From positions 1-64,000 of the forward strand of contig NZ_FOAI01000007.1 in NCBI RefSeq assembly GCF_900109705.1: a stretch of 64,000 nt of DNA. Direction: 5' to 3'. The notes beneath the pieces are model-generated. The model was not told the origin of the DNA, did not search any database, and saw nothing but the letters and a program-made list of their open reading frames with translations. Both the position numbers and the translations under genes were made by a program. This document shows positions 1-64,000 of this stretch, piece by piece. Source of the stretch: Roseivivax marinus (lineage in GTDB: Bacteria; Pseudomonadota; Alphaproteobacteria; Rhodobacterales; Rhodobacteraceae). How positions within the stretch are numbered: position 1 is the first letter of the stretch; the number at the start of each line of letters is the position of its first letter.

Positions 1-168
1 GGCGGCGCCAAGGGCCGCACCGACGTGCCGAAGATCGTCGACTGGTACATGCAGGGCAAGATCGAGATCGACCCCATGATCACCCACACCATGCCGCTCG
101 AGAAGATCAACGAGGGCTTCGACCTCATGCACGAGGGCAAGTCAATCCGCGCCGTCGTCACCTTCTGA
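1..168 (+). CDS. adhI: S-(hydroxymethyl)glutathione dehydrogenase / class III alcohol dehydrogenase, C-terminal end (5' truncated)
   Basis: Only the last 55 codons lie in the window, in frame 1 and ending in TGA. The peptide (GGAKGRTDVPKIVDWY, then a THTMPLEKINEGFDLMHEGK stretch) matches the C-terminus of zinc-dependent class III alcohol dehydrogenases. These oxidise S-hydroxymethylglutathione, formed from formaldehyde and glutathione, to S-formylglutathione with NAD. No catalytic residues are visible because the N-terminal and zinc-binding parts lie outside. The next gene is an S-formylglutathione hydrolase homologue, and the xoxF cluster follows, which is the usual context for formaldehyde oxidation in Paracoccus/Rhodobacter relatives. 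The identification is firm for the family, but the gene name (adhI, flhA or adhC) is a matter of convention. Confidence 0.9.
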   Translation, partial: GGAKGRTDVPKIVDWYMQGKIEIDPMITHTMPLEKINEGFDLMHEGKSIRAVVTF

Positions 169-253
169 CGGTGCACACGGGGCCGCGCGGGGAGGCGCGG
201 GTCCGGACGTGAACGACAACACCGGCACCGGGGCAGGAGGAGGCCCGCACGCC

Positions 254-1084
254 ATGGATATCGTCTCGCAACATCGCAGCTTCGGAGGGGTGCAGGCCGT
301 TTACAGCCACCCGTCGAACACCTGCGGCTGCGAGATGCGTTTTGCCGCCTACCTGCCGCCCCAGGCCGCGGACCGCGACGTGCCCGTGCTGTGGTACCTC
401 TCGGGCGGGGCCGAGGGCTTTGACGCGGCTGTGGCGCGTGCGGGCTTCCAGGAACATGCCGCGCGGCGCGGCCTCGCGGTGATCTTCCCCGACGTGGCGC
501 CTCGCGGGGACAGCGTCGCCCGCTGCGGCACGGTCGCGGACGACCTTGGTGCAGGGGCGGGCTTCTACGTCAACGCCACCCGCGATCCGTGGCGGCCGAA
601 CTACCGGATGTACGACTACATCCTGCACGAGTTGCGCGGGCTGGTACTGGATCACCTGCCTCTCGAGGACCGCCACGGCATCACCGGCCACGCCGCCGGG
701 GGCCACGGCGCGCTGACGCTGGCGCTCCGGAATTCCGAGATGTTCGAGTCGGTTACGGCGCTGGCGCCCGTGGCCAACCCGACCTCGTCCGAGTGGGGCC
801 GCCGGCAGCTGTCCACCCTGCTGGGGTCGGATGAAACCACGTGGTCGGTGCACGATGCGACGCTACTTCTCGACGAGCTGGGCTGGAAGGGAGACATCCT
901 GGTGGATCAGGGAGGCGACGATGCATTTCTCGACCTTCTGCGTCCGCAGGCGCTTGCCGCCACGATGGCCCGGCGTCGTCAACCTGGTCAGGTCCGGATC
1001 CAGAAGGGTTATGACCATTCATTCTACTTCGTTAACACTTTCGCGGGTGACCACGTACAGTGGCACGCCGAGAGGCTGAATTGA
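254..1084 (+). CDS. S-formylglutathione hydrolase homologue lacking the nucleophilic serine
   Basis: The 276-residue protein aligns end to end with the FGH/esterase D family, which hydrolyses S-formylglutathione to formate. The ATG at 254 gives the usual family N-terminus (MDIVSQHRSFGG) with AGGAGG ahead of it; an in-frame GTG at 209 is less likely. The sequence departs from the family exactly at the active site. The usual LSGLTC is LSGGAE, PDTSPRG is PDVAPRG, and the nucleophile motif GHSMGGHGAL is GHAAGGHGAL, with Ala147 (codon 692-694) in place of serine. The acid region (DQGGDDAFL) and the histidine (GYDHSFYF) are kept. The reading frame is intact. It is either a non-hydrolytic paralogue or a protein with another role; normal esterase activity is not expected from these residues. 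Confidence 0.85.
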   Translation: MDIVSQHRSFGGVQAVYSHPSNTCGCEMRFAAYLPPQAADRDVPVLWYLSGGAEGFDAAVARAGFQEHAARRGLAVIFPDVAPRGDSVARCGTVADDLGAGAGFYVNATRDPWRPNYRMYDYILHELRGLVLDHLPLEDRHGITGHAAGGHGALTLALRNSEMFESVTALAPVANPTSSEWGRRQLSTLLGSDETTWSVHDATLLLDELGWKGDILVDQGGDDAFLDLLRPQALAATMARRRQPGQVRIQKGYDHSFYFVNTFAGDHVQWHAERLN

Positions 1085-1107
1085 CGATGCTCAAAGGAAG
1101 GAAAGAC

Positions 1108-1566
1108 ATGCTTCAGAAACTGCTCGCCGTCACCGCGATCGTGACACTGCCAGCCGGTTTCGCATTCGCTGCGAGCCACGAGTCCGACGACTCGTCCGGC
1201 GCTTCGATGGAGATGGAGATCACCGGCGATGCCGAGGCCGGCGAACAGGTCTTCCGCAAGTGCCAGGCCTGCCACATGGTCGGCGAGGACGCACAGAACC
1301 GCGTCGGTCCCGTGCTGAACGGCGTTGTCGGACGCACCGCCGGCACGCTGGAAGGCTTCAACTATTCCGACGCGATGGTCGCCAAGGGCGAAGAGGGGCT
1401 CGTCTGGAACCCCGAGACGCTGGCGGCCTATCTCGAGAATCCGCGCGGCTACGTCGAGGGCACCAAGATGTCCTTCGCCGGTCTCCGCAAGGAAGAGGAG
1501 CGCGCGAACGTGATCGCGTACCTCGCCCAGCATTCCGAAGACGGAACCATGGGCGAAGGCTCCTGA
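1108..1566 (+). CDS. cycB: cytochrome c-553I, periplasmic electron carrier
   Basis: This 152-residue class I c-type cytochrome has a signal peptide (residues 1 to about 22) and one heme motif, CQACH, at residues 52-56. A Met in the GTKMSFAGL segment is the likely distal ligand. An acidic, Ser/Met-rich linker follows the signal. The start at 1108 was chosen because AGGAAGG sits just upstream; an ATG at 1087 lacks such a site. Cytochromes of this kind (c553i of Paracoccus) accept electrons from PQQ alcohol dehydrogenases or serve formaldehyde and methylamine oxidation. The neighbour xoxF starts 130 bp downstream on the same strand, so co-expression is likely. Confidence 0.88.
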
Positions 1567-1636
1567 ACGAAGTTCCGCGTCGCATCCGCCGGGGAGGAGA
1601 GACCCGATAGCGGCTGATGCGGTGCGAACGACCCGA

Positions 1637-1661
1637 GGGGCGCCGGTTGCTCGCGCGCCCC
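1637..1661 (+). other. intercistronic hairpin between cycB and xoxF
   Basis: GGGGCGC (1637-1643) and GCGCCCC (1655-1661) form a 7-bp GC stem in the 130-nt cycB-xoxF gap. It has no U-run, so it is not a standard terminator. A role in mRNA processing or 5'-end protection of the xoxF message is an inference. Confidence 0.4.
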
Positions 1662-1696
1662 ACGGGGAGACGACGTGTCAACAAGGGAGTTGGACA

Positions 1697-3526
1697 ATGA
1701 AAAAGCTGACGCTTCTGACGTCAGGCCTCGCGCTCACCGCCTCCATGGCGGTCGCGAACGAGGACCTCATGAGCCAGATGGACGACCCGAACCAGTGGGC
1801 GATCCAGACCGGCGACTACAAGAACCAGCGCTATTCCGAGCTGGACCAGATCAACGCCGAAAACGTGGGCGACATGCAGGTCGCATGGACGTTCTCGACC
1901 GGCGTTCTGCGTGGTCACGAGGGTTCGCCCCTCGTGGTGGGCGACACGATGTACCTGCACACGCCGTTCCCGAACATCGTGTACGCGCTGGACCTCGCGA
2001 ACGAGGGCCGGATCAAGTGGAAGTACGAGCCGCAGCAGGACCCGGACGTCATCCCGGTGATGTGCTGTGACACCGTGAACCGCGGTGTGGCCTATGCCGA
2101 CGGCAAGATCTTCCTGCACCAGGCCGACACCAAGGTCGTCGCGCTGAACGCCGAGGACGGCTCGGTCGCATGGGAAGCCACCAACGGCGATCCCTCGAAG
2201 GGCGAGACCAACACCGCGACCGTGCTTCCGGTCAAGGACAAGGTCATCGTCGGCATCTCGGGCGGCGAGTTCGGCGTCCAGGGTCACGTGACCGCCTACA
2301 ACATGGAAACCGGCGAGCAGGAATGGCGCGCCTACTCCGTGGGTCCGGACGACCAGATCCTGTTCAACCCCGAAGAGACCACCTCGCTCGGCGAGCCGGT
2401 CGGTGCCGACAGCTCGCTGAACACCTGGGAAGGTGATCAGTGGATGATCGGTGGCGGCACGACCTGGGGCTGGTACGCGGCCGACATGGACGAGAACCTG
2501 TTCTATTACGGTTCGGGCAACCCCTCGACATGGAACCCGGCGCAGCGCCCCGGCGACAACCGCTGGTCCATGACCATCTTCGCCCGTGACATCGACACCG
2601 GCGAGGCCAAGTGGGTCTACCAGATGACGCCCCACGACGAGTGGGACTACGACGGCGTCAACGAGATGATCCTCACCGAGCAGGAAATCGACGGCGAGGA
2701 GCGCAAGCTGCTCACCCACTTCGACCGGAACGGCCTGGCCTACACCATGGACCGCGTCTCGGGCGAACTGCTCGTGGCCGAGAAGTACGACCCGGTCGTG
2801 AACTGGACCACCGGCGTCGACATGGACCCCGAGTCGGACACCTACGGTCGTCCGGAAGTGGTGGCGCAGTACTCGACCGAGCAGAACGGCGAGGACGTCA
2901 ACACCACCGGCGTCTGCCCGGCGGCTCTTGGTACCAAGGACCAGCAGCCGGCGGCCTACTCGCCCAAGACCGAGACGTTCTACGTCCCGACCAACCACGT
3001 CTGCATGGACTACGAGCCGTTCCGCGTCGCCTACACCGCGGGCCAGCCCTATGTCGGTGCGACCCTGTCGATGTACCCCGCGCCGGACAGCCATGGCGGC
3101 ATGGGCAACTTCATCGCCTGGGACAACATCAACGGCGAGATCAAGTGGTCGATCCCCGAGCAGTTCTCGGTGTGGTCGGGCGCTCTGGCCACCGCGGGTG
3201 ACGTGGTCTTCTACGGCACGCTCGAGGGCTACCTGAAGGCGGTCGACGCGGAATCGGGCGACGAGCTCTACCGCTTCAAGACCCCGTCGGGGATCATCGG
3301 CAACGTGATGACCTACATGCATGACGACAAGCAGTATGTCGGCATCCTGTCGGGCATCGGCGGCTGGGCCGGTATCGGTCTCGCGGCCGGTCTGACCAAC
3401 CCGAACGACGGTCTCGGCGCCGTGGGCGGCTATGCCGCGCTCAGCGACTACACCGCGCTCGGCGGTCAGCTGACCGTGTTCTCGCTGCCCGACTCGGCAA
3501 GCTCGTCCTCCTCGTCGGAGAACTGA
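1697..3526 (+). CDS. xoxF: lanthanide-dependent PQQ methanol/alcohol dehydrogenase XoxF
   Basis: This 609-residue quinoprotein oxidises methanol or related alcohols in the periplasm, using PQQ. It has a signal peptide (about residues 1-20, MAVANEDL junction), the adjacent Cys-Cys pair of PQQ dehydrogenases (residues 123-124, [10 protein letters not shown]) and repeated Trp-containing propeller blades. The active-site segment reads [10 protein letters not shown], with Asp317 and Asp319. The extra Asp two residues after the catalytic Asp is the diagnostic mark of lanthanide-binding XoxF; calcium-type MxaF has Ala there. The start follows AAGGGAG. Near neighbours are its cytochromes (cycB, pedF) and xoxJ. 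The C-terminus ends in an unusual Ser-rich tail ([10 protein letters not shown]). No mxa genes are in the window. Confidence 0.96.
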
Positions 3527-3540
3527 GACACGTGATCCAG

Positions 3541-3572
3541 GGGGGCCGGCACGCCTTGCCGTGCCGGCCCCC
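3541..3572 (+). terminator. 13-bp perfect hairpin after xoxF
   Basis: Positions 3541-3553 and 3560-3572 form a perfect 13-bp GC-rich stem with a 6-nt loop, 14 nt after the xoxF stop and 62 nt before pedF. There is no U-tract, so it may act as a partial terminator or as a 3'-end stabiliser that gives xoxF more transcript than the downstream genes. The structure is seen in the sequence; its function is inferred. Confidence 0.6.
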
Positions 3573-3633
3573 GCTGTCCCGGTCCCCGGATCAGATCTTC
3601 AGAACAATTCGAACTCGAAAGGCACGTCCCCAC

Positions 3634-4167
3634 ATGACGCGTTCCGCCACTCCGTTCCTCGCTGCCGCGGCGCTTGCGCTCGCCGTTCCGGGCGCCGCCC
3701 TGGCCTGGAGCGACCAGCCCGTCGATCCCTCGGCCGAGCATCCGCAGGTGCCCGTCGATTACGAGGAAAACGGCCGTTACTATACCGAAGAGGGCATCCC
3801 GACCTACGAGATCGACGAGGACGGCACCGTAGACTGGCTGACGTTCTCGGGCTTCCGGCGCTACCACGCCGAGTGCCACACCTGCCACGGACCGGACGGC
3901 GAAGGCTCGACCTACGCGCCGAAGATCAAGAACTCGGCCGTGAACATGGATTACTACGATTTCTACGCGACCGTCGTGAACGGCCGGCACAACGGCAACT
4001 CCGTGATGCCCTCCTTCGGCGAGAACCCGAACGTGATGTGCTACCTCGACGACATCTACGTCTACCTCAAGGCCCGCGGCATGGATGCGGTGGCACGGGG
4101 CCGTCCGTCCAAGAAGGACCCGAAATCCGATGCAATCTCCGAGATGGAAAATGCCTGCATGGGATAA
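3634..4167 (+). CDS. pedF: cytochrome c-550 PedF
   Basis: The 177-residue exported monoheme cytochrome c has a signal peptide (cleavage near AALA-WSDQ, residue 24) and one CHTCH heme motif at residues 81-85. It belongs to the PedF/c550 group (TIGR04494), which accepts electrons from periplasmic quinoprotein alcohol dehydrogenases. Met in NSVMPSFGE is a plausible sixth heme ligand, and two further cysteines (VMCYLD and NACMG) sit near the C-terminus. It lies between xoxF and xoxJ, and its last 17 bases overlap the chosen xoxJ start, so the two are probably translated together. Family assignment is good; the partner dehydrogenase is inferred from position. Confidence 0.88.
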   Translation: MTRSATPFLAAAALALAVPGAALAWSDQPVDPSAEHPQVPVDYEENGRYYTEEGIPTYEIDEDGTVDWLTFSGFRRYHAECHTCHGPDGEGSTYAPKIKNSAVNMDYYDFYATVVNGRHNGNSVMPSFGENPNVMCYLDDIYVYLKARGMDAVARGRPSKKDPKSDAISEMENACMG

Positions 4168-4993
4168 AGCCCTGGGCGTCGGGCTGGCCCTGCTTCTCTC
4201 CCAGGCGGGGCCGGGGTCGGCGCAGACCTCGGACCTGGTGTCTCAGAACGCCTTCCGGGTCTGCGCCGACCCAGCGAACTACCCGGTTTCGGACGACCAG
4301 GAACGCGGCTACGAGAACCGCATCGCCGAGCTGTTCGCCGAGGCGCTGGACCGCGAGCTGCAATACGAGTGGTATCCCATGGCCACCGGCTTCATCCGCA
4401 ACACGCTCGCCGCGAACCGCTGCGACGTGGTGATCGGATACGCCCAGGGCCACGAGATGGTGCAGAACACCAACCACTACTTCACCTCGGTCTACACCCT
4501 CGTGGTGCCGCAGGAGTCGGAGCTTTCGGACGTGGAGGCGCTGACCGACGAGGCGCTGAAGGGCGCGCGGATCGGGGTGGTTGCGGGCAGTCCGCCGGCC
4601 ACGCACATGGCGCGCAACGGGCTGATTGGCGACGCGAAGTCCTACAGCCTCATGGTCGACCGCCGCTACGAGAGCCCAGTGGTCGACATCCTCGACGACC
4701 TCGAGTCCGGCGAAATCGACGCCGCGGTGATGTGGGGTCCGATCGCGGGTCCGCTGGTGAAGGCGGATTATCCCGACCTGACGGTGATCCCGCTTCTGAA
4801 CGAGGCGGCGTCCCCGAGGCTGTTCTTCCGCATCACCATGGGCGTGCGGCGCGGCGAGGATGTCTGGAAGCGCGAGCTGAACTCGCAGATCCGGCGCAAC
4901 CAGGACCGGATCAACGAGATCCTCGAGGAGGCCGGCGTGCCGCTGGTCAACGACATGGGCACGGAGATGCTCGCCGCCGAGACCGGACAATGA
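4151..4993 (+). CDS. xoxJ: quinoprotein dehydrogenase-associated periplasmic binding protein XoxJ
   Basis: The 280-residue protein has a signal peptide (MPAWDKALGVGLALLLSQA, processed near SAQ) and the periplasmic solute-binding fold of the MxaJ/XoxJ family (TIGR03871). The FRVCADPANYPVSD opening and ERGYENRIAELFAEAL segment are typical. XoxJ-type proteins are thought to help activate or mature XoxF rather than bind a transported solute, and no dedicated permease is adjacent. The ATG at 4151 is preferred because it gives the best signal peptide; ATG at 4130 is possible. The gene overlaps pedF by 17 nt, and its stop overlaps the next ATG (ATGA), indicating tight translational coupling. Confidence 0.87.
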   Translation: MPAWDKALGVGLALLLSQAGPGSAQTSDLVSQNAFRVCADPANYPVSDDQERGYENRIAELFAEALDRELQYEWYPMATGFIRNTLAANRCDVVIGYAQGHEMVQNTNHYFTSVYTLVVPQESELSDVEALTDEALKGARIGVVAGSPPATHMARNGLIGDAKSYSLMVDRRYESPVVDILDDLESGEIDAAVMWGPIAGPLVKADYPDLTVIPLLNEAASPRLFFRITMGVRRGEDVWKRELNSQIRRNQDRINEILEEAGVPLVNDMGTEMLAAETGQ

Positions 4994-5529
4994 GGGCGGG
5001 GGCGCTCGCGGCGCTCGTCCTTTGCATGTCGGGCGCTGCCTGGGCTGCGCCCGACGAACCATCCGATTACCGCATGGACGAGTACCGCGCGCCGGTGCCG
5101 GCGACGCTTGAGGGTGCGACCGTGGTCGGGCCCGAAGACGCGCACGCGCTGTGGGAGCGCGGCGACGTCGCTTTCGTCGATGTCCTGCCCCGCGCCCCCA
5201 AGCCCGAGGGACTGCCGGAGGGCACGATCTGGCGCGAGAAGCCCCGCAACTCGATTCCCGGTGCGATGTGGCTGCCGAACGTGGGCTACGGTGCGATTGC
5301 CGAGGAAACGGCGGACTATTTCCGCGCCGGGCTGGACGTGGTGACCGAAGGCGATCCGGACCACGCCGTCCTGTTCTTCTGTCTCGAGAATTGCTGGATG
5401 TCCTGGAACGCCGCGAAGCGCGCCTTGGAATGGGGCTACTCGGAGGTCTACTGGCTTCCGGAAGGCACCGACGGATGGGCGCTCTGGGATTATCCGCTCG
5501 AGCCGGTGGTGCCGCAGGAATTTAACTAA
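4990..5529 (+). CDS. PQQ-dependent catabolism-associated CXXCW protein (rhodanese-like)
   Basis: The 179-residue exported protein (signal peptide to about residue 19) has a rhodanese-like fold whose active loop reads CLENCW (residues 131-136). This is the CXXCW signature of TIGR03865, a family that co-occurs with PQQ alcohol dehydrogenases. The two loop cysteines could support thiol redox or sulfur-relay chemistry in the periplasm, perhaps in cytochrome or dehydrogenase maturation, but no activity is established. The start codon overlaps the xoxJ stop. The TAA stop lies inside a perfect hairpin (5513-5538), the last element of this forward transcript. Confidence 0.85.
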   Translation: MRAGALAALVLCMSGAAWAAPDEPSDYRMDEYRAPVPATLEGATVVGPEDAHALWERGDVAFVDVLPRAPKPEGLPEGTIWREKPRNSIPGAMWLPNVGYGAIAEETADYFRAGLDVVTEGDPDHAVLFFCLENCWMSWNAAKRALEWGYSEVYWLPEGTDGWALWDYPLEPVVPQEFN

Positions 5530-5538
5530 ATTCCTGCG
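5513..5538 (+). terminator. hairpin enclosing the stop codon of the CXXCW gene
   Basis: CGCAGGAATTT (5513-5523), loop AACT and AAATTCCTGCG (5528-5538) make an 11-bp perfect stem. The ORF's last codons and TAA stop are inside it. It is the first of two AT-cored hairpins between convergent genes. Confidence 0.6.
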
Positions 5539-5553
5539 CGGCGGGGGCGACGG

Positions 5554-5581
5554 CCTCGGAAAATTAGTTAATTTTCCGAGG
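5554..5581 (-). terminator. second hairpin between convergent transcripts
   Basis: CCTCGGAAAATT (5554-5565), loop AGTT and AATTTTCCGAGG (5570-5581) form a 12-bp perfect stem ending 11 nt before the stop codon of the reverse-strand SoxYZ-like gene. With the hairpin at 5513-5538 it would serve as a bidirectional transcription barrier. The stem bases next to the loop are A/U on both strands, which fits rho-independent termination in either direction. Confidence 0.65.
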
Positions 5582-5592
5582 CGCGGGCCGTG

Positions 5593-6393
5593 TCAGTAGC
5601 CCGGCAGGCGGGTTTCGGCGTGGGTCGTGGTGCCGTCGGTGTCGGTCATCGTCACGCCGACGTGCTGGGTGTTTCCCGGGATCGACAGCGCCAGGTCGGG
5701 GTTTTCCGACAGCGAGATCGATCCGGTGACGTCCACGTAGTTGCCGCCGTCGAGGTCGATGGCCAGGTCGGCGACGTAGCGCATGGGGATATAGAGAAGC
5801 GAGATCTGGTCGCGCTGCATTCCGGAATGCGACGGGTGAGACAGCTCCACATCGAGCCGGCGCTGCATCCGCGACAGGCGGTCGAGCGCGCCCGCGCCGG
5901 GCACCCCATCCTCGACCCGCAGCACCATGTCGCCCAGCGTCGCAAGCGCCAGGTCCGGGTCGGTGCCGGGGGGGGCCGCGCAGGCCCCTTGTCCGGAGGT
6001 CTTCACGAAGCTCTCGGCGGCCCAGAGCCGACCGTCGGTGGTCTCGGCGACCACGTGCAGCGGCGTCGGGCCGTTCACCCGCATGGTCACGTCGAAGAAG
6101 AACCGCTCCTGCGGTTCGGCCAGGGTGAACACCGCCGACACGGGCATCGGGTTCTCGTCCAGGACCACGGTGACCTCGCCAATACGCAGTCCCGGCGGCG
6201 CGGCGACCTGCGCTGCCACCTGCGTGCGGGCGTCGTCCTCGGTGCGGTAGGGTGCGTCGATCGCCACCACGTCCGACCCGTCGCCGAGCGCACGATCGGG
6301 CCAGATGGACGACGCGAGTCCGTCCCAGGTGCTTTCGGCCAGCGCGGGGCCGGCGCCCAGCACCAGGCACAGGGCTGCGGATCTCAGGATCAT
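5593..6393 (-). CDS. quinoprotein dehydrogenase-associated SoxYZ-like carrier
   Basis: The 266-residue exported protein (signal peptide about residues 1-19) fuses a SoxY-like N-terminal half and a SoxZ-like C-terminal half (HPSHSGMQRDQISLLYIP region). It matches TIGR04557, found beside PQQ dehydrogenases. In true SoxY the substrate is carried on the Cys of a C-terminal GGCGG arm. Here that arm is absent, and a single Cys in SGQGACAAPPG at the domain junction is the candidate attachment site. What it carries in a methylotrophy locus is unknown. Its ATG overlaps the stop of the upstream propeller gene (ATGA), so it is the last gene of a four-gene reverse operon. Confidence 0.83.
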   Translation of the reverse strand: MILRSAALCLVLGAGPALAESTWDGLASSIWPDRALGDGSDVVAIDAPYRTEDDARTQVAAQVAAPPGLRIGEVTVVLDENPMPVSAVFTLAEPQERFFFDVTMRVNGPTPLHVVAETTDGRLWAAESFVKTSGQGACAAPPGTDPDLALATLGDMVLRVEDGVPGAGALDRLSRMQRRLDVELSHPSHSGMQRDQISLLYIPMRYVADLAIDLDGGNYVDVTGSISLSENPDLALSIPGNTQHVGVTMTDTDGTTTHAETRLPGY

Positions 6394-7337
6394 GGCGTCT
6401 CTCCTCCCAGGATGAACTCGCCGAAGGCGCGCGGCCCGTCCCCGGTGGCGATCTCCTCCATCACCTCCAGCGTGGCCGCGTCGATCAGGCTGACGCTGTT
6501 GTCGAACCAGTTCGCCACCACGATTATGGCACCGTTTTCCGCGTCGTCCACGCCTTCGGGATATTCGCCCGCGTTCAGGGTGGCGACGGTGTCCAGCGTG
6601 TCGAGCGCGATAACGCTGATCGTGCCGGCATACTGGTTGGTCACGAAGGCGCGTCCCTGCGCGAAGGCGACGCCGTAAGGGCGTTCGCCGACGGGGACGG
6701 TGGCGGTGACGGTGCCTGCCTCCGGTTCGATCACGCTGAGGTCGTTAGTTCCGACATTGCCGACGAAGAGCCGCCCGTCCGGCGCGAACCGCAGGCCGTA
6801 GGGCCGGGTGCCGACGGAGATGCGGGCGTGCGGCTCCAGCGTGCCGGCGTCCCAGAGAGTGACGCGATCGGCGTCGCGCTCGGCCGCGGCGAGCCAGCGG
6901 CCGTCTGGCGACAGGGCGAGCCCGGCAGGGGCCGCGGCGGTTTCGAGTTCGGCTTCGACCTCCAGCGTCTCGGCATCGAGCGCCCAGAGCCGGGCATTGT
7001 ACCAGTCCGACACGAAGACCCGGCCGCGGGATGCGTCGTAGGCGATACCCGTGGGGCCCCCGTCCAGCCGTACCTCGGCCAGCGCATCGCCTGTCTCCGG
7101 ATCGAGGCGGCGCACGGTCTTGCTGTCGGGGGACACGGTGTAGAGCCTGCCGTCCGGGCCGGCAGCGATGCCTGCGGGCTGGCCCGGCAGGTCAAAGCGC
7201 AACACTTCGGTGCGCGTGGTGAGGTCCAGAACGGAGAGCGAGTCGCCGTTCTGGTTGGTGATGTAGGCCATGTCGGCCGCGGTCCCGGCCGGAACCGCGA
7301 GCGACAGGATCAGCGCGAGATCACGAGCCCGGCGCAC
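6390..7337 (-). CDS. YVTN/YncE-family beta-propeller protein, exported
   Basis: The 315-residue protein has a signal peptide and then about seven repeats of the YVTN type, each with an xxPDGxxLxV-like core and NxxxxTVSV-like strands (ITNQNGDSLSVLD, LYTVSPDSKTVRRLD, VFVSDWYNARLWALD). It should fold as a periplasmic beta-propeller. Such proteins accompany PQQ-alcohol dehydrogenase clusters, but no reaction is assigned. It starts 17 nt inside the end of the SRPBCC gene and ends on the start of the SoxYZ-like gene, so it is translationally coupled on both sides. A second, unrelated-strand propeller lies at 9707. Confidence 0.8.
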   Translation of the reverse strand: MRRARDLALILSLAVPAGTAADMAYITNQNGDSLSVLDLTTRTEVLRFDLPGQPAGIAAGPDGRLYTVSPDSKTVRRLDPETGDALAEVRLDGGPTGIAYDASRGRVFVSDWYNARLWALDAETLEVEAELETAAAPAGLALSPDGRWLAAAERDADRVTLWDAGTLEPHARISVGTRPYGLRFAPDGRLFVGNVGTNDLSVIEPEAGTVTATVPVGERPYGVAFAQGRAFVTNQYAGTISVIALDTLDTVATLNAGEYPEGVDDAENGAIIVVANWFDNSVSLIDAATLEVMEEIATGDGPRAFGEFILGGETP

Positions 7338-7872
7338 CGAATTCCTCGACCAGAGCCTCCATCCCGGCCTCGTAGATGCCGGTGACCGCGGCGACCGCCG
7401 CCTCGTCGTTCAGCTCTTCCGGGGGATCGTTGTTCGGGTAGCCGCGGTAGAATGCGCCGCGCCATTCGACCAGCGACCCGCCGCCGTCGAGCGGCTTCAC
7501 CGTCAGGTGGGACGAGTAGTTGGTGACCGGCAGCACCTCCACGTCCACGTCGGTGATGCGGTAGGAGTAGGTCATCTTCTCGTCGTCATACTTGTAAAGC
7601 ACTTCCGAGATGATCGGCCCGTCGGCACCCTGATCGCTCAGGTGCAGCACGCGGGTGGCGTCGATCTCGTTACCGCCCTCGCCGGACTGGGAGACGACGG
7701 CGGGATGCCACGTCAGGTCCTGGAAGTCCCCGATGTAGTCCCAGACCTCGGCGGGCTCGGCCGCGACTTCGGTGGTCACGGTGACCTTCTGGCGCGTGGG
7801 TCCGTGGGCCAGGGCCATCGCGGGCACGAGAGCCGACACCGCCAATGCGGCGCCGAATGTACGTCGTTTCAT
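7321..7872 (-). CDS. SRPBCC-fold exported protein
   Basis: The 183-residue protein has a signal peptide (MKRRTFGAALAVSALVPAMALA) and a START/Bet v1-type SRPBCC domain (VTVTTEVAAEPAEVWDYIGD opening, then a WRGAFYRGY strand and a C-terminal helix). Members of this fold bind hydrophobic ligands in a cavity; the ligand here is unknown. Export of an SRPBCC protein is less common than the cytoplasmic form and fits a role beside the periplasmic quinoprotein system. The start overlaps the stop of the DUF3280 gene (ATGA). Confidence 0.78.
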   Translation of the reverse strand: MKRRTFGAALAVSALVPAMALAHGPTRQKVTVTTEVAAEPAEVWDYIGDFQDLTWHPAVVSQSGEGGNEIDATRVLHLSDQGADGPIISEVLYKYDDEKMTYSYRITDVDVEVLPVTNYSSHLTVKPLDGGGSLVEWRGAFYRGYPNNDPPEELNDEAAVAAVTGIYEAGMEALVEEFGAPGS

Positions 7873-8387
7873 TCTTCCTCCTCCATGAAGAACGTGTTTC
7901 TGAGGATGTAGTCCATCCCCCGCCGCCACGCGGCGTCCGAGTTGTCGCGAATGTCCACGACCCGGCCGCGCACCATCTCGCCGGTCTCGGCGTCGCGCAG
8001 CTGCAGGTTCATGGACAGGATCAGGTTCGAGACCTTCTGCACCTCGCCGACGAGGCTGTAATCGGCGCCAAGCTCGGCAGCGGCGCGGGTGTCGCAGCCA
8101 TAGCACTTGGCCGGGTTCACCACGTTTTTCACCTGCCCCTCGACCTCCGACGTGTCGAGCATCTCCATTCCGCTCGCGGAGAAACGGTCGGTCACCATGG
8201 TCTCCAGCATCTCGATCCGGTCGAGTTCGGCAGGGTCTTCGCCGAGCATTTCGGTCTGCAGCGACTCGTCCAGGTAGGTGATTCCCCAGAACGCGACGGA
8301 CCCCTCGGGCACTGGTTCGCGGGCCGGCTGGGCGGCCGCCGTGGTGGCGATCACAGAAATTAAGAGTGGAGCGAACAGCTTTGACAT
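7869..8387 (-). CDS. DUF3280-family periplasmic protein
   Basis: The 172-residue protein has a signal peptide (MSKLFAPLLISVIATTAAAQ) and the DUF3280 pattern, including CYGCDTRAAAELGADYSLVGEV with a CxxC pair and a hydrophobic strand reminiscent of outer-membrane-associated small proteins. It is the first gene of the reverse operon and is divergent from the TIGR03863 gene, with about 124 bp between the two starts for both promoters. DUF3280 proteins recur in PQQ-dependent alcohol oxidation loci; the function is unknown. Confidence 0.75.
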   Translation of the reverse strand: MSKLFAPLLISVIATTAAAQPAREPVPEGSVAFWGITYLDESLQTEMLGEDPAELDRIEMLETMVTDRFSASGMEMLDTSEVEGQVKNVVNPAKCYGCDTRAAAELGADYSLVGEVQKVSNLILSMNLQLRDAETGEMVRGRVVDIRDNSDAAWRRGMDYILRNTFFMEEEE

Positions 8388-8511
8388 GGCCCGAATGGTG
8401 CGAGTTCGAGGCTTTCGGCGGCAACTGATCCAAAGGTCGGCATTCCCTCCGCGGGGTGCGCTGCCAAGGTCCGGAAAAGGGCCCGGACGAACCGGGGAAC
8501 GGGAGGAAAAT

Positions 8512-9699
8512 GTGCTGAAATTCAATGCGCTGCTTGCTGCGGTGACCGGCATGGTCGTCTGTGCCGGCCCGGCCGCCGCGGTCGACGTGAAGGCGGCCGT
8601 GCTGCGGATCGACTACGACACGCTGCTGCCCATCTCGCGCTACGAGTACCCGGCCGAGGACCTCGGGTTCGCCGGTGCCGCGCTTGCCGATCAGGACAAC
8701 GGGACCACCGGCCAGTTCATGGGCCACACCTTCGAGACCGAGACGGTGGCGGTCGCACCGGACGGGGCCGACAGCGCTCTTGCCGACCTGCTGGAGGGCG
8801 GCACGCGGCTGATCGTCGTGATGGCCGAGGCCGAGGACCTGTTGCGCCTGACCGACGCCGCCGAGGCCGAGGGCGCGCTCGTGTTCAACGCGCTCGCGCA
8901 GGACACGGCGCTGCGGGGCGACCAGTGCCGGGGCAACCTGCTGCACACCGCGCCGTCGAACGCGATGATGGCCGACGCAGTCATGCAGTTCGCGGTCTGG
9001 AAGAAGTGGACGGACCTTTTCCTCGTCGCCGGCTCCAACCCGGAGGACGAGGCGCTCGCCGAGGAATACCGCCGGGCCGCGACCAAGTTCGGCGCCGAGA
9101 TCGTCGAGGAGCGCACCTTCGAGGACACCGGCGGCGCGCGGCGGACCGACTCGGGCCATGTCCTCGTGCAGCGGCAATTGCCGGTCTTCATGCAGGATGC
9201 CGAAGATCATGACGTGGTCATCGCGGCCGATGCGTCGGACGTGTTCGCGGAATACCTGCCCTATCACCTGTGGACGCCGCGCCCGGTCATGGGCTCGGGC
9301 GGTCTGGTCCCGCGCACCATTCACGGCGCGCATGAGGCCTGGGGCGCGACGCAGTTCCAGAATCGGTTCGAGGAACTGGCCAACCGCTACCCCCGCGATG
9401 CCGACTATGATGTCTGGCTCGCGCTGCGGGTTGTGGGCGAGGCCGTGAGCCGCACCGGAAGCGCCGACCCCCAGCAGATCCGCGATTACGCCTTGTCCGA
9501 CGCGTTCGAACTTGGCGCCTTCAAGGGTCAGCCGCTCACGTTCCGCACCTGGAACGGCCAGATGCGCCAGCCGATCCTGCTCTATGACGGGGCGATCACC
9601 GTCAGCGTGAGCCCGCAGGAGGGCTTCCTGCACCAACGCTCGCCGCTCGACTCGATGGGACTCGACCAGCCCGAATCCGCCTGCACCGCCTTCAACTGA
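8512..9699 (+). CDS. ABC-type substrate-binding protein of the PQQ-dependent alcohol dehydrogenase system (TIGR03863)
   Basis: The 395-residue exported protein begins at a GTG after GGGAGG and has a signal peptide (to about residue 24). It has the leucine-binding-protein-like fold of TIGR03863 (VKAAVLRIDYDTLLPISRYE opening; later GAHEAWGATQFQNRF). In many methylotrophs this family sits with a TIGR03866 propeller and its own ATPase and permease, and related genes belong to lanthanide-utilisation (lut-like) clusters. Here the propeller follows directly, but no cognate ATPase or permease is adjacent. The only ABC transporter in the window is the SsuABC-type cassette at 11.1-13.5 kb. Confidence 0.8.
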   Translation: MLKFNALLAAVTGMVVCAGPAAAVDVKAAVLRIDYDTLLPISRYEYPAEDLGFAGAALADQDNGTTGQFMGHTFETETVAVAPDGADSALADLLEGGTRLIVVMAEAEDLLRLTDAAEAEGALVFNALAQDTALRGDQCRGNLLHTAPSNAMMADAVMQFAVWKKWTDLFLVAGSNPEDEALAEEYRRAATKFGAEIVEERTFEDTGGARRTDSGHVLVQRQLPVFMQDAEDHDVVIAADASDVFAEYLPYHLWTPRPVMGSGGLVPRTIHGAHEAWGATQFQNRFEELANRYPRDADYDVWLALRVVGEAVSRTGSADPQQIRDYALSDAFELGAFKGQPLTFRTWNGQMRQPILLYDGAITVSVSPQEGFLHQRSPLDSMGLDQPESACTAFN

Positions 9700-9706
9700 G
9701 GACGAC

Positions 9707-10681
9707 ATGAAACAGCTTCTGCTTTCCGCCGCCCTGACCGCCCTCGCCGCGTCGCCGGCGCTTGCCAACAAGGTCTTCGTCTCGAACGAGCGGGGCAACA
9801 CCGTCACGGTGATCGACAGCGAGACGTGGGAGGTGCTCGAGGAGTTCGACGCCGGAAACCGTCCACGCGGCATCACAATCGCGCCGGATGGCTCCGAGCT
9901 TTATGTCTGTGCGTCCGACGATGATCTCGTGCGTGTCTTCGATCCGGAGACCTACGAGGAACTTCACACGCTGCCCTCCGGACCGGATCCCGAGCTGTTC
10001 GTGATCCATCCATCGGGCAACCCGCTTTACATCGCGAACGAGGACGACAACCTCGTGACCGTCGTGGACACCGAGACGCACGAGGTTCTGGCCGAGGTGC
10101 CCGTGGGCGTGGAGCCCGAGGGCATGGGGATCAGCCCCAACACCCAGTATGTCGTGAACACGTCCGAGACGACGAACATGGCGCACTTCATCAACACGGA
10201 AACCTACGAGATCGAGCACAACCTGCTGGTGGACCAGCGCCCGCGTTACGCGCAGTACACCGCCGACGGCACCCGCCTGTTCGTCTCGTCCGAGATCGGG
10301 GGCACGGTCAGCGTGATGGATATCGCCGAGGACGGCACGCCTACGCTGGTCGAGAAGATCGAGTTCGAGGTGCCGGGGGTGCTGCCCGAATGGCTTCAGC
10401 CCGTCGGCGTGAAGGTGACCGAGGACGGCAGCCGCATCTTCGTGGCCCTCGGGCCCGCAAACCGGGTGGCGGTAATCGACGGCGAGAGCCTCGAAGTGCT
10501 CGACTACATCATCGTCGGCCAGAGGGTCTGGCAGCTCGCCTTCACCCCGGACGAGCGGTACCTCATCACCACCAACGGCAACTCCAACGACATCACCGTG
10601 ATCGATGTAGAGGCCGAGGAGGCGATCCAGACCGTTCAGGTGGGCCAGCAGCCCTGGGGCGTCGTGGTGGCGCCGGACTGA
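9707..10681 (+). CDS. PQQ-dependent catabolism-associated beta-propeller protein (TIGR03866)
   Basis: The 324-residue protein has a signal peptide (to about residue 20) and seven YVTN repeats, the first beginning KVFVSNERGNTVTVIDSETWEV and the last ending in WGVVVAPD. It matches TIGR03866, which accompanies TIGR03863 binding proteins and PQQ enzymes. It starts only 7 bp after the upstream stop, so the two are one transcriptional unit. A periplasmic location is predicted; no enzymatic residues are apparent, and its role (protein partner or metal/cofactor handling) is unknown. Confidence 0.82.
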   Translation: MKQLLLSAALTALAASPALANKVFVSNERGNTVTVIDSETWEVLEEFDAGNRPRGITIAPDGSELYVCASDDDLVRVFDPETYEELHTLPSGPDPELFVIHPSGNPLYIANEDDNLVTVVDTETHEVLAEVPVGVEPEGMGISPNTQYVVNTSETTNMAHFINTETYEIEHNLLVDQRPRYAQYTADGTRLFVSSEIGGTVSVMDIAEDGTPTLVEKIEFEVPGVLPEWLQPVGVKVTEDGSRIFVALGPANRVAVIDGESLEVLDYIIVGQRVWQLAFTPDERYLITTNGNSNDITVIDVEAEEAIQTVQVGQQPWGVVVAPD

Positions 10682-10720
10682 CCCGAGACTTCGATGCGTG
10701 CATGAGGAGGAGACCCGACC

Positions 10721-10984
10721 ATGAAGATACTGATGACCAGCCTCGCGGCTCTCGTGCTTTCCGCGCCGATCGCGTTAGCGCAGGAGGACGACGCTCCGTC
10801 GCAGGACACCGTCGATGCGATCATGACGATGCTCACCGACATGAGCTGCGAGATGGACCCTGACGATATCGAGGTGGAAGACGAGGGCGGCTACGACCTC
10901 GATGACGTGATCTGCCAGGGTGAGGGGCAGATGGACATCGAGCTCGACGACGATCTGAACATCGTCGAACGCCGGATGGAGTGA
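10721..10984 (+). CDS. small acidic exported protein, PepSY-like
   Basis: The 87-residue protein has a signal peptide (to ALAQ, residue 21) followed by a very acidic domain (EDEGGYDLDDVICQGEGQ, then ELDDDLNIVERRME) that resembles a single PepSY repeat. Two cysteines (SCEMD and DVICQ) could form a disulfide. A strong AGGAGGAGA lies ahead of the ATG. The many Asp/Glu side chains suggest cation binding, which in a xox locus makes a lanthanide or calcium role thinkable, but this is speculative. It lies between the propeller gene and the ABC cassette. Confidence 0.7.
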   Translation: MKILMTSLAALVLSAPIALAQEDDAPSQDTVDAIMTMLTDMSCEMDPDDIEVEDEGGYDLDDVICQGEGQMDIELDDDLNIVERRME

Positions 10985-11057
10985 TCCCGGCCCGCTGCGC
11001 CCCGACCATCGTCTACTCGACGAAAGTCGGAGGCGGCCTCAGGTTTCGGACAGGAGA

Positions 11058-11083
11058 CGCCGCGGGCGATCGGCCCCGCGGCG
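11058..11083 (+). other. hairpin in the leader of the ABC binding-protein gene
   Basis: CGCCGCGGG (11058-11066) and CCCGCGGCG (11075-11083) form a 9-bp stem immediately before the GGGAGGAG ribosome-binding site of the gene at 11099. It could end upstream transcripts or modulate translation; no U-run is present. Confidence 0.4.
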
Positions 11084-11098
11084 AAGGGAGGAGAGACC

Positions 11099-12073
11099 AT
11101 GAGACAGACACGTTTCGCGGCCCCGCTGGCCGCTGCACTCGCTTTCGCGCTGCCCGCGTTCGCGCAGGACGACATGCCCACGATCCGCGCCGCCGTCCTC
11201 GAGATAGGCACGGTGAACTGGGAACTTGCGACGATCACCGAGAATAACCTGGACGAGAAGCACGGCTTCGAACTCGAGGTGCAGCCCTTCGCCGACAACG
11301 GCGCGACCCGCGTCGCGGTCGAGGGGGGCGAGGCCGACATGGCCGTGGCCGACTGGATCTGGGTCGCGCGCCAGCGCGCGGCCGGCAAGGATTACGTCTA
11401 CATTCCGTATTCCAAGGCCGTGGGCGCGCTGCTGGTGCCCGAAGGCAGCGAGGCGCAGTCGCTTGCGGACCTTTCCGGCGGCCAGGTCGGCATCGCCGGA
11501 GGCCCGCTCGACAAGTCGTGGCTGATCCTGCGCGCCTATGCCCAACAGGAAGAGGACTTCGACCTCGCCGCCGAGACCGAACAGGTCTACGGCGCGCCGC
11601 CTCTGATCTTCAAGAACGGGCTCTCGGGCGACGTCGACGGCGCAATCAACTACTGGCATTTCCTCGCCAAGATGAAGGCTGGCGGCATGCGCGAACTGGT
11701 GAATGTCGAGGATGCGGCCGTGGCTCTGGGCCTGAATCCCGAAACGCCTCTGCTCGGCTACTTCATGAAGGAGGAGTTCATCGCCGAGAACCCGGACATC
11801 GCGCAGAAGTTCTACGACGCGAGCCAGGAGGCCAAGGCGCTTCTCGCCGAAAGCCCGGAGGAATGGGAAAAGCTGCGCCCCCGGATGAACGCCGCCGACG
11901 ATGCCCAGTTCGAGCAACTCAAGGCCGACTGGCTGGCCGGTGCGCCCGAGCGCGGCCCGATCGACGTGGAGGGGGCGAGCGCCTTCCTCGCGCTGATGCA
12001 CGATCTCGGCGGGTCCGAGCTGGTCGGCGAAGCGACGGAGTTGCCTGACGGCCTCTTCGCGGACGTGGAGTGA
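11099..12073 (+). CDS. ABC transporter substrate-binding protein, SsuA/ThiY-like
   Basis: The 324-residue exported protein (signal peptide to AFAQ, residue 23) has the type-2 periplasmic binding fold of the SsuA/NMT1 group (IRAAVLEIGTVNWELATITE opening, GGEADMAVADWIWVARQRA, LSGGQVGIAGGPLDKSW). These proteins deliver sulfonates, pyrimidines, metals or related small solutes to an SsuBC-type importer. The permease and ATPase genes follow immediately. The substrate cannot be read from the sequence; the location beside xoxF suggests something used with alcohol oxidation. A strong GGGAGGAGAG precedes the ATG. Confidence 0.82.
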   Translation: MRQTRFAAPLAAALAFALPAFAQDDMPTIRAAVLEIGTVNWELATITENNLDEKHGFELEVQPFADNGATRVAVEGGEADMAVADWIWVARQRAAGKDYVYIPYSKAVGALLVPEGSEAQSLADLSGGQVGIAGGPLDKSWLILRAYAQQEEDFDLAAETEQVYGAPPLIFKNGLSGDVDGAINYWHFLAKMKAGGMRELVNVEDAAVALGLNPETPLLGYFMKEEFIAENPDIAQKFYDASQEAKALLAESPEEWEKLRPRMNAADDAQFEQLKADWLAGAPERGPIDVEGASAFLALMHDLGGSELVGEATELPDGLFADVE

Positions 12074-12083
12074 TCGGTGGCGC

Positions 12084-12833
12084 ATGACCGATACGCGCGT
12101 TGTCACGACACTCTCGCTGCTCGGTCTGCTGGTCCTCTGGGTCGTCGCGGCGGCGCTGACCGCCGATCCGCAGATCCTGCCCTCGCCGGTCTCTCTGATC
12201 GGGCCGTTCTGGCAGGAGCTGCGGTCGGGGCAGTTGCTCTATCACCTGTCGCAGACCCTGATCCGCGTGATCTGGGCCTTCGCACTGGCGATGATCCTCG
12301 GGCTGGCGCTGGGCCTTGCCATGGGCCGGTCGGAGCGGCTGAACCGCTGGCTCGATCCGTGGCTGGTGGTGTTCCTGAACCTGCCCGCGCTGGTTCTGAT
12401 CGTGCTGTGCTATCTGTGGATCGGCCTGAACGAGACGGCGGCGATCGTCGCGGTCACGCTCAACAAGGTGCCGAACGTCACGACCGTGATCCGCGAGGGT
12501 GCGCGGGCCACGGACCCGGATCTCGACGCGATGGCGCAGGTCTATCGGATGTCGTTGCTTGCCCGGCTTCGCCACGTCACGCTGCCGCAACTCGCGCCCT
12601 TCATCGCGGGCGCGGCGCGCTCGGGCGTGGCGGTGATCTGGAAGATCGTGCTGGTGGTCGAGTTCCTCGGCCGCTCGTCCGGCATCGGCTTCAAGATCCA
12701 CATGTTTTTTCAGCTCTTCGACGTGGCGATGGTGCTGGTCTACGCGCTGTCGTTCATTGCCGTGATGCTGGTGGTCGAATGGGCGATCCTGCAACCGTGG
12801 GAGCGGCGCGTGCGGCGCTGGCGGACGGCATGA
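12084..12833 (+). CDS. ABC transporter permease, SsuC-like
   Basis: The 249-residue inner-membrane protein has about six transmembrane segments and the inner-membrane-component signature of binding-protein-dependent permeases (EGARATDPDLDAMAQVYRMS followed by LPQLAPFIAGAARSG, the EAA loop that docks on the ATPase). It resembles SsuC/TauC. It starts 10 bp after the binding-protein stop, and its own stop overlaps the ATPase start (ATGA). The trio forms a complete importer. Confidence 0.87.
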   Translation: MTDTRVVTTLSLLGLLVLWVVAAALTADPQILPSPVSLIGPFWQELRSGQLLYHLSQTLIRVIWAFALAMILGLALGLAMGRSERLNRWLDPWLVVFLNLPALVLIVLCYLWIGLNETAAIVAVTLNKVPNVTTVIREGARATDPDLDAMAQVYRMSLLARLRHVTLPQLAPFIAGAARSGVAVIWKIVLVVEFLGRSSGIGFKIHMFFQLFDVAMVLVYALSFIAVMLVVEWAILQPWERRVRRWRTA

Positions 12834-13453
12834 TCCGGGTCAACGTGCGTTCCAAGCGGTTCGGCGGCACCGAGGTCCTCGGCCCCGTCGCCTTCGAGAT
12901 CGCCGACGGCGAGACGGTAGCCATCCTTGGTCCTTCGGGCATCGGCAAGTCCACCCTGCTGCGCATCGTCGCCGGGATCGACACCGATTTCGAGGGCCGC
13001 GTCGAGCGCCCCGAGCGCATGGCCATCGTGTTCCAGGAGCCGACGCTGTTGCCGTGGCGCACGGCGCTGGCCAACCTGACGCTGATCCACCCGGAATTGC
13101 CCGAGGCCGACGCCCGCCGGATGCTCGATCGCGTGGGGATCGCCGAGCGCGCGGACGCCTTCCCGACGCAGATGTCGCTGGGCCAGCAGCGACGGCTGGC
13201 GCTGGCCCGGGCCTTCGCCGGGCAGCCCGAGCTTCTGATCATGGACGAGCCGTTCGTGTCGCTCGATCCGGCGACGGCGGACACCATGCTCGGCCTGACC
13301 GAGGACCTGATTGCCGAGGCGCGTCCCGCGACGCTCTTCGTCACCCATGCGCGCAGCGAGGCCGAACGGCTGGCGACCCGCGTGCTGGAACTCGGGGGAC
13401 GGCCCGCGCGGCTGCTCCCGGCACCAAGCGACCCAAAGGGAGGATCATCTTGA
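12830..13453 (+). CDS. ABC transporter ATP-binding protein, SsuB-like
   Basis: This 207-residue ATPase shows Walker A GPSGIGKS (residues 34-41), Q-loop VFQEPTLLPW, signature LGQQRRLALARAF, Walker B LLIMDEPFVSLD and the switch His in VTHAR. It powers the SsuABC-type importer encoded just upstream. The ATG overlaps the permease stop. The stop codon overlaps the TTG start of the following exported protein, so all four genes are coupled. The signature loop is LGQQ rather than the commoner LSGGQ, a tolerated variant in SsuB/TauB relatives. Confidence 0.9.
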   Translation: MIRVNVRSKRFGGTEVLGPVAFEIADGETVAILGPSGIGKSTLLRIVAGIDTDFEGRVERPERMAIVFQEPTLLPWRTALANLTLIHPELPEADARRMLDRVGIAERADAFPTQMSLGQQRRLALARAFAGQPELLIMDEPFVSLDPATADTMLGLTEDLIAEARPATLFVTHARSEAERLATRVLELGGRPARLLPAPSDPKGGSS

Positions 13454-13881
13454 AACGATTTGCACTGACCGCCGCCGCCGCGCTGATCGGCACCGCCGCC
13501 TCGGCACACGATTTCGGTTTTGCCGGCATCCTGTCCAACACCAACCAGGGCGAGGAACTCCCGACCCTGATCCTGGCTACGGGGCAGCCGGTCGCGGAGG
13601 GGCCGATCACGCTGGAATCGGGCAAGGTCTACGAGCTCGAGATCGAGGCCGACGGCTCCGCCGAGCTTGCGCTTACCGGGCCGGCCTTCTTCCGGAACGT
13701 CTGGGTGAACGAAGTCGTGATCAACGGGCTCGAGGTGCGTCCCTTCGGCCTTGAAAGCGTGGAGTTCGACCAGGCCGGCACGATGGAGATCGAGTTCATC
13801 GCGATCCGTCCGGGCCAGTATGAGCTGAAGATCCCCGGCTCCACCGGTGACAGTCAGCGGGTGCAGATCACCATCCAGTAA
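13450..13881 (+). CDS. small exported beta-rich (cupredoxin-like) protein coupled to the ABC transporter
   Basis: The 143-residue protein starts at a TTG overlapping the ATPase stop (TTGA) with GGGAGG upstream. It has a signal peptide cut near ASAHDF. The mature part (VYELEIEADGSAELALTG, FRNVWVNEVVINGLE, GTMEIEFIAIRPGQYELKI) looks like a cupredoxin-type beta-sandwich, but the usual His-Cys-His-Met copper ligands are not all present; there is no cysteine. It is probably a periplasmic accessory of the importer or of the xox system. No function is known. Tight coupling to the ATPase is the main clue. Confidence 0.7.
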   Translation: MKRFALTAAAALIGTAASAHDFGFAGILSNTNQGEELPTLILATGQPVAEGPITLESGKVYELEIEADGSAELALTGPAFFRNVWVNEVVINGLEVRPFGLESVEFDQAGTMEIEFIAIRPGQYELKIPGSTGDSQRVQITIQ

Positions 13882-14044
13882 CGCCTGCGGGCAACCGTTC
13901 GCCCGTATCAGCATTGCGCGTCGCACAGGCCGGGCTTGCGCGCGCGCATCTTGCCGCACCCCGGGGCAAGGGTCAGGTTCGCGCTAACGCCGCGCCGCGG
14001 CACGCCACCCGAGATCCGACGACTCACCCGCCCCGGAGGCCGCC

Positions 14045-15235
14045 ATGACCACCGAACCGACGACCCGTCTTGCGCCCACGCTCATCGCGCTGGGCCTCGG
14101 CGCCTTTGCCATCGGCGTGTCCGAGTTCGCGGCGATGGGCCTTCTGCCTTACTACGCCGACGGCTTCGGCGTGTCCGAGCCCGCCGCCGGCCATGCCATC
14201 AGCGGCTATGCTCTGGGCGTGGTGATCGGCGCGCCGGTGCTGGCGGTGCTCCTGGCGCGCTTCCCGCGCAAGGCGGTTCTGGCGAGCCTGATCGCGGTCT
14301 TCGGCATTGCGAACCTGCTGGGCGCGATTGCCCCGTCGATGAACCTCCTGACCACCACCCGCGTTCTGTCGGGCTTGCCCCACGGCGCTTATCTCGGCAT
14401 CGCCATGCTGTTCGCCGCGGACCTTCTGCCCAAGGGGCAGCGCGCCAAGGGGGTGGCCCGCGTGCTTCTCGGCCTGACGCTCGCGAACGTGATCGGCGTG
14501 CCGCTCGCCTCGGCCATCGGGCAGAGCATAGGCTGGCGTTCGCTCTTCGTCATCGTCGCGGTGCTTGCGGCGGCGTCGGCCACGATGATCCTGCGCGTGG
14601 CACCAGACCCGGCCCCGGCGGAGGGCGCGAGCCCCATGCGCGAACTGGCCGCGCTGAAAAACCGTGCGGTCTGGCTCACGCTGGCCGTGGGGGCCGTGGG
14701 CTTTGGCGGCGTGTTCGCAGCCTATTCCTACTTCTCGGCCGCGATGATCGAATCCGCCAGCGCCCCCGCCTGGGCGATCCCGCTGGGCCTGTCCGCCTTC
14801 GGGGTCGGGGCCACCTTCGGCAACGAAATCGCAGGCCGGCTGGCCTCGTGGTCGCGCATGGGCGGCACGCTGGTTCTGCTGTCCGGCATGGTCGCGACGA
14901 CGCTGCTTTATGCCGCCGTGATGGGGAACTGGCCGCTCATGGTCCTGTCGATCCTGCTGCTGGGCTCGACCGCGGGTCTGGTGGTGCCGCTGCAAATGCG
15001 GCTGATGGACGTGGCAGGCGAGGCGCAGACCCTCGCCGCCGCCCTCAATCACGCGGCATTCAACTTCGCCAACGCGCTCGGACCGTTCGCGGCGGGGCTC
15101 GCCCTGTCGGCCGGCATGGGCTGGAGCGCCACGGGCCTCGTCGGGGCTACGCTGTCGGCGCTGGGCATCGTCGTGCTGGCAATCGCCTGGACCGACGGCA
15201 AGCGGCAGGGCGGCCTGGCCGTCCCTGCCGAGTGA
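14045..15235 (+). CDS. MFS transporter, arabinose-efflux/Bcr type
   Basis: The 396-residue protein has twelve predicted transmembrane helices and the sugar-efflux/DHA1 family pattern (LGLGAFAIGVSEFAAMGLLP at helix 1; RVLSGLPHGAYLGIAMLFAADLLP in the loop 4-5 region). It likely exports a small drug, sugar or amino-acid derivative by proton antiport; the substrate is not predictable. It is preceded by a 163-bp gap without a recognisable feature and is convergent with lrgB (7 bp between stops). It does not appear to belong to the xox unit. Confidence 0.85.
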   Translation: MTTEPTTRLAPTLIALGLGAFAIGVSEFAAMGLLPYYADGFGVSEPAAGHAISGYALGVVIGAPVLAVLLARFPRKAVLASLIAVFGIANLLGAIAPSMNLLTTTRVLSGLPHGAYLGIAMLFAADLLPKGQRAKGVARVLLGLTLANVIGVPLASAIGQSIGWRSLFVIVAVLAAASATMILRVAPDPAPAEGASPMRELAALKNRAVWLTLAVGAVGFGGVFAAYSYFSAAMIESASAPAWAIPLGLSAFGVGATFGNEIAGRLASWSRMGGTLVLLSGMVATTLLYAAVMGNWPLMVLSILLLGSTAGLVVPLQMRLMDVAGEAQTLAAALNHAAFNFANALGPFAAGLALSAGMGWSATGLVGATLSALGIVVLAIAWTDGKRQGGLAVPAE

Positions 15236-15242
15236 CACGCGA

Positions 15243-15959
15243 CTAGAGAAGCAGGCCCACCACGAGAGGGGCGAGGATCGCGGTCAGCACCGCGTTCAGC
15301 CCCATCCCGATCCCCGAGAATGCCCCGGCGGTCGAGTGCACGCGGAACGCCTGCGCGGTCCCGATCCCGTGCGCGGCCACGCCCACCGCAAAGCCGCGCG
15401 CGCGCCAGTCCCGGATGCCGAGCGCGTTCAGCATCGGCGTGGCAACGACCGCGCCCGTGATCCCCGTGAGGATGACCAGAACCGCCGTCAGTGACGGTTG
15501 GCCGCCCACCGCCTCGCTGACGCCGAGGGCGACGGGGGCGGTGGCCGACTTCGGCGCAAGGGACACCAATACCTCTCCCCGCACGCCGAGCGCCCAGGCG
15601 ATCCCCAGCGCCGAGAAGATCGCGGTCAGCGACCCGGCCACCAGAGCCGCCGCCATGGGCAGCAGCGAGGCCCGCACCCGCGCGAGGTTGTCGTAGAGCG
15701 GCAGCGCCAGCGCCACCGTTGCCGGGCCGAGCATGAAGTGCACGAACTGCGCGCCCTCGAAATAGGTGGCATAGGGCGTTCCGGTGGCGGTCAGAAGGGC
15801 CGCCAGCAGGATCACCGCGATCAGCACCGGGTTGGCGAGGGGATGCCGTCCGGCCATCTCGGACAGGCGTTCGGCCGCGATGTAAGCTAGCAGAGTGGCG
15901 GTGAGCCAAAGCATGGGATCGCGTGCGAGGTAGGACCACAGGTCGACGGCTTCATCCAT
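15243..15959 (-). CDS. lrgB: LrgB family membrane protein
   Basis: The 238-residue membrane protein has about seven helices and the LrgB/CidB signature (LGPATVALALPLYDNLA; LGVSEAVGGQPSLTAVLVILTG; GIGTAQAFRV). LrgB acts with the holin-like LrgA; proposed roles are control of murein hydrolase release or export of small metabolites such as glycolate or pyruvate. Its start overlaps the lrgA stop by 8 nt, confirming the usual LrgAB pair. It lies between the xox region and the photosynthesis genes with no obvious link to either. Confidence 0.9.
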   Translation of the reverse strand: MDEAVDLWSYLARDPMLWLTATLLAYIAAERLSEMAGRHPLANPVLIAVILLAALLTATGTPYATYFEGAQFVHFMLGPATVALALPLYDNLARVRASLLPMAAALVAGSLTAIFSALGIAWALGVRGEVLVSLAPKSATAPVALGVSEAVGGQPSLTAVLVILTGITGAVVATPMLNALGIRDWRARGFAVGVAAHGIGTAQAFRVHSTAGAFSGIGMGLNAVLTAILAPLVVGLLL

Positions 15960-16323
15960 CGGAGGGCTCCTCCGCGGCCTCGGAACCGGTCAGCTGCGCG
16001 ACCGCGAGAAAGGCGAAGACCCCCGCAAGGATCGCCAGCACCGTGCTGCCCACCAGCGCGGCCAGAAGCGCCGGCCCGTCCGCGCCGAACGTCGTCAGGT
16101 GCGCGGTCACGCCCACGCCCGCCGGCACGAAGAGAAGCGACAGGTGCCCCAGAAGCCCGCGGCAGGTCTCGCGCATCCGGTCGGCCACCGCGGGACGCAG
16201 CGCGAAGAGCGCGAACAGCCCGGCAAGCCCGAGAACAGGCCCCGGCACCGTGAGGCCGAGCCCGCGCGCAAGGGTCTCTCCCGCAAGCTGAAAGACGAGC
16301 AGAACGGCGATGTTGCGGATCAT
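15952..16323 (-). CDS. lrgA: LrgA/CidA holin-like protein
   Basis: The 123-residue protein has four transmembrane segments and the LrgA pattern (LTVPGPVLGLAGLFALFALRP, then LSLLFVPAGVGVTAHL). It is the first gene of the lrgAB pair and overlaps lrgB. A 71-bp gap separates it from the crtC stop on the same strand, so read-through from crtDC is possible. Confidence 0.88.
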   Translation of the reverse strand: MIRNIAVLLVFQLAGETLARGLGLTVPGPVLGLAGLFALFALRPAVADRMRETCRGLLGHLSLLFVPAGVGVTAHLTTFGADGPALLAALVGSTVLAILAGVFAFLAVAQLTGSEAAEEPSDG

Positions 16324-16394
16324 GGAGCCTCCCCGGTGCGGTGCCCGGCCACGCTAGCGGCCCGGACGCGGGGCGCAAGCGGCGCTGGCCGCAC

Positions 16395-17333
16395 CTAGTC
16401 GGGGAAGGTCCAGCCCCGCCGGCGCGGGACGCGCAGCGCGATCATCGGCTTGAGCCATCGGCTGCCGTAGCGGTCGAGGTCGAGCGCCTCGTGCACGCCC
16501 GTCCGGGTCACGCCGTCGAGCGCCGTCTCGACCACCGAGCGGCTGTAGAAGGGCGCGTCGAGCATGGGCTTCACCTGCCGGGGCCGGCTGTCGGTATCGC
16601 CATGCGCGGTGCGCCGGACACCCCAGAGGGTCCGCCGCATGGGGCGTTCCGGCGGAGGCGTCTCTAGGGTGGCATGGCCATCGGCGTCGAACCGCGCGGC
16701 GACGTTCAGCGGTCCCTCGGCGCGGCGCTGGGCCGAGTAGAAGCAGCGCGCGCCGTCACCGTCCGGAAAGCGCGCCCATGTCCAGTGCGAGAAATCCGCC
16801 TCGAGCGGTCGGGTCCCGAAATTGGCATCAAGGTAGCCGTGCCCGTTCCACTGCCAGCCGGTTGCCTCCAGGTCGACCTCGATGCGGGCCGCGGGGGCGA
16901 AGGGGCGCCAGACATGCGCGCCGTCTTTGGTAAGCGGCAGCTCCACCCCGGTCACGAAGGACGGCGTGAGCCGGACGTAGCCGCGCACGCGCGTGGGCCG
17001 GGGCAGGGCGGAGATCTCGTCGATCTCGGTCACCAGCTGGGTGCCGTTCCAGCCTATCGAGGATGGGCCGATCCGCATCCGCTGCGCGCTCTGGCGCAGG
17101 GCCGCGCGGCCACGGTCCGTCATGGCGAAACGCCCGCCTCGGCCATAGGTCGCGACGTTGAGGCAGACGTGGTTCTCCGGATCGCCCCGGCCGGACCACG
17201 CGTACCACGGCGAGAAGACCGAGCCGATGAACGCTATGATCGAGATCGCGCGGGTGCCGTCGTCGCTGATCCCGTCGACATACCACCAGGCATACCCGCC
17301 CGGCGGGACCGCGAGAGCGAAGCACGGTCCGTC
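16395..17333 (-). CDS. crtC: hydroxyneurosporene synthase (carotenoid 1,2-hydratase) CrtC, start uncertain
   Basis: CrtC adds water across the terminal 1,2 double bond of neurosporene/lycopene in the spheroidene pathway. The conserved body is intact: VPPGGYAWWYVDGISDDG, then FIGSVFSPWYAW, GDPENHVCLNVATYG, TGWQWNGHGYLDANFGTRPLE and RTLWGVRR near the end. The given left boundary is the homologous N-terminus, not a start codon. In this frame there is no ATG, GTG or TTG between the ATG at 17615 (deep within crtD) and the conserved block. The crtD stop (TAG, 17234-17236) falls within crtC, so the reading frames overlap by about 100 nt. Initiation may use a non-standard codon or depend on crtD translation. 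Confidence 0.82.
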   Translation of the reverse strand, partial: DGPCFALAVPPGGYAWWYVDGISDDGTRAISIIAFIGSVFSPWYAWSGRGDPENHVCLNVATYGRGGRFAMTDRGRAALRQSAQRMRIGPSSIGWNGTQLVTEIDEISALPRPTRVRGYVRLTPSFVTGVELPLTKDGAHVWRPFAPAARIEVDLEATGWQWNGHGYLDANFGTRPLEADFSHWTWARFPDGDGARCFYSAQRRAEGPLNVAARFDADGHATLETPPPERPMRRTLWGVRRTAHGDTDSRPRQVKPMLDAPFYSRSVVETALDGVTRTGVHEALDLDRYGSRWLKPMIALRVPRRRGWTFPD

Positions 17334-18811
17334 GTGATCGCCTCGGCCGCGCGCATCCCGGAAAGCGCTGCCATCGGCACTCCCGGTCCCGGATGCACCC
17401 CGCCCCCGGCCAGGTAGAGCCCCGGCACCGCGCTGCGTGCCGTCGGGCGCGAGAATGCCGCCATCGGACCGTGCGGGCTCTGCCCGTAGAGGGAACCGGC
17501 GCTCCCCGGAGACAGGGCCTCGAAGTCCTTTGGCTTTGTCAGTGCGTCGGGTCCCGGTGTCGGCGAAATCGTCGCCCCGAACCTCTCCAGATGTCCAAAC
17601 GTCCGCATTCGACATTCCCGGAACTCCTTTCGCTCCGACGGTGTCTGCGTGAGGGGCGACGCATTCACGATGATCTCGAACCTGTCCAACTCGCACGGGG
17701 GCTGTCCGAGGCCACGATCCTCGGCGCAGAGATACAAGGTCGGGTCGGGTGCCGTGGCACCCCCGTCCAGCGCGCGGAATTCCGGCCTGGGATCGTCGCG
17801 GAAGAAGACGTTGTGGTGGGCGAGATTGGGGCCATGCCAACGGCCCCGGACGCTCCAGACCTCGGCCGAAAGCGACCGCGCCCGGCGCAGCGCCTGCGGC
17901 GCGGCGGCTTCGACAGCGGGGCCGAGGAGACCAAGCCCGAGCGCGCGCGGGTCGCCGTTGAAGATCACCGTCCCGGTCGCGATCTCGGTCCCGTCGTCGA
18001 GAGCGACTCCGATGACCCCGGCGCCGTCGGTCCGGATCTCGCGTACGCCGGTGCCGAGGCGCAGAGTGCCGCCAAGCTCGGAGAAACGGTCCCCGACGGC
18101 CTGCGCGAGCGCGGTCAGCCCGCCCTCGACCGCCCAGACGCCCGCCGCCTCCGCCTCCCAGATCAGGGACAGCAGGGCCGGCGTCCGGTGTGGCAGTCCG
18201 CCCACGTAGGTCGCATACCGCCCGAAGAGCTGCGCGAGGCGCGGATCGTCGAAGCTGCGCTGCAGGAGGCCATCGAGCGACGTTCCCGGCGCCATGGCGC
18301 GCATCAGCCCCGGATCGCGGATCAGGGCGCGGGTGATCCCCGCGGGATCGGGGCGAGGCGCGCGCATCACCGGGTCGAGAAAGCCGTCGAACAGCCGCCG
18401 CGCCCGGTCCGAAAAGGCGCGGAACTGCGCCTCTCCGCGCGCGCCGGCCATGTCGCGGATCGCGGCGGCGCTGGCCTCGGGGTCGGCGTGGAGGTCGAGC
18501 GTGGTGCCGTCGCTCCAGAAGTGCCGCGCGAGGATGTCGAGCGGAGTCAGGCGCACCCGGTCGGAGAGCCGCGCGCCGGCGGTCTCGAACAGCGCCTCGA
18601 AGACCCAGCGCAGGGTGAGGACCGTGGGTCCGGCCGCCGCGCCGTTGACCCGCCGGATCTTGCCGCCGGGATGCGTCGCGCGGTCGGTCACGATCACCTC
18701 GCGCCCGCTCGCGGCAAGGCTCAGCCCGGCCGCCAGTCCACCGATCCCGGCGCCGGCGACGATCACCGGCCCGGCTCCCGGCGCGACGCGAAGGGCTGTT
18801 CCCAGGGGCAT
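17234..18811 (-). CDS. crtD: methoxyneurosporene / hydroxyneurosporene 3,4-desaturase CrtD
   Basis: This 525-residue FAD enzyme of the phytoene-desaturase family has the dinucleotide-binding motif VAGAGIGGLAAGLSLAASG (about residues 17-35) and the C-terminal FAD motif YLAGGGVHPGPGVPMAALSGM. It desaturates the C-3,4 bond of hydroxylated/methoxylated neurosporene. The family normally ends shortly after that motif; here the frame continues about 40 residues as an unconserved tail (TTDRASLSRSRRAGMPGG onward), which overlaps crtC in another frame. The start is 104 bp from the divergent crtE start, and the gap has two PpsR-type operators. Confidence 0.93.
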   Translation of the reverse strand: MPLGTALRVAPGAGPVIVAGAGIGGLAAGLSLAASGREVIVTDRATHPGGKIRRVNGAAAGPTVLTLRWVFEALFETAGARLSDRVRLTPLDILARHFWSDGTTLDLHADPEASAAAIRDMAGARGEAQFRAFSDRARRLFDGFLDPVMRAPRPDPAGITRALIRDPGLMRAMAPGTSLDGLLQRSFDDPRLAQLFGRYATYVGGLPHRTPALLSLIWEAEAAGVWAVEGGLTALAQAVGDRFSELGGTLRLGTGVREIRTDGAGVIGVALDDGTEIATGTVIFNGDPRALGLGLLGPAVEAAAPQALRRARSLSAEVWSVRGRWHGPNLAHHNVFFRDDPRPEFRALDGGATAPDPTLYLCAEDRGLGQPPCELDRFEIIVNASPLTQTPSERKEFRECRMRTFGHLERFGATISPTPGPDALTKPKDFEALSPGSAGSLYGQSPHGPMAAFSRPTARSAVPGLYLAGGGVHPGPGVPMAALSGMRAAEAITTDRASLSRSRRAGMPGGMSTGSATTAPARSRS

Positions 18812-18840
18812 GAGGTCAGTGTTGACTCGGCCTGACGTGG

Positions 18841-18858
18841 TGTCCAGTATTCTTTACA
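18841..18858. promoter_or_regulatory. PpsR/CrtJ-type operator 1 in the crtD-crtE divergent promoter
   Basis: TGTCCAGTATTCTTTACA fits TGT-N12-ACA exactly. PpsR/CrtJ represses photosynthesis genes aerobically by binding pairs of such palindromes. It lies between divergent crtD and crtE, 5 nt from the second site. TTGACT at 18822-18827 and TATTCT at 18848-18853 resemble sigma-70 elements for crtE, but with a long 20-nt spacer. Confidence 0.8.
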
Positions 18859-18863
18859 CACGC

Positions 18864-18881
18864 TGTAAGTCGCGGACGACA
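18864..18881. promoter_or_regulatory. PpsR/CrtJ-type operator 2 in the crtD-crtE divergent promoter
   Basis: TGTAAGTCGCGGACGACA is a second exact TGT-N12-ACA palindrome. Its centre lies 23 bp (about two helical turns) from the first site, a spacing suited to cooperative tetramer binding. It can serve both divergent genes. Confidence 0.78.
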
Positions 18882-18915
18882 TTCCCGGGCTTGCACATCG
18901 CGAAGGGGAACGGCC

Positions 18916-19791
18916 ATGCCCATGTCCACGCGAATAGACAGCGCCATTCATGCGGCGCTGGCCCGAACGCGGACCGGGGGAAGCGCCCCAGCGAAGCTTT
19001 CCGACGCGCTGCCTTACGCCTGCACACCGGGCGGCGCGCGCATCCGCCCGACGATCCTCGTCTCGGTCGCGCTGGCCTGCGGCGACGAGACCCCCGCGAT
19101 CACCGATGCCGCGGCCGCCGCGCTGGAGCTCATGCACTGCGCGAGCCTCGTGCACGACGACCTGCCGTGCTTCGACGACGCCGACACCCGGCGCGGAAAG
19201 CCCTCCGTGCATCGCGCCTACTCCGAGCCGCTGGCGGTCCTGACCGGCGACGCGCTCATCATCCTCGCCTTCGAGACGCTGGCGCTGTCGGCGGCGTCGC
19301 ACCCGGCGCGGGCCGCCGCGCTGGTGGCGCTGCTGGCCCGACAGTCGGGCATGCCGCACGGGATCTGTGCCGGGCAGGGCTGGGAAAGCGAGACGCAGAT
19401 CGACCTGTCGGCCTATCACCGCTCGAAGACCGGTGCCTTGTTCATTGCGGCCACGCAGATGGGTGCGCTGTCGGCGGGGCAGGACCCCGAGCCCTGGACG
19501 GAACTCGGCGCCCGCATCGGCGAGGCGTTCCAGGTCGCCGACGATCTGCGCGACGCGCTGTCGGACGAGACCGAGACCGGCAAGCCCGCCGGACAGGACG
19601 CGCTTCACTGCCGTCCGAACGCGGTGGCCGAACTGGGCGTCGACGGTGCCGTGACGCGGCTCAAGGATATCCTCTCGGGGGCCATCGCCTCGATCCCGTC
19701 ATGCCCGGGCGAGGCCGCGCTGGCCCAGATGGTGCGGATGCAGGCCGAACGCCTGACACCAGCCTTTGCCCGAACGCGGGCGCGGGTGTGA
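18916..19791 (+). CDS. crtE: geranylgeranyl diphosphate synthase CrtE
   Basis: The 291-residue trans-isoprenyl diphosphate synthase adds isopentenyl units to make C20 GGPP for carotenoids and the bacteriochlorophyll phytyl tail. The first Asp-rich motif is DDLPCFDD (residues 81-88) and the second is QVADDLRD. The G-rich substrate segment GGARIRP is near residue 39. A second ATG two codons downstream is also possible. The gene is first in the forward unit crtE-crtF, with PpsR operators directly upstream, and crtF follows with its GTG start 2 nt after the crtE stop. Confidence 0.93.
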
Positions 19792-19792
19792 A

Positions 19793-20962
19793 GTGACGGC
19801 GCCGGCCGACACCGTCCCCCCGGCGGGGACCGGTGCGGGCCTCCGGGCGCGCCTGTTGCGCGCCTTGTCCCATCCTTCGATGCAGGCGCGAGCGGCGCGT
19901 CTTCCCTTTCTGCGCCGCAAGGTCCGCCGCGAGGGAGAGGCGCTTTTCGATCTCGTGCAGGGGTTCGTGAGCAGCCAGGTCCTGCTGGCCGTGGTGGAAT
20001 TGCGTCTCTGTCACAGGCTGATGGAGGCCCCAGCCCACCCCGCCGATCTCGTGGCCACCACCGGCATCCCCTGCGATCGGCTGACGCAACTGTTCCAGGC
20101 GGCGGCGGCCGTGGGGCTTCTTCGCCGGCGGCGCGACGGCCTGTTCGACGTGACACCGCGCGGCGCAGCCCTGACCGGGGTGCCGGGGCTTGAGGCGATG
20201 ATCTCGCACCACGGGGCCTTTTACCGCGACATGGGGGATCCGCTGGCGCTTCTGCGCGGCGACGGTCCGACGGAACTGGCCGAACTCTGGCCCTACGTGT
20301 TCGGCCACGGGCGGGACGAGGATCCGGCCCGCGCCCGGCGCTATTCCCGCCTGATGGAGGACAGCCAGGCGCTCGTGGCCCAAGACACGTTGTCGGCCGT
20401 ATCCCTGTCCGGAGTGCGGCGGCTTCTCGACGTGGGCGGGGGCACGGGCGTCTTTGCCGAGGCGGCGGCGACCGTCACACCCGGCCTGCGCGCCACGGTG
20501 TTCGATCTCGCCCCGGTGGTCGACGCGGCCCGCGAACGGCTCGACGCGGGCGCCCATGCCGGGCAGATCGAGACGGTTGCGGGCTCGTTTCGCAGCGATG
20601 CGTTGCCCGACGGACACGATGCGGTGTCGCTGGTCCGGGTGCTTTACGATCACCGGGACGACACGGTTGCCGAGCTTCTGGCCCGGGTGCGCGACGCGCT
20701 GCCGCCCGGAGGCCGCGTGATCGTGTCCGAACCGATGTCCGGCGGCGCAGTGCCGGATCGTGCCACGGACGTCTACTTCGCCTTCTACACCATGGCCATG
20801 GGCACCGGCACGGTCCGGTCGCAGGCCAGGATCGCCGCGATGTTGCGTGCCGCGGGCTTCGAAAAGGTCCGCCGGCACCGCTCTGGGCGCCCCTACGTCA
20901 CCTCCGTGGTCGAGGCGCGGCGGCGATCAGGCGACCCGGCGTCAGGAATCGTTGACAGATGA
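19793..20962 (+). CDS. crtF: hydroxyneurosporene O-methyltransferase CrtF
   Basis: The 389-residue SAM-dependent O-methyltransferase converts hydroxylated carotenoids to methoxy forms (spheroidene pathway). It has an N-terminal winged-helix dimerisation region ([20 protein letters not shown]), a SAM-binding motif [16 protein letters not shown] and the acceptor-site segment RVLYDHRDD typical of plant-like O-methyltransferases. Start chosen: GTG at 19793, immediately after crtE. A TTG at 19766 would lie inside crtE. The gene ends 3 bp before the first PpsR site of the bchC promoter. Confidence 0.92.
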
Positions 20963-20979
20963 GACTGTCCGAGTAATCT
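20952..20979 (+). promoter_or_regulatory. sigma-70 promoter of bchC
   Basis: TTGACA (20952-20957) and TAATCT (20974-20979) with a 16-nt spacer form a good sigma-70 promoter. The -35 lies in the end of crtF and the -10 falls inside the first PpsR palindrome, so a bound repressor would block RNA polymerase directly. Confidence 0.75.
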
Positions 20980-20983
20980 GACA
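20966..20983. promoter_or_regulatory. PpsR/CrtJ-type operator 1 of bchC
   Basis: TGTCCGAGTAATCTGACA is an exact TGT-N12-ACA palindrome that contains the bchC -10 hexamer. Tandem sites at bchC are characteristic of purple bacteria. Confidence 0.85.
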
Positions 20984-20989
20984 TTAGAT

Positions 20990-21007
20990 TGTAAACCGGA
21001 CTAGACA
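20990..21007. promoter_or_regulatory. PpsR/CrtJ-type operator 2 of bchC
   Basis: TGTAAACCGGACTAGACA, exact TGT-N12-ACA, is 6 nt after the first site and 60 nt before the bchC ATG. The pair should give oxygen- and light-controlled expression of bchCXYZ and, by read-through, puf. Confidence 0.85.
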
Positions 21008-21067
21008 TCGAATGCCCCGGAAGGGCGATCGATTGCCGAAGACGGAGGGACAGGAGGGAGACAGCTC

Positions 21068-22009
21068 ATGCGCACGCACGCCGTGGTCCTGACGCGCCCT
21101 CGCGACCTTGCCCTCGCGGAGCTGACGCTCGCGACCCCGTCCGACACCGATATCGTCGTCGACATCGCCTGGTCCGGGATCTCAACCGGCACCGAGCGGC
21201 TGTTCTATACCGGGGAAATGCCCCCCTTTCCCGGTATGGGCTACCCGCTTGTCCCCGGCTACGAGGCCGCGGGCGAAGTCGTGGCCGCCGGGCCCGAGAG
21301 CGGCCTCGACGTGGGCGACCACGTCTTCGTGCCCGGCGCGAATTGCTACAATGATGCCTACGGACTCTTTGGTGGGGCGGCACGCCGTCTCGTCACCGAT
21401 GGACGCCGGGCGATCCGGATAGACGCCGCCCTCGGCCGTGAGGGGGCGCTGATGGCGCTCGCCGCGACGGCCCGTCACGCCGTTGCCGGCCCCCACGCCG
21501 AACGGCCCGACCTGATCGTGGGGCACGGGGTTCTCGGACGCCTGATGGCCCGGCTCTGCGTGGCCGATGGCGGCCCCGCGCCGACGGTGTGGGAGGTCGA
21601 TCCCGACCGTCGCTCCGGCGCCGCGGGCTACGAGGTCATCGACCCCGAGACCGACACGCGACGAGACTACGCCGCGATCTACGACGCGTCCGGCGACGCG
21701 TCCCTGATCGACACCCTGATCGGTCGGCTGGCCCGCGGCGGCGTCCTGACGCTGGCGGGGTTCTACAGCACCGATATCCGTTTCGCCTTCCCGACCGCCT
21801 TCATGAAGGAAGCGCGGCTGCGCGTCGCGGCGGAATGGACCCGAGACGACCTCGAGGCGACACGAGCCCTCGTGGAGACCGGCGCGCTGTCGCTCGGCGG
21901 TCTCGTCACCCACAGCGCCACGGCGGCGGATGCGGCGGCGGCCTACGCCACTGCCTTCGGCGACCCGGCCTGTCTGAAGATGATGCTCGACTGGAAGGAC
22001 ATGGCATGA
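21068..22009 (+). CDS. bchC: bacteriochlorophyllide a dehydrogenase (3-hydroxyethyl) BchC
   Basis: The 313-residue medium-chain dehydrogenase oxidises the C3 1-hydroxyethyl group of bacteriochlorophyllide to acetyl, a late step of bacteriochlorophyll a synthesis. It has the MDR N-terminal pattern ([31 protein letters not shown]) and a shortened nucleotide-binding region ([14 protein letters not shown]). It lacks the full set of zinc ligands, as usual for this family. The stop overlaps the bchX ATG by 4 nt. Expression is expected from the PpsR-controlled promoter just upstream. Confidence 0.94.
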
Positions 22010-23007
22010 AGGACGAAGTTCCCAACCTGAAGGACTTCGACCAGCGGCTGCGCGACGAGGCCAACGAGGACCTCGCCGACGTGATCCCGCAGGAGGCCAC
22101 GAAGGACACGCAGATCATCGCGATCTACGGCAAGGGCGGCATCGGAAAGTCGTTCACGCTCGCCAACCTCAGCCACATGATGGCCGAACAGGGCAAGCGC
22201 GTGCTGCTGATCGGCTGCGATCCGAAATCCGACACGACCTCGCTGCTGTTCGGGGGCAAGGCCTGCCCCACGATCATCGAGACCTCGACCAAGAAGAAGC
22301 TCGCCGGCGAGGAAGTGCAGATCGGCGACGTCTGCTTCAAGCGCGGCGGCGTGTTCGCGATGGAACTGGGCGGGCCCGAAGTGGGCCGCGGCTGCGGCGG
22401 GCGCGGTATCATTCACGGCTTCGAGCTGCTCGAGAAGCTGGGCTTCCACGACTGGGACTTCGACTACGTGCTGCTCGACTTCCTGGGTGACGTGGTCTGC
22501 GGTGGCTTCGGCCTGCCGATCGCGCGGGACATGGCGCAGAAGGTGATCCTGGTCGGATCGAACGACCTCCAGTCGCTGTATGTCGCCAACAACGTCTGCT
22601 CGGCGGTCGAGTATTTCCGGCGCCTCGGTGGCAATGTCGGCGTCGCGGGACTGGTCATCAACAAGGACGACGGCTCGGGCGAGGCGCAGGCCTTTGCCGA
22701 GGCGGTGGACATCCCCGTCCTCGCCGCGATCCCGCAGGACGACGACCTGCGCAAGAAGTCGGCCAATTACCAGATCGTCGGCACGGCGGAGTCGCGCTGG
22801 GGATCCCTGTTCGCGGGCCTCGCGGAGGCGGTGTCGCTTGCGCCGCCGGTCCGCCCGGCACCGCTCGACCAGGACGGGCTGCTGAACCTGTTCGACGGCT
22901 CGGACACCGGCGCCGGCGTGGTGCTGGAGCCCGCGACCGACGCGGACATGCGCGGCAAGAACGCGACCCCGAAAGAGTCGCTCGAGGTGATCTACGACGA
23001 GGCCTGA
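22006..23007 (+). CDS. bchX: chlorophyllide a reductase iron protein BchX
   Basis: The 333-residue NifH-like ATPase is the electron donor of chlorophyllide a oxidoreductase, which reduces the B ring to give the bacteriochlorin. The P-loop GKGGIGKS is at residues 42-49. The two cysteines that hold the shared [4Fe-4S] cluster lie in VGRGCGGRG and DVVCGGFG. The N-terminal 35 residues before the P-loop are the usual BchX extension. The start overlaps the bchC stop. The bchX-bchY gap carries a dispersed palindromic repeat (23016-23065). Confidence 0.97.
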
Positions 23008-23015
23008 CGGAGAGG

Positions 23016-23065
23016 CCGGGGGCGCCGCCCCCGGACCGCCGGGGACATTTTGACCAAGAAGAAGC
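23016..23065 (+). repeat. dispersed palindromic intergenic element, copy A
   Basis: CCGGGGGC-GCC-GCCCCCGG hairpin (23016-23034), then a GGACCGCCGGGGACATTTT-like core and an AAGAAGAAGC tail. It is the bchX-bchY member of a four-copy family in this window. The ribosome-binding site of bchY begins at its 3' edge. Confidence 0.75.
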
Positions 23066-23076
23066 GAGGAGTCGCT

Positions 23077-24654
23077 TTGACCAGGGAAGCCACATACGAC
23101 GACGCCGGCGACGCCGAGGTGATCCGGGCGGAGGCGCAGGACGCACCTGCGGGGACTGCGCCCGAGGCTGCCACCGGAACCGACGGTCTGGGCTGCCATT
23201 CCGGCGACGAGTTCGAGCGCGCGGCGCGGGCCGCCGGCCAGTCCGAGCTGCTGGACCGCTATGCCGAGGACTATCCGCAGGGCCCCCACGACAAGCCGCA
23301 GAGCATGTGCCCGGCCTTCGGGTCCCTGCGCGTGGGCCTCCGGATGAAGCGGGTGGCGACGGTCCTGTCGGGCTCGGCCTGCTGCGTCTATGGCCTTACC
23401 TTCGTGTCTCACTTCTACGGCGCGCGGCGCTCGGTCGGCTATGTGCCGTTCTCTTCCGAGACGCTGGTGACGGGCAAGCTGTTCGAGGACATCCGCGAGA
23501 GCGTGCACCAGTTGGCCGATCCGGCGAAGTACGATGCCATCGTCGTGACGAACCTCTGCGTTCCGACCGCGTCCGGTGTGCCGCTGCGACTGCTGCCGAA
23601 GGAGATCGACGGCGTGCGCGTGGTGGGCATCGACGTGCCTGGCTTCGGCATTCCGACCCATGCCGAGGCCAAGGACGTGCTGGCGGGCGCCATGCTCGAC
23701 TATGCCCGCGAGGAGGCGGCGGCAGGTCCGGTGCCCGCGCCGGAGCACCGTGTCAGCGACCGGCCCACGGTCACGCTTCTGGGCGAGATGTTCCCGGCCG
23801 ACCCGATGACCATCGGCGCGATGATCGAGCCGCTCGGACTTGCGACCGGCCCTGTGGTGCCCTGCCGCGAGTGGCGCGAGCTCTATGCCGCGCTCGATTG
23901 CGGGGTCTGCGCGGCGATCCACCCGTTCTACACCGCCGCCGTGCGGGCGATGGAGAAGGCCGGACGCCCTGTGATCGGCTCGGCCCCGGTGGGGGTCGAA
24001 GGCACGCGGGCCTGGCTCGCGGCGCTGGGTGCGGCCTACGGCCTGCCGGAAGAGCGGATCGCGGCGGCCCAGGATGCGGTTCTCCCCGGAATCCGGGCGG
24101 CGCTGGAAGCGGCCCCGGTCGAGGGGCGGATCACGCTGTCGGGCTACGAGGGATCGGAACTGCTGGTCGCGCGCCTGCTGATCGAGAGCGGCGCGGAAAT
24201 TCCCTATGTCGGCACGGCCTGTGCCAGGTCGCGGTGGTCCGAGGAGGACGCCGCCTGGCTGGAGGCGCGCGGCGTCGAGGTGCGGTTCCGCGCCTCGCTG
24301 GAGGACGACCTAGCCGCGATGGAGCGGCACGCGCCCGACCTCGCCATAGGCACGACGCCGGTGGTGCAGGCGGCGAAGGAACGCGGCACCCCTGCGCTCT
24401 ACTTCACGAACCTCATCTCGGCGCGGCCGCTGATGGGGGCGGCCGGGGCCGGGTCGCTGGCCGAGGTGGTGAACGCGGCCATCGCCGGCAAGGACCGCAT
24501 GGACCGGATGACCGAGTTCTTCGAGGGCGTCGGCGCGGGCGATACCGCGGGCGTCTGGGAGGGCGATCCGAACGTGCGCGAGGACTTCCGCCGCCAGCAG
24601 CAGAAGAAGCTGGACAAGGCCGAGAAGGCCCGCAAGGCGCAGGAGATGATCTGA
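23077..24654 (+). CDS. bchY: chlorophyllide a reductase subunit Y, BchY
   Basis: The 525-residue NifD-like subunit binds chlorophyllide together with BchZ and accepts electrons from BchX. Cysteines expected to hold the [4Fe-4S] NB-type cluster are seen in [16 protein letters not shown] and [12 protein letters not shown]. No ATG is available near the N-terminus. The TTG at 23077 was chosen because GCGAGGAG precedes it at proper spacing. An in-frame TTG at 23050 lies in the dispersed repeat and is less likely. The C-terminus ends in a Lys-rich helix ([19 protein letters not shown]). Confidence 0.95.
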
Positions 24655-24694
24655 GGATGGTTTGTCTCCGCACATCAGAGCGGCGCGCGAGCGC

Positions 24695-24760
24695 GGGGGG
24701 CGCTGCCCCCGTCGCGGCCTCCGCCGCGCCTCCCCCGGAGTATTTTCACCGAGAAGAAGC
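24695..24760 (+). repeat. dispersed palindromic intergenic element, copy B (with internal insertion)
   Basis: GGGGGC-GCT-GCCCCC hairpin (24696-24710), then an extra CGCGGC-CTCC-GCCGCG hairpin (24713-24728), then the family core CCCCCGGAGTATTTTCACC and GAGAAGAAGC tail. It fills the bchY-bchZ gap and abuts the bchZ ribosome-binding site. Confidence 0.75.
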
Positions 24761-24775
24761 GCGGAGGGACCTGTC

Positions 24776-26242
24776 ATGCTGATCCAGGACCACGACCGCG
24801 CGGGCGGATACTGGGGGGCGGTCTATGCCTTCTGCGCCGTGAAGGGGTTGCAGGTGGTGATCGACGGGCCGGTGGGCTGCGAGAACCTGCCGGTGACGAG
24901 CGTCCTGCACTACACCGACGCGCTGCCGCCGCACGAGCTGCCGATCGTGGTGACCGGTCTTGGCGAGGAGGAGCTGGGCCGCGACGGCACCGAGGGGGCG
25001 ATGAAGCGGGCCTGGGGTACGCTCGACCCGGCGTTGCCGGCGGTGGTGGTGACCGGCTCGATCGCCGAGATGATCGGCGGGGGCGTCACGCCGCAGGGCA
25101 CGAACCTGCAACGGTTCCTGCCGCGCACGATCGACGAGGACCAGTGGCAGGCGGCCGACCGGGCGATGACCTGGCTGTTCACCGAGTTCGGCATGACGAA
25201 GGGCCGGATGCCCCCCGAGAAGAAGCGCGCCGAGGGCGACAGGCCGCGCGTCAACATCCTCGGGCCGATGTATGGCACGTTCAACATGCCCTCGGACCTG
25301 GCCGAGATCCGGCGCCTGGTCGAGGGGATCGGCGCCGAGGTCAACATGGTGATGCCGCTGGGTGCGCACCTGGCCGAGATGCGCGGGCTGGTGAACGCGG
25401 ACGTCAACGTTTGCATGTACCGGGAGTTCGGCCGCGGGCTCTGCGAGGTGCTGAACAAGCCCTACCTGCAGGCGCCCATCGGGATGGAGTCGACGACGTT
25501 GTTCCTGCGCAAGCTGGGTGAGCTGACGGGTCTCGACCCCGAGCCGTTCATCGAGCGGGAGAAGCATTCGACGCTGAAGCCCGTGTGGGACCTGTGGCGG
25601 TCGGTGACGCAGGATTTCTTCGCCACGGCGTCCTTCGCGATCGTGGCGAACGAGACCTACGCACGGGGCATCCGCAAGTACCTCGAGGGCGATCTCGGGC
25701 TGCCCTGCGCCTTCGCCGTGGCACGGGTGGCCGGTCAGAAGACCGACAACGACGCGGTGCGCGCGAAGCTGGCGCAGCACCGGCCGCTGGTGGTGCTCGG
25801 GTCGATCAACGAGAAGATGTACCTCGCGGAGGCACGCTCCGGGCACGGGCCGCAACCGGCCTTCATTCCAGCAAGCTTTCCAGGCGCGGCAATCCGGCGG
25901 GCCACGGGCACGCCGATGATGGGCTACGCCGGGGCGACCTACCTGCTTCAGGAGGTCTGCAACGGGCTTTTTGACGCGCTCTTCCACATCCTGCCGCTGG
26001 GCAGCCAGATGGATGCCGGTCCCGCCACGCCGACCCCGATGCGGCGCGACATGGCCTGGGATGCCGACGCGCAGGCCGAGCTCGACCGGATCGTGGCCAC
26101 CCACCCGATCCTGACCCGCATTTCCGCCGCCAAGCAGTTGCGCGACGCCGCCGAGGCGGCCGCGCTGGAACAGGGCGCGTCGCGCGTGGTGCGCGAGACC
26201 GTCACATCTCTCGACCCAGCCAGAGGAGGACAGACCTCATGA
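24776..26242 (+). CDS. bchZ: chlorophyllide a reductase subunit Z, BchZ
   Basis: The 488-residue NifK-like subunit completes the chlorophyllide a reductase. It begins with the conserved [22 protein letters not shown] and has the cluster-region cysteine in [12 protein letters not shown]. The [24 protein letters not shown] segment and the C-terminal helical domain are family-typical. GCGGAGGGA precedes the ATG. Its stop overlaps pufQ by 4 nt, so bchZ and pufQ are coupled and the puf promoter(s) probably lie within bchZ. Confidence 0.96.
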
Positions 26243-26460
26243 GCGACTTCACCAGCGACATGCCCCGCCGGCGCCACGCGGCGAAACGGGGGACCGAGTT
26301 CTTCATCTATTTCAGCCTGATCTTCGTGCTGGCGATCCCCTTCGCCACGGCGTTCTGGCTTCTGGAGGTGTTCCAGAAGCAGACGCTGAACCTGCACGGA
26401 CCGCTCGCCCGGGCCTGGGCCGAGGCGGACCGGATCACGCCGATCCTGTTCTCGGCGTAA
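26239..26460 (+). CDS. pufQ: PufQ, bacteriochlorophyll-associated small membrane protein
   Basis: The 73-residue protein has one strongly hydrophobic helix ([20 protein letters not shown], about residues 24-43) after a basic N-terminus with RRRHAAKRG, as in Rhodobacter PufQ. PufQ stimulates bacteriochlorophyll formation or delivery to pigment-binding proteins. Its start overlaps the bchZ stop. The 123-nt gap to pufB contains a GC hairpin and a UUCG-type hairpin. Confidence 0.9.
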
Positions 26461-26477
26461 GCCGGGCAAGAGACTGA

Positions 26478-26513
26478 CCGCCCCTCGGCTCGGGGGCGGA
26501 CAGCCCTTCGGGC
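26478..26513 (+). other. hairpins in the pufQ-pufB spacer
   Basis: CCGCCCC (26478-26484) pairs with GGGGCGG (26493-26499), followed by GCCC-TTC-GGGC (26503-26513), a UUCG-like minihairpin. In Rhodobacter the corresponding spacer is a processing region that protects the pufBA mRNA; the same role here is inferred from position. Confidence 0.45.
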
Positions 26514-26583
26514 GCGTCAGCGTCCGCGGGGACCCGGCCGCGAGGGTGTCGCGGCGTCAGCATAACGTTCCGGAGGAAAGTTC

Positions 26584-26733
26584 ATGGCTGATCCGACCGA
26601 CCTGTCCTTCACAGGTCTCACCGACGAGCAGGCGCAGGAACTGCATTCCGTCTACATGAGCGGCCTCTGGCTGTTCTCGGCGGTGGCAGTTGTGGCCCAC
26701 CTGGCCACGTTCATCTGGCGTCCGTGGTTCTGA
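26584..26733 (+). CDS. pufB: light-harvesting complex 1 beta subunit PufB
   Basis: The 49-residue beta polypeptide has a polar N-terminal region ([21 protein letters not shown]), a single membrane helix and the bacteriochlorophyll-ligating His in [12 protein letters not shown]. It ends in the conserved WRPWF. Two such His-ligated pigments are held per alpha-beta pair around the reaction centre. CGGAGGAAAG precedes the ATG. pufA begins 13 nt after the stop. Confidence 0.96.
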
Positions 26734-26746
26734 GGGAGGCAACGAA

Positions 26747-26908
26747 ATGGCAAAGTTCTACAAGATCTGGCTCATCTTCGACCCCCGCCGCGTCTTCGTG
26801 GCGCAGGGCGTCTTCCTCTTCCTGCTCGCCGTCATGATCCACCTCGTCGTTCTGTCGAACGGCGTGAACTGGTTCGAGACGGCCGCCGCCGCCGGCGGCG
26901 CAGGCTGA
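26747..26908 (+). CDS. pufA: light-harvesting complex 1 alpha subunit PufA
   Basis: The 53-residue alpha polypeptide opens with [19 protein letters not shown], has one transmembrane helix and the ligand His in VMIHLVVLS, and ends in an Ala/Gly-rich tail. The DPRRVF motif is diagnostic of LH1 alpha. The TGA stop overlaps an ATG that opens a 35-codon basic ORF in the pufA-pufL spacer. A strong hairpin begins 7 nt after the stop. Confidence 0.96.
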
Positions 26909-27015
26909 TGGTGCCGGCACGCGGACCCCGCGTGCCGCGCCATCGCACCGACAAGACCGCCGCGGGCGGGATCCGGGTGCCCAGGCACCGGCCCGGCCGC
27001 GGCAAACGCAAGTAG
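26908..27015 (+). CDS. possible 35-residue basic peptide in the pufA-pufL spacer
   Basis: An ATG overlapping the pufA stop (TGATG) opens 35 codons ending in TAG. The peptide starts [13 protein letters not shown] and ends RHRPGRGKRK. It is strongly basic and contains the hexapeptide RVPRHR twice. No ribosome-binding site of its own is apparent, but the TGATG overlap would allow re-initiation. The first codons lie in the mRNA-stabilising hairpin, so this may only be a by-product of a GC-rich structured spacer. Not a recognised family. Confidence 0.25.
   Translation: MVPARGPRVPRHRTDKTAAGGIRVPRHRPGRGKRK
26915..26937 (+). other. pufA-pufL intercistronic hairpin (mRNA stabiliser)
   Basis: A 10-bp stem (26915-26924 with 26928-26937) and a 3-nt loop starts 7 nt after the pufA stop. 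The equivalent hairpin in Rhodobacter blocks 3' decay and keeps pufBA mRNA in excess over pufLM, setting the antenna to reaction-centre ratio. It lacks a U-run. Confidence 0.7.
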
Positions 27016-27028
27016 GGAGCGACGGCCC

Positions 27029-27044
27029 CCGGCGCACGCGCCGG
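27029..27044 (+). other. second small hairpin before pufL
   Basis: CCGGCGC and GCGCCGG (27029-27035 and 27038-27044) form a compact palindrome 29 nt before the pufL ATG, possibly part of the same intercistronic decay barrier. Confidence 0.35.
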
Positions 27045-27072
27045 ACGCGGCCGCCAAACGCGGAGACGGACG

Positions 27073-27918
27073 ATGGCACTGCTCACCTTCGAAAAGAAAT
27101 ACCGCGTCCGCGGAGGGACGCTGATCGGCGGCGATCTGTTCGACTTCTGGGTGGGGCCTTTCTATGTGGGCTTCTTCGGTGTCACGACCGCCTTCTTCGC
27201 CTTGTTGGGCACGATCCTAATCTTCTGGGGCGCGGCGCACCAGGGCACGTTCAATCCCTGGCTCATCAACATCGCGCCGCCGGACCTCAGCTACGGTCTG
27301 GGCGCCGCGCCGCTGATGGAGGGCGGGCTGTGGCAGGTCATCACGATCTGCGCCATCGGCGCCTTCTGCAGTTGGGCTCTGCGCGAGGTCGAGATCTGCC
27401 GCAAGCTGGGCATGGGCTATCACGTCCCGTTCGCCTTCAGCGTCGCGATCCTCGCCTACCTGACCCTGGTGGTGTTCCGTCCGCTTCTCATGGGCGCTTG
27501 GGGCCATGCCTTTCCATACGGCATCTTCGCCCACCTCGACTGGGTGTCGAACACCGGCTACGCCTACCTGCACTTCCACTACAACCCGGCGCACATGCTG
27601 GCGGTGACGTTCTTCTTCACCACCACGCTCGCGCTCGCGCTGCACGGCGCGCTGATCCTCTCGGCGGCGAACCCCGAGAAGGGCGAGACCATGAAGACCC
27701 CCGACCACGAGGACACGTTCTTCCGGGACTTCATCGGCTACTCGGTCGGCACGCTGGGCATCCACCGCGTGGGCCTTCTGCTCGCGCTCAACGCCGGCTT
27801 CTGGTCGGCGGTCTGCATCATCATTTCGGGACCGGTCTGGACCAAGGGCTGGCCCGAGTGGTGGAACTGGTGGCTCGAGATGCCGATCTGGGGTCCGGTC
27901 GCCAACGGGGGAGTGTGA
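27073..27918 (+). CDS. pufL: photosynthetic reaction centre L subunit
   Basis: The 281-residue protein has five transmembrane helices and carries the special pair, monomer bacteriochlorophylls and non-haem iron sites with PufM. It begins [25 protein letters not shown] as in all purple-bacterial L subunits. Ligand histidines are visible in [25 protein letters not shown] and [17 protein letters not shown]. It is followed 3 nt later by pufM. Full length and highly conserved. Confidence 0.98.
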
Positions 27919-27921
27919 GCC

Positions 27922-28923
27922 ATGACCTGGAAGGTGGAATACCAGAACATCTTTACCCAGACCCAGGTGCAGGGCACCCCGGAATGGGGGATGAACGACA
28001 ACGGCCAGATGATGGAAGAGCGCACGCTGCCGCCCTTCTTCTCGACCCTCGCGGGCTGGTTCGGCAACGCGCAGATCGGGCCGATCTACCTCGGCTGGAC
28101 CGGCATGGTGTCGGCGGCGACATTCCTGATCGCGCTGAACATCGTCGGCTTCAACATGCTGGCGCAGGTCGACTGGTCGATCCCCGAGTTCATCCGTCAG
28201 GGCTTCTGGCTGGCGCTCGAGCCGCCAAGCCCGGAATACGGCCTGAAAATCCCGCCGCTCTATGACGGCGGCTGGTACATCATCGCCAGCTTCTTCCTTC
28301 TGGTGTCGGTGATGACGTGGTGGGCGCGATCCTACCTGCTGGCCAAGGAACAGAAGATGGGCAAGCACGTCTTCTGGGCGTTCGGCTCGGCGATCTGGCT
28401 GTTCCTGGTGCTGGGCCTCTTCCGGCCGATCCTGATGGGGTCGTGGTCCGAGGCGGTGCCCTACGGCATCTTCCCGCACCTCGACTGGACCACGGCGTTC
28501 TCGATCCGCTACGGCAACCTCTACTACAACCCGTTCCACTGCCTGAGCATCGTGTTCCTCTACGGCTCGGTGCTGCTCTTCGCGATGCACGGGGCGACGA
28601 TCCTTGCCGTCACCCGCTACGGCGGCGACCGCGAGCTCGAGCAGATCGTCGACCGCGGAACGGCGTCCGAACGCGCCGCCCTCTTCTGGCGCTGGACCAT
28701 GGGCTTCAACGCCACGATGGAGGGCATCCACCGCTGGGCGTGGTGGTTCGCGGTCCTCACCCCGATCACCGGCGGCATCGGCATCCTGCTGACCGGCACG
28801 GTCGTCGACAACTGGTTCGTCTGGGCGCAGGAGCATCACTTCGCCCCCACCTATGACGGCGCCTACGGATACGAAGCCTACGGCTACGACTACCAGGGCT
28901 TCATCTCGCAAGGGGGGGACTGA
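27922..28923 (+). CDS. pufM: photosynthetic reaction centre M subunit
   Basis: The 333-residue, five-helix partner of PufL carries the segments [20 protein letters not shown] and [22 protein letters not shown], which hold the special-pair and iron-ligand histidines, and [20 protein letters not shown] near the quinone site. The C-terminus extends past the last helix with a Tyr/Gly-rich segment, as is common where PufC docks on the complex. pufC starts 3 nt after the stop. Confidence 0.98.
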
Positions 28924-28926
28924 GCC

Positions 28927-30042
28927 ATGCTTCCGAAGTGGTTCACCAACTGGAACCGGGACAAGCCCGTCGACATCTACGGCCCGGCGGTTCTCGTCGG
29001 CGCCGTGGGCGGCGCGGTCCTGGTGGCGGCTCTGCTGATCTCGGCGGGACAGCCGTTCAAGACCAAGTCCATGCAGACCGGCCCGCGCGGGACCGGCATG
29101 GTCCAGCCCGAGTTCGTGTCCGAAGTCACCGACATCGATCCGACCATCGCCAACTACTACAGCGATGAGCCGTTCCCGGTGTCTGCCGACGACCCCCGGG
29201 CATCGGAGGTCTACGAGAACGTCCAGGTTCTCGGCGATCTGACCGAGGACAACTTCAACCGGCTCATGGCGGCGATCACGCAATGGGTCGCGCCCGAGCA
29301 AGGCTGCGCCTACTGCCACGGCAACGGCGGGATCGAGACCTACGCTTCGGACGACCTTTACACGAAGGTGGTGTCGCGGCGGATGATCGAGATGACCCAG
29401 AACATCAATGAGGCGTGGGCCGGTCACGTCCAGGCCAACGCCGAGGTCGGGGTCAACTGCTACACCTGCCACCGCGGCCAGAATGTCCCGTCCGAGATCT
29501 GGTTCAGACAGACGCCTCTCGGCGACACGATGGAGGGCTGGGGCGCGGTGCAGAACCGTGTGACGGTCCAGTCGCAGTATACCTCGCTGCCGTCGGATGC
29601 GCTCGAGACCTACCTGCTGTCGGACGGCCCGATCGGGGTCCACGACTTCCAGAGCCACGTCGACGCGCGGCCCTGGCAGGAGGACACCGCCACCTGGCAG
29701 GACGCAGAGCGGACCTACTCGCTGATGAACTACGTCTCGAACTCGCTGGGGGTGAACTGCACGTTCTGCCACAACACCCGCGCGTTCTACGATGGGGGGC
29801 AGGTCACGCCGCAATGGGCGACGGAAAGCCTCGGCATCGCGATGGTGCGGGAGATGAACCAAGAGTACCTGGTCCCGCTGCAAGACGTGTATCCCGAGAT
29901 CCGTCTCGGACCGCTGCACGGCGACGCACCCAAGGCCGCGTGCAAGACCTGTCACAAGGGCTATCAGCAGCCGATGCAGGGTCTGAACGTGATCGGTGAC
30001 TGGCCCGAGCTCGCGACCACCGGATCGCCGGTCTACGACTGA
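28927..30042 (+). CDS. pufC: reaction-centre tetraheme cytochrome c subunit PufC
   Basis: The 371-residue protein has an N-terminal membrane segment (about residues 20-38, VLVGAVGGAVLVAALLISAG) and four heme motifs: CAYCH, CYTCH, CTFCH and CKTCH. PufC re-reduces the photo-oxidised special pair from soluble cytochromes. The N-terminus lacks a lipobox Cys, so it is anchored by an uncleaved helix. No pufX follows; pufC-containing puf operons generally lack pufX. The 3' flank holds two strong hairpins before the convergent trhO gene. Confidence 0.97.
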   Translation: MLPKWFTNWNRDKPVDIYGPAVLVGAVGGAVLVAALLISAGQPFKTKSMQTGPRGTGMVQPEFVSEVTDIDPTIANYYSDEPFPVSADDPRASEVYENVQVLGDLTEDNFNRLMAAITQWVAPEQGCAYCHGNGGIETYASDDLYTKVVSRRMIEMTQNINEAWAGHVQANAEVGVNCYTCHRGQNVPSEIWFRQTPLGDTMEGWGAVQNRVTVQSQYTSLPSDALETYLLSDGPIGVHDFQSHVDARPWQEDTATWQDAERTYSLMNYVSNSLGVNCTFCHNTRAFYDGGQVTPQWATESLGIAMVREMNQEYLVPLQDVYPEIRLGPLHGDAPKAACKTCHKGYQQPMQGLNVIGDWPELATTGSPVYD

Positions 30043-30125
30043 CGCACGCCGGCCCCCGCCGACGAGGGCGGGAGCCGGTCAGCCCGGATCCGCGGCCGCT
30101 GTCTTCCCAAGTGGGTCGCGGATAC

Positions 30126-30145
30126 GCGGGGCAGGCTCGCCCCGC
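30126..30145 (+). terminator. hairpin in the puf 3' region
   Basis: GCGGGGC (30126-30132) and GCCCCGC (30139-30145) form a 7-bp stem with a 6-nt loop, 84 nt after pufC. It is the first of two structures that could end or trim the puf transcript. Confidence 0.5.
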
Positions 30146-30170
30146 GATCGTTCCTGTTGGCTACAGGACC

Positions 30171-30208
30171 GGCGCCACGCCTCCCGGCGCATCCGGGGGC
30201 GTGGCGCC
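30171..30208 (+). terminator. long hairpin ending the puf operon
   Basis: GGCGCCACGCC (30171-30181) pairs perfectly with GGCGTGGCGCC (30198-30208), and an inner CCCGG/CCGGG extends the helix, giving about 16 bp. It lies between the convergent pufC and trhO genes and could terminate both. The puf 3' UTR of Rhodobacter releases a small RNA (PcrX); a similar RNA here is an inference. Confidence 0.65.
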
Positions 30209-30249
30209 AATCTTACCACGAAAGTGGATCGGGCGGCGCGCAAACAGCG

Positions 30250-31158
30250 CTAATCGTCCCCGGCCAGATGGGTTTCGCCCCGCGCGCGGGCTAGCGCGAT
30301 CTGCTTCTGCCGCTCGCGGAAGCGCGCCTTGTCGGCCTCGGTGGTCTCGTGCGCACACTGGTGGCAGGCGACACCCTCCTCGAACTCGGGGCGGGCGCGA
30401 TCCTCGGGCCTGATCGGGCGGCGGCAGGCATGGCACAGCAGATGCGGCCCTTCGCGCAGGCCGTGGCCCACGGACACCCGCCCGTCGAAGACGAAGCACT
30501 CGCCCTGCCACGCGCTGTCGGCCTCGGGCACGTTTTCGAGGTAGTTCAGGATGCCGCCCTTGAGGTGGTAGACCTCCTCGACTCCTTGCGACATCAGGTA
30601 GTTCGTCGACTTCTCGCAGCGGATGCCGCCGGTGCAGAACATCGCGATCCGCTTGTTGTGAAAGCGGTCCTTGTTCTTCTCCCACCACGCGGGGAAGTCA
30701 CGGAAGCTCTTGGTTTCGGGGTCGACCGCGCCCTCGAAGGTGCCGATGGCGACCTCGTAGTCGTTGCGGGTGTCGATCACCGCCACGTCGGGCTGGCGGA
30801 TGAAGTCGGTCCACTCTTCGGGTGTCACGTAATGGCCGGTGGCCGCGCGCGGGTCGACGCCGGGCTGGCCGAGGGTGACGATCTCCTTCTTGAGCCGCAC
30901 CTTGAGGCGCGCGAAGGGCCGGTCTTCGGCGGTGGAATACTTCACCTCGAGTTCCGTGCAGCCGGGCAGGGCGCGGATGCGGTCGATCAGTCGCGCGATG
31001 CCGTCCTCGGGTCCGGCGACCGTGCCGTTGATCCCCTCGTGCGCCAGAAGCAACGTGCCGGTGACGCCGCATTCGCGCGCACGGGCCTCGAGCCCCGGCT
31101 GCAGGGCGGCGGGGTCCTCGAACGGGGCGAACTGGTAGAGCGCGGCAACGGTATACAT
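30250..31158 (-). CDS. trhO: tRNA uridine(34) 5-hydroxylase TrhO (rhodanese family)
   Basis: The 302-residue protein has an N-terminal ferredoxin-like region (YTVAALYQFAPFEDPAALQPGL) and a rhodanese domain with active Cys in MFCTGGIRCEKSTNYL. It ends with a Cys-rich tail (HLLCHACRRPI and VACHQCAHE), a possible zinc site. TrhO hydroxylates U34 of certain tRNAs oxygen-dependently, the first step to 5-oxyacetyl or methoxy uridine. It is convergent with puf and divergent from pncA. Confidence 0.93.
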   Translation of the reverse strand: MYTVAALYQFAPFEDPAALQPGLEARARECGVTGTLLLAHEGINGTVAGPEDGIARLIDRIRALPGCTELEVKYSTAEDRPFARLKVRLKKEIVTLGQPGVDPRAATGHYVTPEEWTDFIRQPDVAVIDTRNDYEVAIGTFEGAVDPETKSFRDFPAWWEKNKDRFHNKRIAMFCTGGIRCEKSTNYLMSQGVEEVYHLKGGILNYLENVPEADSAWQGECFVFDGRVSVGHGLREGPHLLCHACRRPIRPEDRARPEFEEGVACHQCAHETTEADKARFRERQKQIALARARGETHLAGDD

Positions 31159-31270
31159 GGCGGCGAAATACGGAGCGCGCCGCCCGCGATCAAGAGGCGC
31201 GCGCCGGGGTTGCGGCCGGGTCGCACGAGGCTAGGCTCTGCCGCGACACCGGACAGGACGGAGATGCACC

Positions 31271-31870
31271 ATGCAGGCGCTGATCGTGATCGACGTGCAA
31301 CGGGATTTCTGCGGCGGCGGAGCGCTGGCCGTGCCGGACGGCGACGCCGTGGTCGCGCCGATCAACGCGCTGATGGACGAGGCCGGCGCCGTGGTCCTGA
31401 CGCAGGACTGGCACCCCGAGGGCCACTCGTCCTTCGCCTCGCAGCACGCGGGCAAGGCGCCGCTCGAAACGGTAGACATGCCCTACGGCACGCAGGTTCT
31501 CTGGCCCGACCATTGCGTGATCGGCTCCGACGGGGCCGATTTCCATCCCGATCTGCGCACCGACCGGGCCGAGATGATCGTCCGCAAGGGCTTTCGCCGC
31601 AACGTCGACAGCTACTCGGCCTTCTTCGAGAACGACCACGAAACACATACCGGCCTTGCTGGGTACCTGCGCGAGCGGGGCATTGCCGAGCTGACCTTCG
31701 TGGGGCTCGCGCTGGACTTCTGCGTCGCGTGGTCGGCGCAGGACGCGCGTCGGCTGGGCTTCGAGGCGACGGTGCGGACGGATCTTTGCAGGGCGATCGA
31801 CGTCGACGGTTCGCGCGCCGCGGCCGAGGCGGCGATGACGGAGGCCGGGGTGAAACTGGCCGCCTCCTGA
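31271..31870 (+). CDS. pncA: nicotinamidase PncA
   Basis: The 199-residue cysteine hydrolase of the isochorismatase fold converts nicotinamide to nicotinate for NAD salvage. The catalytic triad is Asp8 (VIDVQRDF), Lys106 (IVRKGFRR) and Cys151 (LALDFCVAW), with the metal site DWHPEGHSSF around residues 47-55. The next gene on the strand is pncB, the following enzyme in the same pathway, 88 bp downstream. A 112-bp gap separates it from divergent trhO. Confidence 0.95.
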   Translation: MQALIVIDVQRDFCGGGALAVPDGDAVVAPINALMDEAGAVVLTQDWHPEGHSSFASQHAGKAPLETVDMPYGTQVLWPDHCVIGSDGADFHPDLRTDRAEMIVRKGFRRNVDSYSAFFENDHETHTGLAGYLRERGIAELTFVGLALDFCVAWSAQDARRLGFEATVRTDLCRAIDVDGSRAAAEAAMTEAGVKLAAS

Positions 31871-31958
31871 CACCTGCATCGGCCCGGAACGGGGGTGGCG
31901 CCCTTGTCTTTGCTCGGTGCGGCCTCTTTAAACGGGGGAATTGCCGCAGGAGGTGCCC

Positions 31959-33251
31959 TTGGTCGACATCGCCACACGAGTCTGGAACCACAAGTGGAAG
32001 ATCGACCCGATCGTCCGCTCGCTGATCGATACGGACTTTTACAAGCTGCTGATGTGCCAGTCGGTGTTTCGCAACAAGCCCGACACGCAGGTGACCTTCA
32101 GCCTCATCAACCGGACGACATCGGTGCCGCTGGCCAGGCTGATCGACGAAGGCGAGCTGCGCGAACAGCTCGACCACATCCGGTCGCTGTCGCTGACGCG
32201 CGGGGAGTCGACGTGGCTGCGCGGCAATACCTTCTACGGCAAGCGCCAGATGTTCCGCCCCGACTTCATGGAGTGGTTCGAGAACCTGCGCCTGCCAGCC
32301 TACCACCTCGAGCGCGTGGGCGATCAATACGAGCTGACCTTCGAGGGCGCGTGGCCCGAGGTCATGCTGTGGGAGATTCCCGCGCTTGCCGTGCTGATGG
32401 AACTGCGGGGCCGCGCCGTGCTGCACGACATGGGCCGGTTCGAGCTTCAGGTGCTTTATGCCCGCGCGATGACCAAGCTGTGGGAGAAGATCGAGCGCCT
32501 GCGCGAGATCGAGGGTCTCAAGATAGCCGACTTCGGCACCCGGCGCCGGCACTCGTTCCTGTGGCAGGACTGGTGCGTCCGGGCGATGAGCGAAGGGCTG
32601 GGTTCGAACTTCACCGGCACGTCGAATTGCCTGATCGCGAAGAACCGCGACCTGGAGGCCATCGGCACCAACGCGCACGAGTTGCCGATGGTCTACGCCG
32701 CGCTGGCCGATGACGACCAAGCGCTCGCGCGCGCGCCGTACGACGTGCTGGCCGACTGGCACGAAGAGCATGACGGCAACCTTCGGATCATCCTGCCCGA
32801 CACCTTCGGGACCGAGGGCTTCCTCGAACGAGCGCCGGACTGGCTGGCGGGCTGGACCGGCATACGCATCGACAGCGGCGACCCCGCCAAGGGCGCCGAA
32901 GCCGCGATCCGCTGGTGGAAGGACCGCGGCGAGGACCCGCGCGAGAAGCTGGTGATCTTCTCCGACGGGCTGGACGTTGACCGGATCGAGGCCCTCCAGG
33001 CGCAGTTCTCGGGTCGTGTGCGGACCTCGTTCGGCTGGGGGACCCTGCTGACCAACGACTTCAAGGGTCTCGCCCCGGACGACCGGCTCGCGCCGTTCAG
33101 CCTGGTGTGCAAGGCGGTCGCGGCGGATGGTCGTCCCACGGTCAAGCTGTCGGACAACCCCGAGAAGGCGATGGGCCCGGCCGACCAGATCGAGCGCTAC
33201 AAGCGCGTCTTCGACGTCGGCGCGCAGGAGCGGTTCGCGGTTGAGGTCTGA
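31959..33251 (+). CDS. pncB: nicotinate phosphoribosyltransferase PncB
   Basis: The 430-residue enzyme makes nicotinate mononucleotide from nicotinate and PRPP. Family segments include the N-terminal [39 protein letters not shown], the autophosphorylated-His region [10 protein letters not shown] and [14 protein letters not shown]. The start is inferred as TTG at 31959, which gives [12 protein letters not shown] and has AGGAGGT 4 nt upstream; a TTG at 31941 is in frame but lies before that ribosome-binding site. It follows pncA, forming an NAD salvage pair. Confidence 0.93.
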
Positions 33252-33338
33252 GCCGCGCCATGCCGCCCCGGACGCGCGTGGCCATTGACGCTTTTCCTCC
33301 GGCGGGGCGGCTAGTATGACGGCCCGAGGAGACCGCCC

Positions 33339-34424
33339 ATGACCGTGATCGCGCCGCAGCCCGGCATCCTCGAGATCTCTCCCTACCAGGGGGGCAAGTC
33401 CGGCGTTGCCGGGGTCTCGAACGTCGTCAAGCTCAGTTCCAACGAGAACCCGTTCGGCCCCTCGCCTGCCGCGCAGGAGGCAGTGCGCCGGGTGTTGCAC
33501 GAAATGCATCGTTACCCGCCGACCGATCATGCCGCGCTGCGCGACGCGATCGGCGAGGTTCTGGATCTCGATCCCGCGCGGATCGTCTGTGGCGTCGGGT
33601 CGGACGAGATCCTGCACCTGCTGTGCCAGGCCTATTGCGGGCCCGGCGACGAGGTGATCCACACCGAGCACGGCTTCGCCATCTACCGCATCGGCGCGCT
33701 GGCCGCCGGTGCGACACCGGTCGAGGTGCCCGAGGCCGAGCGCGTGACCGATGTCGACGCGATCCTGTCGGCCTGCACCGAACGGACGCGGCTGGTGTTC
33801 ATCGCCAATCCCAACAATCCCACCGGCACGATGATCGGCACTGCCGAGATCGAGCGGCTGGCGGCGGGCCTGCCCGAGCGCGCGATGCTGGTGCTCGATG
33901 GTGCATATGCCGAGTTCGTCGAGGGCTACGACGGTGGCGCGGCGCTGGTCGAGGCGCTTGACAACGTGGTGATGACGCGGACCTTCTCGAAGCTCTACGG
34001 GCTTGGCGGGATGCGCGTCGGCTGGGGTTACGCGCCCGCCCACGTCATCGACGTGCTGAACCGCATCCGGGGACCGTTCAACCTGTCCGGCCCGGCACTT
34101 GCCGCCGCCGAGGCGTCGATCCGCGACACCGAGTTCGTCGAGCGGTGCCGGGCCGAGAACACCCGACTGCGGACATGGCTGGCCGAGGCGCTGATGGCGC
34201 ACGGGGTGCCGTCCGACACGTCCTGCGCCAACTTCATCCTCGCGCGGTTCCACGACCCCGAGGAGGCCGCCGCCTGCGACGCCTTCCTGCAATCGGAGGG
34301 CATCATCGTGCGCGGCGTGGGCGGCTACAAGCTGCCCGCCGCCTTGCGCATCACCGTGGGCGACGAGGCGTCATGCCGCCGGGTCGCCCATGCCATCGGC
34401 CGCTTCAAGGCGGGGGAGCGATGA
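33339..34424 (+). CDS. hisC: histidinol-phosphate aminotransferase
   Basis: The 361-residue fold-type I PLP enzyme transfers amino groups between histidinol phosphate (and probably phenylalanine/tyrosine precursors) and 2-oxoglutarate. Visible motifs are [12 protein letters not shown] at the substrate loop, [14 protein letters not shown], and the PLP lysine in [17 protein letters not shown]. Overlap of its stop with tyrC (ATGA) suggests that it also serves aromatic amino-acid synthesis, as in many alphaproteobacteria. A start codon follows GAGGAGA. Confidence 0.94.
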
Positions 34425-35344
34425 GAGGAGAAGTTTACGGCAAGGTCGCGCTGATCGGCCTCGGGCTGATCGCCTCGTCGATGTTCTGGGCCACGCGCCG
34501 CGCGGGGCTCGCCGGGCACGTGTCGGGCTATGCCCGGTCCGAGGCGACGCGCGAGACCGCCCGCCGCATCGGGCTCTGCCACGAGGTCTGCGAGAGTGCA
34601 GCCGAGGCGGTGGCCGACGCCGATCTTGTCGTGCTGGCGGTTCCGGTGGGCGCGATGGCCTCCGTCGCGGCCGAGATCGCCCCGCACCTGAAGCCGGGCG
34701 CCACGGTCACCGACGTGGGTTCGGTCAAGCGCCGGGTGATCGATGACGTGTCCCCGCACCTGCCCGAGGGCGTGCATTTCGTGCCCGGCCACCCGCTGGC
34801 GGGGACCGAGCATTCCGGCCCCGAGTCCGGCTTCGCGACGCTGTTCGAAAACCGCTGGTGCCTGCTTGTGCCCGTCGAGGGCACGGACGCAGACGCTAGC
34901 GCCCGGCTGCGGGCCTACTGGGAAGGCATGGGCGCCAAGGTCGACGAGATGGACGCCGACCACCACGATCTCGTGCTTGCCGTGACCAGCCACACGCCGC
35001 ACCTGATCGCCTACACGATGGTGGGTGTCGCCGACGACCTGCGCCGGGTCACCGACAGCGAGGTCATCAAGTATTCCGCCGCCGGTTTCCGGGACTTCAC
35101 GCGCATCGCGGCCTCGGACCCGACCATGTGGCGCGACGTGTTCCTCACCAACAAGGACGCCACGCTCGAGATCCTCGGACGTTTCACCGAGGAACTGTTC
35201 GCGCTGCAACGCGCGATCCGCACCGGCGACGGCGAACAGCTCTTCGACTACTTCACCCGCACCCGCGCGATCCGGCGCGGCATCATCGAGGCGGGGCAGG
35301 ATACCGATGCGCCGGATTTCGGGCGCGCCAAGGTGGAGAGATAA
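34421..35344 (+). CDS. tyrC: prephenate/arogenate dehydrogenase
   Basis: The 307-residue NAD(P)-dependent dehydrogenase of tyrosine synthesis has a Rossmann motif [13 protein letters not shown] (residues 8-20), with Ala where the commonest form has Gly. It also has the catalytic His region [13 protein letters not shown] and the conserved [10 protein letters not shown] with [17 protein letters not shown]. It is a single-domain TyrA without chorismate mutase or an ACT domain. The start overlaps hisC, and the extensin-like gene follows 2 nt later. Confidence 0.92.
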
Positions 35345-35346
35345 AG

Positions 35347-36327
35347 ATGATCCGGCTGGTCCTTCTGTCGCTCGCGCTGGCCGGACCGGCCGCCGCCCTC
35401 GCTCCCGACACCTCGCTGCGCCCCGCGGCGCGGGCGGACTATTCGGACGAGGGCACCAATGCCGCCGCGGACAGCACCGAGGGCAAGGCCGTGTCTGTCC
35501 CGCCCGAGGACGACGCCGCGCCCCGGCGGACCATCGTCGCGCGCCTGTCTGCCGCAAACCGCCCGGCCGCCCGCCCCGACAGCGTGGACGAGGCCGTCAT
35601 CGCCGCGCAGTTGCTGCAGAGGTGGGAGCGGATGGAGCCGGTGCCGCGCGCAGATCCGATCGAGGAGTTCCCGGGATACGAGGGCGTGGACGTCCGCGCC
35701 TTCGCGCAGGCCAGTCCTCAGGCAGTGGCGACAGCGCTGCGCCCGATCCTGCGCACCAAGGAACTGGTTCAGAAAGCGATGGCCCGCCAGCAGGAGCGCC
35801 GCCGCGGTCAGATTTGCGGCGACCCGGCGATCCAGGGCGAGGCCGTGGGCTACGTGCCCGGCCGGATCAACGCCTGCGGAATCGCCGACGGCGTGAAGGT
35901 GCGCGCGGTCTCCGGCATCCCGCTCAGCCAGCAGGCGCTGATCGATTGCACCACGGCGCGCGCTCTCAAGTCGTGGGTGGATCGCGGCCTGAAGCCCGCG
36001 GTCGGCAATGCCGGCGGTGGCGTGGCCGAGATCCGCATCGCGGCGCATTATGCCTGCCGGACGCGCAACAACCAGCCCGGCGCCAAGGTGTCCGAACACG
36101 GCAAGGGCCGTGCCATCGACATTTCTGCGATCCGACTGCGCGACGGCACGAACATGACGGTCCTGGGCGGCTGGCGGACCCAGAACCAGGGGCCGATCCT
36201 GCGCCGGGCCTATGGCGCCGCCTGTGGTATCTTCGGCACCACCTTGGGGCCGGATTCGGACCGGTTCCACCAGGATCACTTCCACTTCGACACCGCGCGC
36301 TACCGCAGCGGCTCGTACTGCCGATGA
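35347..36327 (+). CDS. extensin-like C-terminal domain protein, exported
   Basis: The 326-residue protein has a signal peptide (MIRLVLLSLALAGPAAALA), a low-complexity Pro/Ala/Asp-rich linker of about 120 residues, and an extensin-like C-terminal domain. This carries the His/Asp pattern of peptidoglycan-active LAS-type enzymes (KVSEHGKGRAIDISAI and HQDHFHFDTARYR). Four or more cysteines (ICGDP, NACGI, DCTTARAL, YACRT, AACGI, YCR) suggest disulfides. It probably acts on the cell wall; no substrate is proven for the family. It is coupled with tyrC upstream and the methyltransferase downstream (ATGA). Confidence 0.82.
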   Translation: MIRLVLLSLALAGPAAALAPDTSLRPAARADYSDEGTNAAADSTEGKAVSVPPEDDAAPRRTIVARLSAANRPAARPDSVDEAVIAAQLLQRWERMEPVPRADPIEEFPGYEGVDVRAFAQASPQAVATALRPILRTKELVQKAMARQQERRRGQICGDPAIQGEAVGYVPGRINACGIADGVKVRAVSGIPLSQQALIDCTTARALKSWVDRGLKPAVGNAGGGVAEIRIAAHYACRTRNNQPGAKVSEHGKGRAIDISAIRLRDGTNMTVLGGWRTQNQGPILRRAYGAACGIFGTTLGPDSDRFHQDHFHFDTARYRSGSYCR

Positions 36328-37469
36328 GCCTCATCAAAGCGCCCGTCTACGAGGTCAAGCCGGCCTTTGCCCGTGCCGACGGGCCGGATCCGCTTCTGCC
36401 CGCCGACGAGGTCGCGCGGCTTCTGGACGAGGTGGGCGACCGGCAGGTCAACGCGCTGCCGCCCGAGACCTCCGTGTGGTCGGTTCACGCGGCAAACCAT
36501 CAGGCCGGGTTGGCCGAAGCCGTAGGCGCGCAGGATGCAAGGGTACTGGGGGAAGAGCTGTCGCGGCTGCATCTCGGGCAGGTGGTGAAAGGCTTCGACC
36601 AGGCCGCGACCGAGACGCAGAGGCTCGATACCGACAAGATGCAGCGCAACGCGAGGGCACGGCTCGGCTACCACGCGCTGATGCGGCTCGCGACGGGGCT
36701 CGGAGTGCGGCGCGCCTGGAATCCCGCGCAGAACGAGAACTTTCCCTACCTGGCCGAGGACCAGACCGCCGAAACGGTCGACGGCGTGCGCATCGCGCTG
36801 GGCATCGACAGGCCGTTCCCGGTCTCGGGAAAAGGGGCGTGGGGTCTAGAGACAGAGCACGGACTGCTGGGCTACCGGCAGATCCAGACGCTTGGATACC
36901 TGCGGGAGGTGCTGGCCCACCGGCTTCGGACCGGGCGGGACTACGAGCGGCTGGTCGAGATCGGCGGCGGGCTGGGCCGGATGGCGTGGAACGTCGCTGT
37001 GCGGGCCGACATGCCCTACACGCTGGTCGATCTGCCGATTGTTGGCATCGTGCAGTGTGCGTTCCTGCGGGCGAACGGCATCTCGTGCGCGCTCTGGCCC
37101 GAGAAACTGTCGGACGCGCCCGGTCATGTCGACCTCGTGTCGGCCTTCGACCTCGGCGCGCTGGACGATCTCGACCGTGCGCTCGTGCTGAACTGCGACG
37201 GTCTGGTGGAGATGTCCCGCGAGACGCAGAACGACTACTTCGACCTGATCGCACGGTCGCACTCGGACCTTCTGTCGATCAACCACGAGGCCGCGCGCAC
37301 GACCGGGCTCGGGCAAGTGCAGGAATGGGAGATCGCGCGGATCACCGACTGGGGCCTGACCGCCCATCCGCGTGCCGAGTTCCTCGAGCGGCAGGGCTAC
37401 ATCGCGCAGTCGTTCCTGTCCCCGCGCGGCGGGGCCAGGTCGCTGCTGTCGCGTCTTCTCAAACGGTAA
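36324..37469 (+). CDS. putative sugar O-methyltransferase
   Basis: The 381-residue protein resembles the putative sugar O-methyltransferase family (TIGR04371). A SAM-binding segment reads LVEIGGGLGRMAWNVA at about residue 215, followed by YTLVDLPIVGIVQC and a later IARITDWGL. The N-terminal 130 residues form an extra helical domain. It may methylate a cell-surface sugar, but the acceptor is not evident. The start overlaps the extensin-like stop. The gene is convergent with tlpA (12 nt between stops). Confidence 0.7.
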   Translation: MSLIKAPVYEVKPAFARADGPDPLLPADEVARLLDEVGDRQVNALPPETSVWSVHAANHQAGLAEAVGAQDARVLGEELSRLHLGQVVKGFDQAATETQRLDTDKMQRNARARLGYHALMRLATGLGVRRAWNPAQNENFPYLAEDQTAETVDGVRIALGIDRPFPVSGKGAWGLETEHGLLGYRQIQTLGYLREVLAHRLRTGRDYERLVEIGGGLGRMAWNVAVRADMPYTLVDLPIVGIVQCAFLRANGISCALWPEKLSDAPGHVDLVSAFDLGALDDLDRALVLNCDGLVEMSRETQNDYFDLIARSHSDLLSINHEAARTTGLGQVQEWEIARITDWGLTAHPRAEFLERQGYIAQSFLSPRGGARSLLSRLLKR

Positions 37470-37481
37470 GCGCGGCGGGTT

Positions 37482-38057
37482 TCAGCCCTCGCCGCCGTCG
37501 CCCTCGTCGGCCCCGATCAGCGTCTCGATCACAGCCGTAGCGCTGTCCGACGACCAGTCCGCATCGCCCTGGAGCCGCGCGACCTCCTGCCCTTCGGGGT
37601 TCAGTATGACGGTGATCGGCAGGCCCAGCACCGCCATCTCGCGCCCGAGGCCGGATTTCGGATCGCGCAGCATCGGCAGGTTGTCGACGCCGATCTCGTC
37701 GAAGAACGACTGGATCGCCGGCTTGGGATTGCGGCCGGTCGCAATGGTCACGACCTCGAAGTCGTCGCCGCCCAGTTCGGCCTGGAGATCCGACAGCATC
37801 GGCATCTCTTCGCGGCACGGCGCGCACCATGTCGCCCAGAAGTTCACCAGCGCCCACTTGCCCTCGTAATCGGCCAGCGAGGCGGCCTCGCCCTCGAAGG
37901 TCTCGATCTCGGAGGTGCCGGCGGGCTTGGGCTCGGCGTGGAAGGTCAGCTTCTTCATGTCACCTTCGCGCAGGGCCGCCGCGGCGTCGGTGTCGGCCGC
38001 CGCCGGAATTGCAAGAGCGCCAAGCGCGGTATAGAGCGCCACGAGACCGTATTTCAT
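37482..38057 (-). CDS. tlpA: TlpA-family thiol:disulfide oxidoreductase, exported
   Basis: The 191-residue thioredoxin-fold protein has an N-terminal signal or anchor (to about residue 21) and the active site WCAPC (Cys78, Cys81) in [14 protein letters not shown]. The conserved cis-Pro region reads [13 protein letters not shown]. TlpA proteins keep periplasmic thiols reduced, for example for cytochrome oxidase or cytochrome c maturation. The ATG follows GGAGGAACG. It is divergent from argH with only 25 bp between starts, a pairing common in this family of bacteria. Confidence 0.9.
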
Positions 38058-38082
38058 CGTTCCTCCGACGGGTGTTCTGACC

Positions 38083-39474
38083 ATGACCGACGCGACCTCG
38101 AACCAGATGTGGGGCGGCCGCTTCGCCGCCGGGCCGGACGCGATCATGGAGGCGATCAACGCCTCGATCGGGTTCGACAAGCGGCTGGCGGCGCAGGACA
38201 TCGCCGGCTCGAGGGCCCATGCCGCCATGCTGGCTGCCACGGGCATCGTGAAGGCTAGCGACGCCGAGGCGATGAGGGAAGGCTTGCTCACCGTGTTGTC
38301 AGAGATCGAGGGCGGTGACTTCGCGTTCTCCGCGGCGCTCGAGGACATCCACATGAACGTGGAGGCGCGCCTGAAGGAGATCGTCGGCCCCGCCGCCGGG
38401 CGTCTGCACACGGCTCGGTCGCGCAACGACCAGGTGGCGACGGACTTCCGCCTTTGGGTGCGCGATCAGCTGGATGCGGCCGACGCCGGACTGACCGCGC
38501 TGATCCGCGCGCTTCTGGTGCAGGCCGAGGCCGGGGCCGACTGGGTGATGCCCGGCTTCACCCACCTCCAGACCGCGCAGCCGGTGACCTGGGGCCATCA
38601 CATGATGGCCTATGTCGAGATGTTCGGCCGCGATCGCGCCCGGGTTCGCGACGCACGCGCCCGGATGAACGAAAGCCCGCTGGGCGCCGCCGCATTGGCC
38701 GGTACGTCGTTCCCGATCGACCGTCACATGACCGCCGAGGCGCTGGGCTTCGACCGGCCCTGCGCCAACTCGCTCGATGCGGTGTCGGATCGCGACTTCG
38801 CGCTCGAGTTCCTGTCGGTCGCGTCGATCTCGGCCATGCACCTCTCGCGGTTCGCCGAGGAGCTGGTGATCTGGTCGTCGGCCCAGTTTCGCTTCGTGGC
38901 GCTGTCGGACCGGTTCTCGACCGGCTCGTCGATCATGCCGCAGAAGAAGAATCCCGACGCGGCCGAGCTGATCCGCGCCAAGATCGGGCGCATCTTCGGC
39001 GCGCAGGTGGCGCTGATGACGGTGATGAAGGGTCTTCCGCTGGCCTATTCCAAGGACATGCAGGAGGACAAGGAGCAGGTCTTCGACGCCGCCGACAACT
39101 GGCTGCTGTCGCTTGCGGCGATGGAAGGCATGGTCGGTGACATGACCGCCAACCGCGATGCGCTGGAGGCTGCGGCGTCCAGCGGATTCTCGACCGCGAC
39201 CGATCTGGCGGATTGGCTCGTGCGCGAACTGGATCTACCTTTCCGCGAGGCGCACCACGTGACCGGATCGCTCGTGGCGCTGGCCGAAGGCCGGGGCTGC
39301 GACCTGCCGGACCTCACGCTGGCGGACATGCAAGGGGTGCACGGCAGCATCACCGAGGGTGTGTTCGACGTGCTGGGTGTGCGCAATTCGGTCGCCAGCC
39401 GCACGAGCTACGGCGGCACGGCGCCGGAGCGGGTAAGGGAGCAGATCGCACGATGGACGGACTTGCTGGACTGA
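38083..39474 (+). CDS. argH: argininosuccinate lyase
   Basis: The 463-residue enzyme of the fumarase/aspartase superfamily cleaves argininosuccinate to arginine and fumarate. It starts with the conserved MWGGRFA, has [33 protein letters not shown] and the signature [18 protein letters not shown] that holds the catalytic Ser loop. Full length. A small lipoprotein gene overlaps its last 22 nt, as in the argH-lptM arrangement of related genomes. Confidence 0.96.
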
Positions 39475-39638
39475 GGGCGGCGCTCGCCCTGACGACCGCG
39501 GGCGCGCTCGCCGCCTGCGGCGCCGATGGCGAGCCGGTGCCGCCTGCGCCCCGGGGCGCACCTTCGGCGACAGAGTCGGCTGCGGCCCCGCAGGTCGAGG
39601 TGACCGATCCGGACGGCACTCAGGAGGTGGCGGAATGA
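39453..39638 (+). CDS. small LptM-like lipoprotein
   Basis: The 61-residue protein has a signal peptide with lipobox LAAC (Cys22) directly followed by [11 protein letters not shown], the motif of the small lipoproteins (LptM/YifL type) that sit next to argH and lysA. In enterobacteria LptM helps the LPS transport protein LptD mature. The gene begins inside argH and its stop overlaps the next lipoprotein start, so it is translated from the argH message. Function by family and context; moderate certainty. Confidence 0.7.
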
Positions 39639-39943
39639 GACCGGCAGCGCTGGTCGCGCTGGTGGCCCTCGGCGCGCTGGCTGCCTGCGGCGGACCCAAG
39701 AGCATCGCCGGCCGCGAGGCGCCCTCGGCAGAGGCACGCCTGCCGAACCGCATCCTCAACGACGACGCCCCGGCCCTGCGCCGCCAGCGCGCCGAACGCG
39801 ACGGTGAGGTTCTGCCTGCCGACCCCGACGGCGGCGTCGCGACCACGGGATATGTGGAGATGGGCGTAGGTTCGGGCGGGGCCACCGGCAGTGGCGGCGT
39901 GCTGATGCGGCGCGGAAACTTCACCTTCGGTTTCGAACTGTGA
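39635..39943 (+). CDS. small lipoprotein of unknown function
   Basis: The 102-residue protein has a signal peptide and lipobox LAAC (Cys17), then a polar linker and a C-terminal Gly-rich strand segment (MGVGSGGATGSGGVLMRRGNF). No family was recognised. It overlaps the previous lipoprotein by 4 nt and the following gene's GTG, making a coupled string argH-lipoprotein-lipoprotein-DUF2834. Confidence 0.65.
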   Translation: MRPAALVALVALGALAACGGPKSIAGREAPSAEARLPNRILNDDAPALRRQRAERDGEVLPADPDGGVATTGYVEMGVGSGGATGSGGVLMRRGNFTFGFEL

Positions 39944-40263
39944 GCCTGCGCGCGCTCTGGCTGGCGCTGGCGCTGTGGGGCGCGGTGCATCCGATGTACT
40001 GGTTCGTGACCTACCTCGCCGGCAACGGCTGGGATTTCGGCGCGATGATCGACGCGTGGTACGTGAATGCCTCGACCACCGGCTTGACCTGGGACCTGAC
40101 AATCGCGGCGATTACCCTGACGGTCTGGATCGTCGCCGAGGTCGCCGTGCGCCGGAACTGGGTCGCGCTGCTGGCGATCCCGGCGACCTTCTGCATCGGT
40201 CTGAGTTGCGGCCTGCCGCTCTACCTCTGGTTCCGCAGCCGCCCGGTCCAGCCCGCACCCTGA
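39940..40263 (+). CDS. DUF2834 membrane protein
   Basis: The 107-residue protein has three predicted transmembrane segments (LRALWLALALWGAVHPMYWF; LTIAAITLTVWIVAEVAVRR; VALLAIPATFCIGLSCGLPL) and matches the DUF2834 pattern. It starts at a GTG overlapping the upstream stop (GTGA). Function unknown. It is the last gene of this strand before convergent recQ, and a dispersed palindromic repeat lies between. Confidence 0.72.
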   Translation: MSLRALWLALALWGAVHPMYWFVTYLAGNGWDFGAMIDAWYVNASTTGLTWDLTIAAITLTVWIVAEVAVRRNWVALLAIPATFCIGLSCGLPLYLWFRSRPVQPAP

Positions 40264-40314
40264 TCCCGGCGGAGCGCACCGCGCGCTCCTTATCCGGGGG
40301 CCCGGCCGCCTGCG

Positions 40315-40361
40315 CCGGGGGCGCTGCCCCCGGACCCCGGAGTACTTCGGACGAGAAGAAA
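40315..40361 (+). repeat. dispersed palindromic intergenic element, copy C
   Basis: CCGGGGGC-GCT-GCCCCCGG (40315-40333), then GGACCCCGGAGTACTTC and GAGAAGAAAG. It lies between the convergent DUF2834 and recQ genes, so this copy is not positioned as a leader. Confidence 0.8.
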
Positions 40362-40380
40362 GACGTGGCCCGGCGAACGG

Positions 40381-42420
40381 TCAGTCCGAGAGGACGCCGA
40401 GGAAGGCGGTGCCGAAGCGGTCGGCGCGCTTGTCGCCGAGGATGCGGGCGAGGGCGTCATGGTCGCGCGGCCGGGCCTCGGCCACCCGGGCAAGCTGTGC
40501 GGCGGAGCAGGAAAGCGGCTTGTCGGTGCCTTCCGGGCCACGGGCGAGCGCGGTCTGCATGGCGTGGAGGCGGTCGAACAGCGTTCCCTCCTCGCGGCCG
40601 GCGAGGCGCTGGCGGGCGGGATGCATGTCGTCCACTTCCCCTGCGATCACCTCGAGGAAGGCGCGGCCGTAGCGGTCGAGTTTCTTGGCGCCGACGCCGG
40701 AAATGCGCGCCATGTCGTCGAGCGTCTCGGGGCGGGCCTCGGCCATCTCGATGAGGGTGCGGTCGGGGAAGATGACGTAGGCCGGGACGCGCGCCTCTTC
40801 TGCCAGCGCGCGGCGGCGGGCCTTGAGGGCGGCGAGCATCGGTGCGTGTTCCTCGGATACCAGGGCCTTCGCCTGTGGTCGCGTGGCCTTGGCGCGGTCG
40901 ATCGTATCGCGGCGCAGGCGGATCGTGTCCTCGCCGCGCAGGATCGGGCGGGCGGCCTCGGTCATCCAGAGCGCGCCGTGGCGTTCGGGATCCGGGCGCA
41001 TCAGGTCGCGGCCCATGATCTGGCGGAACACGGCCTGCCACTGCCCGCGCGAGAGGTCGCGGCCGACGCCGAAGGTCGGCAGGCTCTCGTGACCGCGCTG
41101 GCGCACCTTGTCCGTCTCGTTGCCGATGAGGATGTCGATCAGGTGCCCCGCGCCGAAGCTCTCGCCGGTGCGGAGCGCGGCGGAGAGCGCCTTGCGGACG
41201 GCCTCGGTGCCGTCGAAGGTCTCGGGCGGGCTGTCGCAGAGGTCGCAGCCGCCGCAATCGCCGGGATGGTCCTCTCCGAAATAGTGCAGCAGCGACTTGC
41301 GCCGGCATTCCATCGCCTCGGCGAGACCGAGGAGCGCGTTGAGGCGGCCGTGATCGGCGGCGCGGCGCTCGGGCGGGGCGTTGCCCTCGTCGATCTGCGA
41401 GCGGCGCAGGCGGATGTCCTCGGGGCCGAAGAGGGTCAGCGTTTCGGCCGGCGCGCCATCGCGGCCGGCGCGGCCGATCTCCTGGTAGTAGGCCTCGATC
41501 GACTTGGGCAGGTCGGCGTGGGCCACCCAGCGGATGTCGGGCTTGTCGACGCCCATGCCGAAGGCGACGGTCGCCACGACGATCAGTCCGTCCTCGGTGG
41601 CGAAGCGGTCCTCGACCCCGCGGCGGTCTTCCGGGTCCATGCCGCCGTGGTAGCTGAGCGCGGGGTGCCCGTCCTCGCGGAGCGCCTGGGCCAGCGTCTC
41701 GGTCTTTGCGCGGGTGCCGCAATAGACAATGCCCGACTGGCCGCGACGGGCGGCGGCGAAGGCGAGGATCTGGCGGCGCGGGCTGTCCTTGGGCTGGAAG
41801 GCAAGGTGCAGGTTCGGACGGTCGAAGCCGCGCAGGAAGGCGCGCGGCGCTTCGCCGTCGAAGAGCCGGGTGACGATCTCGTCCTGCGTCTCGGCGTCGG
41901 CGGTGGCGGTGAAGGCGGCCAGCGGCACGTCGAGCGCGCGGCGCAGCTCTCCGATCCGGAGATAGTCGGGGCGGAAGTCGTGGCCCCACTGGCTGACGCA
42001 GTGCGCCTCGTCGACGGCGATCAGGCTGACCCCGGCATTGGCGAGCATCCGCTGGGTGCCACCGGAGGCGAGCCGCTCGGGGGCGAGGTAAAGGAGCTTC
42101 AGCTCGCCCGCCGACAGCGCGTCCCAGACGGCGTCGGTCTCTTCGGGTGTATTGGCCGAGGTCAGCGCCCCGGCGGCGACCCCGGCCTCGCGCAGGCCGC
42201 GAACCTGGTCGCGCATCAGCGCGATCAGCGGCGAGACCACCAGCGTGACCCCGGGCCGCAGCAGGGCGGGAAGCTGGAAGCACAGCGACTTGCCGCCGCC
42301 CGTGGGCATGATGGCAAGGACGTTCTCGCCCGCGGCGACAGCGTCCACGATCTCTTCCTGGCCGGCGCGGAAGGCGTCGAATCCGAATACGTCGCGCAGA
42401 AGCGCGGGGGCGTCGGCCAT
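40381..42420 (-). CDS. recQ: ATP-dependent DNA helicase RecQ
   Basis: The 679-residue 3'-5' helicase has an N-terminal DEAH-type core with P-loop MPTGGGKSLC and IAVDEAHCVSQWGHDFRP, and helicase motifs including GIVYCGTRAKTE and QEIGRAGRDG. A RecQ-Ct zinc region (ECRRKSLLHYF and DCGGCDLC) and a C-terminal HRDC domain follow. It acts in recombination and fork repair. The start was set at ATG 42420; an in-frame ATG at 42432 is equally plausible, and neither has a clear ribosome-binding site. Confidence 0.95.
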   Translation of the reverse strand: MADAPALLRDVFGFDAFRAGQEEIVDAVAAGENVLAIMPTGGGKSLCFQLPALLRPGVTLVVSPLIALMRDQVRGLREAGVAAGALTSANTPEETDAVWDALSAGELKLLYLAPERLASGGTQRMLANAGVSLIAVDEAHCVSQWGHDFRPDYLRIGELRRALDVPLAAFTATADAETQDEIVTRLFDGEAPRAFLRGFDRPNLHLAFQPKDSPRRQILAFAAARRGQSGIVYCGTRAKTETLAQALREDGHPALSYHGGMDPEDRRGVEDRFATEDGLIVVATVAFGMGVDKPDIRWVAHADLPKSIEAYYQEIGRAGRDGAPAETLTLFGPEDIRLRRSQIDEGNAPPERRAADHGRLNALLGLAEAMECRRKSLLHYFGEDHPGDCGGCDLCDSPPETFDGTEAVRKALSAALRTGESFGAGHLIDILIGNETDKVRQRGHESLPTFGVGRDLSRGQWQAVFRQIMGRDLMRPDPERHGALWMTEAARPILRGEDTIRLRRDTIDRAKATRPQAKALVSEEHAPMLAALKARRRALAEEARVPAYVIFPDRTLIEMAEARPETLDDMARISGVGAKKLDRYGRAFLEVIAGEVDDMHPARQRLAGREEGTLFDRLHAMQTALARGPEGTDKPLSCSAAQLARVAEARPRDHDALARILGDKRADRFGTAFLGVLSD

Positions 42421-42582
42421 GTCGCGGGGCATTGGGGGCAGAAACCTGCGGATGTTCGTTGAACTGCTCTTAGAGCGACAGTCGCACACTAAGATTCGGT
42501 GAACAAGTCCGCGGCCCCGGCCGTTGTCCCAGTGCGGCGGCAGGCCGCGCGCCTGCCTACGGGCTGCAAACGGAGAAACGAG

Positions 42583-43449
42583 ATGAAGCTGGCATTCCTC
42601 GGCCTTGGCGCGATGGGATCGCGCATGGCCATGACATTGGTGAAGGCGGGTCACGACGTGGCTGTCTGGAACCGCTCGGACGGCAAGGCGGAGGCGCTGG
42701 TCGATGCCGGCGCCACGGAAGCCGAAACCCCGCGACAGGCCGCCGAAGGCGCGGCCGTCGTGGTGTCGATGGTGATGGATGACGATGCGTCCGCGGCGGT
42801 GTGGACCGACAAGGACACCGGAGCGCTGGCCGGCATGGAGAGCGGCTCGGTCGCGGTCGAGTGCTAGACCGTGTCGCCCGCCTGGATCGCGGCGCTGGCG
42901 GGTGCGGCGGACGAGGCCGGGGTGCGCTTCATCGACGCACCGGTCGCGGGGACACTCCCGCCTGCCGAACAGGGCGAGCTGGTGATGCTGGTCGGGGGCG
43001 ACGCGAAGGACATCGACACGGCACGGCCGGCCCTCGACGCGATGGGCAAGGCGACGCACCACGCGGGGCCGGTCGGCGCCGGCATCGCGACCAAGCTGGT
43101 GGTGAACGGGATGCTCGCCGCGCAGGAGGCGGCCCTGGCCGAGTTGCTGGCGACGGTGGAGGCGCTGGGACACGACCGCGCCCGTGCCTTCGAGATCCTG
43201 TGCGAGACGCCGATCGCGAGCCCGATGCTGAAGAATTACGGCAAGCTGATGCTCGACGGGACCGACGACGTGCTGTTCCCGGTGGACGGCATCCTCAAGG
43301 ATCTCGGTCTGATCGCCGATGCGGCAGGCAAGGCCGAGCAGCCGGTTCCGGTGACGCGCGGGACGCATGACGCCTTCACATTGGCTCAGGACGCCGGGCT
43401 CGGCGACCGCAACCAGACGGAAATCCTGCGGGTCTACGAGAACAAGTGA
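42583..43449 (+). pseudogene. 3-hydroxyisobutyrate/2-hydroxy-3-oxopropionate dehydrogenase-family gene interrupted by an amber codon
   Basis: The 289-codon frame encodes a beta-hydroxyacid dehydrogenase: LGLGAMGSRMAMTLVKAGHDV (NAD-binding) at the N-terminus, the catalytic-Lys region GAGIATKLVVNGML, and the C-terminal helical domain. A single TAG at 42865-42867 interrupts it in the conserved substrate loop, which should read ECSTVSP, so amber replaces the serine. TCG to TAG is one base change. The frame continues unbroken on both sides for 94 and 194 codons, and no other lesion is visible. This is a recent nonsense mutation, a readthrough gene or a sequence error. A GTG at 42871 could start a C-terminal fragment. 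Confidence 0.85.
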
Positions 43450-43462
43450 GCGTCGCGGGGCC

Positions 43463-43759
43463 TCAGTAGGCCCCGTAGAACGCCCCGGCATTGTTGGCGA
43501 GGATGATGCGCAGCGCGTAGATCGCCACCAGAGCGACAAGCGGCGCGAGGTCCAGCCCGCCCATCGGCGGCAGAATCCGGCGGATGCGGGAATACATCGG
43601 CTCGAGCAGGCGGTTCAGACCGTCCCAGATCTGCGCCACCAGCGGCTGGCGCAGGTTCAGCACCTGGAAATTGATCAGCCAGCTCATGATGACGTGGGCG
43701 ATGATGAAGAACCAGACGATGTCCAGGATCAGCATCAGGATCTGAAAGAGCGATTGCAT
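43463..43759 (-). CDS. YggT family membrane protein
   Basis: The 98-residue protein has two hydrophobic regions and the YggT repeat pattern (ILDIVWFFIIAHVIMSWL; GLNRLLEPMYSRIRRILPPMGGLDLAPLVALVAIYALRIIL). YggT/Ycf19 proteins are small membrane proteins linked to cell division, envelope or osmotic functions in other bacteria. It is convergent with the interrupted dehydrogenase gene (13 nt apart). Confidence 0.87.
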   Translation of the reverse strand: MQSLFQILMLILDIVWFFIIAHVIMSWLINFQVLNLRQPLVAQIWDGLNRLLEPMYSRIRRILPPMGGLDLAPLVALVAIYALRIILANNAGAFYGAY

Positions 43760-43895
43760 CGGCCGGCTCCGGTCCTTGGGGCTTGGTCGCACGAGACCTA
43801 TGCGGCGGCGGACGCGAGGGCAAGAGTGCCGCGAGGTTCCGGGTTGACGTGTGGGTCATGCGGCGTGATGCCCGGCGCGGCAGAAGGAGATATGC

Positions 43896-44432
43896 ATGTA
43901 TCCCTACATTCGCATGGCCAAGGAGCTTTTCGTTCACCGCAACGACCCGCCGATCGCCGTGGGCGAGGCGCACGTGTCGCAGCACATGTGCTGGCCGTGG
44001 GACATCGATCCTTGGAAAGAGCTGAACAACGGCCGGACGCTGACGCTCTACGATCTGGGGCGGATTCCGATGGCCCGGCGTGCGGGGCTGGTGCCGGCGC
44101 TGCGGCGCAACGGTTGGGGCATGGCCATCGCCGGTGCCTCGGTGCGCTATCGCCGCCGCATCCACATGTTCGACCGGATCGAGATGCGGTCTCGGGTCAG
44201 CTGCTGGGACGCGCGGTTCATCTATGTCGAGCAGTCGCTGTGGAAGCAGAACGGTGACTGTGCGAGCCACGCCCTCCTGCGGACTGCGGTGACCAGCCGG
44301 GAGGGAATTGTCGCGCCCGAGCGGCTCATCAAGGCGATGGGCCAGAGCCTGCATGCCCCCGCGATCCCCGACTGGATTGCCGCCTGGATCGAGGCCGAGG
44401 ACACCCGGCCCTGGCCGCCCATGGGCGACTGA
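43896..44432 (+). CDS. acyl-CoA thioesterase-like (hotdog fold) protein
   Basis: The 178-residue protein has the hotdog-fold pattern of 4-hydroxybenzoyl-CoA/FadM-type thioesterases (an HMCWPWDIDPWKELNNGRTLTLYD segment near residue 30, then ASVRYRRRIHMFDRIEMRSRVSCWD). The usual DxDxxGHVNN catalytic loop is replaced by DIDPWKELNNG, which keeps the Asp and Asn pair. It probably hydrolyses an acyl-CoA; the substrate is unknown. Confidence 0.75.
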   Translation: MYPYIRMAKELFVHRNDPPIAVGEAHVSQHMCWPWDIDPWKELNNGRTLTLYDLGRIPMARRAGLVPALRRNGWGMAIAGASVRYRRRIHMFDRIEMRSRVSCWDARFIYVEQSLWKQNGDCASHALLRTAVTSREGIVAPERLIKAMGQSLHAPAIPDWIAAWIEAEDTRPWPPMGD

Positions 44433-44558
44433 GGTCCGGCGGGGACTGCGGCACTGCCGCACGTCTCTGTCGCCAACCTGTCCGCTGCCTGCCGCCGGCG
44501 CTTGCCGAACGCGCGGCGGCGCTGTTCAAGTGACCCCGGACACGGGCGGGGTGACGAC

Positions 44559-45893
44559 ATGAGCGGCGGCAAACGGCGGCGGATCTGGGGCTGGTTCTTC
44601 TTCGACTGGGCCAGCCAGCCCTACAACACCCTTCTCATCACCTTCATATTCGCACCCTACGTGCAGGAATTGCTAGGCGATGGCAGCGCCGCCCAGACCG
44701 CCTGGGCCACCGGGATCGCTCTGGCGGGCGTGGTGATCGCGCTGCTGGCGCCGCTTCTGGGGGCCATGGCCGACACCGGCGGCAACCGGTTGAGGTGGAT
44801 CTGGCTGTTCTCTGCGCTCTACGTGGCGGGCTCGGGGATGTTGTGGTTCGCCGAGCCGGGCGACTTCGACCTCTGGCGGACGTTGTTCTTCTTCGCCATT
44901 GGCCTGATCGGGATGGAGTTCGCGACGATCTTCACGAACGCCATGCTGCCCGACCTCGGCAGCCGCGAGGAGATCGGGCGCATCTCGGGGAACGGTTGGG
45001 CCTTCGGTTACGTGGGCGGGCTGGTGACGCTGGTGCTGATGCTGGTCTTCTTCGCAGAGAGCGGCGACACCGGCACCACCTTCGTCGGCCTCGACCCGGC
45101 CTTCGGTCTGAATCCCGAGACACGGGAAGGCACGCGGTTCGTCGGGCCGCTGACGGCATTGTGGTATGCCGTGTTCATGATCCCCTTCTTCCTGTGGGTG
45201 CGCGATCCGCGCAGCCCGCGCGCGCCGCGCGGCGCCGTGCGCGCGGCGCTTCTCCAGCTGCGCAGCACCCTGCGCGAGCTGCCGCAGACCCCGTCGCTGC
45301 TGGCCTACCTCGCCTCGTCGATGTTCTACCGCGACGCGCTGAACGGGATGTATGCCTTCGGCGGAATCTACGCCTCGGGCGTGCTGGGCTGGTCGGTGGT
45401 CGACACCGGCATCTTCGGCATCCTCGCCATCGTCTCGGGCGCGCTGTTCGCATGGCTCGGCGGCATGGCGGATGCGCGCTTCGGTCCCCGGCCGGTGATC
45501 GTTGCCTGCATCCTCGCGCTCACGGCGGTGGCGATCTCGATCGTCATGGTCAGCCGCGAGAGCCTGTTCCTGATCCCGCTGGCCGAGGGCTCGTCCGCCC
45601 CCGACATCGCCTTCTACGTCTTCGGCGCGACCATCGGCGCAGCGGGCGGAGCGCTGCAATCGGCGTCGCGCACGATGATGGTGCGTCAGGCCCGCAGCGA
45701 TCGCATGACCGAGGGGTTCGGCCTCTATGCACTGGCGGGCAAGGCAACCTCGTTCCTCGCCCCGGCGCTGATCGCGCTGGTCACGTGGGCGTCGGGCTCG
45801 CAGCAGGTCGGGGTGTCTCCGCTCATTCTTCTTTTCGCGGTGGGGCTCGGTCTGCTACTCTGGGTCAAACCCGACGGAGATCGAGCAGCATGA
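44559..45893 (+). CDS. MFS transporter, UMF1 (Atg22-like) family
   Basis: The 444-residue membrane protein has about 11-12 helices and the UMF1 opening IWGWFFFDWASQPYNTLLITFIF, followed by AMADTGGNRLRW and GWAFGYVGG. Family members are linked to amino-acid or peptide efflux (yeast vacuolar Atg22), but bacterial substrates are mostly unknown. The ATG at 44559 follows a GGGGTGAC region; an in-frame TTG at 44502 is upstream. The stop overlaps the mepA start (ATGA). Confidence 0.88.
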   Translation: MSGGKRRRIWGWFFFDWASQPYNTLLITFIFAPYVQELLGDGSAAQTAWATGIALAGVVIALLAPLLGAMADTGGNRLRWIWLFSALYVAGSGMLWFAEPGDFDLWRTLFFFAIGLIGMEFATIFTNAMLPDLGSREEIGRISGNGWAFGYVGGLVTLVLMLVFFAESGDTGTTFVGLDPAFGLNPETREGTRFVGPLTALWYAVFMIPFFLWVRDPRSPRAPRGAVRAALLQLRSTLRELPQTPSLLAYLASSMFYRDALNGMYAFGGIYASGVLGWSVVDTGIFGILAIVSGALFAWLGGMADARFGPRPVIVACILALTAVAISIVMVSRESLFLIPLAEGSSAPDIAFYVFGATIGAAGGALQSASRTMMVRQARSDRMTEGFGLYALAGKATSFLAPALIALVTWASGSQQVGVSPLILLFAVGLGLLLWVKPDGDRAA

Positions 45894-46828
45894 TCCGCCC
45901 CATCCTGACCGCCACGCTCGCGCTGGCGCTCGCCGCCTGCGGCGGGTCCAACCGGTCCGCGAACCTCGACGCCGCCACCAGCGGCATGCCTCCGGCGACG
46001 GCACAGCCCGTCTCGGCCGTGATCTCGTCCAAGAGCGCCAAGCAGCTCTTCGGGTACGAGGCCACGGCGTCCGCGCAGCGCTCGGAGCCGCTGGGCTTCT
46101 ATTCCAAGGGCTGCGCGGCCGGCAACGTGCAGCTGCCCGAGACCGGACCGACCTGGCAGGCCATGCGCCTGTCGCGGAACCGCAACTGGGCGCAGCCGAT
46201 CACCGTCGACTTCATTCAGGACCTGTCGCGTTTCGCCGCCCAGCAGCCGGGCTGGGCCGGGCTTTACGTTGGCGACCTGAGCCAGCCCAAGGGCGGGCCG
46301 ATGCTGACCGGTCACGCGAGCCACCAGATCGGCCTCGACGCCGACATCTGGATGCTCCCGCCGCAACGGCTGAACCTGTCGACCGCCGAGCGCGAGTCGA
46401 TCTCCTCGATCTCCATGCGTCGCACCCGCGGCGCCTACGTGAACTCGAGCTGGACGCAGCAGCATCACGAGATACTCAAGCGCGCGGCCTCCGATCCGCG
46501 GGTCGAGCGGATCTTCGTCTTCCCCGGTGCCAAGGTGCAGATGTGCGACGACGAAACCGGCGACCGCGCTTATCTGCGCAAGATCCGTCCGTGGTACGGG
46601 CATCACTACCATTTCCACGTCAGGCTTTCGTGTCCCGAGGGCGCGACCAACTGCGTGGCGCAAGACCCGGTGCCGCCGGGCGACGGCTGTGCCGATGCGC
46701 GCGCCTGGCAAAACAACATCCTGAACCCGCCGCCGCCCGATCCGAACGCGCCGGCTCCGACGCCCAAGCGTGACCTGACCCTCGCAGACCTTCCCGCGCA
46801 ATGCTCCGGCGTTCTGGCCTCGCGCTGA
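45890..46828 (+). CDS. mepA: penicillin-insensitive murein endopeptidase MepA
   Basis: This 312-residue LAS-type zinc peptidase cleaves D-Ala-meso-DAP cross-links in peptidoglycan. It carries a lipobox-like LAAC after a short signal (Cys17), so it may be lipid-anchored. Metal-site motifs are [14 protein letters not shown] and HHYHFHVR. Conserved Cys (KGCAAG, QMCDD, LSCPEG, NCVAQ, GDGCADA) suggest disulfides. The C-terminus is Pro-rich. It overlaps the upstream MFS stop and the following esterase start. Confidence 0.93.
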
Positions 46829-47691
46829 GCGCGGGCCTCGTTGTCGTCCTTGCGCTGTCGTCCTCCGCCGCTCCGACCGGCGAGGCCGAGCTTGTGTCGA
46901 CGCAGCGATGGTCCAGTGATCACGACGCGTTCGGCGGAATCTCGGGGCTCGACCTGTCGGCGGACGGGCGGCGGTTCATGGCCATCGGGGACCGCGGCAT
47001 CGTGTTTGCGGGGGAGTTCCGGCGCGACGCGGACGGCCGGATCGAGACCATCGCCAGAGGCCGCCTGCGTCGCCTGCGCGATGCCGAGGGCGCACCGCTG
47101 AAGCAGCAAGACGTCGACGCCGAGGGCCTCGCCTGGACCGAGGGCGGCCGCGCCTACGTGTCGTTCGAGGGAGATCACCGGGTCGCCCGGCTGGGCAAGG
47201 ACGACCGGACCACGCCGCTGCCCGGCCCGCCCGCCTTCGATGAGCTTCAGAGCAATTCCGGCCTCGAGGCGTTGGCGGTGGATGAGGCCGGCGCGGTCTA
47301 CGCCATCCCCGAACGGTCGGGGCAGGTGACGCGGCCGCTCCCGCTCTGGCGCTGGGACGGCACGGCATGGTCGGTCGCGGGCCGCGTGCCCCGGCGCGGG
47401 GGCTTCCTGCCGGTGGGTGCGGATTTCGGGCCGGACGGGCGCCTCTACCTGCTGGAGCGGGTCTTCACCGGCCTCGCCTTCCGCAGCCGCGTGCGGCGCT
47501 TCGCGCTGACCGAAGAGGGGCTCGCCGAAGAGACCACCCTGCTCGAGACCGCCGCCCACGTGCACGACAATCTCGAGGGGCTGTCGGTCTGGCGCGACCG
47601 GAGCGGCGCGATCCGCCTGACGATGGTGTCCGACGACAACTTCAACTTCCTCCAGCGCACCGAGGTCGTGGAGTATCGCGTCCGCCCCTGA
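46801..47691 (+). CDS. esterase-like activity of phytase family protein, exported
   Basis: The 296-residue protein has a signal peptide (to about residue 23) and the propeller-like phytase/esterase domain ([56 protein letters not shown]). The repeated Glu/Asp-Gly strands may bind metal ions. The start lies 28 nt inside mepA, so its expression is tied to mepA. The substrate is unknown. Confidence 0.8.
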
Positions 47692-47760
47692 GGCGCGCGG
47701 GACTTGCGTGACGGGCCTGCGGGCGCTATGGCCCGCGCTGTTCCGGGCATCGGCCCGGCA

Positions 47761-47791
47761 CCAAGTCCCCGCCACCTTGCAAAAACGGGAA
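47761..47791 (+). promoter_or_regulatory. candidate preQ1-type riboswitch pseudoknot in the yhhQ leader
   Basis: The leader folds as an H-type pseudoknot. P1 is CAAG (47762-47765) with CTTG (47776-47779), P2 is CCCG (47768-47771) with CGGG (47786-47789), and loop 3 is CAAAAA (47780-47785). The A-rich third loop and the layout resemble class I preQ1 riboswitches. The 3' strand of P2 contains the GGGAAG ribosome-binding sequence 7 nt before the ATG of a queuosine-precursor transporter, so ligand binding could shut off translation. P1 is short (4 bp), hence moderate confidence. Confidence 0.45.
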
Positions 47792-47796
47792 GTCCC

Positions 47797-48426
47797 ATGA
47801 CCCGCGCCCATATCCCCGGCATTCTCGCGATGGCGATCGTCGTCGTCGCCTCGAACATCCTCGTGCAGTTCCTCCTCGGCCAGTGGCTGACATGGGGGGC
47901 CTTCACCTACCCGATCGCGTTCCTCGTCACCGACGTGATGAACCGTGTCTACGGCCCCGGCCCCGCCCGCAAGGTGGTGATCGCAGGCTTCGTCGTGGGT
48001 GTCGTCTGCTCGTTCATCGGCACGCAGATCATGGGCGAGTTCGGCCCTCTGGTGACCTTCCGCATCGCGCTGGCCTCGGGCGCGGCGTTCCTGACCGCGC
48101 AGCTTCTGGACGTGGCCATCTTCGACAGCCTCCGTGGTGGCCGCTGGTGGCGTGCGCCGCTGGCCTCGACGCTGGTCGGATCGTCGGTCGATACCGCGAT
48201 CTTCTTCACCGTGGCGTTCTCGGGCGCGCTGACCTTTCTCGAGCCGTCGAACGATGTGAGCTGGGCCGGCGAAGCGCTGCCGCTTCTGGGGGTCGGGCCG
48301 ACCGTGCCGCTCTGGGTGTCGCTGGGCTTTGCGGACTGGCTGGTAAAGCTGTCGCTGGCGCTGCTGGCGCTGGTGCCGTTCCGTGTGATCGTCTCTTGGG
48401 CACAATCCCGGCAAATCGCGGCCTGA
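47797..48426 (+). CDS. yhhQ: queuosine precursor transporter, VUT/YhhQ family (DUF165)
   Basis: The 209-residue membrane protein has six predicted helices and the DUF165 pattern (ASNILVQFLLGQWLTWGAFTYP, FLVTDVMNRVYGPGPARKVV, SSVDTAIFFTVAFSG). Members take up queuosine precursors such as preQ0 and preQ1. The leader immediately before the ATG can form a preQ1-like pseudoknot that covers the ribosome-binding site, which agrees with this role. The next gene downstream is the short ORF with the very strong Shine-Dalgarno sequence. Confidence 0.88.
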   Translation: MTRAHIPGILAMAIVVVASNILVQFLLGQWLTWGAFTYPIAFLVTDVMNRVYGPGPARKVVIAGFVVGVVCSFIGTQIMGEFGPLVTFRIALASGAAFLTAQLLDVAIFDSLRGGRWWRAPLASTLVGSSVDTAIFFTVAFSGALTFLEPSNDVSWAGEALPLLGVGPTVPLWVSLGFADWLVKLSLALLALVPFRVIVSWAQSRQIAA

Positions 48427-48489
48427 GCACGAATCTTCATTTGACGACAAGGAATTCCGTGCCAACCTCAAACTTGCGTTTTCAACAGC

Positions 48490-48505
48490 AGAAAGGAGGT
48501 GATCC
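48490..48505 (+). promoter_or_regulatory. 16-nt perfect anti-16S Shine-Dalgarno sequence
   Basis: AGAAAGGAGGTGATCC is the full complement of the alphaproteobacterial 16S rRNA 3' end (GGATCACCTCCTTTCT), far longer than any other ribosome-binding site in the window. It ends one base before a GTG codon. A CCTCCT segment with a nearby GATC, 114 nt further on (48610-48623), could pair back to it. Confidence 0.85.
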
Positions 48506-48506
48506 A

Positions 48507-48563
48507 GTGTCGAGAGAAGCATTGGAGAAAGGTGTCGGAACAGCATGGAGGATTGCCGGCTAG
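48507..48563 (+). CDS. 18-residue ORF behind the extended Shine-Dalgarno
   Basis: GTG at 48507 opens MSREALEKGVGTAWRIAG and stops at TAG. The start lies one base from a 16-nt perfect Shine-Dalgarno, which makes translation very likely if the RNA is made. No family was recognised. It could be a leader peptide, a sensor of initiation or ribosome state, or merely the translated part of a small regulatory RNA. A terminator follows at 48634, giving a self-contained unit between yhhQ and arfB. Confidence 0.55.
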   Translation: MSREALEKGVGTAWRIAG

Positions 48564-48609
48564 GGCAGCCCCTGACCGGATAATGGTCCATGTTGGCGGA
48601 TGTCTAACC

Positions 48610-48623
48610 GATCCCCGCCTCCT
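48610..48623 (+). other. anti-Shine-Dalgarno-like segment downstream of the 18-codon ORF
   Basis: GATCCCCGCCTCCT resembles the 16S 3' tail (GGATCACCTCCT). CCTCCT (48618-48623) can pair with AGGAGG at 48494-48499, and GATC (48610-48613) with GATC at 48501-48504. The pairing would enclose the ORF and hide its ribosome-binding site. Confidence 0.5.
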
Positions 48624-48633
48624 AATTCTCGAA

Positions 48634-48664
48634 GGGTCGCCCATGCTCCGGGCGGCCCTTTTCA
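48634..48664 (+). terminator. intrinsic terminator after the 18-codon ORF
   Basis: GGGTCGCCC (48634-48642) pairs with GGGCGGCCC (48650-48658), including one G-U pair, and is followed directly by TTTT. It is the clearest rho-independent terminator in the window and lies 76 nt before arfB. Confidence 0.85.
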
Positions 48665-48739
48665 TTTTCACCGTGCCCGGCGCGTCGCGGTGTCGTGGCA
48701 TCTGGCCAGAGAGCCGGGGCCGGACTAGGGTCCACCGCC

Positions 48740-49162
48740 ATGACGCTGCGCATCAATCACGCCATCGCCCTCGAGGACTGGGAAATCACCGAGCAGTTCG
48801 TGCGGTCCTCGGGGCCGGGCGGGCAGAACGTGAACAAGGTCTCGACCGCGGTCGAGCTGCGCTTCGAGGCCGAGCGGTCGCCGAACCTGCCGGGCCCGGT
48901 CAAGGCGCGGCTGCGGCGGCTGGCCGGTCGACGCGGGACCAAGGACGGCGCGCTGATCCTGCAGGTGGACGACACCCGCAGCCAGGCGCGCAACCGTGAG
49001 ATCGCCCGGGACCGGCTGGCCGAGCTTGTGGCCAAGGCCTTGGAAAAGCCCAAGCGGCGCATTCCCACCAAGCCTACCCTGGGCTCCAAGCGGCGGCGGA
49101 TCGAGGGGAAGAAGGCGCGCGGGCAGGTGAAGGCGCTGCGCGGAAAGGTCGACCCGGACTGA
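48740..49162 (+). CDS. arfB: alternative ribosome-rescue factor ArfB (YaeJ)
   Basis: The 140-residue peptidyl-tRNA hydrolase has the release-factor catalytic loop GGQ (residues 27-29, SSGPGGQNVNKV). Its basic C-terminal tail (TKPTLGSKRRRIEGKKARGQ) enters the empty mRNA channel. ArfB frees ribosomes stalled on non-stop messages. It lies behind the short unit at 48.49-48.66 kb and is convergent with the MarR gene (15 nt apart). Confidence 0.95.
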   Translation: MTLRINHAIALEDWEITEQFVRSSGPGGQNVNKVSTAVELRFEAERSPNLPGPVKARLRRLAGRRGTKDGALILQVDDTRSQARNREIARDRLAELVAKALEKPKRRIPTKPTLGSKRRRIEGKKARGQVKALRGKVDPD

Positions 49163-49177
49163 GAGCCGCGCGGTCGC

Positions 49178-49699
49178 TCAGGCGCCGGCGGCGTCCCGCA
49201 CACGACCGAGAAGAGACAGCAGCTGCGCGCGTTCTTTGGCGTCGAGGTCACCGAAGAACTTGCGCTCGTGCTCGTCCGCGGCCTCCAGTGCCCGCTCGGC
49301 CAGCCGTTCCCCGGCACGCGTGGGCGTGAGGGCGTAGGCCCTGCGATCGGTGGGCACACGGGTCCGCAGAACGAGGCCGCGACTTTCGAGCTCGTCGAGT
49401 ATAGACACGAGGTTCGGACGCTCGATCGACAGCGCGTCGGCAAGCTGAGACTGGCGAAGTCCGGGGTGATCGACGATCACGACAAGGACCGACATGGTGA
49501 TGATCCGCAGGTCCAGGTCCTTGAGAACACGGGCAAGATCCGCTTGCACCAGGTTCGTGACCCGTCGCATGTGATAGCCGACGAGGCCCTGCAGCGCAGC
49601 GTCGTCCACCACCTCGTGCGTGTCGACCCGCGGGGCCGCGTCGGGCGCCGCTGCGAGCGCGGGAGCCGCGTTCTTGTTCGACGAACTTACCTGCGCCAT
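49178..49699 (-). CDS. MarR family transcriptional regulator
   Basis: The 173-residue winged-helix protein has an N-terminal Ala/Pro-rich extension of about 35 residues and a MarR domain (GYHMRRVTNLVQADLARVLKD; LRQSQLADALSIERPNLVSILDELESRGLVLRTRVPTDRRAYALTPTRAG). It follows the TRAP transporter operon on the same strand. In relatives such MarR genes control adjacent catabolic or TRAP genes, so a link with the TRAP system is plausible. An AT-rich upstream region (49886-49975) holds a likely promoter. Confidence 0.88.
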   Translation of the reverse strand: MAQVSSSNKNAAPALAAAPDAAPRVDTHEVVDDAALQGLVGYHMRRVTNLVQADLARVLKDLDLRIITMSVLVVIVDHPGLRQSQLADALSIERPNLVSILDELESRGLVLRTRVPTDRRAYALTPTRAGERLAERALEAADEHERKFFGDLDAKERAQLLSLLGRVRDAAGA

Positions 49700-49987
49700 G
49701 CTTCCAAACCAGCTCCCGTTTCGCGTTGCCGTCCGCACGGTCGGCCCGAATACGGCCGGTCCTGCGGCCCGTGCCGGTCCCGGTCGATGCGCGGCCGGGG
49801 TTGGGATCATGTCCCTTCCGCCCGGTTCCGCGCACGCTGATCGAGCCCTGCGCCACGGTATGGATCATCACGACCCGTTGAGGCGATGATTGCATACTAC
49901 AATGATTTCGCCCATCGGGATAATAGCGCAAAGTTTGGAAAAAGCCGCAAAGACGGATTTACGAAATTAGAACACCGGCTGGTTTCC
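49700..49987 (-). other. MarR-dctM intergenic region with AT-rich promoter-like stretch
   Basis: This 288-bp gap is GC-rich near the MarR start and strikingly AT-rich at 49886-49975. The latter holds TTGCATACTACAA (49890-49902), an imperfect TTG-N7-CAA palindrome of MarR-operator type, and a TATTAT on the reverse strand that could be a -10 for the marR gene. No ORF of note was found. Confidence 0.4.
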
Positions 49988-51301
49988 TCATGGGATCAGG
50001 AACAGCGTGATCGCCGGAAACAGGACCAGGATCACCACACGGACGATGTCCGAACCCACGAACCACATGACCGCCTTGTAGGTTTCGACCATCGGCGTCT
50101 CTCGATCCATCGAGTTGATGATGAAGAGGTTCATGCCCACGGGTGGCGTGATCAGTCCGACCTCGACAACGATCAGCACGAGGATGCCGAACCATATCGC
50201 CATGTGCTCGGTCGACATGCCGAAATCGAGCTGCGAGATCACCGGGAAGAAGATCGGGATCGTCAGCAGGATCATCGACAGGCTGTCCATGAGACAGCCG
50301 AACACGAGGTAGAACAGCAGGATGAGCGTGAGCACGGTCCACGGGCTGAAGCCCTGTCCGACGACCCAGGCCGACAATTCCTGCGGCACCTGGCTGAGGG
50401 CGAGGAACGAGTTGTAGAAACCCGCGCCCAGCACGATGAAGAAGATCATCGCGGTCGCGGTGGCCGTGGCGATGATGCTCTCGCGGAACACGCGCCATGT
50501 CAGGTTCCCCGACACCAGGGCCGCGAAGCCGGTGCCGGCGGCGCCCACTGCCGCGCCCTCGGTCGGGGTGAACCAGCCAAGGTAGATGCCGCCCACCACC
50601 AGCAGGAACACGATCAGCACCGGCCAGACATTGGCCAACGCGCGCCAGCGCTCGCCGTAGGGCATGGCCTCGCGGGTGCCCGCGCGATCCGGGTAGAGCC
50701 GCACGTAGATCGAGATCGCGATGATGTAGCCGACCGCCGCCAGCACCCCGGGCACGAAGGCCGCGAGGAAGAGCTTGGCGATGTTCTGCTCGGTCAGGAT
50801 CGCGTAGATCACGAGGATCACCGACGGCGGGATCAGGATTCCCAGCGTGCCGCCCGCGGCCAGTGTCGCCGTCGAAAAGCCCCCGTCGTAGCCGTAGCGC
50901 CGCAGCTCGGGCAGGGCCACGCGGGACATGGTGGCTGCGGTCGCCAGCGACGATCCGCAGATCGCGCCGAAGCCCGCGCAGGCGCCCACGGCGGCCATCG
51001 CGACGCCGCCCTTGCGGTGGCCAAGCCACGCTTCGGCGGCCTTGAAGAGCGACGTGGACATGCCCGACAGGGTTGCGAACTGTCCCATCAGAAGGAACAT
51101 CGGGATGATTGTCAGCGAGTAGCTCGAGAACGTGGTGTAGGTCTCGGACTTGAGCTTGGACATGAACATCGCCGGGGCGCCGATGGTCAGCCACAGCCCG
51201 CCGATCCCGCACAGCAGCATGGCAAGCCCGATGGGCGCGCGCATGAAGATCATCACCAGCAGAACGGGGAAGCTGGCGTAGCCCAGTTCGAGGCCGGTCA
51301 A
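49988..51301 (-). CDS. dctM: TRAP transporter large permease subunit DctM
   Basis: The 437-residue protein has about 12 transmembrane helices and the DctM family opening (SFPVLLVMIFMRAPIGLAMLLCG), plus AVGACAGFGAICGSSLATAATM, ILIPPSVILVIYAIL and ITPPVGMNLFIINSM. It provides the sodium-driven channel of the tripartite uptake system. It starts at a TTG overlapping the dctQ stop (TTGA). Third gene of the reverse operon dctP-dctQ-dctM; the transported acid is unknown. Confidence 0.92.
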   Translation of the reverse strand: MTGLELGYASFPVLLVMIFMRAPIGLAMLLCGIGGLWLTIGAPAMFMSKLKSETYTTFSSYSLTIIPMFLLMGQFATLSGMSTSLFKAAEAWLGHRKGGVAMAAVGACAGFGAICGSSLATAATMSRVALPELRRYGYDGGFSTATLAAGGTLGILIPPSVILVIYAILTEQNIAKLFLAAFVPGVLAAVGYIIAISIYVRLYPDRAGTREAMPYGERWRALANVWPVLIVFLLVVGGIYLGWFTPTEGAAVGAAGTGFAALVSGNLTWRVFRESIIATATATAMIFFIVLGAGFYNSFLALSQVPQELSAWVVGQGFSPWTVLTLILLFYLVFGCLMDSLSMILLTIPIFFPVISQLDFGMSTEHMAIWFGILVLIVVEVGLITPPVGMNLFIINSMDRETPMVETYKAVMWFVGSDIVRVVILVLFPAITLFLIP

Positions 51302-51882
51302 TGCTCCGCCTCCACTTCGTTCGGCAGCGGGGTGTATCCGGTGGCGACCCCGATGATCCGGGCGACCGCGCAGTAGATGCCGACGACCGAGGCCACCACG
51401 GCGCCCACGAGGCTGGCGGCGTAGGCCCACCAGACCGGGAACTGCAGCAGGAAGGTCGTCTCGCCGTAGCGCATCTTGTCACCCATCCCGACGAAAAGCC
51501 GCCAGGTGATGAGGACGATGGCCCCGGCCAGAACCACCTCCCAGAACGCGAGGATCGCGCGGTGGCCGCGTTCGGGCAGGGCCGAGGTGAACAGGTCGAC
51601 GGTCGCGTGCGCGCCGTAGAGCTGGCAGACCGGCAGGAACGCGAAGATGGCGAAGGCCACACCTGCCTCGACCAGCTCGAAATCGCCGTTGATCGGCCCG
51701 ACGCCGGTCGCGATCAGCCAGTCGGCAAGGCCGGGCGCCATCGAGGTCAGCGCGTCGGAATGACCAAGCGTGTTCAGACCGCGTCCCAGTACGCTGGCGC
51801 AGGTCAGGATCACGAGGAATGTCAGGACCAGCCCGCCGACGATTGCGGCGATACGGGCAAGCCGTTCTATCGAACGTTGCAT
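51298..51882 (-). CDS. dctQ: TRAP transporter small permease subunit DctQ
   Basis: The 194-residue four-helix membrane protein of the DctQ family (IVGGLVLTFLVILTCASVLGRG at helix 1; FLPVCQLYGAHATVDLFTSALP). It bridges binding protein and large permease. It carries an extra loop (residues 45-70) beyond the typical length of about 165. Its stop overlaps the dctM TTG. A gap of 88 bp separates it from dctP. Confidence 0.88.
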   Translation of the reverse strand: MQRSIERLARIAAIVGGLVLTFLVILTCASVLGRGLNTLGHSDALTSMAPGLADWLIATGVGPINGDFELVEAGVAFAIFAFLPVCQLYGAHATVDLFTSALPERGHRAILAFWEVVLAGAIVLITWRLFVGMGDKMRYGETTFLLQFPVWWAYAASLVGAVVASVVGIYCAVARIIGVATGYTPLPNEVEAEH

Positions 51883-51970
51883 GAGGGTGTCGTCTTCGTC
51901 GTCGGGGTGCGGGTCAGGGGACGGCGGAAAGGTGCGGCGGCGCGCCGGAACGCGCCGCCGCCGGGGCGGA

Positions 51971-52999
51971 TCACTCTGCCGCGTATTCTTCGGTCAGCTC
52001 CTGGGCGCGGTCGAACAGCGCCTGGCCGTCCATGCCGCGCTCGTCCATCTCGGCGATCCAGGCGTCGATGGTGGGTTCGGCCGCGGCCTCCCACTCGGCG
52101 ACCTGCTCGTCGCCGAGCTCGATGATGTTGTTGCCGGCCTCGACCGCGGCTTCCCGTGCCGGGCCGTCCGAGGCCGCCTGCGTTTTGCCCGCGAACCCCG
52201 AGAACTCGAGCCCCGAGTTGTCGTCGATGACCTTCTTCAGATCGTCGGGGAGGCTGTCGTAGGTGTTCTGGTTCATCGCGAAGATGAAGGACGTGGTGTA
52301 AAGCATCTCGTCGCCGAACTCGGTGTGGTTCTGCACCAGCTCGGGGATCCGCAACGCACTCGTCACCTCCCACGGGATCACCGCGCCGTCGACCACACCC
52401 TTCGACAGCGCCTCGGGAATCGCCGGGACGGGCATACCCACGGGGGTCGCGCCGAGACGTTCGAACATCATGTTCGTGGTCCGCGTGGGCGCGCGCAGCT
52501 TGACGCCGTTGAGGTCGTCCACGGTCTCGATCGGGTTCTTGGAGTGGATCACGCCCGGCCCGTGGACCCACGCGGCTAGCAGCTTGAAGTCGGCGAAATC
52601 CTCGTCGACCATCTCTTCCTGAGCCAGCGTCCAGAACGCCTTGGACGTCGCTTCGGCGTTCGACACGGTGAACGGCAGCTCGAACACCTCGGCGCGGGGG
52701 AACCGGCCGGGGGTATAGCCCGCGACGGTCCAGATCACGTCGGCCACGCCGTCGATCACCTGGTCCACCAGCTGCGGCGGCGTTCCGCCAAGCTGCATCG
52801 ACGGGTAGTGCTGGACGGCGATGCGGCCGTCGGACGCTTCCTCGATCCGCTGCTTCCAGACCTCTAGAACGTGCTGGGGCACGTTGGCCTGAAGCGGCAG
52901 GAACTGGTGCATCCGCAGCGTCACTTCCTGAGCGGTGGCAGTGGTGCCGAGGCAAACCAGTGCGGCCGCAACGGCCGCGAATCCTCTGCGCGTGAACAT
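51971..52999 (-). CDS. dctP: TRAP transporter substrate-binding protein DctP
   Basis: The 342-residue exported protein (signal peptide to ATAQ, residue 23) has the DctP fold (VTLRMHQFLPLQANVPQHVLEVW; GSRG-free core with a NGVKLRAPTRTTNMMFERLGATPVGMP ligand segment and Arg at the carboxylate-binding position). It captures a carboxylated solute for DctQM. The first gene of the operon; a 14-bp palindromic operator lies 151 bp upstream (53150-53163). Confidence 0.92.
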   Translation of the reverse strand: MFTRRGFAAVAAALVCLGTTATAQEVTLRMHQFLPLQANVPQHVLEVWKQRIEEASDGRIAVQHYPSMQLGGTPPQLVDQVIDGVADVIWTVAGYTPGRFPRAEVFELPFTVSNAEATSKAFWTLAQEEMVDEDFADFKLLAAWVHGPGVIHSKNPIETVDDLNGVKLRAPTRTTNMMFERLGATPVGMPVPAIPEALSKGVVDGAVIPWEVTSALRIPELVQNHTEFGDEMLYTTSFIFAMNQNTYDSLPDDLKKVIDDNSGLEFSGFAGKTQAASDGPAREAAVEAGNNIIELGDEQVAEWEAAAEPTIDAWIAEMDERGMDGQALFDRAQELTEEYAAE

Positions 53000-53292
53000 G
53001 TTCTTTCCTCCCTGTTCGCCCCGTCCGGGGGCGTCTCGTGACCGCGGCTGCCGCGGTGTCGTCCGGACGGCACGGGTCACGTGTCTCGTCCGCTCCTCTT
53101 CCGAGCGAAAGAGTGCAAATTCGCGGCTTCGATGCAAGGTAATTCGCTGACCGAGCGGTCAACAAATGCGGTCGATCTGCACCTTTCGGACTTCACAGTG
53201 CCGCCGGGCGAGGCGTGCCGACAGGGACGCCCGCGCCATTCAAGGGGACATTTCGAACACGCCTCCTCGGGGTCGCAGCCGCCGGCCCGGCG
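53000..53292. other. dctP upstream region
   Basis: This 293-bp gap lies between the dctP start and the TIGR02302 stop (both reverse strand). It holds the AGGGAGGAAAG ribosome-binding site of dctP next to its ATG and the TGACCG-AG-CGGTCA palindrome. No convincing ORF was found. Confidence 0.5.
53150..53163. promoter_or_regulatory. palindromic operator candidate upstream of dctP
   Basis: TGACCGAGCGGTCA is a 6+2+6 inverted repeat of the kind bound by TetR-type dimers (TTGACCGNNCGGTCAA). It sits where a dctP promoter is expected. The binding protein is unknown; the MarR regulator downstream of the operon is one candidate. Confidence 0.5.
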
Positions 53293-55935
53293 TCAGAACC
53301 GTTCCAGCAACCGTTCGAGATATTCGAGCTCTTCGTCCGGGCGCTCGCCCTCGCCAGAGCGGCGGCGGATCTCGTCCAGCAGCTCGCGTGCCCGGCGGTA
53401 GACATCCTCGCCCTGGAGCATGGTCTCGTCGGTGCCGATCTGCCCGTTGGAGCCGGTGTCGCGACCGAGCGGGTCCTGCTGCTGGCCGGGATCCTGCCCC
53501 TGTGCCATACCCTGCTGACCCTGCTGCTGACCGGGTTGCTGGCCCTGCTGCTCGGCCATCTGCTCGCCGAGGTTCCGCATGCCTTCACGCAGGGCCTCCA
53601 TCGCCTCGGACTGGCGGTCGATGGCCTCGGCGAGGTCGTTCTCGCGCAGCGCCTCCTCGGCCCCGTCCATCGCACCCTCGGCCCGGTCGAGCGCTTCCTC
53701 GGCGCGCTGCCCGGCCTCGGAGTCGCCGCCCGGCATGTTCTGACGCTGGCGGTTCAGCTCATCGCGCAGCTGGCCCTGACGTCCGGCCAGGTCCTCTTCG
53801 AGCGAGCGTTCGCCGCCCTGGCCCTGCTGACCCTGCTGCTGGCCTTGCCCTTGGCCCTGGCCTTGCTGCTGGCCCTCGGCACGGCCCTCGCCCTGCTGGC
53901 CGGGCTGCTGACCCTGTTGCCCTTGCTGACCCTGTTGCTGGCCCTGCTGGCCTTGTTCACCCTGCCGCTGCTGGCCTGGATTGAACTGTTCCTGCAGGTC
54001 GCGGAACGCCTGGTCGGACAGCTCCTGCTGGTCGCGCAGGGTCTCGGCGAGGCCTTCCATCGCCTGCTCGCCCTGCGACTGCTGGCCCTGACCCTGCCCC
54101 TGGGTCACACGCATGTTCTCCATCATCTGCTGCAGCTCTTCCAGCGCCTGCTGCGCCTCGGCCATGCGGCCCTGCTCCATCAGCTCCTGGATCTTGTCCA
54201 TCATCTCCTGCAGGTCGTTCTGCGACATCTGCATCATGTTCTCGCCGGGGTTCTGCGGCATGTCCGGGTTTTCCTCGGACTCGCGCTGCGCCTGCTGGGC
54301 GAGCTGGCGCATGTAGTCGTCGGTCGCCTGCCGCAGCTCCTGCATGAGCTCGGCAATCTCCTGTTCGGACGCGCCGTTGCGCATGGCCTCATTCAGCCGC
54401 TCCTGCGCGCGGGCCAGCCGCTCGCGGGCATCCTCGAGGTCGCCATCCTCCAGAAGGACGGCGAAATCCCACAGGGCCTGCGCGATCTCGTCGCGCTCCT
54501 CGAGGCTCAGGCCGTCCTCGACGTAGCCCTCCAGCGACGTGCGGATCGTCTTCATCCGGAGGAAGTGCTTGGCCTGCCGGAACGCGTCGTCCGGCCGGTG
54601 GCTGATCGCGCGCAGCAGCATGACGGAACGGTCCGCGTTCTCGCGGTTCCACAGCAGGTCGCGCCGCATCTCGATGATGGCCGCGGCCATCGGGTCGAAG
54701 AACCGGCGCCCGGGCAGGGTCAGCACCTCCGGCTCGGACGTGCCGGTCTGGCCGGCGTCGTCGGTCACGGTGAAGGCCACCTCAACCGGCAGGTTCGCCC
54801 AGGGGTGCTGTGAGAAGTTGTCGACCATCGCCTCCTCGAACTCCGAGCGGTCCCCGGCGATGGGCATGGGCAGCGCGACCTCGATCGCGGGGCGCTCCTC
54901 GGGGGCGGTGGCCAGGCCGTAGCGGCGGTCCACCTCGTCGAGCGCGAGCGTCATCGTCGCGGTGCCCGAGGCCACGCCGTAATCGTCCTGCGCGGTGAAG
55001 GGCAGCGACGCCTCGCCGTCCCAGGTCGTGTCGAAGGCCCCGGCGCGCGCCACGTCCGGCGCGCTGTCCGCGGTCATCATCACGTCCCAGGCGCGGCCGT
55101 TCGGCCCGTCGATGGCCAGACGACCCGAGCGCGCGACGGAAAAGGTCTGCGCGGTTTCCTGCGCCTCGGCCTCGGATTGCTCGAACGGGCGGCCCGAGAT
55201 CGTCTCCTCGACGGACAGCGCGCCGGCCTCGCCGTACATCCGCACCGTCACGCGCGAGCCCTCGGGCGCCTGCACCACGTCGCCGTTGATGTCGTTGAGA
55301 TAGAGCGCCGGCAGCCGCGTGTAGGCGGGCGGCTCGATCCAGCCCTCCCACGTCGGTCCGGTGGCGAGGTCCGAGCCGCCGCCCGGCCCCATGCCGGTGA
55401 CGGAGCCCACGCGCATGACCGATCCGAACAGCAGCGCCGTGACCAGCGCCAGCACCGCGACGTAGCGCAGCGCGTAGGGATCGGCCGCGGCGACCCGCAG
55501 GTCGGGGCGCACGCCGCGCGCCTCGCGCAGCCTTTCGCGCATCCGTGCCTGGTGCGCCGCCCAGAGCGCCGCCGACGCCCCGTCGCGGTCCCCGAAGGCC
55601 TGCCGGTCGAGCGTGGCGCGAATCGGGTGGCCGGGCATCGTCGCGTCGAGCCGGGCCAGCGCGCCTTCCCGCGACGGCCACGAGAATCGCCGAACCCCGT
55701 GCCAGACGGCCCAGCCCGCCGCGATCAGCGCCACGATGCCCGCAGCCCACACGATCTCGATGGCAACACTGTCCTGAAGCCCCAGCATCAGCGCCGCGAG
55801 CACCACGAACAGGACCGACCACAGGGGCCAGAACGCACGCGTGACGCGCTCGGCCACCATGCCGGCGCGGGTCAGCCCCAGCGGGCGTGCCACGGATGTC
55901 AGGATATCGGCGGCGGAGCGGCGGTCATCGGCCAT
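53293..55935 (-). CDS. TIGR02302/DUF4175 family membrane protein with glutamine-rich tract
   Basis: The 880-residue protein has two hydrophobic helices near the N-terminus (WPLWSVLFVVLAALMLGLQDSV and an AIEIVWAAGIVALIAAGWAVW segment). A large periplasmic beta/coiled-coil region follows, and then a long C-terminal Gln/Gly-rich stretch (GQQGQQQGQQGQQ repeats, encoded about 53.8-54.1 kb). The family is typical of Rhodobacterales and often sits next to lysA, as here. Function unknown. The Gln-rich tract is coded by short direct repeats and is probably variable in length. Confidence 0.85.
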   Translation of the reverse strand: MADDRRSAADILTSVARPLGLTRAGMVAERVTRAFWPLWSVLFVVLAALMLGLQDSVAIEIVWAAGIVALIAAGWAVWHGVRRFSWPSREGALARLDATMPGHPIRATLDRQAFGDRDGASAALWAAHQARMRERLREARGVRPDLRVAAADPYALRYVAVLALVTALLFGSVMRVGSVTGMGPGGGSDLATGPTWEGWIEPPAYTRLPALYLNDINGDVVQAPEGSRVTVRMYGEAGALSVEETISGRPFEQSEAEAQETAQTFSVARSGRLAIDGPNGRAWDVMMTADSAPDVARAGAFDTTWDGEASLPFTAQDDYGVASGTATMTLALDEVDRRYGLATAPEERPAIEVALPMPIAGDRSEFEEAMVDNFSQHPWANLPVEVAFTVTDDAGQTGTSEPEVLTLPGRRFFDPMAAAIIEMRRDLLWNRENADRSVMLLRAISHRPDDAFRQAKHFLRMKTIRTSLEGYVEDGLSLEERDEIAQALWDFAVLLEDGDLEDARERLARAQERLNEAMRNGASEQEIAELMQELRQATDDYMRQLAQQAQRESEENPDMPQNPGENMMQMSQNDLQEMMDKIQELMEQGRMAEAQQALEELQQMMENMRVTQGQGQGQQSQGEQAMEGLAETLRDQQELSDQAFRDLQEQFNPGQQRQGEQGQQGQQQGQQGQQGQQPGQQGEGRAEGQQQGQGQGQGQQQGQQGQGGERSLEEDLAGRQGQLRDELNRQRQNMPGGDSEAGQRAEEALDRAEGAMDGAEEALRENDLAEAIDRQSEAMEALREGMRNLGEQMAEQQGQQPGQQQGQQGMAQGQDPGQQQDPLGRDTGSNGQIGTDETMLQGEDVYRRARELLDEIRRRSGEGERPDEELEYLERLLERF

Positions 55936-55986
55936 GCGGTCTCCCGTCGGTTGCGGCGCGCGGCCCGTCCGGACGGGGCCCGCGCC

Positions 55987-57252
55987 TCAGAGCCATGCGG
56001 GAATGGTATCTCGCGCGATCATCTCTTCAAAGCTCGGGCGTGCGCGAATGACGGCATGGTGATCGTTTTTCACCAGAACTTCCGGTACGAGCGGTCGCGT
56101 ATTGTACTCGCTCGACATCACCGCGCCGTAGGCGCCCGCGGACCGGAAGGCCACGAGGTCGCCTGCCGCCAGCTCGGGCAGGTCGCGCGCCCTGGCGAAG
56201 GTGTCGCCGCTCTCGCAGACCGGTCCGACCACGTCGTAGGTCACCCGCTCGGCGCCCGCCGCCGGCTCCTTCACCGGCACGATGTCGTGCCAGGCGTCGT
56301 ACATCGCTGGCCGGATCAGGTCGTTCATCGCCGCGTCGAGGATCAGGAACCGGCGTCCCTCGCCCTCCTTCACGTAGATCACGCGCGCCAGCAGGATGCC
56401 GGCATTCCCGGCGATCAGGCGCCCCGGCTCGATCTCGATCTCGCATCCCAGGTGGCCCACGGTGCGCCGGATCAGCGCGCCGTAGTCGAAGGGCAGGGGC
56501 GGCGCCTCGTTGGTGTTCTGGTAGGGGATGCCCAGCCCGCCGCCGAGATCCAGCCGCCGGATGTCGTGCCCGTCCGCGCGCAAAGCCTCGGTCAGTTCGG
56601 CCACCCGGCTGAACGCGGCCTCGAACGGCTCCAGCTCGGTCAGCTGCGAGCCGATGTGCACGTCGACGCCCACCACCTCGATGCCGGGAAGCGCGGCGGC
56701 CTCGGCATAGACCGCGCGGGCCTTCGAGATCGGGATGCCGAACTTGTTCTCCGACTTGCCGGTCGAGATCTTGGCGTGGGTCCGGGCATCCACGTCGGGG
56801 TTCACCCTGAGCGCGATGGGGGCGGTGACGCCCAGCTCCGCCGCGACCCGGCTCAGAACAGCCAGCTCCGGCTCGCTCTCCACATTGAACTGCTTCACGC
56901 CGCCGGTCAGCGCCGCGCGGATCTCCTCCTCGGTCTTGCCGACGCCAGAGAACACGATCCGCTCGCCCGGAACGCCGGCGGCCTTCGCTCGGGCGTATTC
57001 CCCGCCCGAGACCACGTCCATGCCCGCGCCGAGCCGCGCCAGGGTGGTCAGGATCGCCTGGTTCGACGCCGCCTTCATGGCGTAGCAGATCGCGTGCGGC
57101 AGGTCGCCGAGCGCTTCGTCGAACAGCTTGTAATGCCGCTCGAGCGTCGCGGTCGAGTAGACGTAGGCGGGCGTCCCCACCGTCGCCGCGATGTCCGAAA
57201 GGGCCACGTCCTCGGCGCAGAGCACGCCGTCGCGATACCGAAAATGATCCAT
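55987..57252 (-). CDS. lysA: diaminopimelate decarboxylase
   Basis: The 421-residue PLP enzyme of the alanine-racemase-like barrel family makes lysine from meso-DAP. It has the PLP lysine motif YAMKAASNQAIL, the glycine-rich phosphate loop DLGGGLGIPY, the HIGSQ motif and PVCESGDTFARA near the dimer active site. The upstream flank holds copy D of the dispersed repeat, with ilvD divergent beyond it. In related genomes lysA usually follows argH; here they are 16 kb apart. Confidence 0.95.
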   Translation of the reverse strand: MDHFRYRDGVLCAEDVALSDIAATVGTPAYVYSTATLERHYKLFDEALGDLPHAICYAMKAASNQAILTTLARLGAGMDVVSGGEYARAKAAGVPGERIVFSGVGKTEEEIRAALTGGVKQFNVESEPELAVLSRVAAELGVTAPIALRVNPDVDARTHAKISTGKSENKFGIPISKARAVYAEAAALPGIEVVGVDVHIGSQLTELEPFEAAFSRVAELTEALRADGHDIRRLDLGGGLGIPYQNTNEAPPLPFDYGALIRRTVGHLGCEIEIEPGRLIAGNAGILLARVIYVKEGEGRRFLILDAAMNDLIRPAMYDAWHDIVPVKEPAAGAERVTYDVVGPVCESGDTFARARDLPELAAGDLVAFRSAGAYGAVMSSEYNTRPLVPEVLVKNDHHAVIRARPSFEEMIARDTIPAWL

Positions 57253-57314
57253 GCCGCGCTTCCCGTGCTGCGTATCGCGCGACTCCCTAACGGAAGCCTC
57301 GCCGCCGCTCCACC

Positions 57315-57362
57315 CTTCTTCTCGTCGCAAATACTCCGGGGGTCCGGGGGCAGCGCCCCCGG
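57315..57362 (-). repeat. dispersed palindromic intergenic element, copy D (reverse orientation)
   Basis: On the reverse strand it reads CCGGGGGC-GCT-GCCCCCGG (57362-57344), GGACCCCCGGAGTATTTGC and ACGAGAAGAAG. It points toward lysA, 63 bp from its start. Confidence 0.8.
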
Positions 57363-57455
57363 TCCGGCGCACGAACCCGCGATGCGGCCGCGCTTGTGCC
57401 GCGACGGGGCGTTTTGTATGCGATGGACAAGACCCTGCCCGGAGGAAGAGGCCCC

Positions 57456-59219
57456 ATGCTCAAGCGCCCGTTCGACAAGACGAAGCTGCCCAGCCGCCAC
57501 GTGACCGAGGGCCCGGCCCGCGCGCCGCACCGCTCCTACTACTACGCGATGGGAATGACCGAGGAGGAGATCCACCAGCCCCTCGTCGGCGTCGCCACCT
57601 GCTGGAACGAGGCCGCGCCGTGCAACATCGCGCTGAACCGCCAGGCGCAGTCGGTGAAGATGGGCGTGAAGCAGGGCTTCGGCACCCCGCGCGAATTCAC
57701 CACGATCACCGTGACCGACGGCATCGCCATGGGCCACGAGGGGATGCGCTCCTCGCTCGCCAGCCGCGAGGCGATTGCCGACACGGTCGAGCTGACCATG
57801 CGCGGCCATTGCTATGACGCGATCGTCGGGCTCGCGGGCTGCGACAAGTCGCTGCCGGGGATGATGATGGCGATGGTCCGCCTCAACGTACCGTCGGTGT
57901 TCATTTACGGCGGCTCGATCCTGCCGGGCAAGGCGCCCCAGGTCGACGAGATCCCCGAGGATTTCCGCACCCGCGACCTGACCGTGCAGGACATGTTCGA
58001 GGCCGTGGGCCGGCACCAGAACGAACAGCTCTCGGACGCCGCGCTCGACATGCTCGAGCGGGTGGCCTGCCCCTCGGCAGGCGCCTGCGGCGGCCAGTTC
58101 ACCGCCAACACCATGGCCTGCGTCTCCGAGGCGATCGGCCTCGCGCTGATGAATTCCTCGGGCATGCCCGCCCCCTACGAGAGCCGCGACTCCTTCGCCG
58201 AGGCATCGGGCCGCGCGGTCATGGACCTGATCGAGAAGAACATCCGCGCCCGTGACGTGGTCACCCGCAAGAGCCTCGAGAATGCCGCGCGGGTCGTCGC
58301 CTGCACCGGCGGCTCGACCAACGCGGGCCTGCACCTGCCGGCCATCGCCCACGAGGCGGGGATCGAGTTCTACCTCGACGACGTGTGCGAGATCTTCCGC
58401 GACACGCCCTATTTCGTCGATCTGAAGCCCGGCGGCACGCACGTCGCCAAGGACCTCTACGATGCCGGCGGCATCCCGGTGGTGATGAAGGAACTGCGCA
58501 AGGCCGGCCTGATCCACGAGGACTGCGTGACGGCCACCGGCAATTCCATCGGCGAGGAGCTCGACAAGATCGCGCGCAACGCCGACGGCAAGGTGATCTA
58601 CCCGATCGAGACGCCGATCACCAAGACCGGCGGCGTTGTCGGCCTCAAGGGCAACCTCGCCCCCGAGGGCGCCATCGTGAAGGTCGCGGGCATCGCACCC
58701 GAGCACCAGGTGTTCACCGGCCCGGCGCGCGTCTTCGAGTGCGAGGAAGAGGCGTTCGAGGCGGTCAAGGCGCGGTCTTACGAGGAAGGCGAGGTCATCG
58801 TCATCCGCAACGAGGGACCCGCGGGCGGCCCCGGGATGCGCGAGATGCTGGCTACAACCGCGGCCCTGTCCGGTCAGGGCATGGGCAAGAAGGTCGCGCT
58901 GATCACGGACGGGCGCTTCTCGGGTGCCACGCGCGGCTTCTGTGTGGGTCACGTGGGTCCCGAGGCGGCTCAGGGCGGCCCCATCGCGCTGCTCAAGACC
59001 GGCGACATGATCACCATCGACGCCGTGAAGGGTGAGATCAGCGTCGATATCTCGGACGAGGAGATGGACGCCCGCCGCCAGGCATGGTCCGGCCCGCGTG
59101 AGACGAACTACGCCGCGGGCGCGCTCTGGAAATATGCCCAGCTCGTCGGTGCGACCTACAAGGGCGCGGTCACGCATCCGGGTGCCACGGCCGAAACCCA
59201 CGTCTACATGGACCTCTGA
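57456..59219 (+). CDS. ilvD: dihydroxy-acid dehydratase
   Basis: The 587-residue Fe-S enzyme of branched-chain amino-acid synthesis removes water from 2,3-dihydroxy-isovalerate and related acids. Cluster-ligand cysteines are found in [20 protein letters not shown] and [17 protein letters not shown]. The length matches bacterial IlvD. The ATG at 57456 follows GGAGGAAG; a nearby upstream ATG would add about 12 residues. The stop overlaps the next gene's ATG by 1 nt. Confidence 0.95.
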
Positions 59220-59908
59220 TGGGGATCGCGCGCGCTCTTCTCGGGCTGGGTCTGATCGCCGCTCTCGCGGGCTGCGAGATGGACGCGAACGGGCAGGCGC
59301 GCGGCTTCCTGTCGGGGTTCGAGAGCCCCGGCACTTCGGGCGGGCGCGATGCACTGTCCAAGCCCGGCGACGGCCCGCCGCCGGTGCCGCGGGCCGCGGT
59401 CGCGGGCGGCGCCGTCGTGGTGGCGGGACCTCGCGGCTACTGCGTCGATCCGGTCACCGTCGAAAGCGATGACGACACCGGCTTTGCCGTTCTCGCGAGT
59501 TGCCGGATCCTCGGTGGGCCGGGGGCCGGACCGAATGTCGCGCCGGCCCTGGTCACCGTGACCGTGGGTGCGCCCGAGCCCGCCCCCGTTCTGCCCACCG
59601 CCGAGACGTTCGCGCGGCTGTCGGGTGGTGCGGCGCGGCCGGGCCGTTCGGGGGGCGACCTCGTGGTGGCGCAGATGCAAACGGGCGGCGAGAGGGTGCT
59701 TCCGAACGGCGATCCGCGCTACTGGCGCGGGGCGTTCCTCGTGGCGAACCGTCTGGTGTCGCTGGCGCTTTACGCGCCCGAGGGCAGTTCGCTTGCGGGG
59801 GACGACGGCGGGCAGTTCCTCGGGTCGGTGCGCCGCGCCATCCGGGCCGGCAGTCCCGCCGGTGGCGCGCTGACCGGGCGACCGGCCAGAGGCCCGTCGG
59901 GCGGCTGA
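59219..59908 (+). CDS. lipoprotein of unknown function downstream of ilvD
   Basis: The 229-residue protein has a signal peptide with lipobox LAGC (Cys18), then a Gly/Pro-rich linker, a CVDPVTVESDDDTGFAVLASC segment with a likely disulfide, and a C-terminal domain (GRSGGDLVVAQMQTGGERVLP). Homologues follow ilvD in Rhodobacteraceae and are often mislabelled as galactarate dehydratase; no catalytic motif for that is seen. Co-transcription with ilvD is expected. Confidence 0.7.
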   Translation: MGIARALLGLGLIAALAGCEMDANGQARGFLSGFESPGTSGGRDALSKPGDGPPPVPRAAVAGGAVVVAGPRGYCVDPVTVESDDDTGFAVLASCRILGGPGAGPNVAPALVTVTVGAPEPAPVLPTAETFARLSGGAARPGRSGGDLVVAQMQTGGERVLPNGDPRYWRGAFLVANRLVSLALYAPEGSSLAGDDGGQFLGSVRRAIRAGSPAGGALTGRPARGPSGG

Positions 59909-59948
59909 TCCGCGCGACGCTACAGGGGCAAGGGCAGGGGGCACCGAC

Positions 59949-60722
59949 ATGGCAGGGCGCAAGGCGGGACCGATCGACCGCATGGTGCAGCGCGGGGCGC
60001 TGCGTTCCTGGACCCGCCGGGCCGAGGCCGCCTCGGACGCGCCCCTCGACGAGCTCAAGCGCCAGCGCAGCGATGCGCGGCGGCTGAAATGGCAGCTCGA
60101 GACCCTGCTGCACACCGCCGAGAACCGCCTCGCGCTGCCCGCCATCGGCAACCAGTCCTTTCCCCGCCCCCACGATGCCGACTGGGCCTGGCGTCCCGAG
60201 GCATGGACCGGCCCTCTGCCGGTGCGCGGCATCGCCTCGGTGCAATCGGCCTCTGGTCTCGGCCGCGAGGCGACGCTGTTCCACGACTGTCCGGCTTCCG
60301 AGCTGACCCTGCGCCAGATCCGCAACACGCGCGAGGCCGACCTTGCGCCGTTCGGCCTGCGTTTGGACGTGTTCCGCTTCCAGGGTTCCTACCTGTCGCT
60401 GGCGGTCGAACTGCCCGAGGCCGCCGCCCGCGGTCTGACCCGGCGCCACCTGCTTCGGCTCGACACCATCGTCGAGATGGAGAAGCCGCTCGAGATCTTC
60501 GTGCGGCTGAACGTCAAGCACGGCCCCAACGTGGAGCAGATCGTCCGGGAATTGCCTCTGGGCGACGAGGACGTGCGGGTGGAGTTCGACCTCGCCTACA
60601 CCAAGCTGAACGAAAAGCGGGTCGAGAAGCTGTGGCTCGACATCATTTTCGAGGGCCCGCAGATGAACCAGGTGGTGCTGCGCGACCTGACCTTCAGCCG
60701 TCGCCCCCGCGCAGAACTCTGA
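59949..60722 (+). CDS. DUF6478 family protein
   Basis: The 257-residue cytosolic protein has a basic helical N-terminus (RMVQRGALRSWTRRAEAASD) and the sequence RPHDADWAWRPEAWTGPL, then a beta-rich domain (LRLDVFRFQGSYLSLAVELPE; RLNVKHGPNVEQIVREL). It matches the Rhodobacterales DUF6478 family. Function unknown. It lies between the ilvD-lipoprotein pair and a small protein that starts 28 nt later. Confidence 0.72.
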   Translation: MAGRKAGPIDRMVQRGALRSWTRRAEAASDAPLDELKRQRSDARRLKWQLETLLHTAENRLALPAIGNQSFPRPHDADWAWRPEAWTGPLPVRGIASVQSASGLGREATLFHDCPASELTLRQIRNTREADLAPFGLRLDVFRFQGSYLSLAVELPEAAARGLTRRHLLRLDTIVEMEKPLEIFVRLNVKHGPNVEQIVRELPLGDEDVRVEFDLAYTKLNEKRVEKLWLDIIFEGPQMNQVVLRDLTFSRRPRAEL

Positions 60723-60750
60723 TCGCCTGCCGCGCCGAGGATTCCCGCCC

Positions 60751-61128
60751 ATGACCGATTACACGCTGACCAAGACCCGCTTCGTCGAAGGCGTCTGGGA
60801 GGGCGTCGTGACCACCGAGTCCGCCGATGCGCCACCGCCGCAGGTCGCCGTTTCGCATCTCGACCGGCCGTTGCGCGGCGTGGTGGTGGCCGAGGGCGGT
60901 GGCACGAACGGCTGGGTTCTGCGCGTGCCGGTGCCGCCCGAGACGATCGGCGACGGCACCCATACGTTCCTGATCCACGACGAGCGCAACGGCGCCGCGC
61001 TCGGCAGCTTCACCATCGTGGCGGGTGAAGCGGTCGGCGACGACATCCGCGCCGAGATGGAGCTTCTGCGGGCCGAGCTCGACCTGCTCAAGCGGGCGTT
61101 CCGGCGGCACTGCCTCGAGACGAGCTGA
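60751..61128 (+). CDS. conserved small protein of unknown function
   Basis: The 125-residue protein has a beta-sandwich-like first part (LTKTRFVEGVWEGVVT; LDRPLRGVVVAEGG) and a C-terminal coiled-coil (DIRAEMELLRAELDLLKRAF). There is no signal peptide. It follows DUF6478 closely and is probably co-transcribed; the coiled-coil suggests that it forms dimers or binds a partner. No family recognised. Confidence 0.6.
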   Translation: MTDYTLTKTRFVEGVWEGVVTTESADAPPPQVAVSHLDRPLRGVVVAEGGGTNGWVLRVPVPPETIGDGTHTFLIHDERNGAALGSFTIVAGEAVGDDIRAEMELLRAELDLLKRAFRRHCLETS

Positions 61129-61242
61129 CGACGGTTCACGGCCACGGGCGGCGAGAGCTGCCCGATTCTTGCAACCCGGCCCGCACCTTGACCTCGGGTG
61201 GCGGGCGACGCAGACCGGGAGCGACCTGAACGGACCGCTTCC

Positions 61243-62157
61243 ATGAACGCCCTGCGCGGCATCTCCCTCAAGCTCGGCTCGGTCGTCCTGTTCGTCGTGA
61301 TGTCCGCGATGATCAAGGCGACGGCGCCCGACGTCCCCGCCGGCGAGGCGGTGTTCTTCCGGTCGTTCTTTGCCATGCCGGTGATCCTGCTGTGGCTGGC
61401 GCAGCGCCACGAATTGTCCACCGGCCTGCGGACGAACGACCCGGTGGGGCATCTCTGGCGCGGGCTGATCGGCGTCTCGGCAATGGGCTGCACCTTTGCC
61501 GGTCTGGGTCTCCTGCCGCTGCCCGAGGTGACGGCGATCGGCTTTGCCGCGCCGATCCTCACGGTGTTGTTCGGCGCGCTGCTCCTGGGCGAGAAGGTGC
61601 GCGCTTTCCGGATGAGCGCGGTCGCCGCGGGCCTCATCGGGGTCAGCATCATCGTCTGGCCGCGCCTGACCCTCGACGACGCCACGCGCGGGGCCGCGAT
61701 GGGGGTCGGGCTCGTTCTGCTCGCCAGCGTTTTCCGCGCGCTTGTGCAGATCCAGCTGCGCCGCCTCGTGGCCAAGGAAGAGACCTCGGCCATCGTGTTC
61801 TACTTCTCGCTGACCTCGACGCTTCTGGCGCTGTGCACCCTGCCGTTCGGCTGGGTGATCCCCGACGCGCAGGACGCGGCCCTGCTGGTCGCCGCGGGCG
61901 TGATCGGGGGCATCGCGCAGATCCTCATCACCTCGGCCTACCGCTTCGGAGAGGCCGGATTGCTGGCGCCGTTCGACTACGCCTCGATGATCTTCGCGCT
62001 GATCCTCGGCTACGTGGTCTTCGGCGACGTGCCGACGGTCTGGATGCTGTGCGGCGCGGCCATCGTCATCGCGTCCGGCGTGGCGATCATCCTGCGCGAG
62101 CGTCACCTTGGCCTGAAGCGTGGACGCACCCGCGCCGGTATGACGCCGCAGGGCTGA
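61243..62157 (+). CDS. EamA/DMT family transporter
   Basis: The 304-residue membrane protein has about ten helices in two EamA repeats (LKLGSVVLFVVMSAMIKA and an AVVAAGL-like second half; AGLLAPFDYASMIFALILGYVVFGD is the classical end of repeat two). It probably exports amino acids or other metabolites. Convergent with the FAD oxidoreductase gene (5 nt between stops). Confidence 0.88.
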   Translation: MNALRGISLKLGSVVLFVVMSAMIKATAPDVPAGEAVFFRSFFAMPVILLWLAQRHELSTGLRTNDPVGHLWRGLIGVSAMGCTFAGLGLLPLPEVTAIGFAAPILTVLFGALLLGEKVRAFRMSAVAAGLIGVSIIVWPRLTLDDATRGAAMGVGLVLLASVFRALVQIQLRRLVAKEETSAIVFYFSLTSTLLALCTLPFGWVIPDAQDAALLVAAGVIGGIAQILITSAYRFGEAGLLAPFDYASMIFALILGYVVFGDVPTVWMLCGAAIVIASGVAIILRERHLGLKRGRTRAGMTPQG

Positions 62158-62162
62158 GCCCC

Positions 62163-63509
62163 CTACAGGTCGAAGAGTTCCGCCGCCGTGTAGGCCGGTC
62201 GCAGCAGCAGGCGGCGCCAGCGGCCCAGCGGAAAGCGGGGTGGCTCGTCGCGCATCGCCGCGGGGTAGACCGTATCGGGCGTCTCGTCCCGCGCCAGCGC
62301 CGCGAGGATGCGGCCCGCGTGGCTGCCCATCGCGACGCCGTTGCCGTGGTAGCCGAACCCCGCGAACACGCCCGCCATGTCGGGTACCGGTCCGACGAAG
62401 GGCGTCAGCTTGGCGCTCAGGCAGACGAGCCCGGTCCAGTCGTGCTCGATCCCCACGTCCTTCCAATGCGGAAACATCGCCGCGAAGTGTGCGCGGATGC
62501 GCTTGCGGTTGGTCGCGGCCTCGCCCGGGCGCGCCGACAGCCCGCCGCGCATCCCGAAAAGGAAGCGGTCGTCGGGCAGGAGCCGGAAGTAATGCAGCAG
62601 CTTGCGCGTGTCATAGGCCATCTGGCGCGATGTCCAGCCCTGCGCCGCGCGCTCGTCTTCGGTGAGCGGGCGGGTGACGATCACGTTCGAGAAGGCGGGC
62701 AGCGTCCGGCCCCGGATCCACGGCGGGATGTCCTCGGCTCCGTAGCCGTTGGTGGCCACGATCACGCGGTCGGCGGTGACGGTGCCGCGCGGCGTCGCCA
62801 GCCTCCAGCGCGGGCCGTCGGGCGTGATCGCGGTTACCGGGCTTTCCGCGTGGCAGCGCGCGCCTGCGGCGGTGGCGGCCGCGGCCAGCCCGCAATGATA
62901 GCGCACCGGGTCCAGTGCGAAGCCGATGGGGATCGTGACCGCGCCGTGGAACGGTCCGCCCAGCCCCGCCTGCCGTAGCGCGTCGCGTTCGATCACCCGC
63001 GCTGTGACGCCATAGGTCTCGGGCGCGGCGGCAGCCTCGGCGCGGAGGCGCTGCATCGCGCGGGCGGTGTGGGCGACCTGCGTTTCACCCTCGCTGTGGG
63101 TATCCGCGTCGATGCCGTGCCGGGCGATGAGGCCGGTGGCGGTCTGCACGGCGGCGACCTCGGCGCGGTGCCATTCGGCCAGCCCATCCGCGCCATAGCG
63201 CCGCCGCATCAGCGCCGCGCCGGCCTTGGCGCCGCCGAGACAGCAGAACCCGCCGTTGCGACCGGACGCGCCGAACGCCGGGTCGGCGGCTTCGAGCAGG
63301 ACCGTGTCTACACCCGCCTCGGCGAGGTGCAGCGCGGCGGAGGTGCCGGTGAAGCCGCCACCGATCACGGCGACCTCGGCCCGGGTATCGCCGTCCAGCG
63401 CGGGCCACACGGGCGGTGCCGTGCGCGCCCAGAAGCGCCCCGGCTCGTCGACGAAGGCGGCGGGTTCGTGCAGGCGGGGACCGGTGAGGCGCGGCGAAAG
63501 GCGTGTCAT
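62163..63509 (-). CDS. FAD-dependent amine/amino-acid oxidoreductase (DadA/PuuB-like)
   Basis: The 448-residue flavoprotein has a DAO-type FAD motif (VAVIGGGFTGTSAALHLAEAG, about residues 46-66), then GASGRNGGFCC and a NGYGAEDIPPWI segment typical of gamma-glutamylputrescine oxidase-like enzymes, and the C-terminal GFGYHGNGVAMGSHAGRILA. It probably oxidises a polyamine- or amino-acid-derived amine. It is divergent from the GntR regulator gene, 85 bp apart, which may control it. Confidence 0.85.
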   Translation of the reverse strand: MTRLSPRLTGPRLHEPAAFVDEPGRFWARTAPPVWPALDGDTRAEVAVIGGGFTGTSAALHLAEAGVDTVLLEAADPAFGASGRNGGFCCLGGAKAGAALMRRRYGADGLAEWHRAEVAAVQTATGLIARHGIDADTHSEGETQVAHTARAMQRLRAEAAAAPETYGVTARVIERDALRQAGLGGPFHGAVTIPIGFALDPVRYHCGLAAAATAAGARCHAESPVTAITPDGPRWRLATPRGTVTADRVIVATNGYGAEDIPPWIRGRTLPAFSNVIVTRPLTEDERAAQGWTSRQMAYDTRKLLHYFRLLPDDRFLFGMRGGLSARPGEAATNRKRIRAHFAAMFPHWKDVGIEHDWTGLVCLSAKLTPFVGPVPDMAGVFAGFGYHGNGVAMGSHAGRILAALARDETPDTVYPAAMRDEPPRFPLGRWRRLLLRPAYTAAELFDL

Positions 63510-63594
63510 GGGCGGACGTTAGGCCGCGCCGGCGGGAAGGGCCAGAGCCCTCGGTCGCGGTTGTGCCGCCGCGCAGCATCGGCATACTCGGCAC

Positions 63595-64000
63595 ATGGCA
63601 GATCACGGTGCAGCCCGCTCGGTCCACGCGGACCTCGTTTCCTCCGACACCGGCGCGTTCACGCGCCTGCCGGTGCACGAACAGGTCTATCGCCGCCTGC
63701 GCGAGATGGTGCTGTTCGGAGAACTGGAGCCCGGCCAGCCGGTCACGATCCAGGGCCTGACCGACACGCTCGGCACCGGCATGACGCCCGTTCGCGAGGG
63801 ACTGCGGCGCCTGACCGCCGAGGGCGCGCTCGAGTTTCGCGGCAACCGCCGGATCACCGTGCCGGTGCTCGACGCAGGTGCGGTGGACGAGTTGAACGTC
63901 GCCCGCCTTGCGATCGAGCCCGAGCTTGCGCGGCGGGCGGTGGGGCGCCTCGACGCCGAGGCGCAACGCGCGCTGCGCGACACAGATGCCCGCCTCGACG
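63595..64000 (+). CDS. GntR family (FadR/FCD-type) transcriptional regulator, 3' truncated by the window end
   Basis: The frame is open from ATG 63595 to the last base, giving 135 residues. The winged-helix DNA-binding domain is VHEQVYRRLREMVLFGELEPG followed by LTDTLGTGMTPVREGLRRLTAEGALEF. The start of the FCD effector domain (ELNVARLAIEPELARRA) is present. It is divergent from the FAD oxidoreductase gene and likely its local regulator. Confidence 0.88.
   Translation, partial: MADHGAARSVHADLVSSDTGAFTRLPVHEQVYRRLREMVLFGELEPGQPVTIQGLTDTLGTGMTPVREGLRRLTAEGALEFRGNRRITVPVLDAGAVDELNVARLAIEPELARRAVGRLDAEAQRALRDTDARLD

Follow-up and report, generated by a model that had tools for sequence, protein, structure and literature searches.

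The window, by which we mean the whole 64,000-nucleotide stretch of Roseivivax marinus DNA analyzed here, carries a short intergenic element flanked by the genes of a Vut_1 transporter (PF02592) and of an ArfB-like protein (PF00472). The element, at about 48475-48664 on the + strand and about 190 nt long, looks like an independent RNA with an intrinsic terminator of its own. At 48490-48505 stands AGAAAGGAGGTGATCC, followed by an A at 48506, a GTG at 48507 and an in-frame TAG at 48561-48563; the open reading frame (ORF) so delimited would encode the peptide (V/M)SREALEKGVGTAWRIAG. Read on the opposite strand, the 16S 3' end of four other class genomes is AGAAAGGAGGTGATCCAG, and the match of the window RNA to this complement covers 18 nt, the G of the start codon included. 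An earlier note on this DNA, made from the letters alone, had pointed to a 16-nt complement of the 16S tail, a GTG one base later and an 18-codon ORF; all are where it placed them, and the complementarity proves to be even longer. A pattern scan found the 13-mer AAAGGAGGTGATC only once in the draft genome of the window (4.0 Mb), where the same pattern reveals no 16S 3' end. The features discussed below, all on the + strand, are the following.

48441..48468 (+), putative promoter: TTGACG (48441-48446) and, after a 16-nt spacer, CAACCT (48463-48468) with TGC before it
48475..48664 (+), proposed transcript, a divergent CC2171-like RNA, from the RF01867 match and the fold (z -3.71); putative 5' end
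48490..48507 (+), extended Shine-Dalgarno (SD) sequence, 18-nt complement of the 16S 3' end; core present in relatives
48495..48501 (+), P1 5' strand, GGAGGUG of the SD, pairing with 48616-48622; consensus 6 bp, 98% of cells paired, one-sided changes only
48503..48526 (+), P2 hairpin UCCAGUGUC/AGCAUUGGA covering the start codon; paired in 91% of cells, double changes at 4 pairs
48507..48563 (+), ORF of 18 codons, GTG start and TAG stop; exactly 18 codons in 112/117 family sequences
48531..48538 (+), P1b 5' strand, pairing with 48608-48615 in 89% of cells; double changes at 6 pairs
48543..48593 (+), P3, formed by 48543-48549 and 48587-48593 around the stop-codon hairpin; paired in 72% of cells, its 6-bp part with 106 double-change cells
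48562..48573 (+), P4b hairpin AGGG-CAGC-CCCU; 83% paired, 3 pairs with double changes
48616..48622 (+), P1 3' strand CGCCUCC (consensus CRYCUCC), internal anti-SD; from the alignment and the complement count
48631..48664 (+), intrinsic terminator; double changes in 10/10 pairs of the main stem across 109 aligned relatives
48740..49162 (+), arfB-like gene with an RF-1 domain (PF00472, E 4.1e-21), perhaps a separate transcription unit; TAGGGT 8 nt before its ATG

The terminator that the earlier note had called clear is indeed so: 48631-48661 is the sole terminator-like site in 48400-48760 (shuffle mean 0.5). The predicted fold of 48475-48664 (-82.8 kcal/mol) is more stable than all 200 of 200 shuffled sequences. 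A scan of 48400-48760 for the sigma-70 consensus gave no site; a loose TTG[ACG][ACG] hexamer starts 60 to 24 nt before the SD in 52/57 loci, a count made without shuffle control, and TGNCANNNT is, by eye, common in the putative promoter region of the relatives.

Distribution of the Element

Relatives of this element are numerous. The sequence AAAGGAGGTGATCCAGTGT was found in 22/61 relatives and the exact pattern AAAGGAGGTGATCCANTGTC in 36/387 genomes, a sample that spans the class. R1, a model built on the window's form, matched 105/120 genomes of the window's family, with one match each, and gave no match in the other 15; from the named relatives with the same form we infer this family to be the Rhodobacteraceae. 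Seven of the matched genomes (L234, L238, L240, L242, L243, L246, and L247) score below 41 bits, and each has the SD core and an 18-codon ORF, with peptides and flanks that differ; in L240 the CUCC segment is, by eye, missing. R1 and a second model, R2, were built on RNAalifold structures, but their alignments misplace some CUCC columns, so that they act mostly as sequence profiles. A raw R2 tally of 145/387 class genomes was discarded, many of its matches being 33 nt long at 25.9 bits; four that were fetched are antisense 16S ends. Counted by hand, 36 genomes with the exact pattern and 31 with matches of at least 60 bits, 16 of them shared, make 51, and since one of these (G337) has an ORF of 56 codons, related loci are put at at least 50 of the 387. 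Named genomes yielded at least 119 stretches, for example from Bosea, Bradyrhizobium, Methylobacterium, Brevundimonas, Ruegeria, and Falsiroseomonas.

The architecture recurs together with the complement. Among 157 distinct pattern occurrences, 153 precede ORFs of 14-33 codons, and a strong terminator follows 135 of the 155 that could be used under a longer key and a flank rule (134 of the 135 served for accessibility). For the window's form, 126 loci were loaded and 117 distinct sequences kept; 57 of the 126 came from the pattern plus a VS[RG]..[LV]E prefix, 41 from the model and the rest from loci L203-L232, admitted only with AAAGGAGG at the expected place. Hence the invariance of AAAGGAGG is partly one of ascertainment, the loci having been found by pattern or by a model that gives it weight. 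The fold alignment used 109 of these sequences, the energetics 111 and the complement count 116. In divergent forms the 16S complementarity shrinks to about GAAAGGAGGTG.

That this is a self-contained unit, as the earlier note had proposed, is borne out by the R1 matches and by the joint conservation of ORF, fold and terminator. The same note had suggested looking in relatives for the two complementary segments and for the peptide: both segments are conserved and the peptide is not. Nor are the extended sequence and the ORF absent from close relatives, where both are kept. Such conservation argues against a chance occurrence.

Some loci depart from the common pattern. At about 1500 in L143 and L144, and at about 300-450 in L290 and L291, the same extended SD stands before ORFs of 55-58 codons that resemble small exported proteins; G399, a genome with such an ORF, also has a typical micro-ORF copy (L187). 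In a different family (f13), the four ORFs read (L273, L274, L277, and L278) all have exactly 18 codons, with peptides MSHGS..RSV. Most genomes have one strong model match; G392 has two, of 69.4 and 69.1 bits (L200 and G392:C24:326940-327081). In one genome (L195, 1692-1788) the element is closely followed by a gene for the bacterial small SRP RNA.

Relation to CC2171

CC2171, a small RNA that received its name in Caulobacter first, is typed by Rfam as an sRNA gene (RF01867). The earlier reading had omitted this family, and the relation is an addition to it. The RF01867 model aligns to 48483-48659 over its entire length (model positions 1-159 of 159, E 1.2e-6), with a score of 37.8 bits that lies under the 75-bit gathering score; 8/18 tested class loci pass that score. 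Of 10 family-form loci, 7 match at E<=0.004 (30.5-43.2 bits), L234 reaches only 19.9 bits (E 1.5), and no match at E<=5 was listed for L244 or L247. As a control, four stretches of antisense 16S ends with the same 18-mer were searched, and none of the four matched at E<=5. Judged by its sequence, the window RNA is a divergent relative of CC2171, and we do not file it as a member of RF01867.

The two share the block of SD and start, the position of the terminator and the size, but the CC2171 helix CAUUGUC/GACAAUG is absent from the window RNA, where CRYCUCC closes the SD instead. This helix, between the segments after the start and before the terminator, can pair at each position in 42-45 of the 49 sequences of the VSH/VSD group, which come from Rhizobiales, Caulobacterales, Acetobacteraceae and others. 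An RNA of Mesorhizobium huakuii, MH_s33, is annotated as RF01867 and belongs to a set of 35 predicted sRNAs, 34 of which, MH_s6 being the exception, have RNA-seq products according to the portion of the report available (PMC5596092). Only indirectly, through this annotated RNA, is transcription of the CC2171 family indicated (PMC5596092). The portions covered of the literature on CC2171 and RF01867, PMC5596092 and PMC11701678 included, nowhere mention an ORF in the RNA, nor did they yield a function for it.

A Reading Frame Whose Length Is Kept

Among the 117 distinct family-form sequences the ORF has 18 codons in 112, 20 codons in four and 12 codons in one, and it starts with GTG in 103, ATG in 11 and TTG in three. 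When loci were fetched by the model without an ORF filter, 36/41 again had 18 codons. Codon 19 is TAG in 55, TGA in 38, TAA in 19, a sense codon in five and TGG in none; if the second and third letters were independent among the 112, and ignoring shared ancestry, about 19 TGG would be expected. The earlier note had considered an extremely strong mini-message, and it is this fixed stop, written with all three stop codons and never as TGG, that supports translation. All 117 sequences contain AAAGGAGGTG, with a G before it in 103, in part because the loci were found through it. CARNC lies within 22 nt of the stop in 110/117, a frequency for which no shuffle control was made. In the four 20-codon sequences (L241, L249, L257, and L271) codon 19 is a sense codon, an in-frame stop follows two codons later and the usual hairpin after the stop looks lost or changed.

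The Bradyrhizobium type is shorter: its 11 ORFs, selected through the end of their peptide, are 14 codons long and stop at TAG (five), TGA (three) or TAA (three). An in-frame stop precedes the terminator in 79/79 of the other loci with a strong terminator, vs 57 and 53 for the other two frames; the corresponding counts for the window's form are 56/56 in frame and 49 and 52 out of frame.

The amino acids are another matter. Across 200 close pairs, codons with a single change are synonymous/nonsynonymous in the ratio 186/428 in frame and 218/388 and 164/512 out of frame; the frame is thus no better than the other two, and these pairs gave no sign of purifying selection on amino acids. Entropy is 0.96, 0.98, and 0.99 at the three codon positions, and divergent members keep 18 codons with peptides that look unrelated. 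Without synonymous bias in frame, the peptide is not visibly selected. From these alignments, translation of a fixed length looks selected and the peptide does not, and comparison shows the element of the window's family to be a real micro-RNA gene, conserved and structured, that is probably translated.

The Fold and Its Limits

In the consensus fold of the 109 aligned sequences, GGAGGU of the SD pairs with RYCUCC in 98% of cells, and UCCAGUGUC pairs over the start codon with a segment ending in UUGGA in 91%. The remaining helices have many double changes and pair in 66-89% of cells (P3 in 72%, P4a in 66%); one hairpin with a CARC-like loop, P4b, overlaps the stop codon (48561-48563) with its 5' arm. 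Overall there are 379 double-change cells, vs a shuffle mean of 157 and maximum of 199, and 87% of cells pair, vs 35-58% once the 3' partners are shifted by 1-3 columns; the alignment that gave the fold also served for counting the pairs, and the counts ignore shared ancestry. P1, the SD/anti-SD helix, has no double changes, the SD being invariant, and its support is one-sided and positional.

That support comes mainly from a count of complements. Between stop and terminator, 106/116 family-form sequences carry a full complement of GGAGGTG, vs 681/2320 shuffled ones (29%), and so do 7/49, 3/18, and 1/11 sequences of the other groups. The earlier note had read GATC-CCCG-CCTCCT, located at 48610-48623, as a mimic of the 16S tail that can fold back on the ribosome-binding site. 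The CRYCUCC part is conserved and the GATC is not conserved in the aligned relatives, so that an exact mimic is not supported; the fold-back is supported for the window's family, but the VSH/VSD forms from other orders lack it, and the switch is therefore not class-wide.

Predicted accessibilities agree with this division. In the 18-codon loci the unpaired probability of GGAGG is 0.01 vs 0.29 in shuffles, and SD and start are predicted to be closed in 57/57 of them, L069 from outside the family included. The Bradyrhizobium start is likewise predicted to be closed (0.00 vs 0.37), the SD and start of the VSH/VSD group to be more open than in shuffles, and the remaining loci to resemble shuffles, with 6/17 below them. 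A pairing of the segments after the start and before the terminator, as in CC2171, was weak in Rhodobacterales, with 15.6 when matched, 14.8 when shuffled and 13.2 across clades, and gave way there to the consensus fold; it held in the VSH/VSD group (20.2 vs 15.8).

In the window, the predicted cost of opening the SD and its flank is 11.7 kcal/mol; pairing with a 16S tail of 15 nt is predicted to yield -25.5, which leaves a net of -13.8 kcal/mol. The mean predicted cost and yield are 10.3 and -24.3 kcal/mol in 111 family-form sequences, vs 5.1 and -25.4 in 49 VSH/VSD sequences. On general values, a short SD would probably not pay the opening cost, and hence the unusual length of the SD may match the lock.

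The arfB Neighborhood

An arfB gene lies within 700 nt downstream in 93/117 family-form sequences and on the same strand within 3.5 kb in 50/56 loci. Over 45 measured loci the gap from terminator to arfB has a median of 37 nt, and arfB starts no more than 40 nt away in 27 of them. TANNNT stands 5-9 nt before the arfB start in 26/93, vs a mean of 3.9 and at most 11 in shuffles; this suggests that in some relatives arfB has a transcript of its own, perhaps a leaderless one.

Outside the window's form the downstream gene is on the + strand in 49 loci and on the - strand in 48, these 97 including one (L111) that is a Rhodobacter form with arfB. Of 95 downstream and 95 upstream proteins in these other forms, 82 and 77, respectively, were scanned, and no family dominated. 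RNase R and RF3, both named by reading the sequence, were rejected as common neighbors, a cold-shock domain being found in only 4/82 downstream proteins and a GTPase domain in only 4/77 upstream ones. With gene orientation even and neighbors varied, arfB was also rejected as a general partner outside the window's family. The earlier note had thought that the proximity of a ribosome-rescue gene might not be chance; as a general link this fails, arfB being frequent only in the window's family, and by gene order the link is local synteny, though within this family it may also be functional.

Discussion

The reading that we favor, at somewhat less than an even chance, is that of a free-standing, CC2171-like small RNA gene that is also a micro-mRNA, gated by the ribosome and responding to initiation capacity. 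In its closed fold, which is conserved, CRYCUCC near the 3' end pairs with the SD, one hairpin covers the start codon and another overlaps the stop codon; weak contacts would be rejected by this fold. The exceptionally long SD would let the 16S tail of a free 30S subunit invade and open the fold, after which a ribosome would read 18 codons and stop. The reading itself, not the peptide, would switch the RNA between closed and open and so expose CRYCUCC and the junction, and the RNA would in this way respond to initiation capacity. The output may be the stability of the RNA itself, pairing with other RNAs, perhaps by the exposed anti-SD, or the holding of 30S subunits; we found no output or target of the window RNA. 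The idea of a 30S sensor is compatible with the predicted energetics. A broader proposal is possible but doubtful: a widespread alphaproteobacterial RNA made to be read would sense or buffer free 30S subunits by its perfect complement of the 16S tail, its micro-ORF would keep its length, and not for the sake of the peptide, since a ribosome has to run to a defined point and halt there, and in the window's family the internal anti-SD would be a lock that only the full-length SD duplex opens.

Several other explanations compete with this one. An ordinary non-coding CC2171-like sRNA, acting by base-pairing and bearing an ORF and SD that are accidental or merely protect the RNA, would fit the Rfam typing, the unconserved peptide and the strong, conserved structure. 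It would not explain why codon 19 is a stop in 112/117 sequences, as TAG, TGA or TAA and never TGG, or why a stop precedes the terminator in frame in all 79 other loci, more often than in the other frames; we consider it unlikely, though worth keeping in mind. A functional 18-residue small protein could account for the conserved start and stop and for the VSRxxLExGVGT shared by many members, but the lack of an in-frame synonymous excess, the similar entropy of the codon positions and the 18-codon ORFs with quite different peptides already disfavor it and leave it little probability. The 18-nt identity might speak for an antisense copy of the 16S 3' end that arose by chance or was misplaced; this is already refuted by conservation and has next to no likelihood: ORF, fold and terminator are conserved around the 18-mer in the whole family, and the four antisense 16S ends fail to match the Rfam model.

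The close arfB gene raises the thought of a leader or attenuator: by being translated, the ORF would control how far transcription passes the terminator into the ribosome-rescue gene. Frequent proximity, common strand and, in 27 of 45 loci, a start within 40 nt of the terminator would suit it, but the even orientation and the lack of a recurrent family among the 82 downstream proteins elsewhere, and a -10-like box before arfB that is commoner than in shuffles make it rather improbable; in the consensus fold of 109 sequences no antiterminator pairing was seen. Pairing of the CCCUU after the stop with a terminator arm, considered by eye as an antiterminator, was dropped. The RNA might also be a sponge that uses its perfect SD to capture anti-SD sRNAs with CCUCC loops, translation only regulating access; small RNAs of the alpha-R8 type (SisA-D) presumably carry such loops. 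The more open SD of the VSH/VSD forms would agree with a sponge, and Caulobacter offers a precedent in CrfA, a sponge RNA described, in the portion of the report available, as acting on the four alpha-R8 sRNAs SisA-D (PMC12559287). But the RNA of the window's family closes its SD in cis, and the conserved complementarity to the 16S tail extends beyond CCUCC, so that we give a sponge only a small chance.

The ribosome-gated reading may be set beside known systems. Leaders of the trpL type are ribosome-mediated transcription attenuators and share with the window's family a short ORF, a strong SD, a terminator and a close downstream gene; they differ in that relatives of the window RNA elsewhere have downstream genes of even orientation, in that no antiterminator was seen and in that the ORF of the window is without a run of one codon. 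The hok mRNA is inhibited by a fold-back in which, as in the window RNA, a segment near the 3' end pairs with the region of the translation start, but the peptides of the window's form are variable and, in the members read by eye, look polar and not hydrophobic. Pos19 of Rhodobacter sphaeroides reportedly has a longer and distinct ORF. It is a coding small RNA of 219 nt from the same bacterial family as the window, compared here by its description in the available portion of the source (PMC5036791).

What is unusual here is that length looks selected and the peptide does not, in an ORF tied to a complement of the 16S tail; the parent family of the RNA is already catalogued. To our knowledge, it is an open question by what means bacteria measure their free ribosomes. 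A usually single-copy RNA with the complement of the 16S tail and an ORF selected for length, not for sequence, would be a directly testable candidate for a ribosome gauge, and it is carried by culturable genera such as Ruegeria, Brevundimonas, and Methylobacterium. Even if the sensor reading fails, the CC2171 family would gain a coding half and a wider range.
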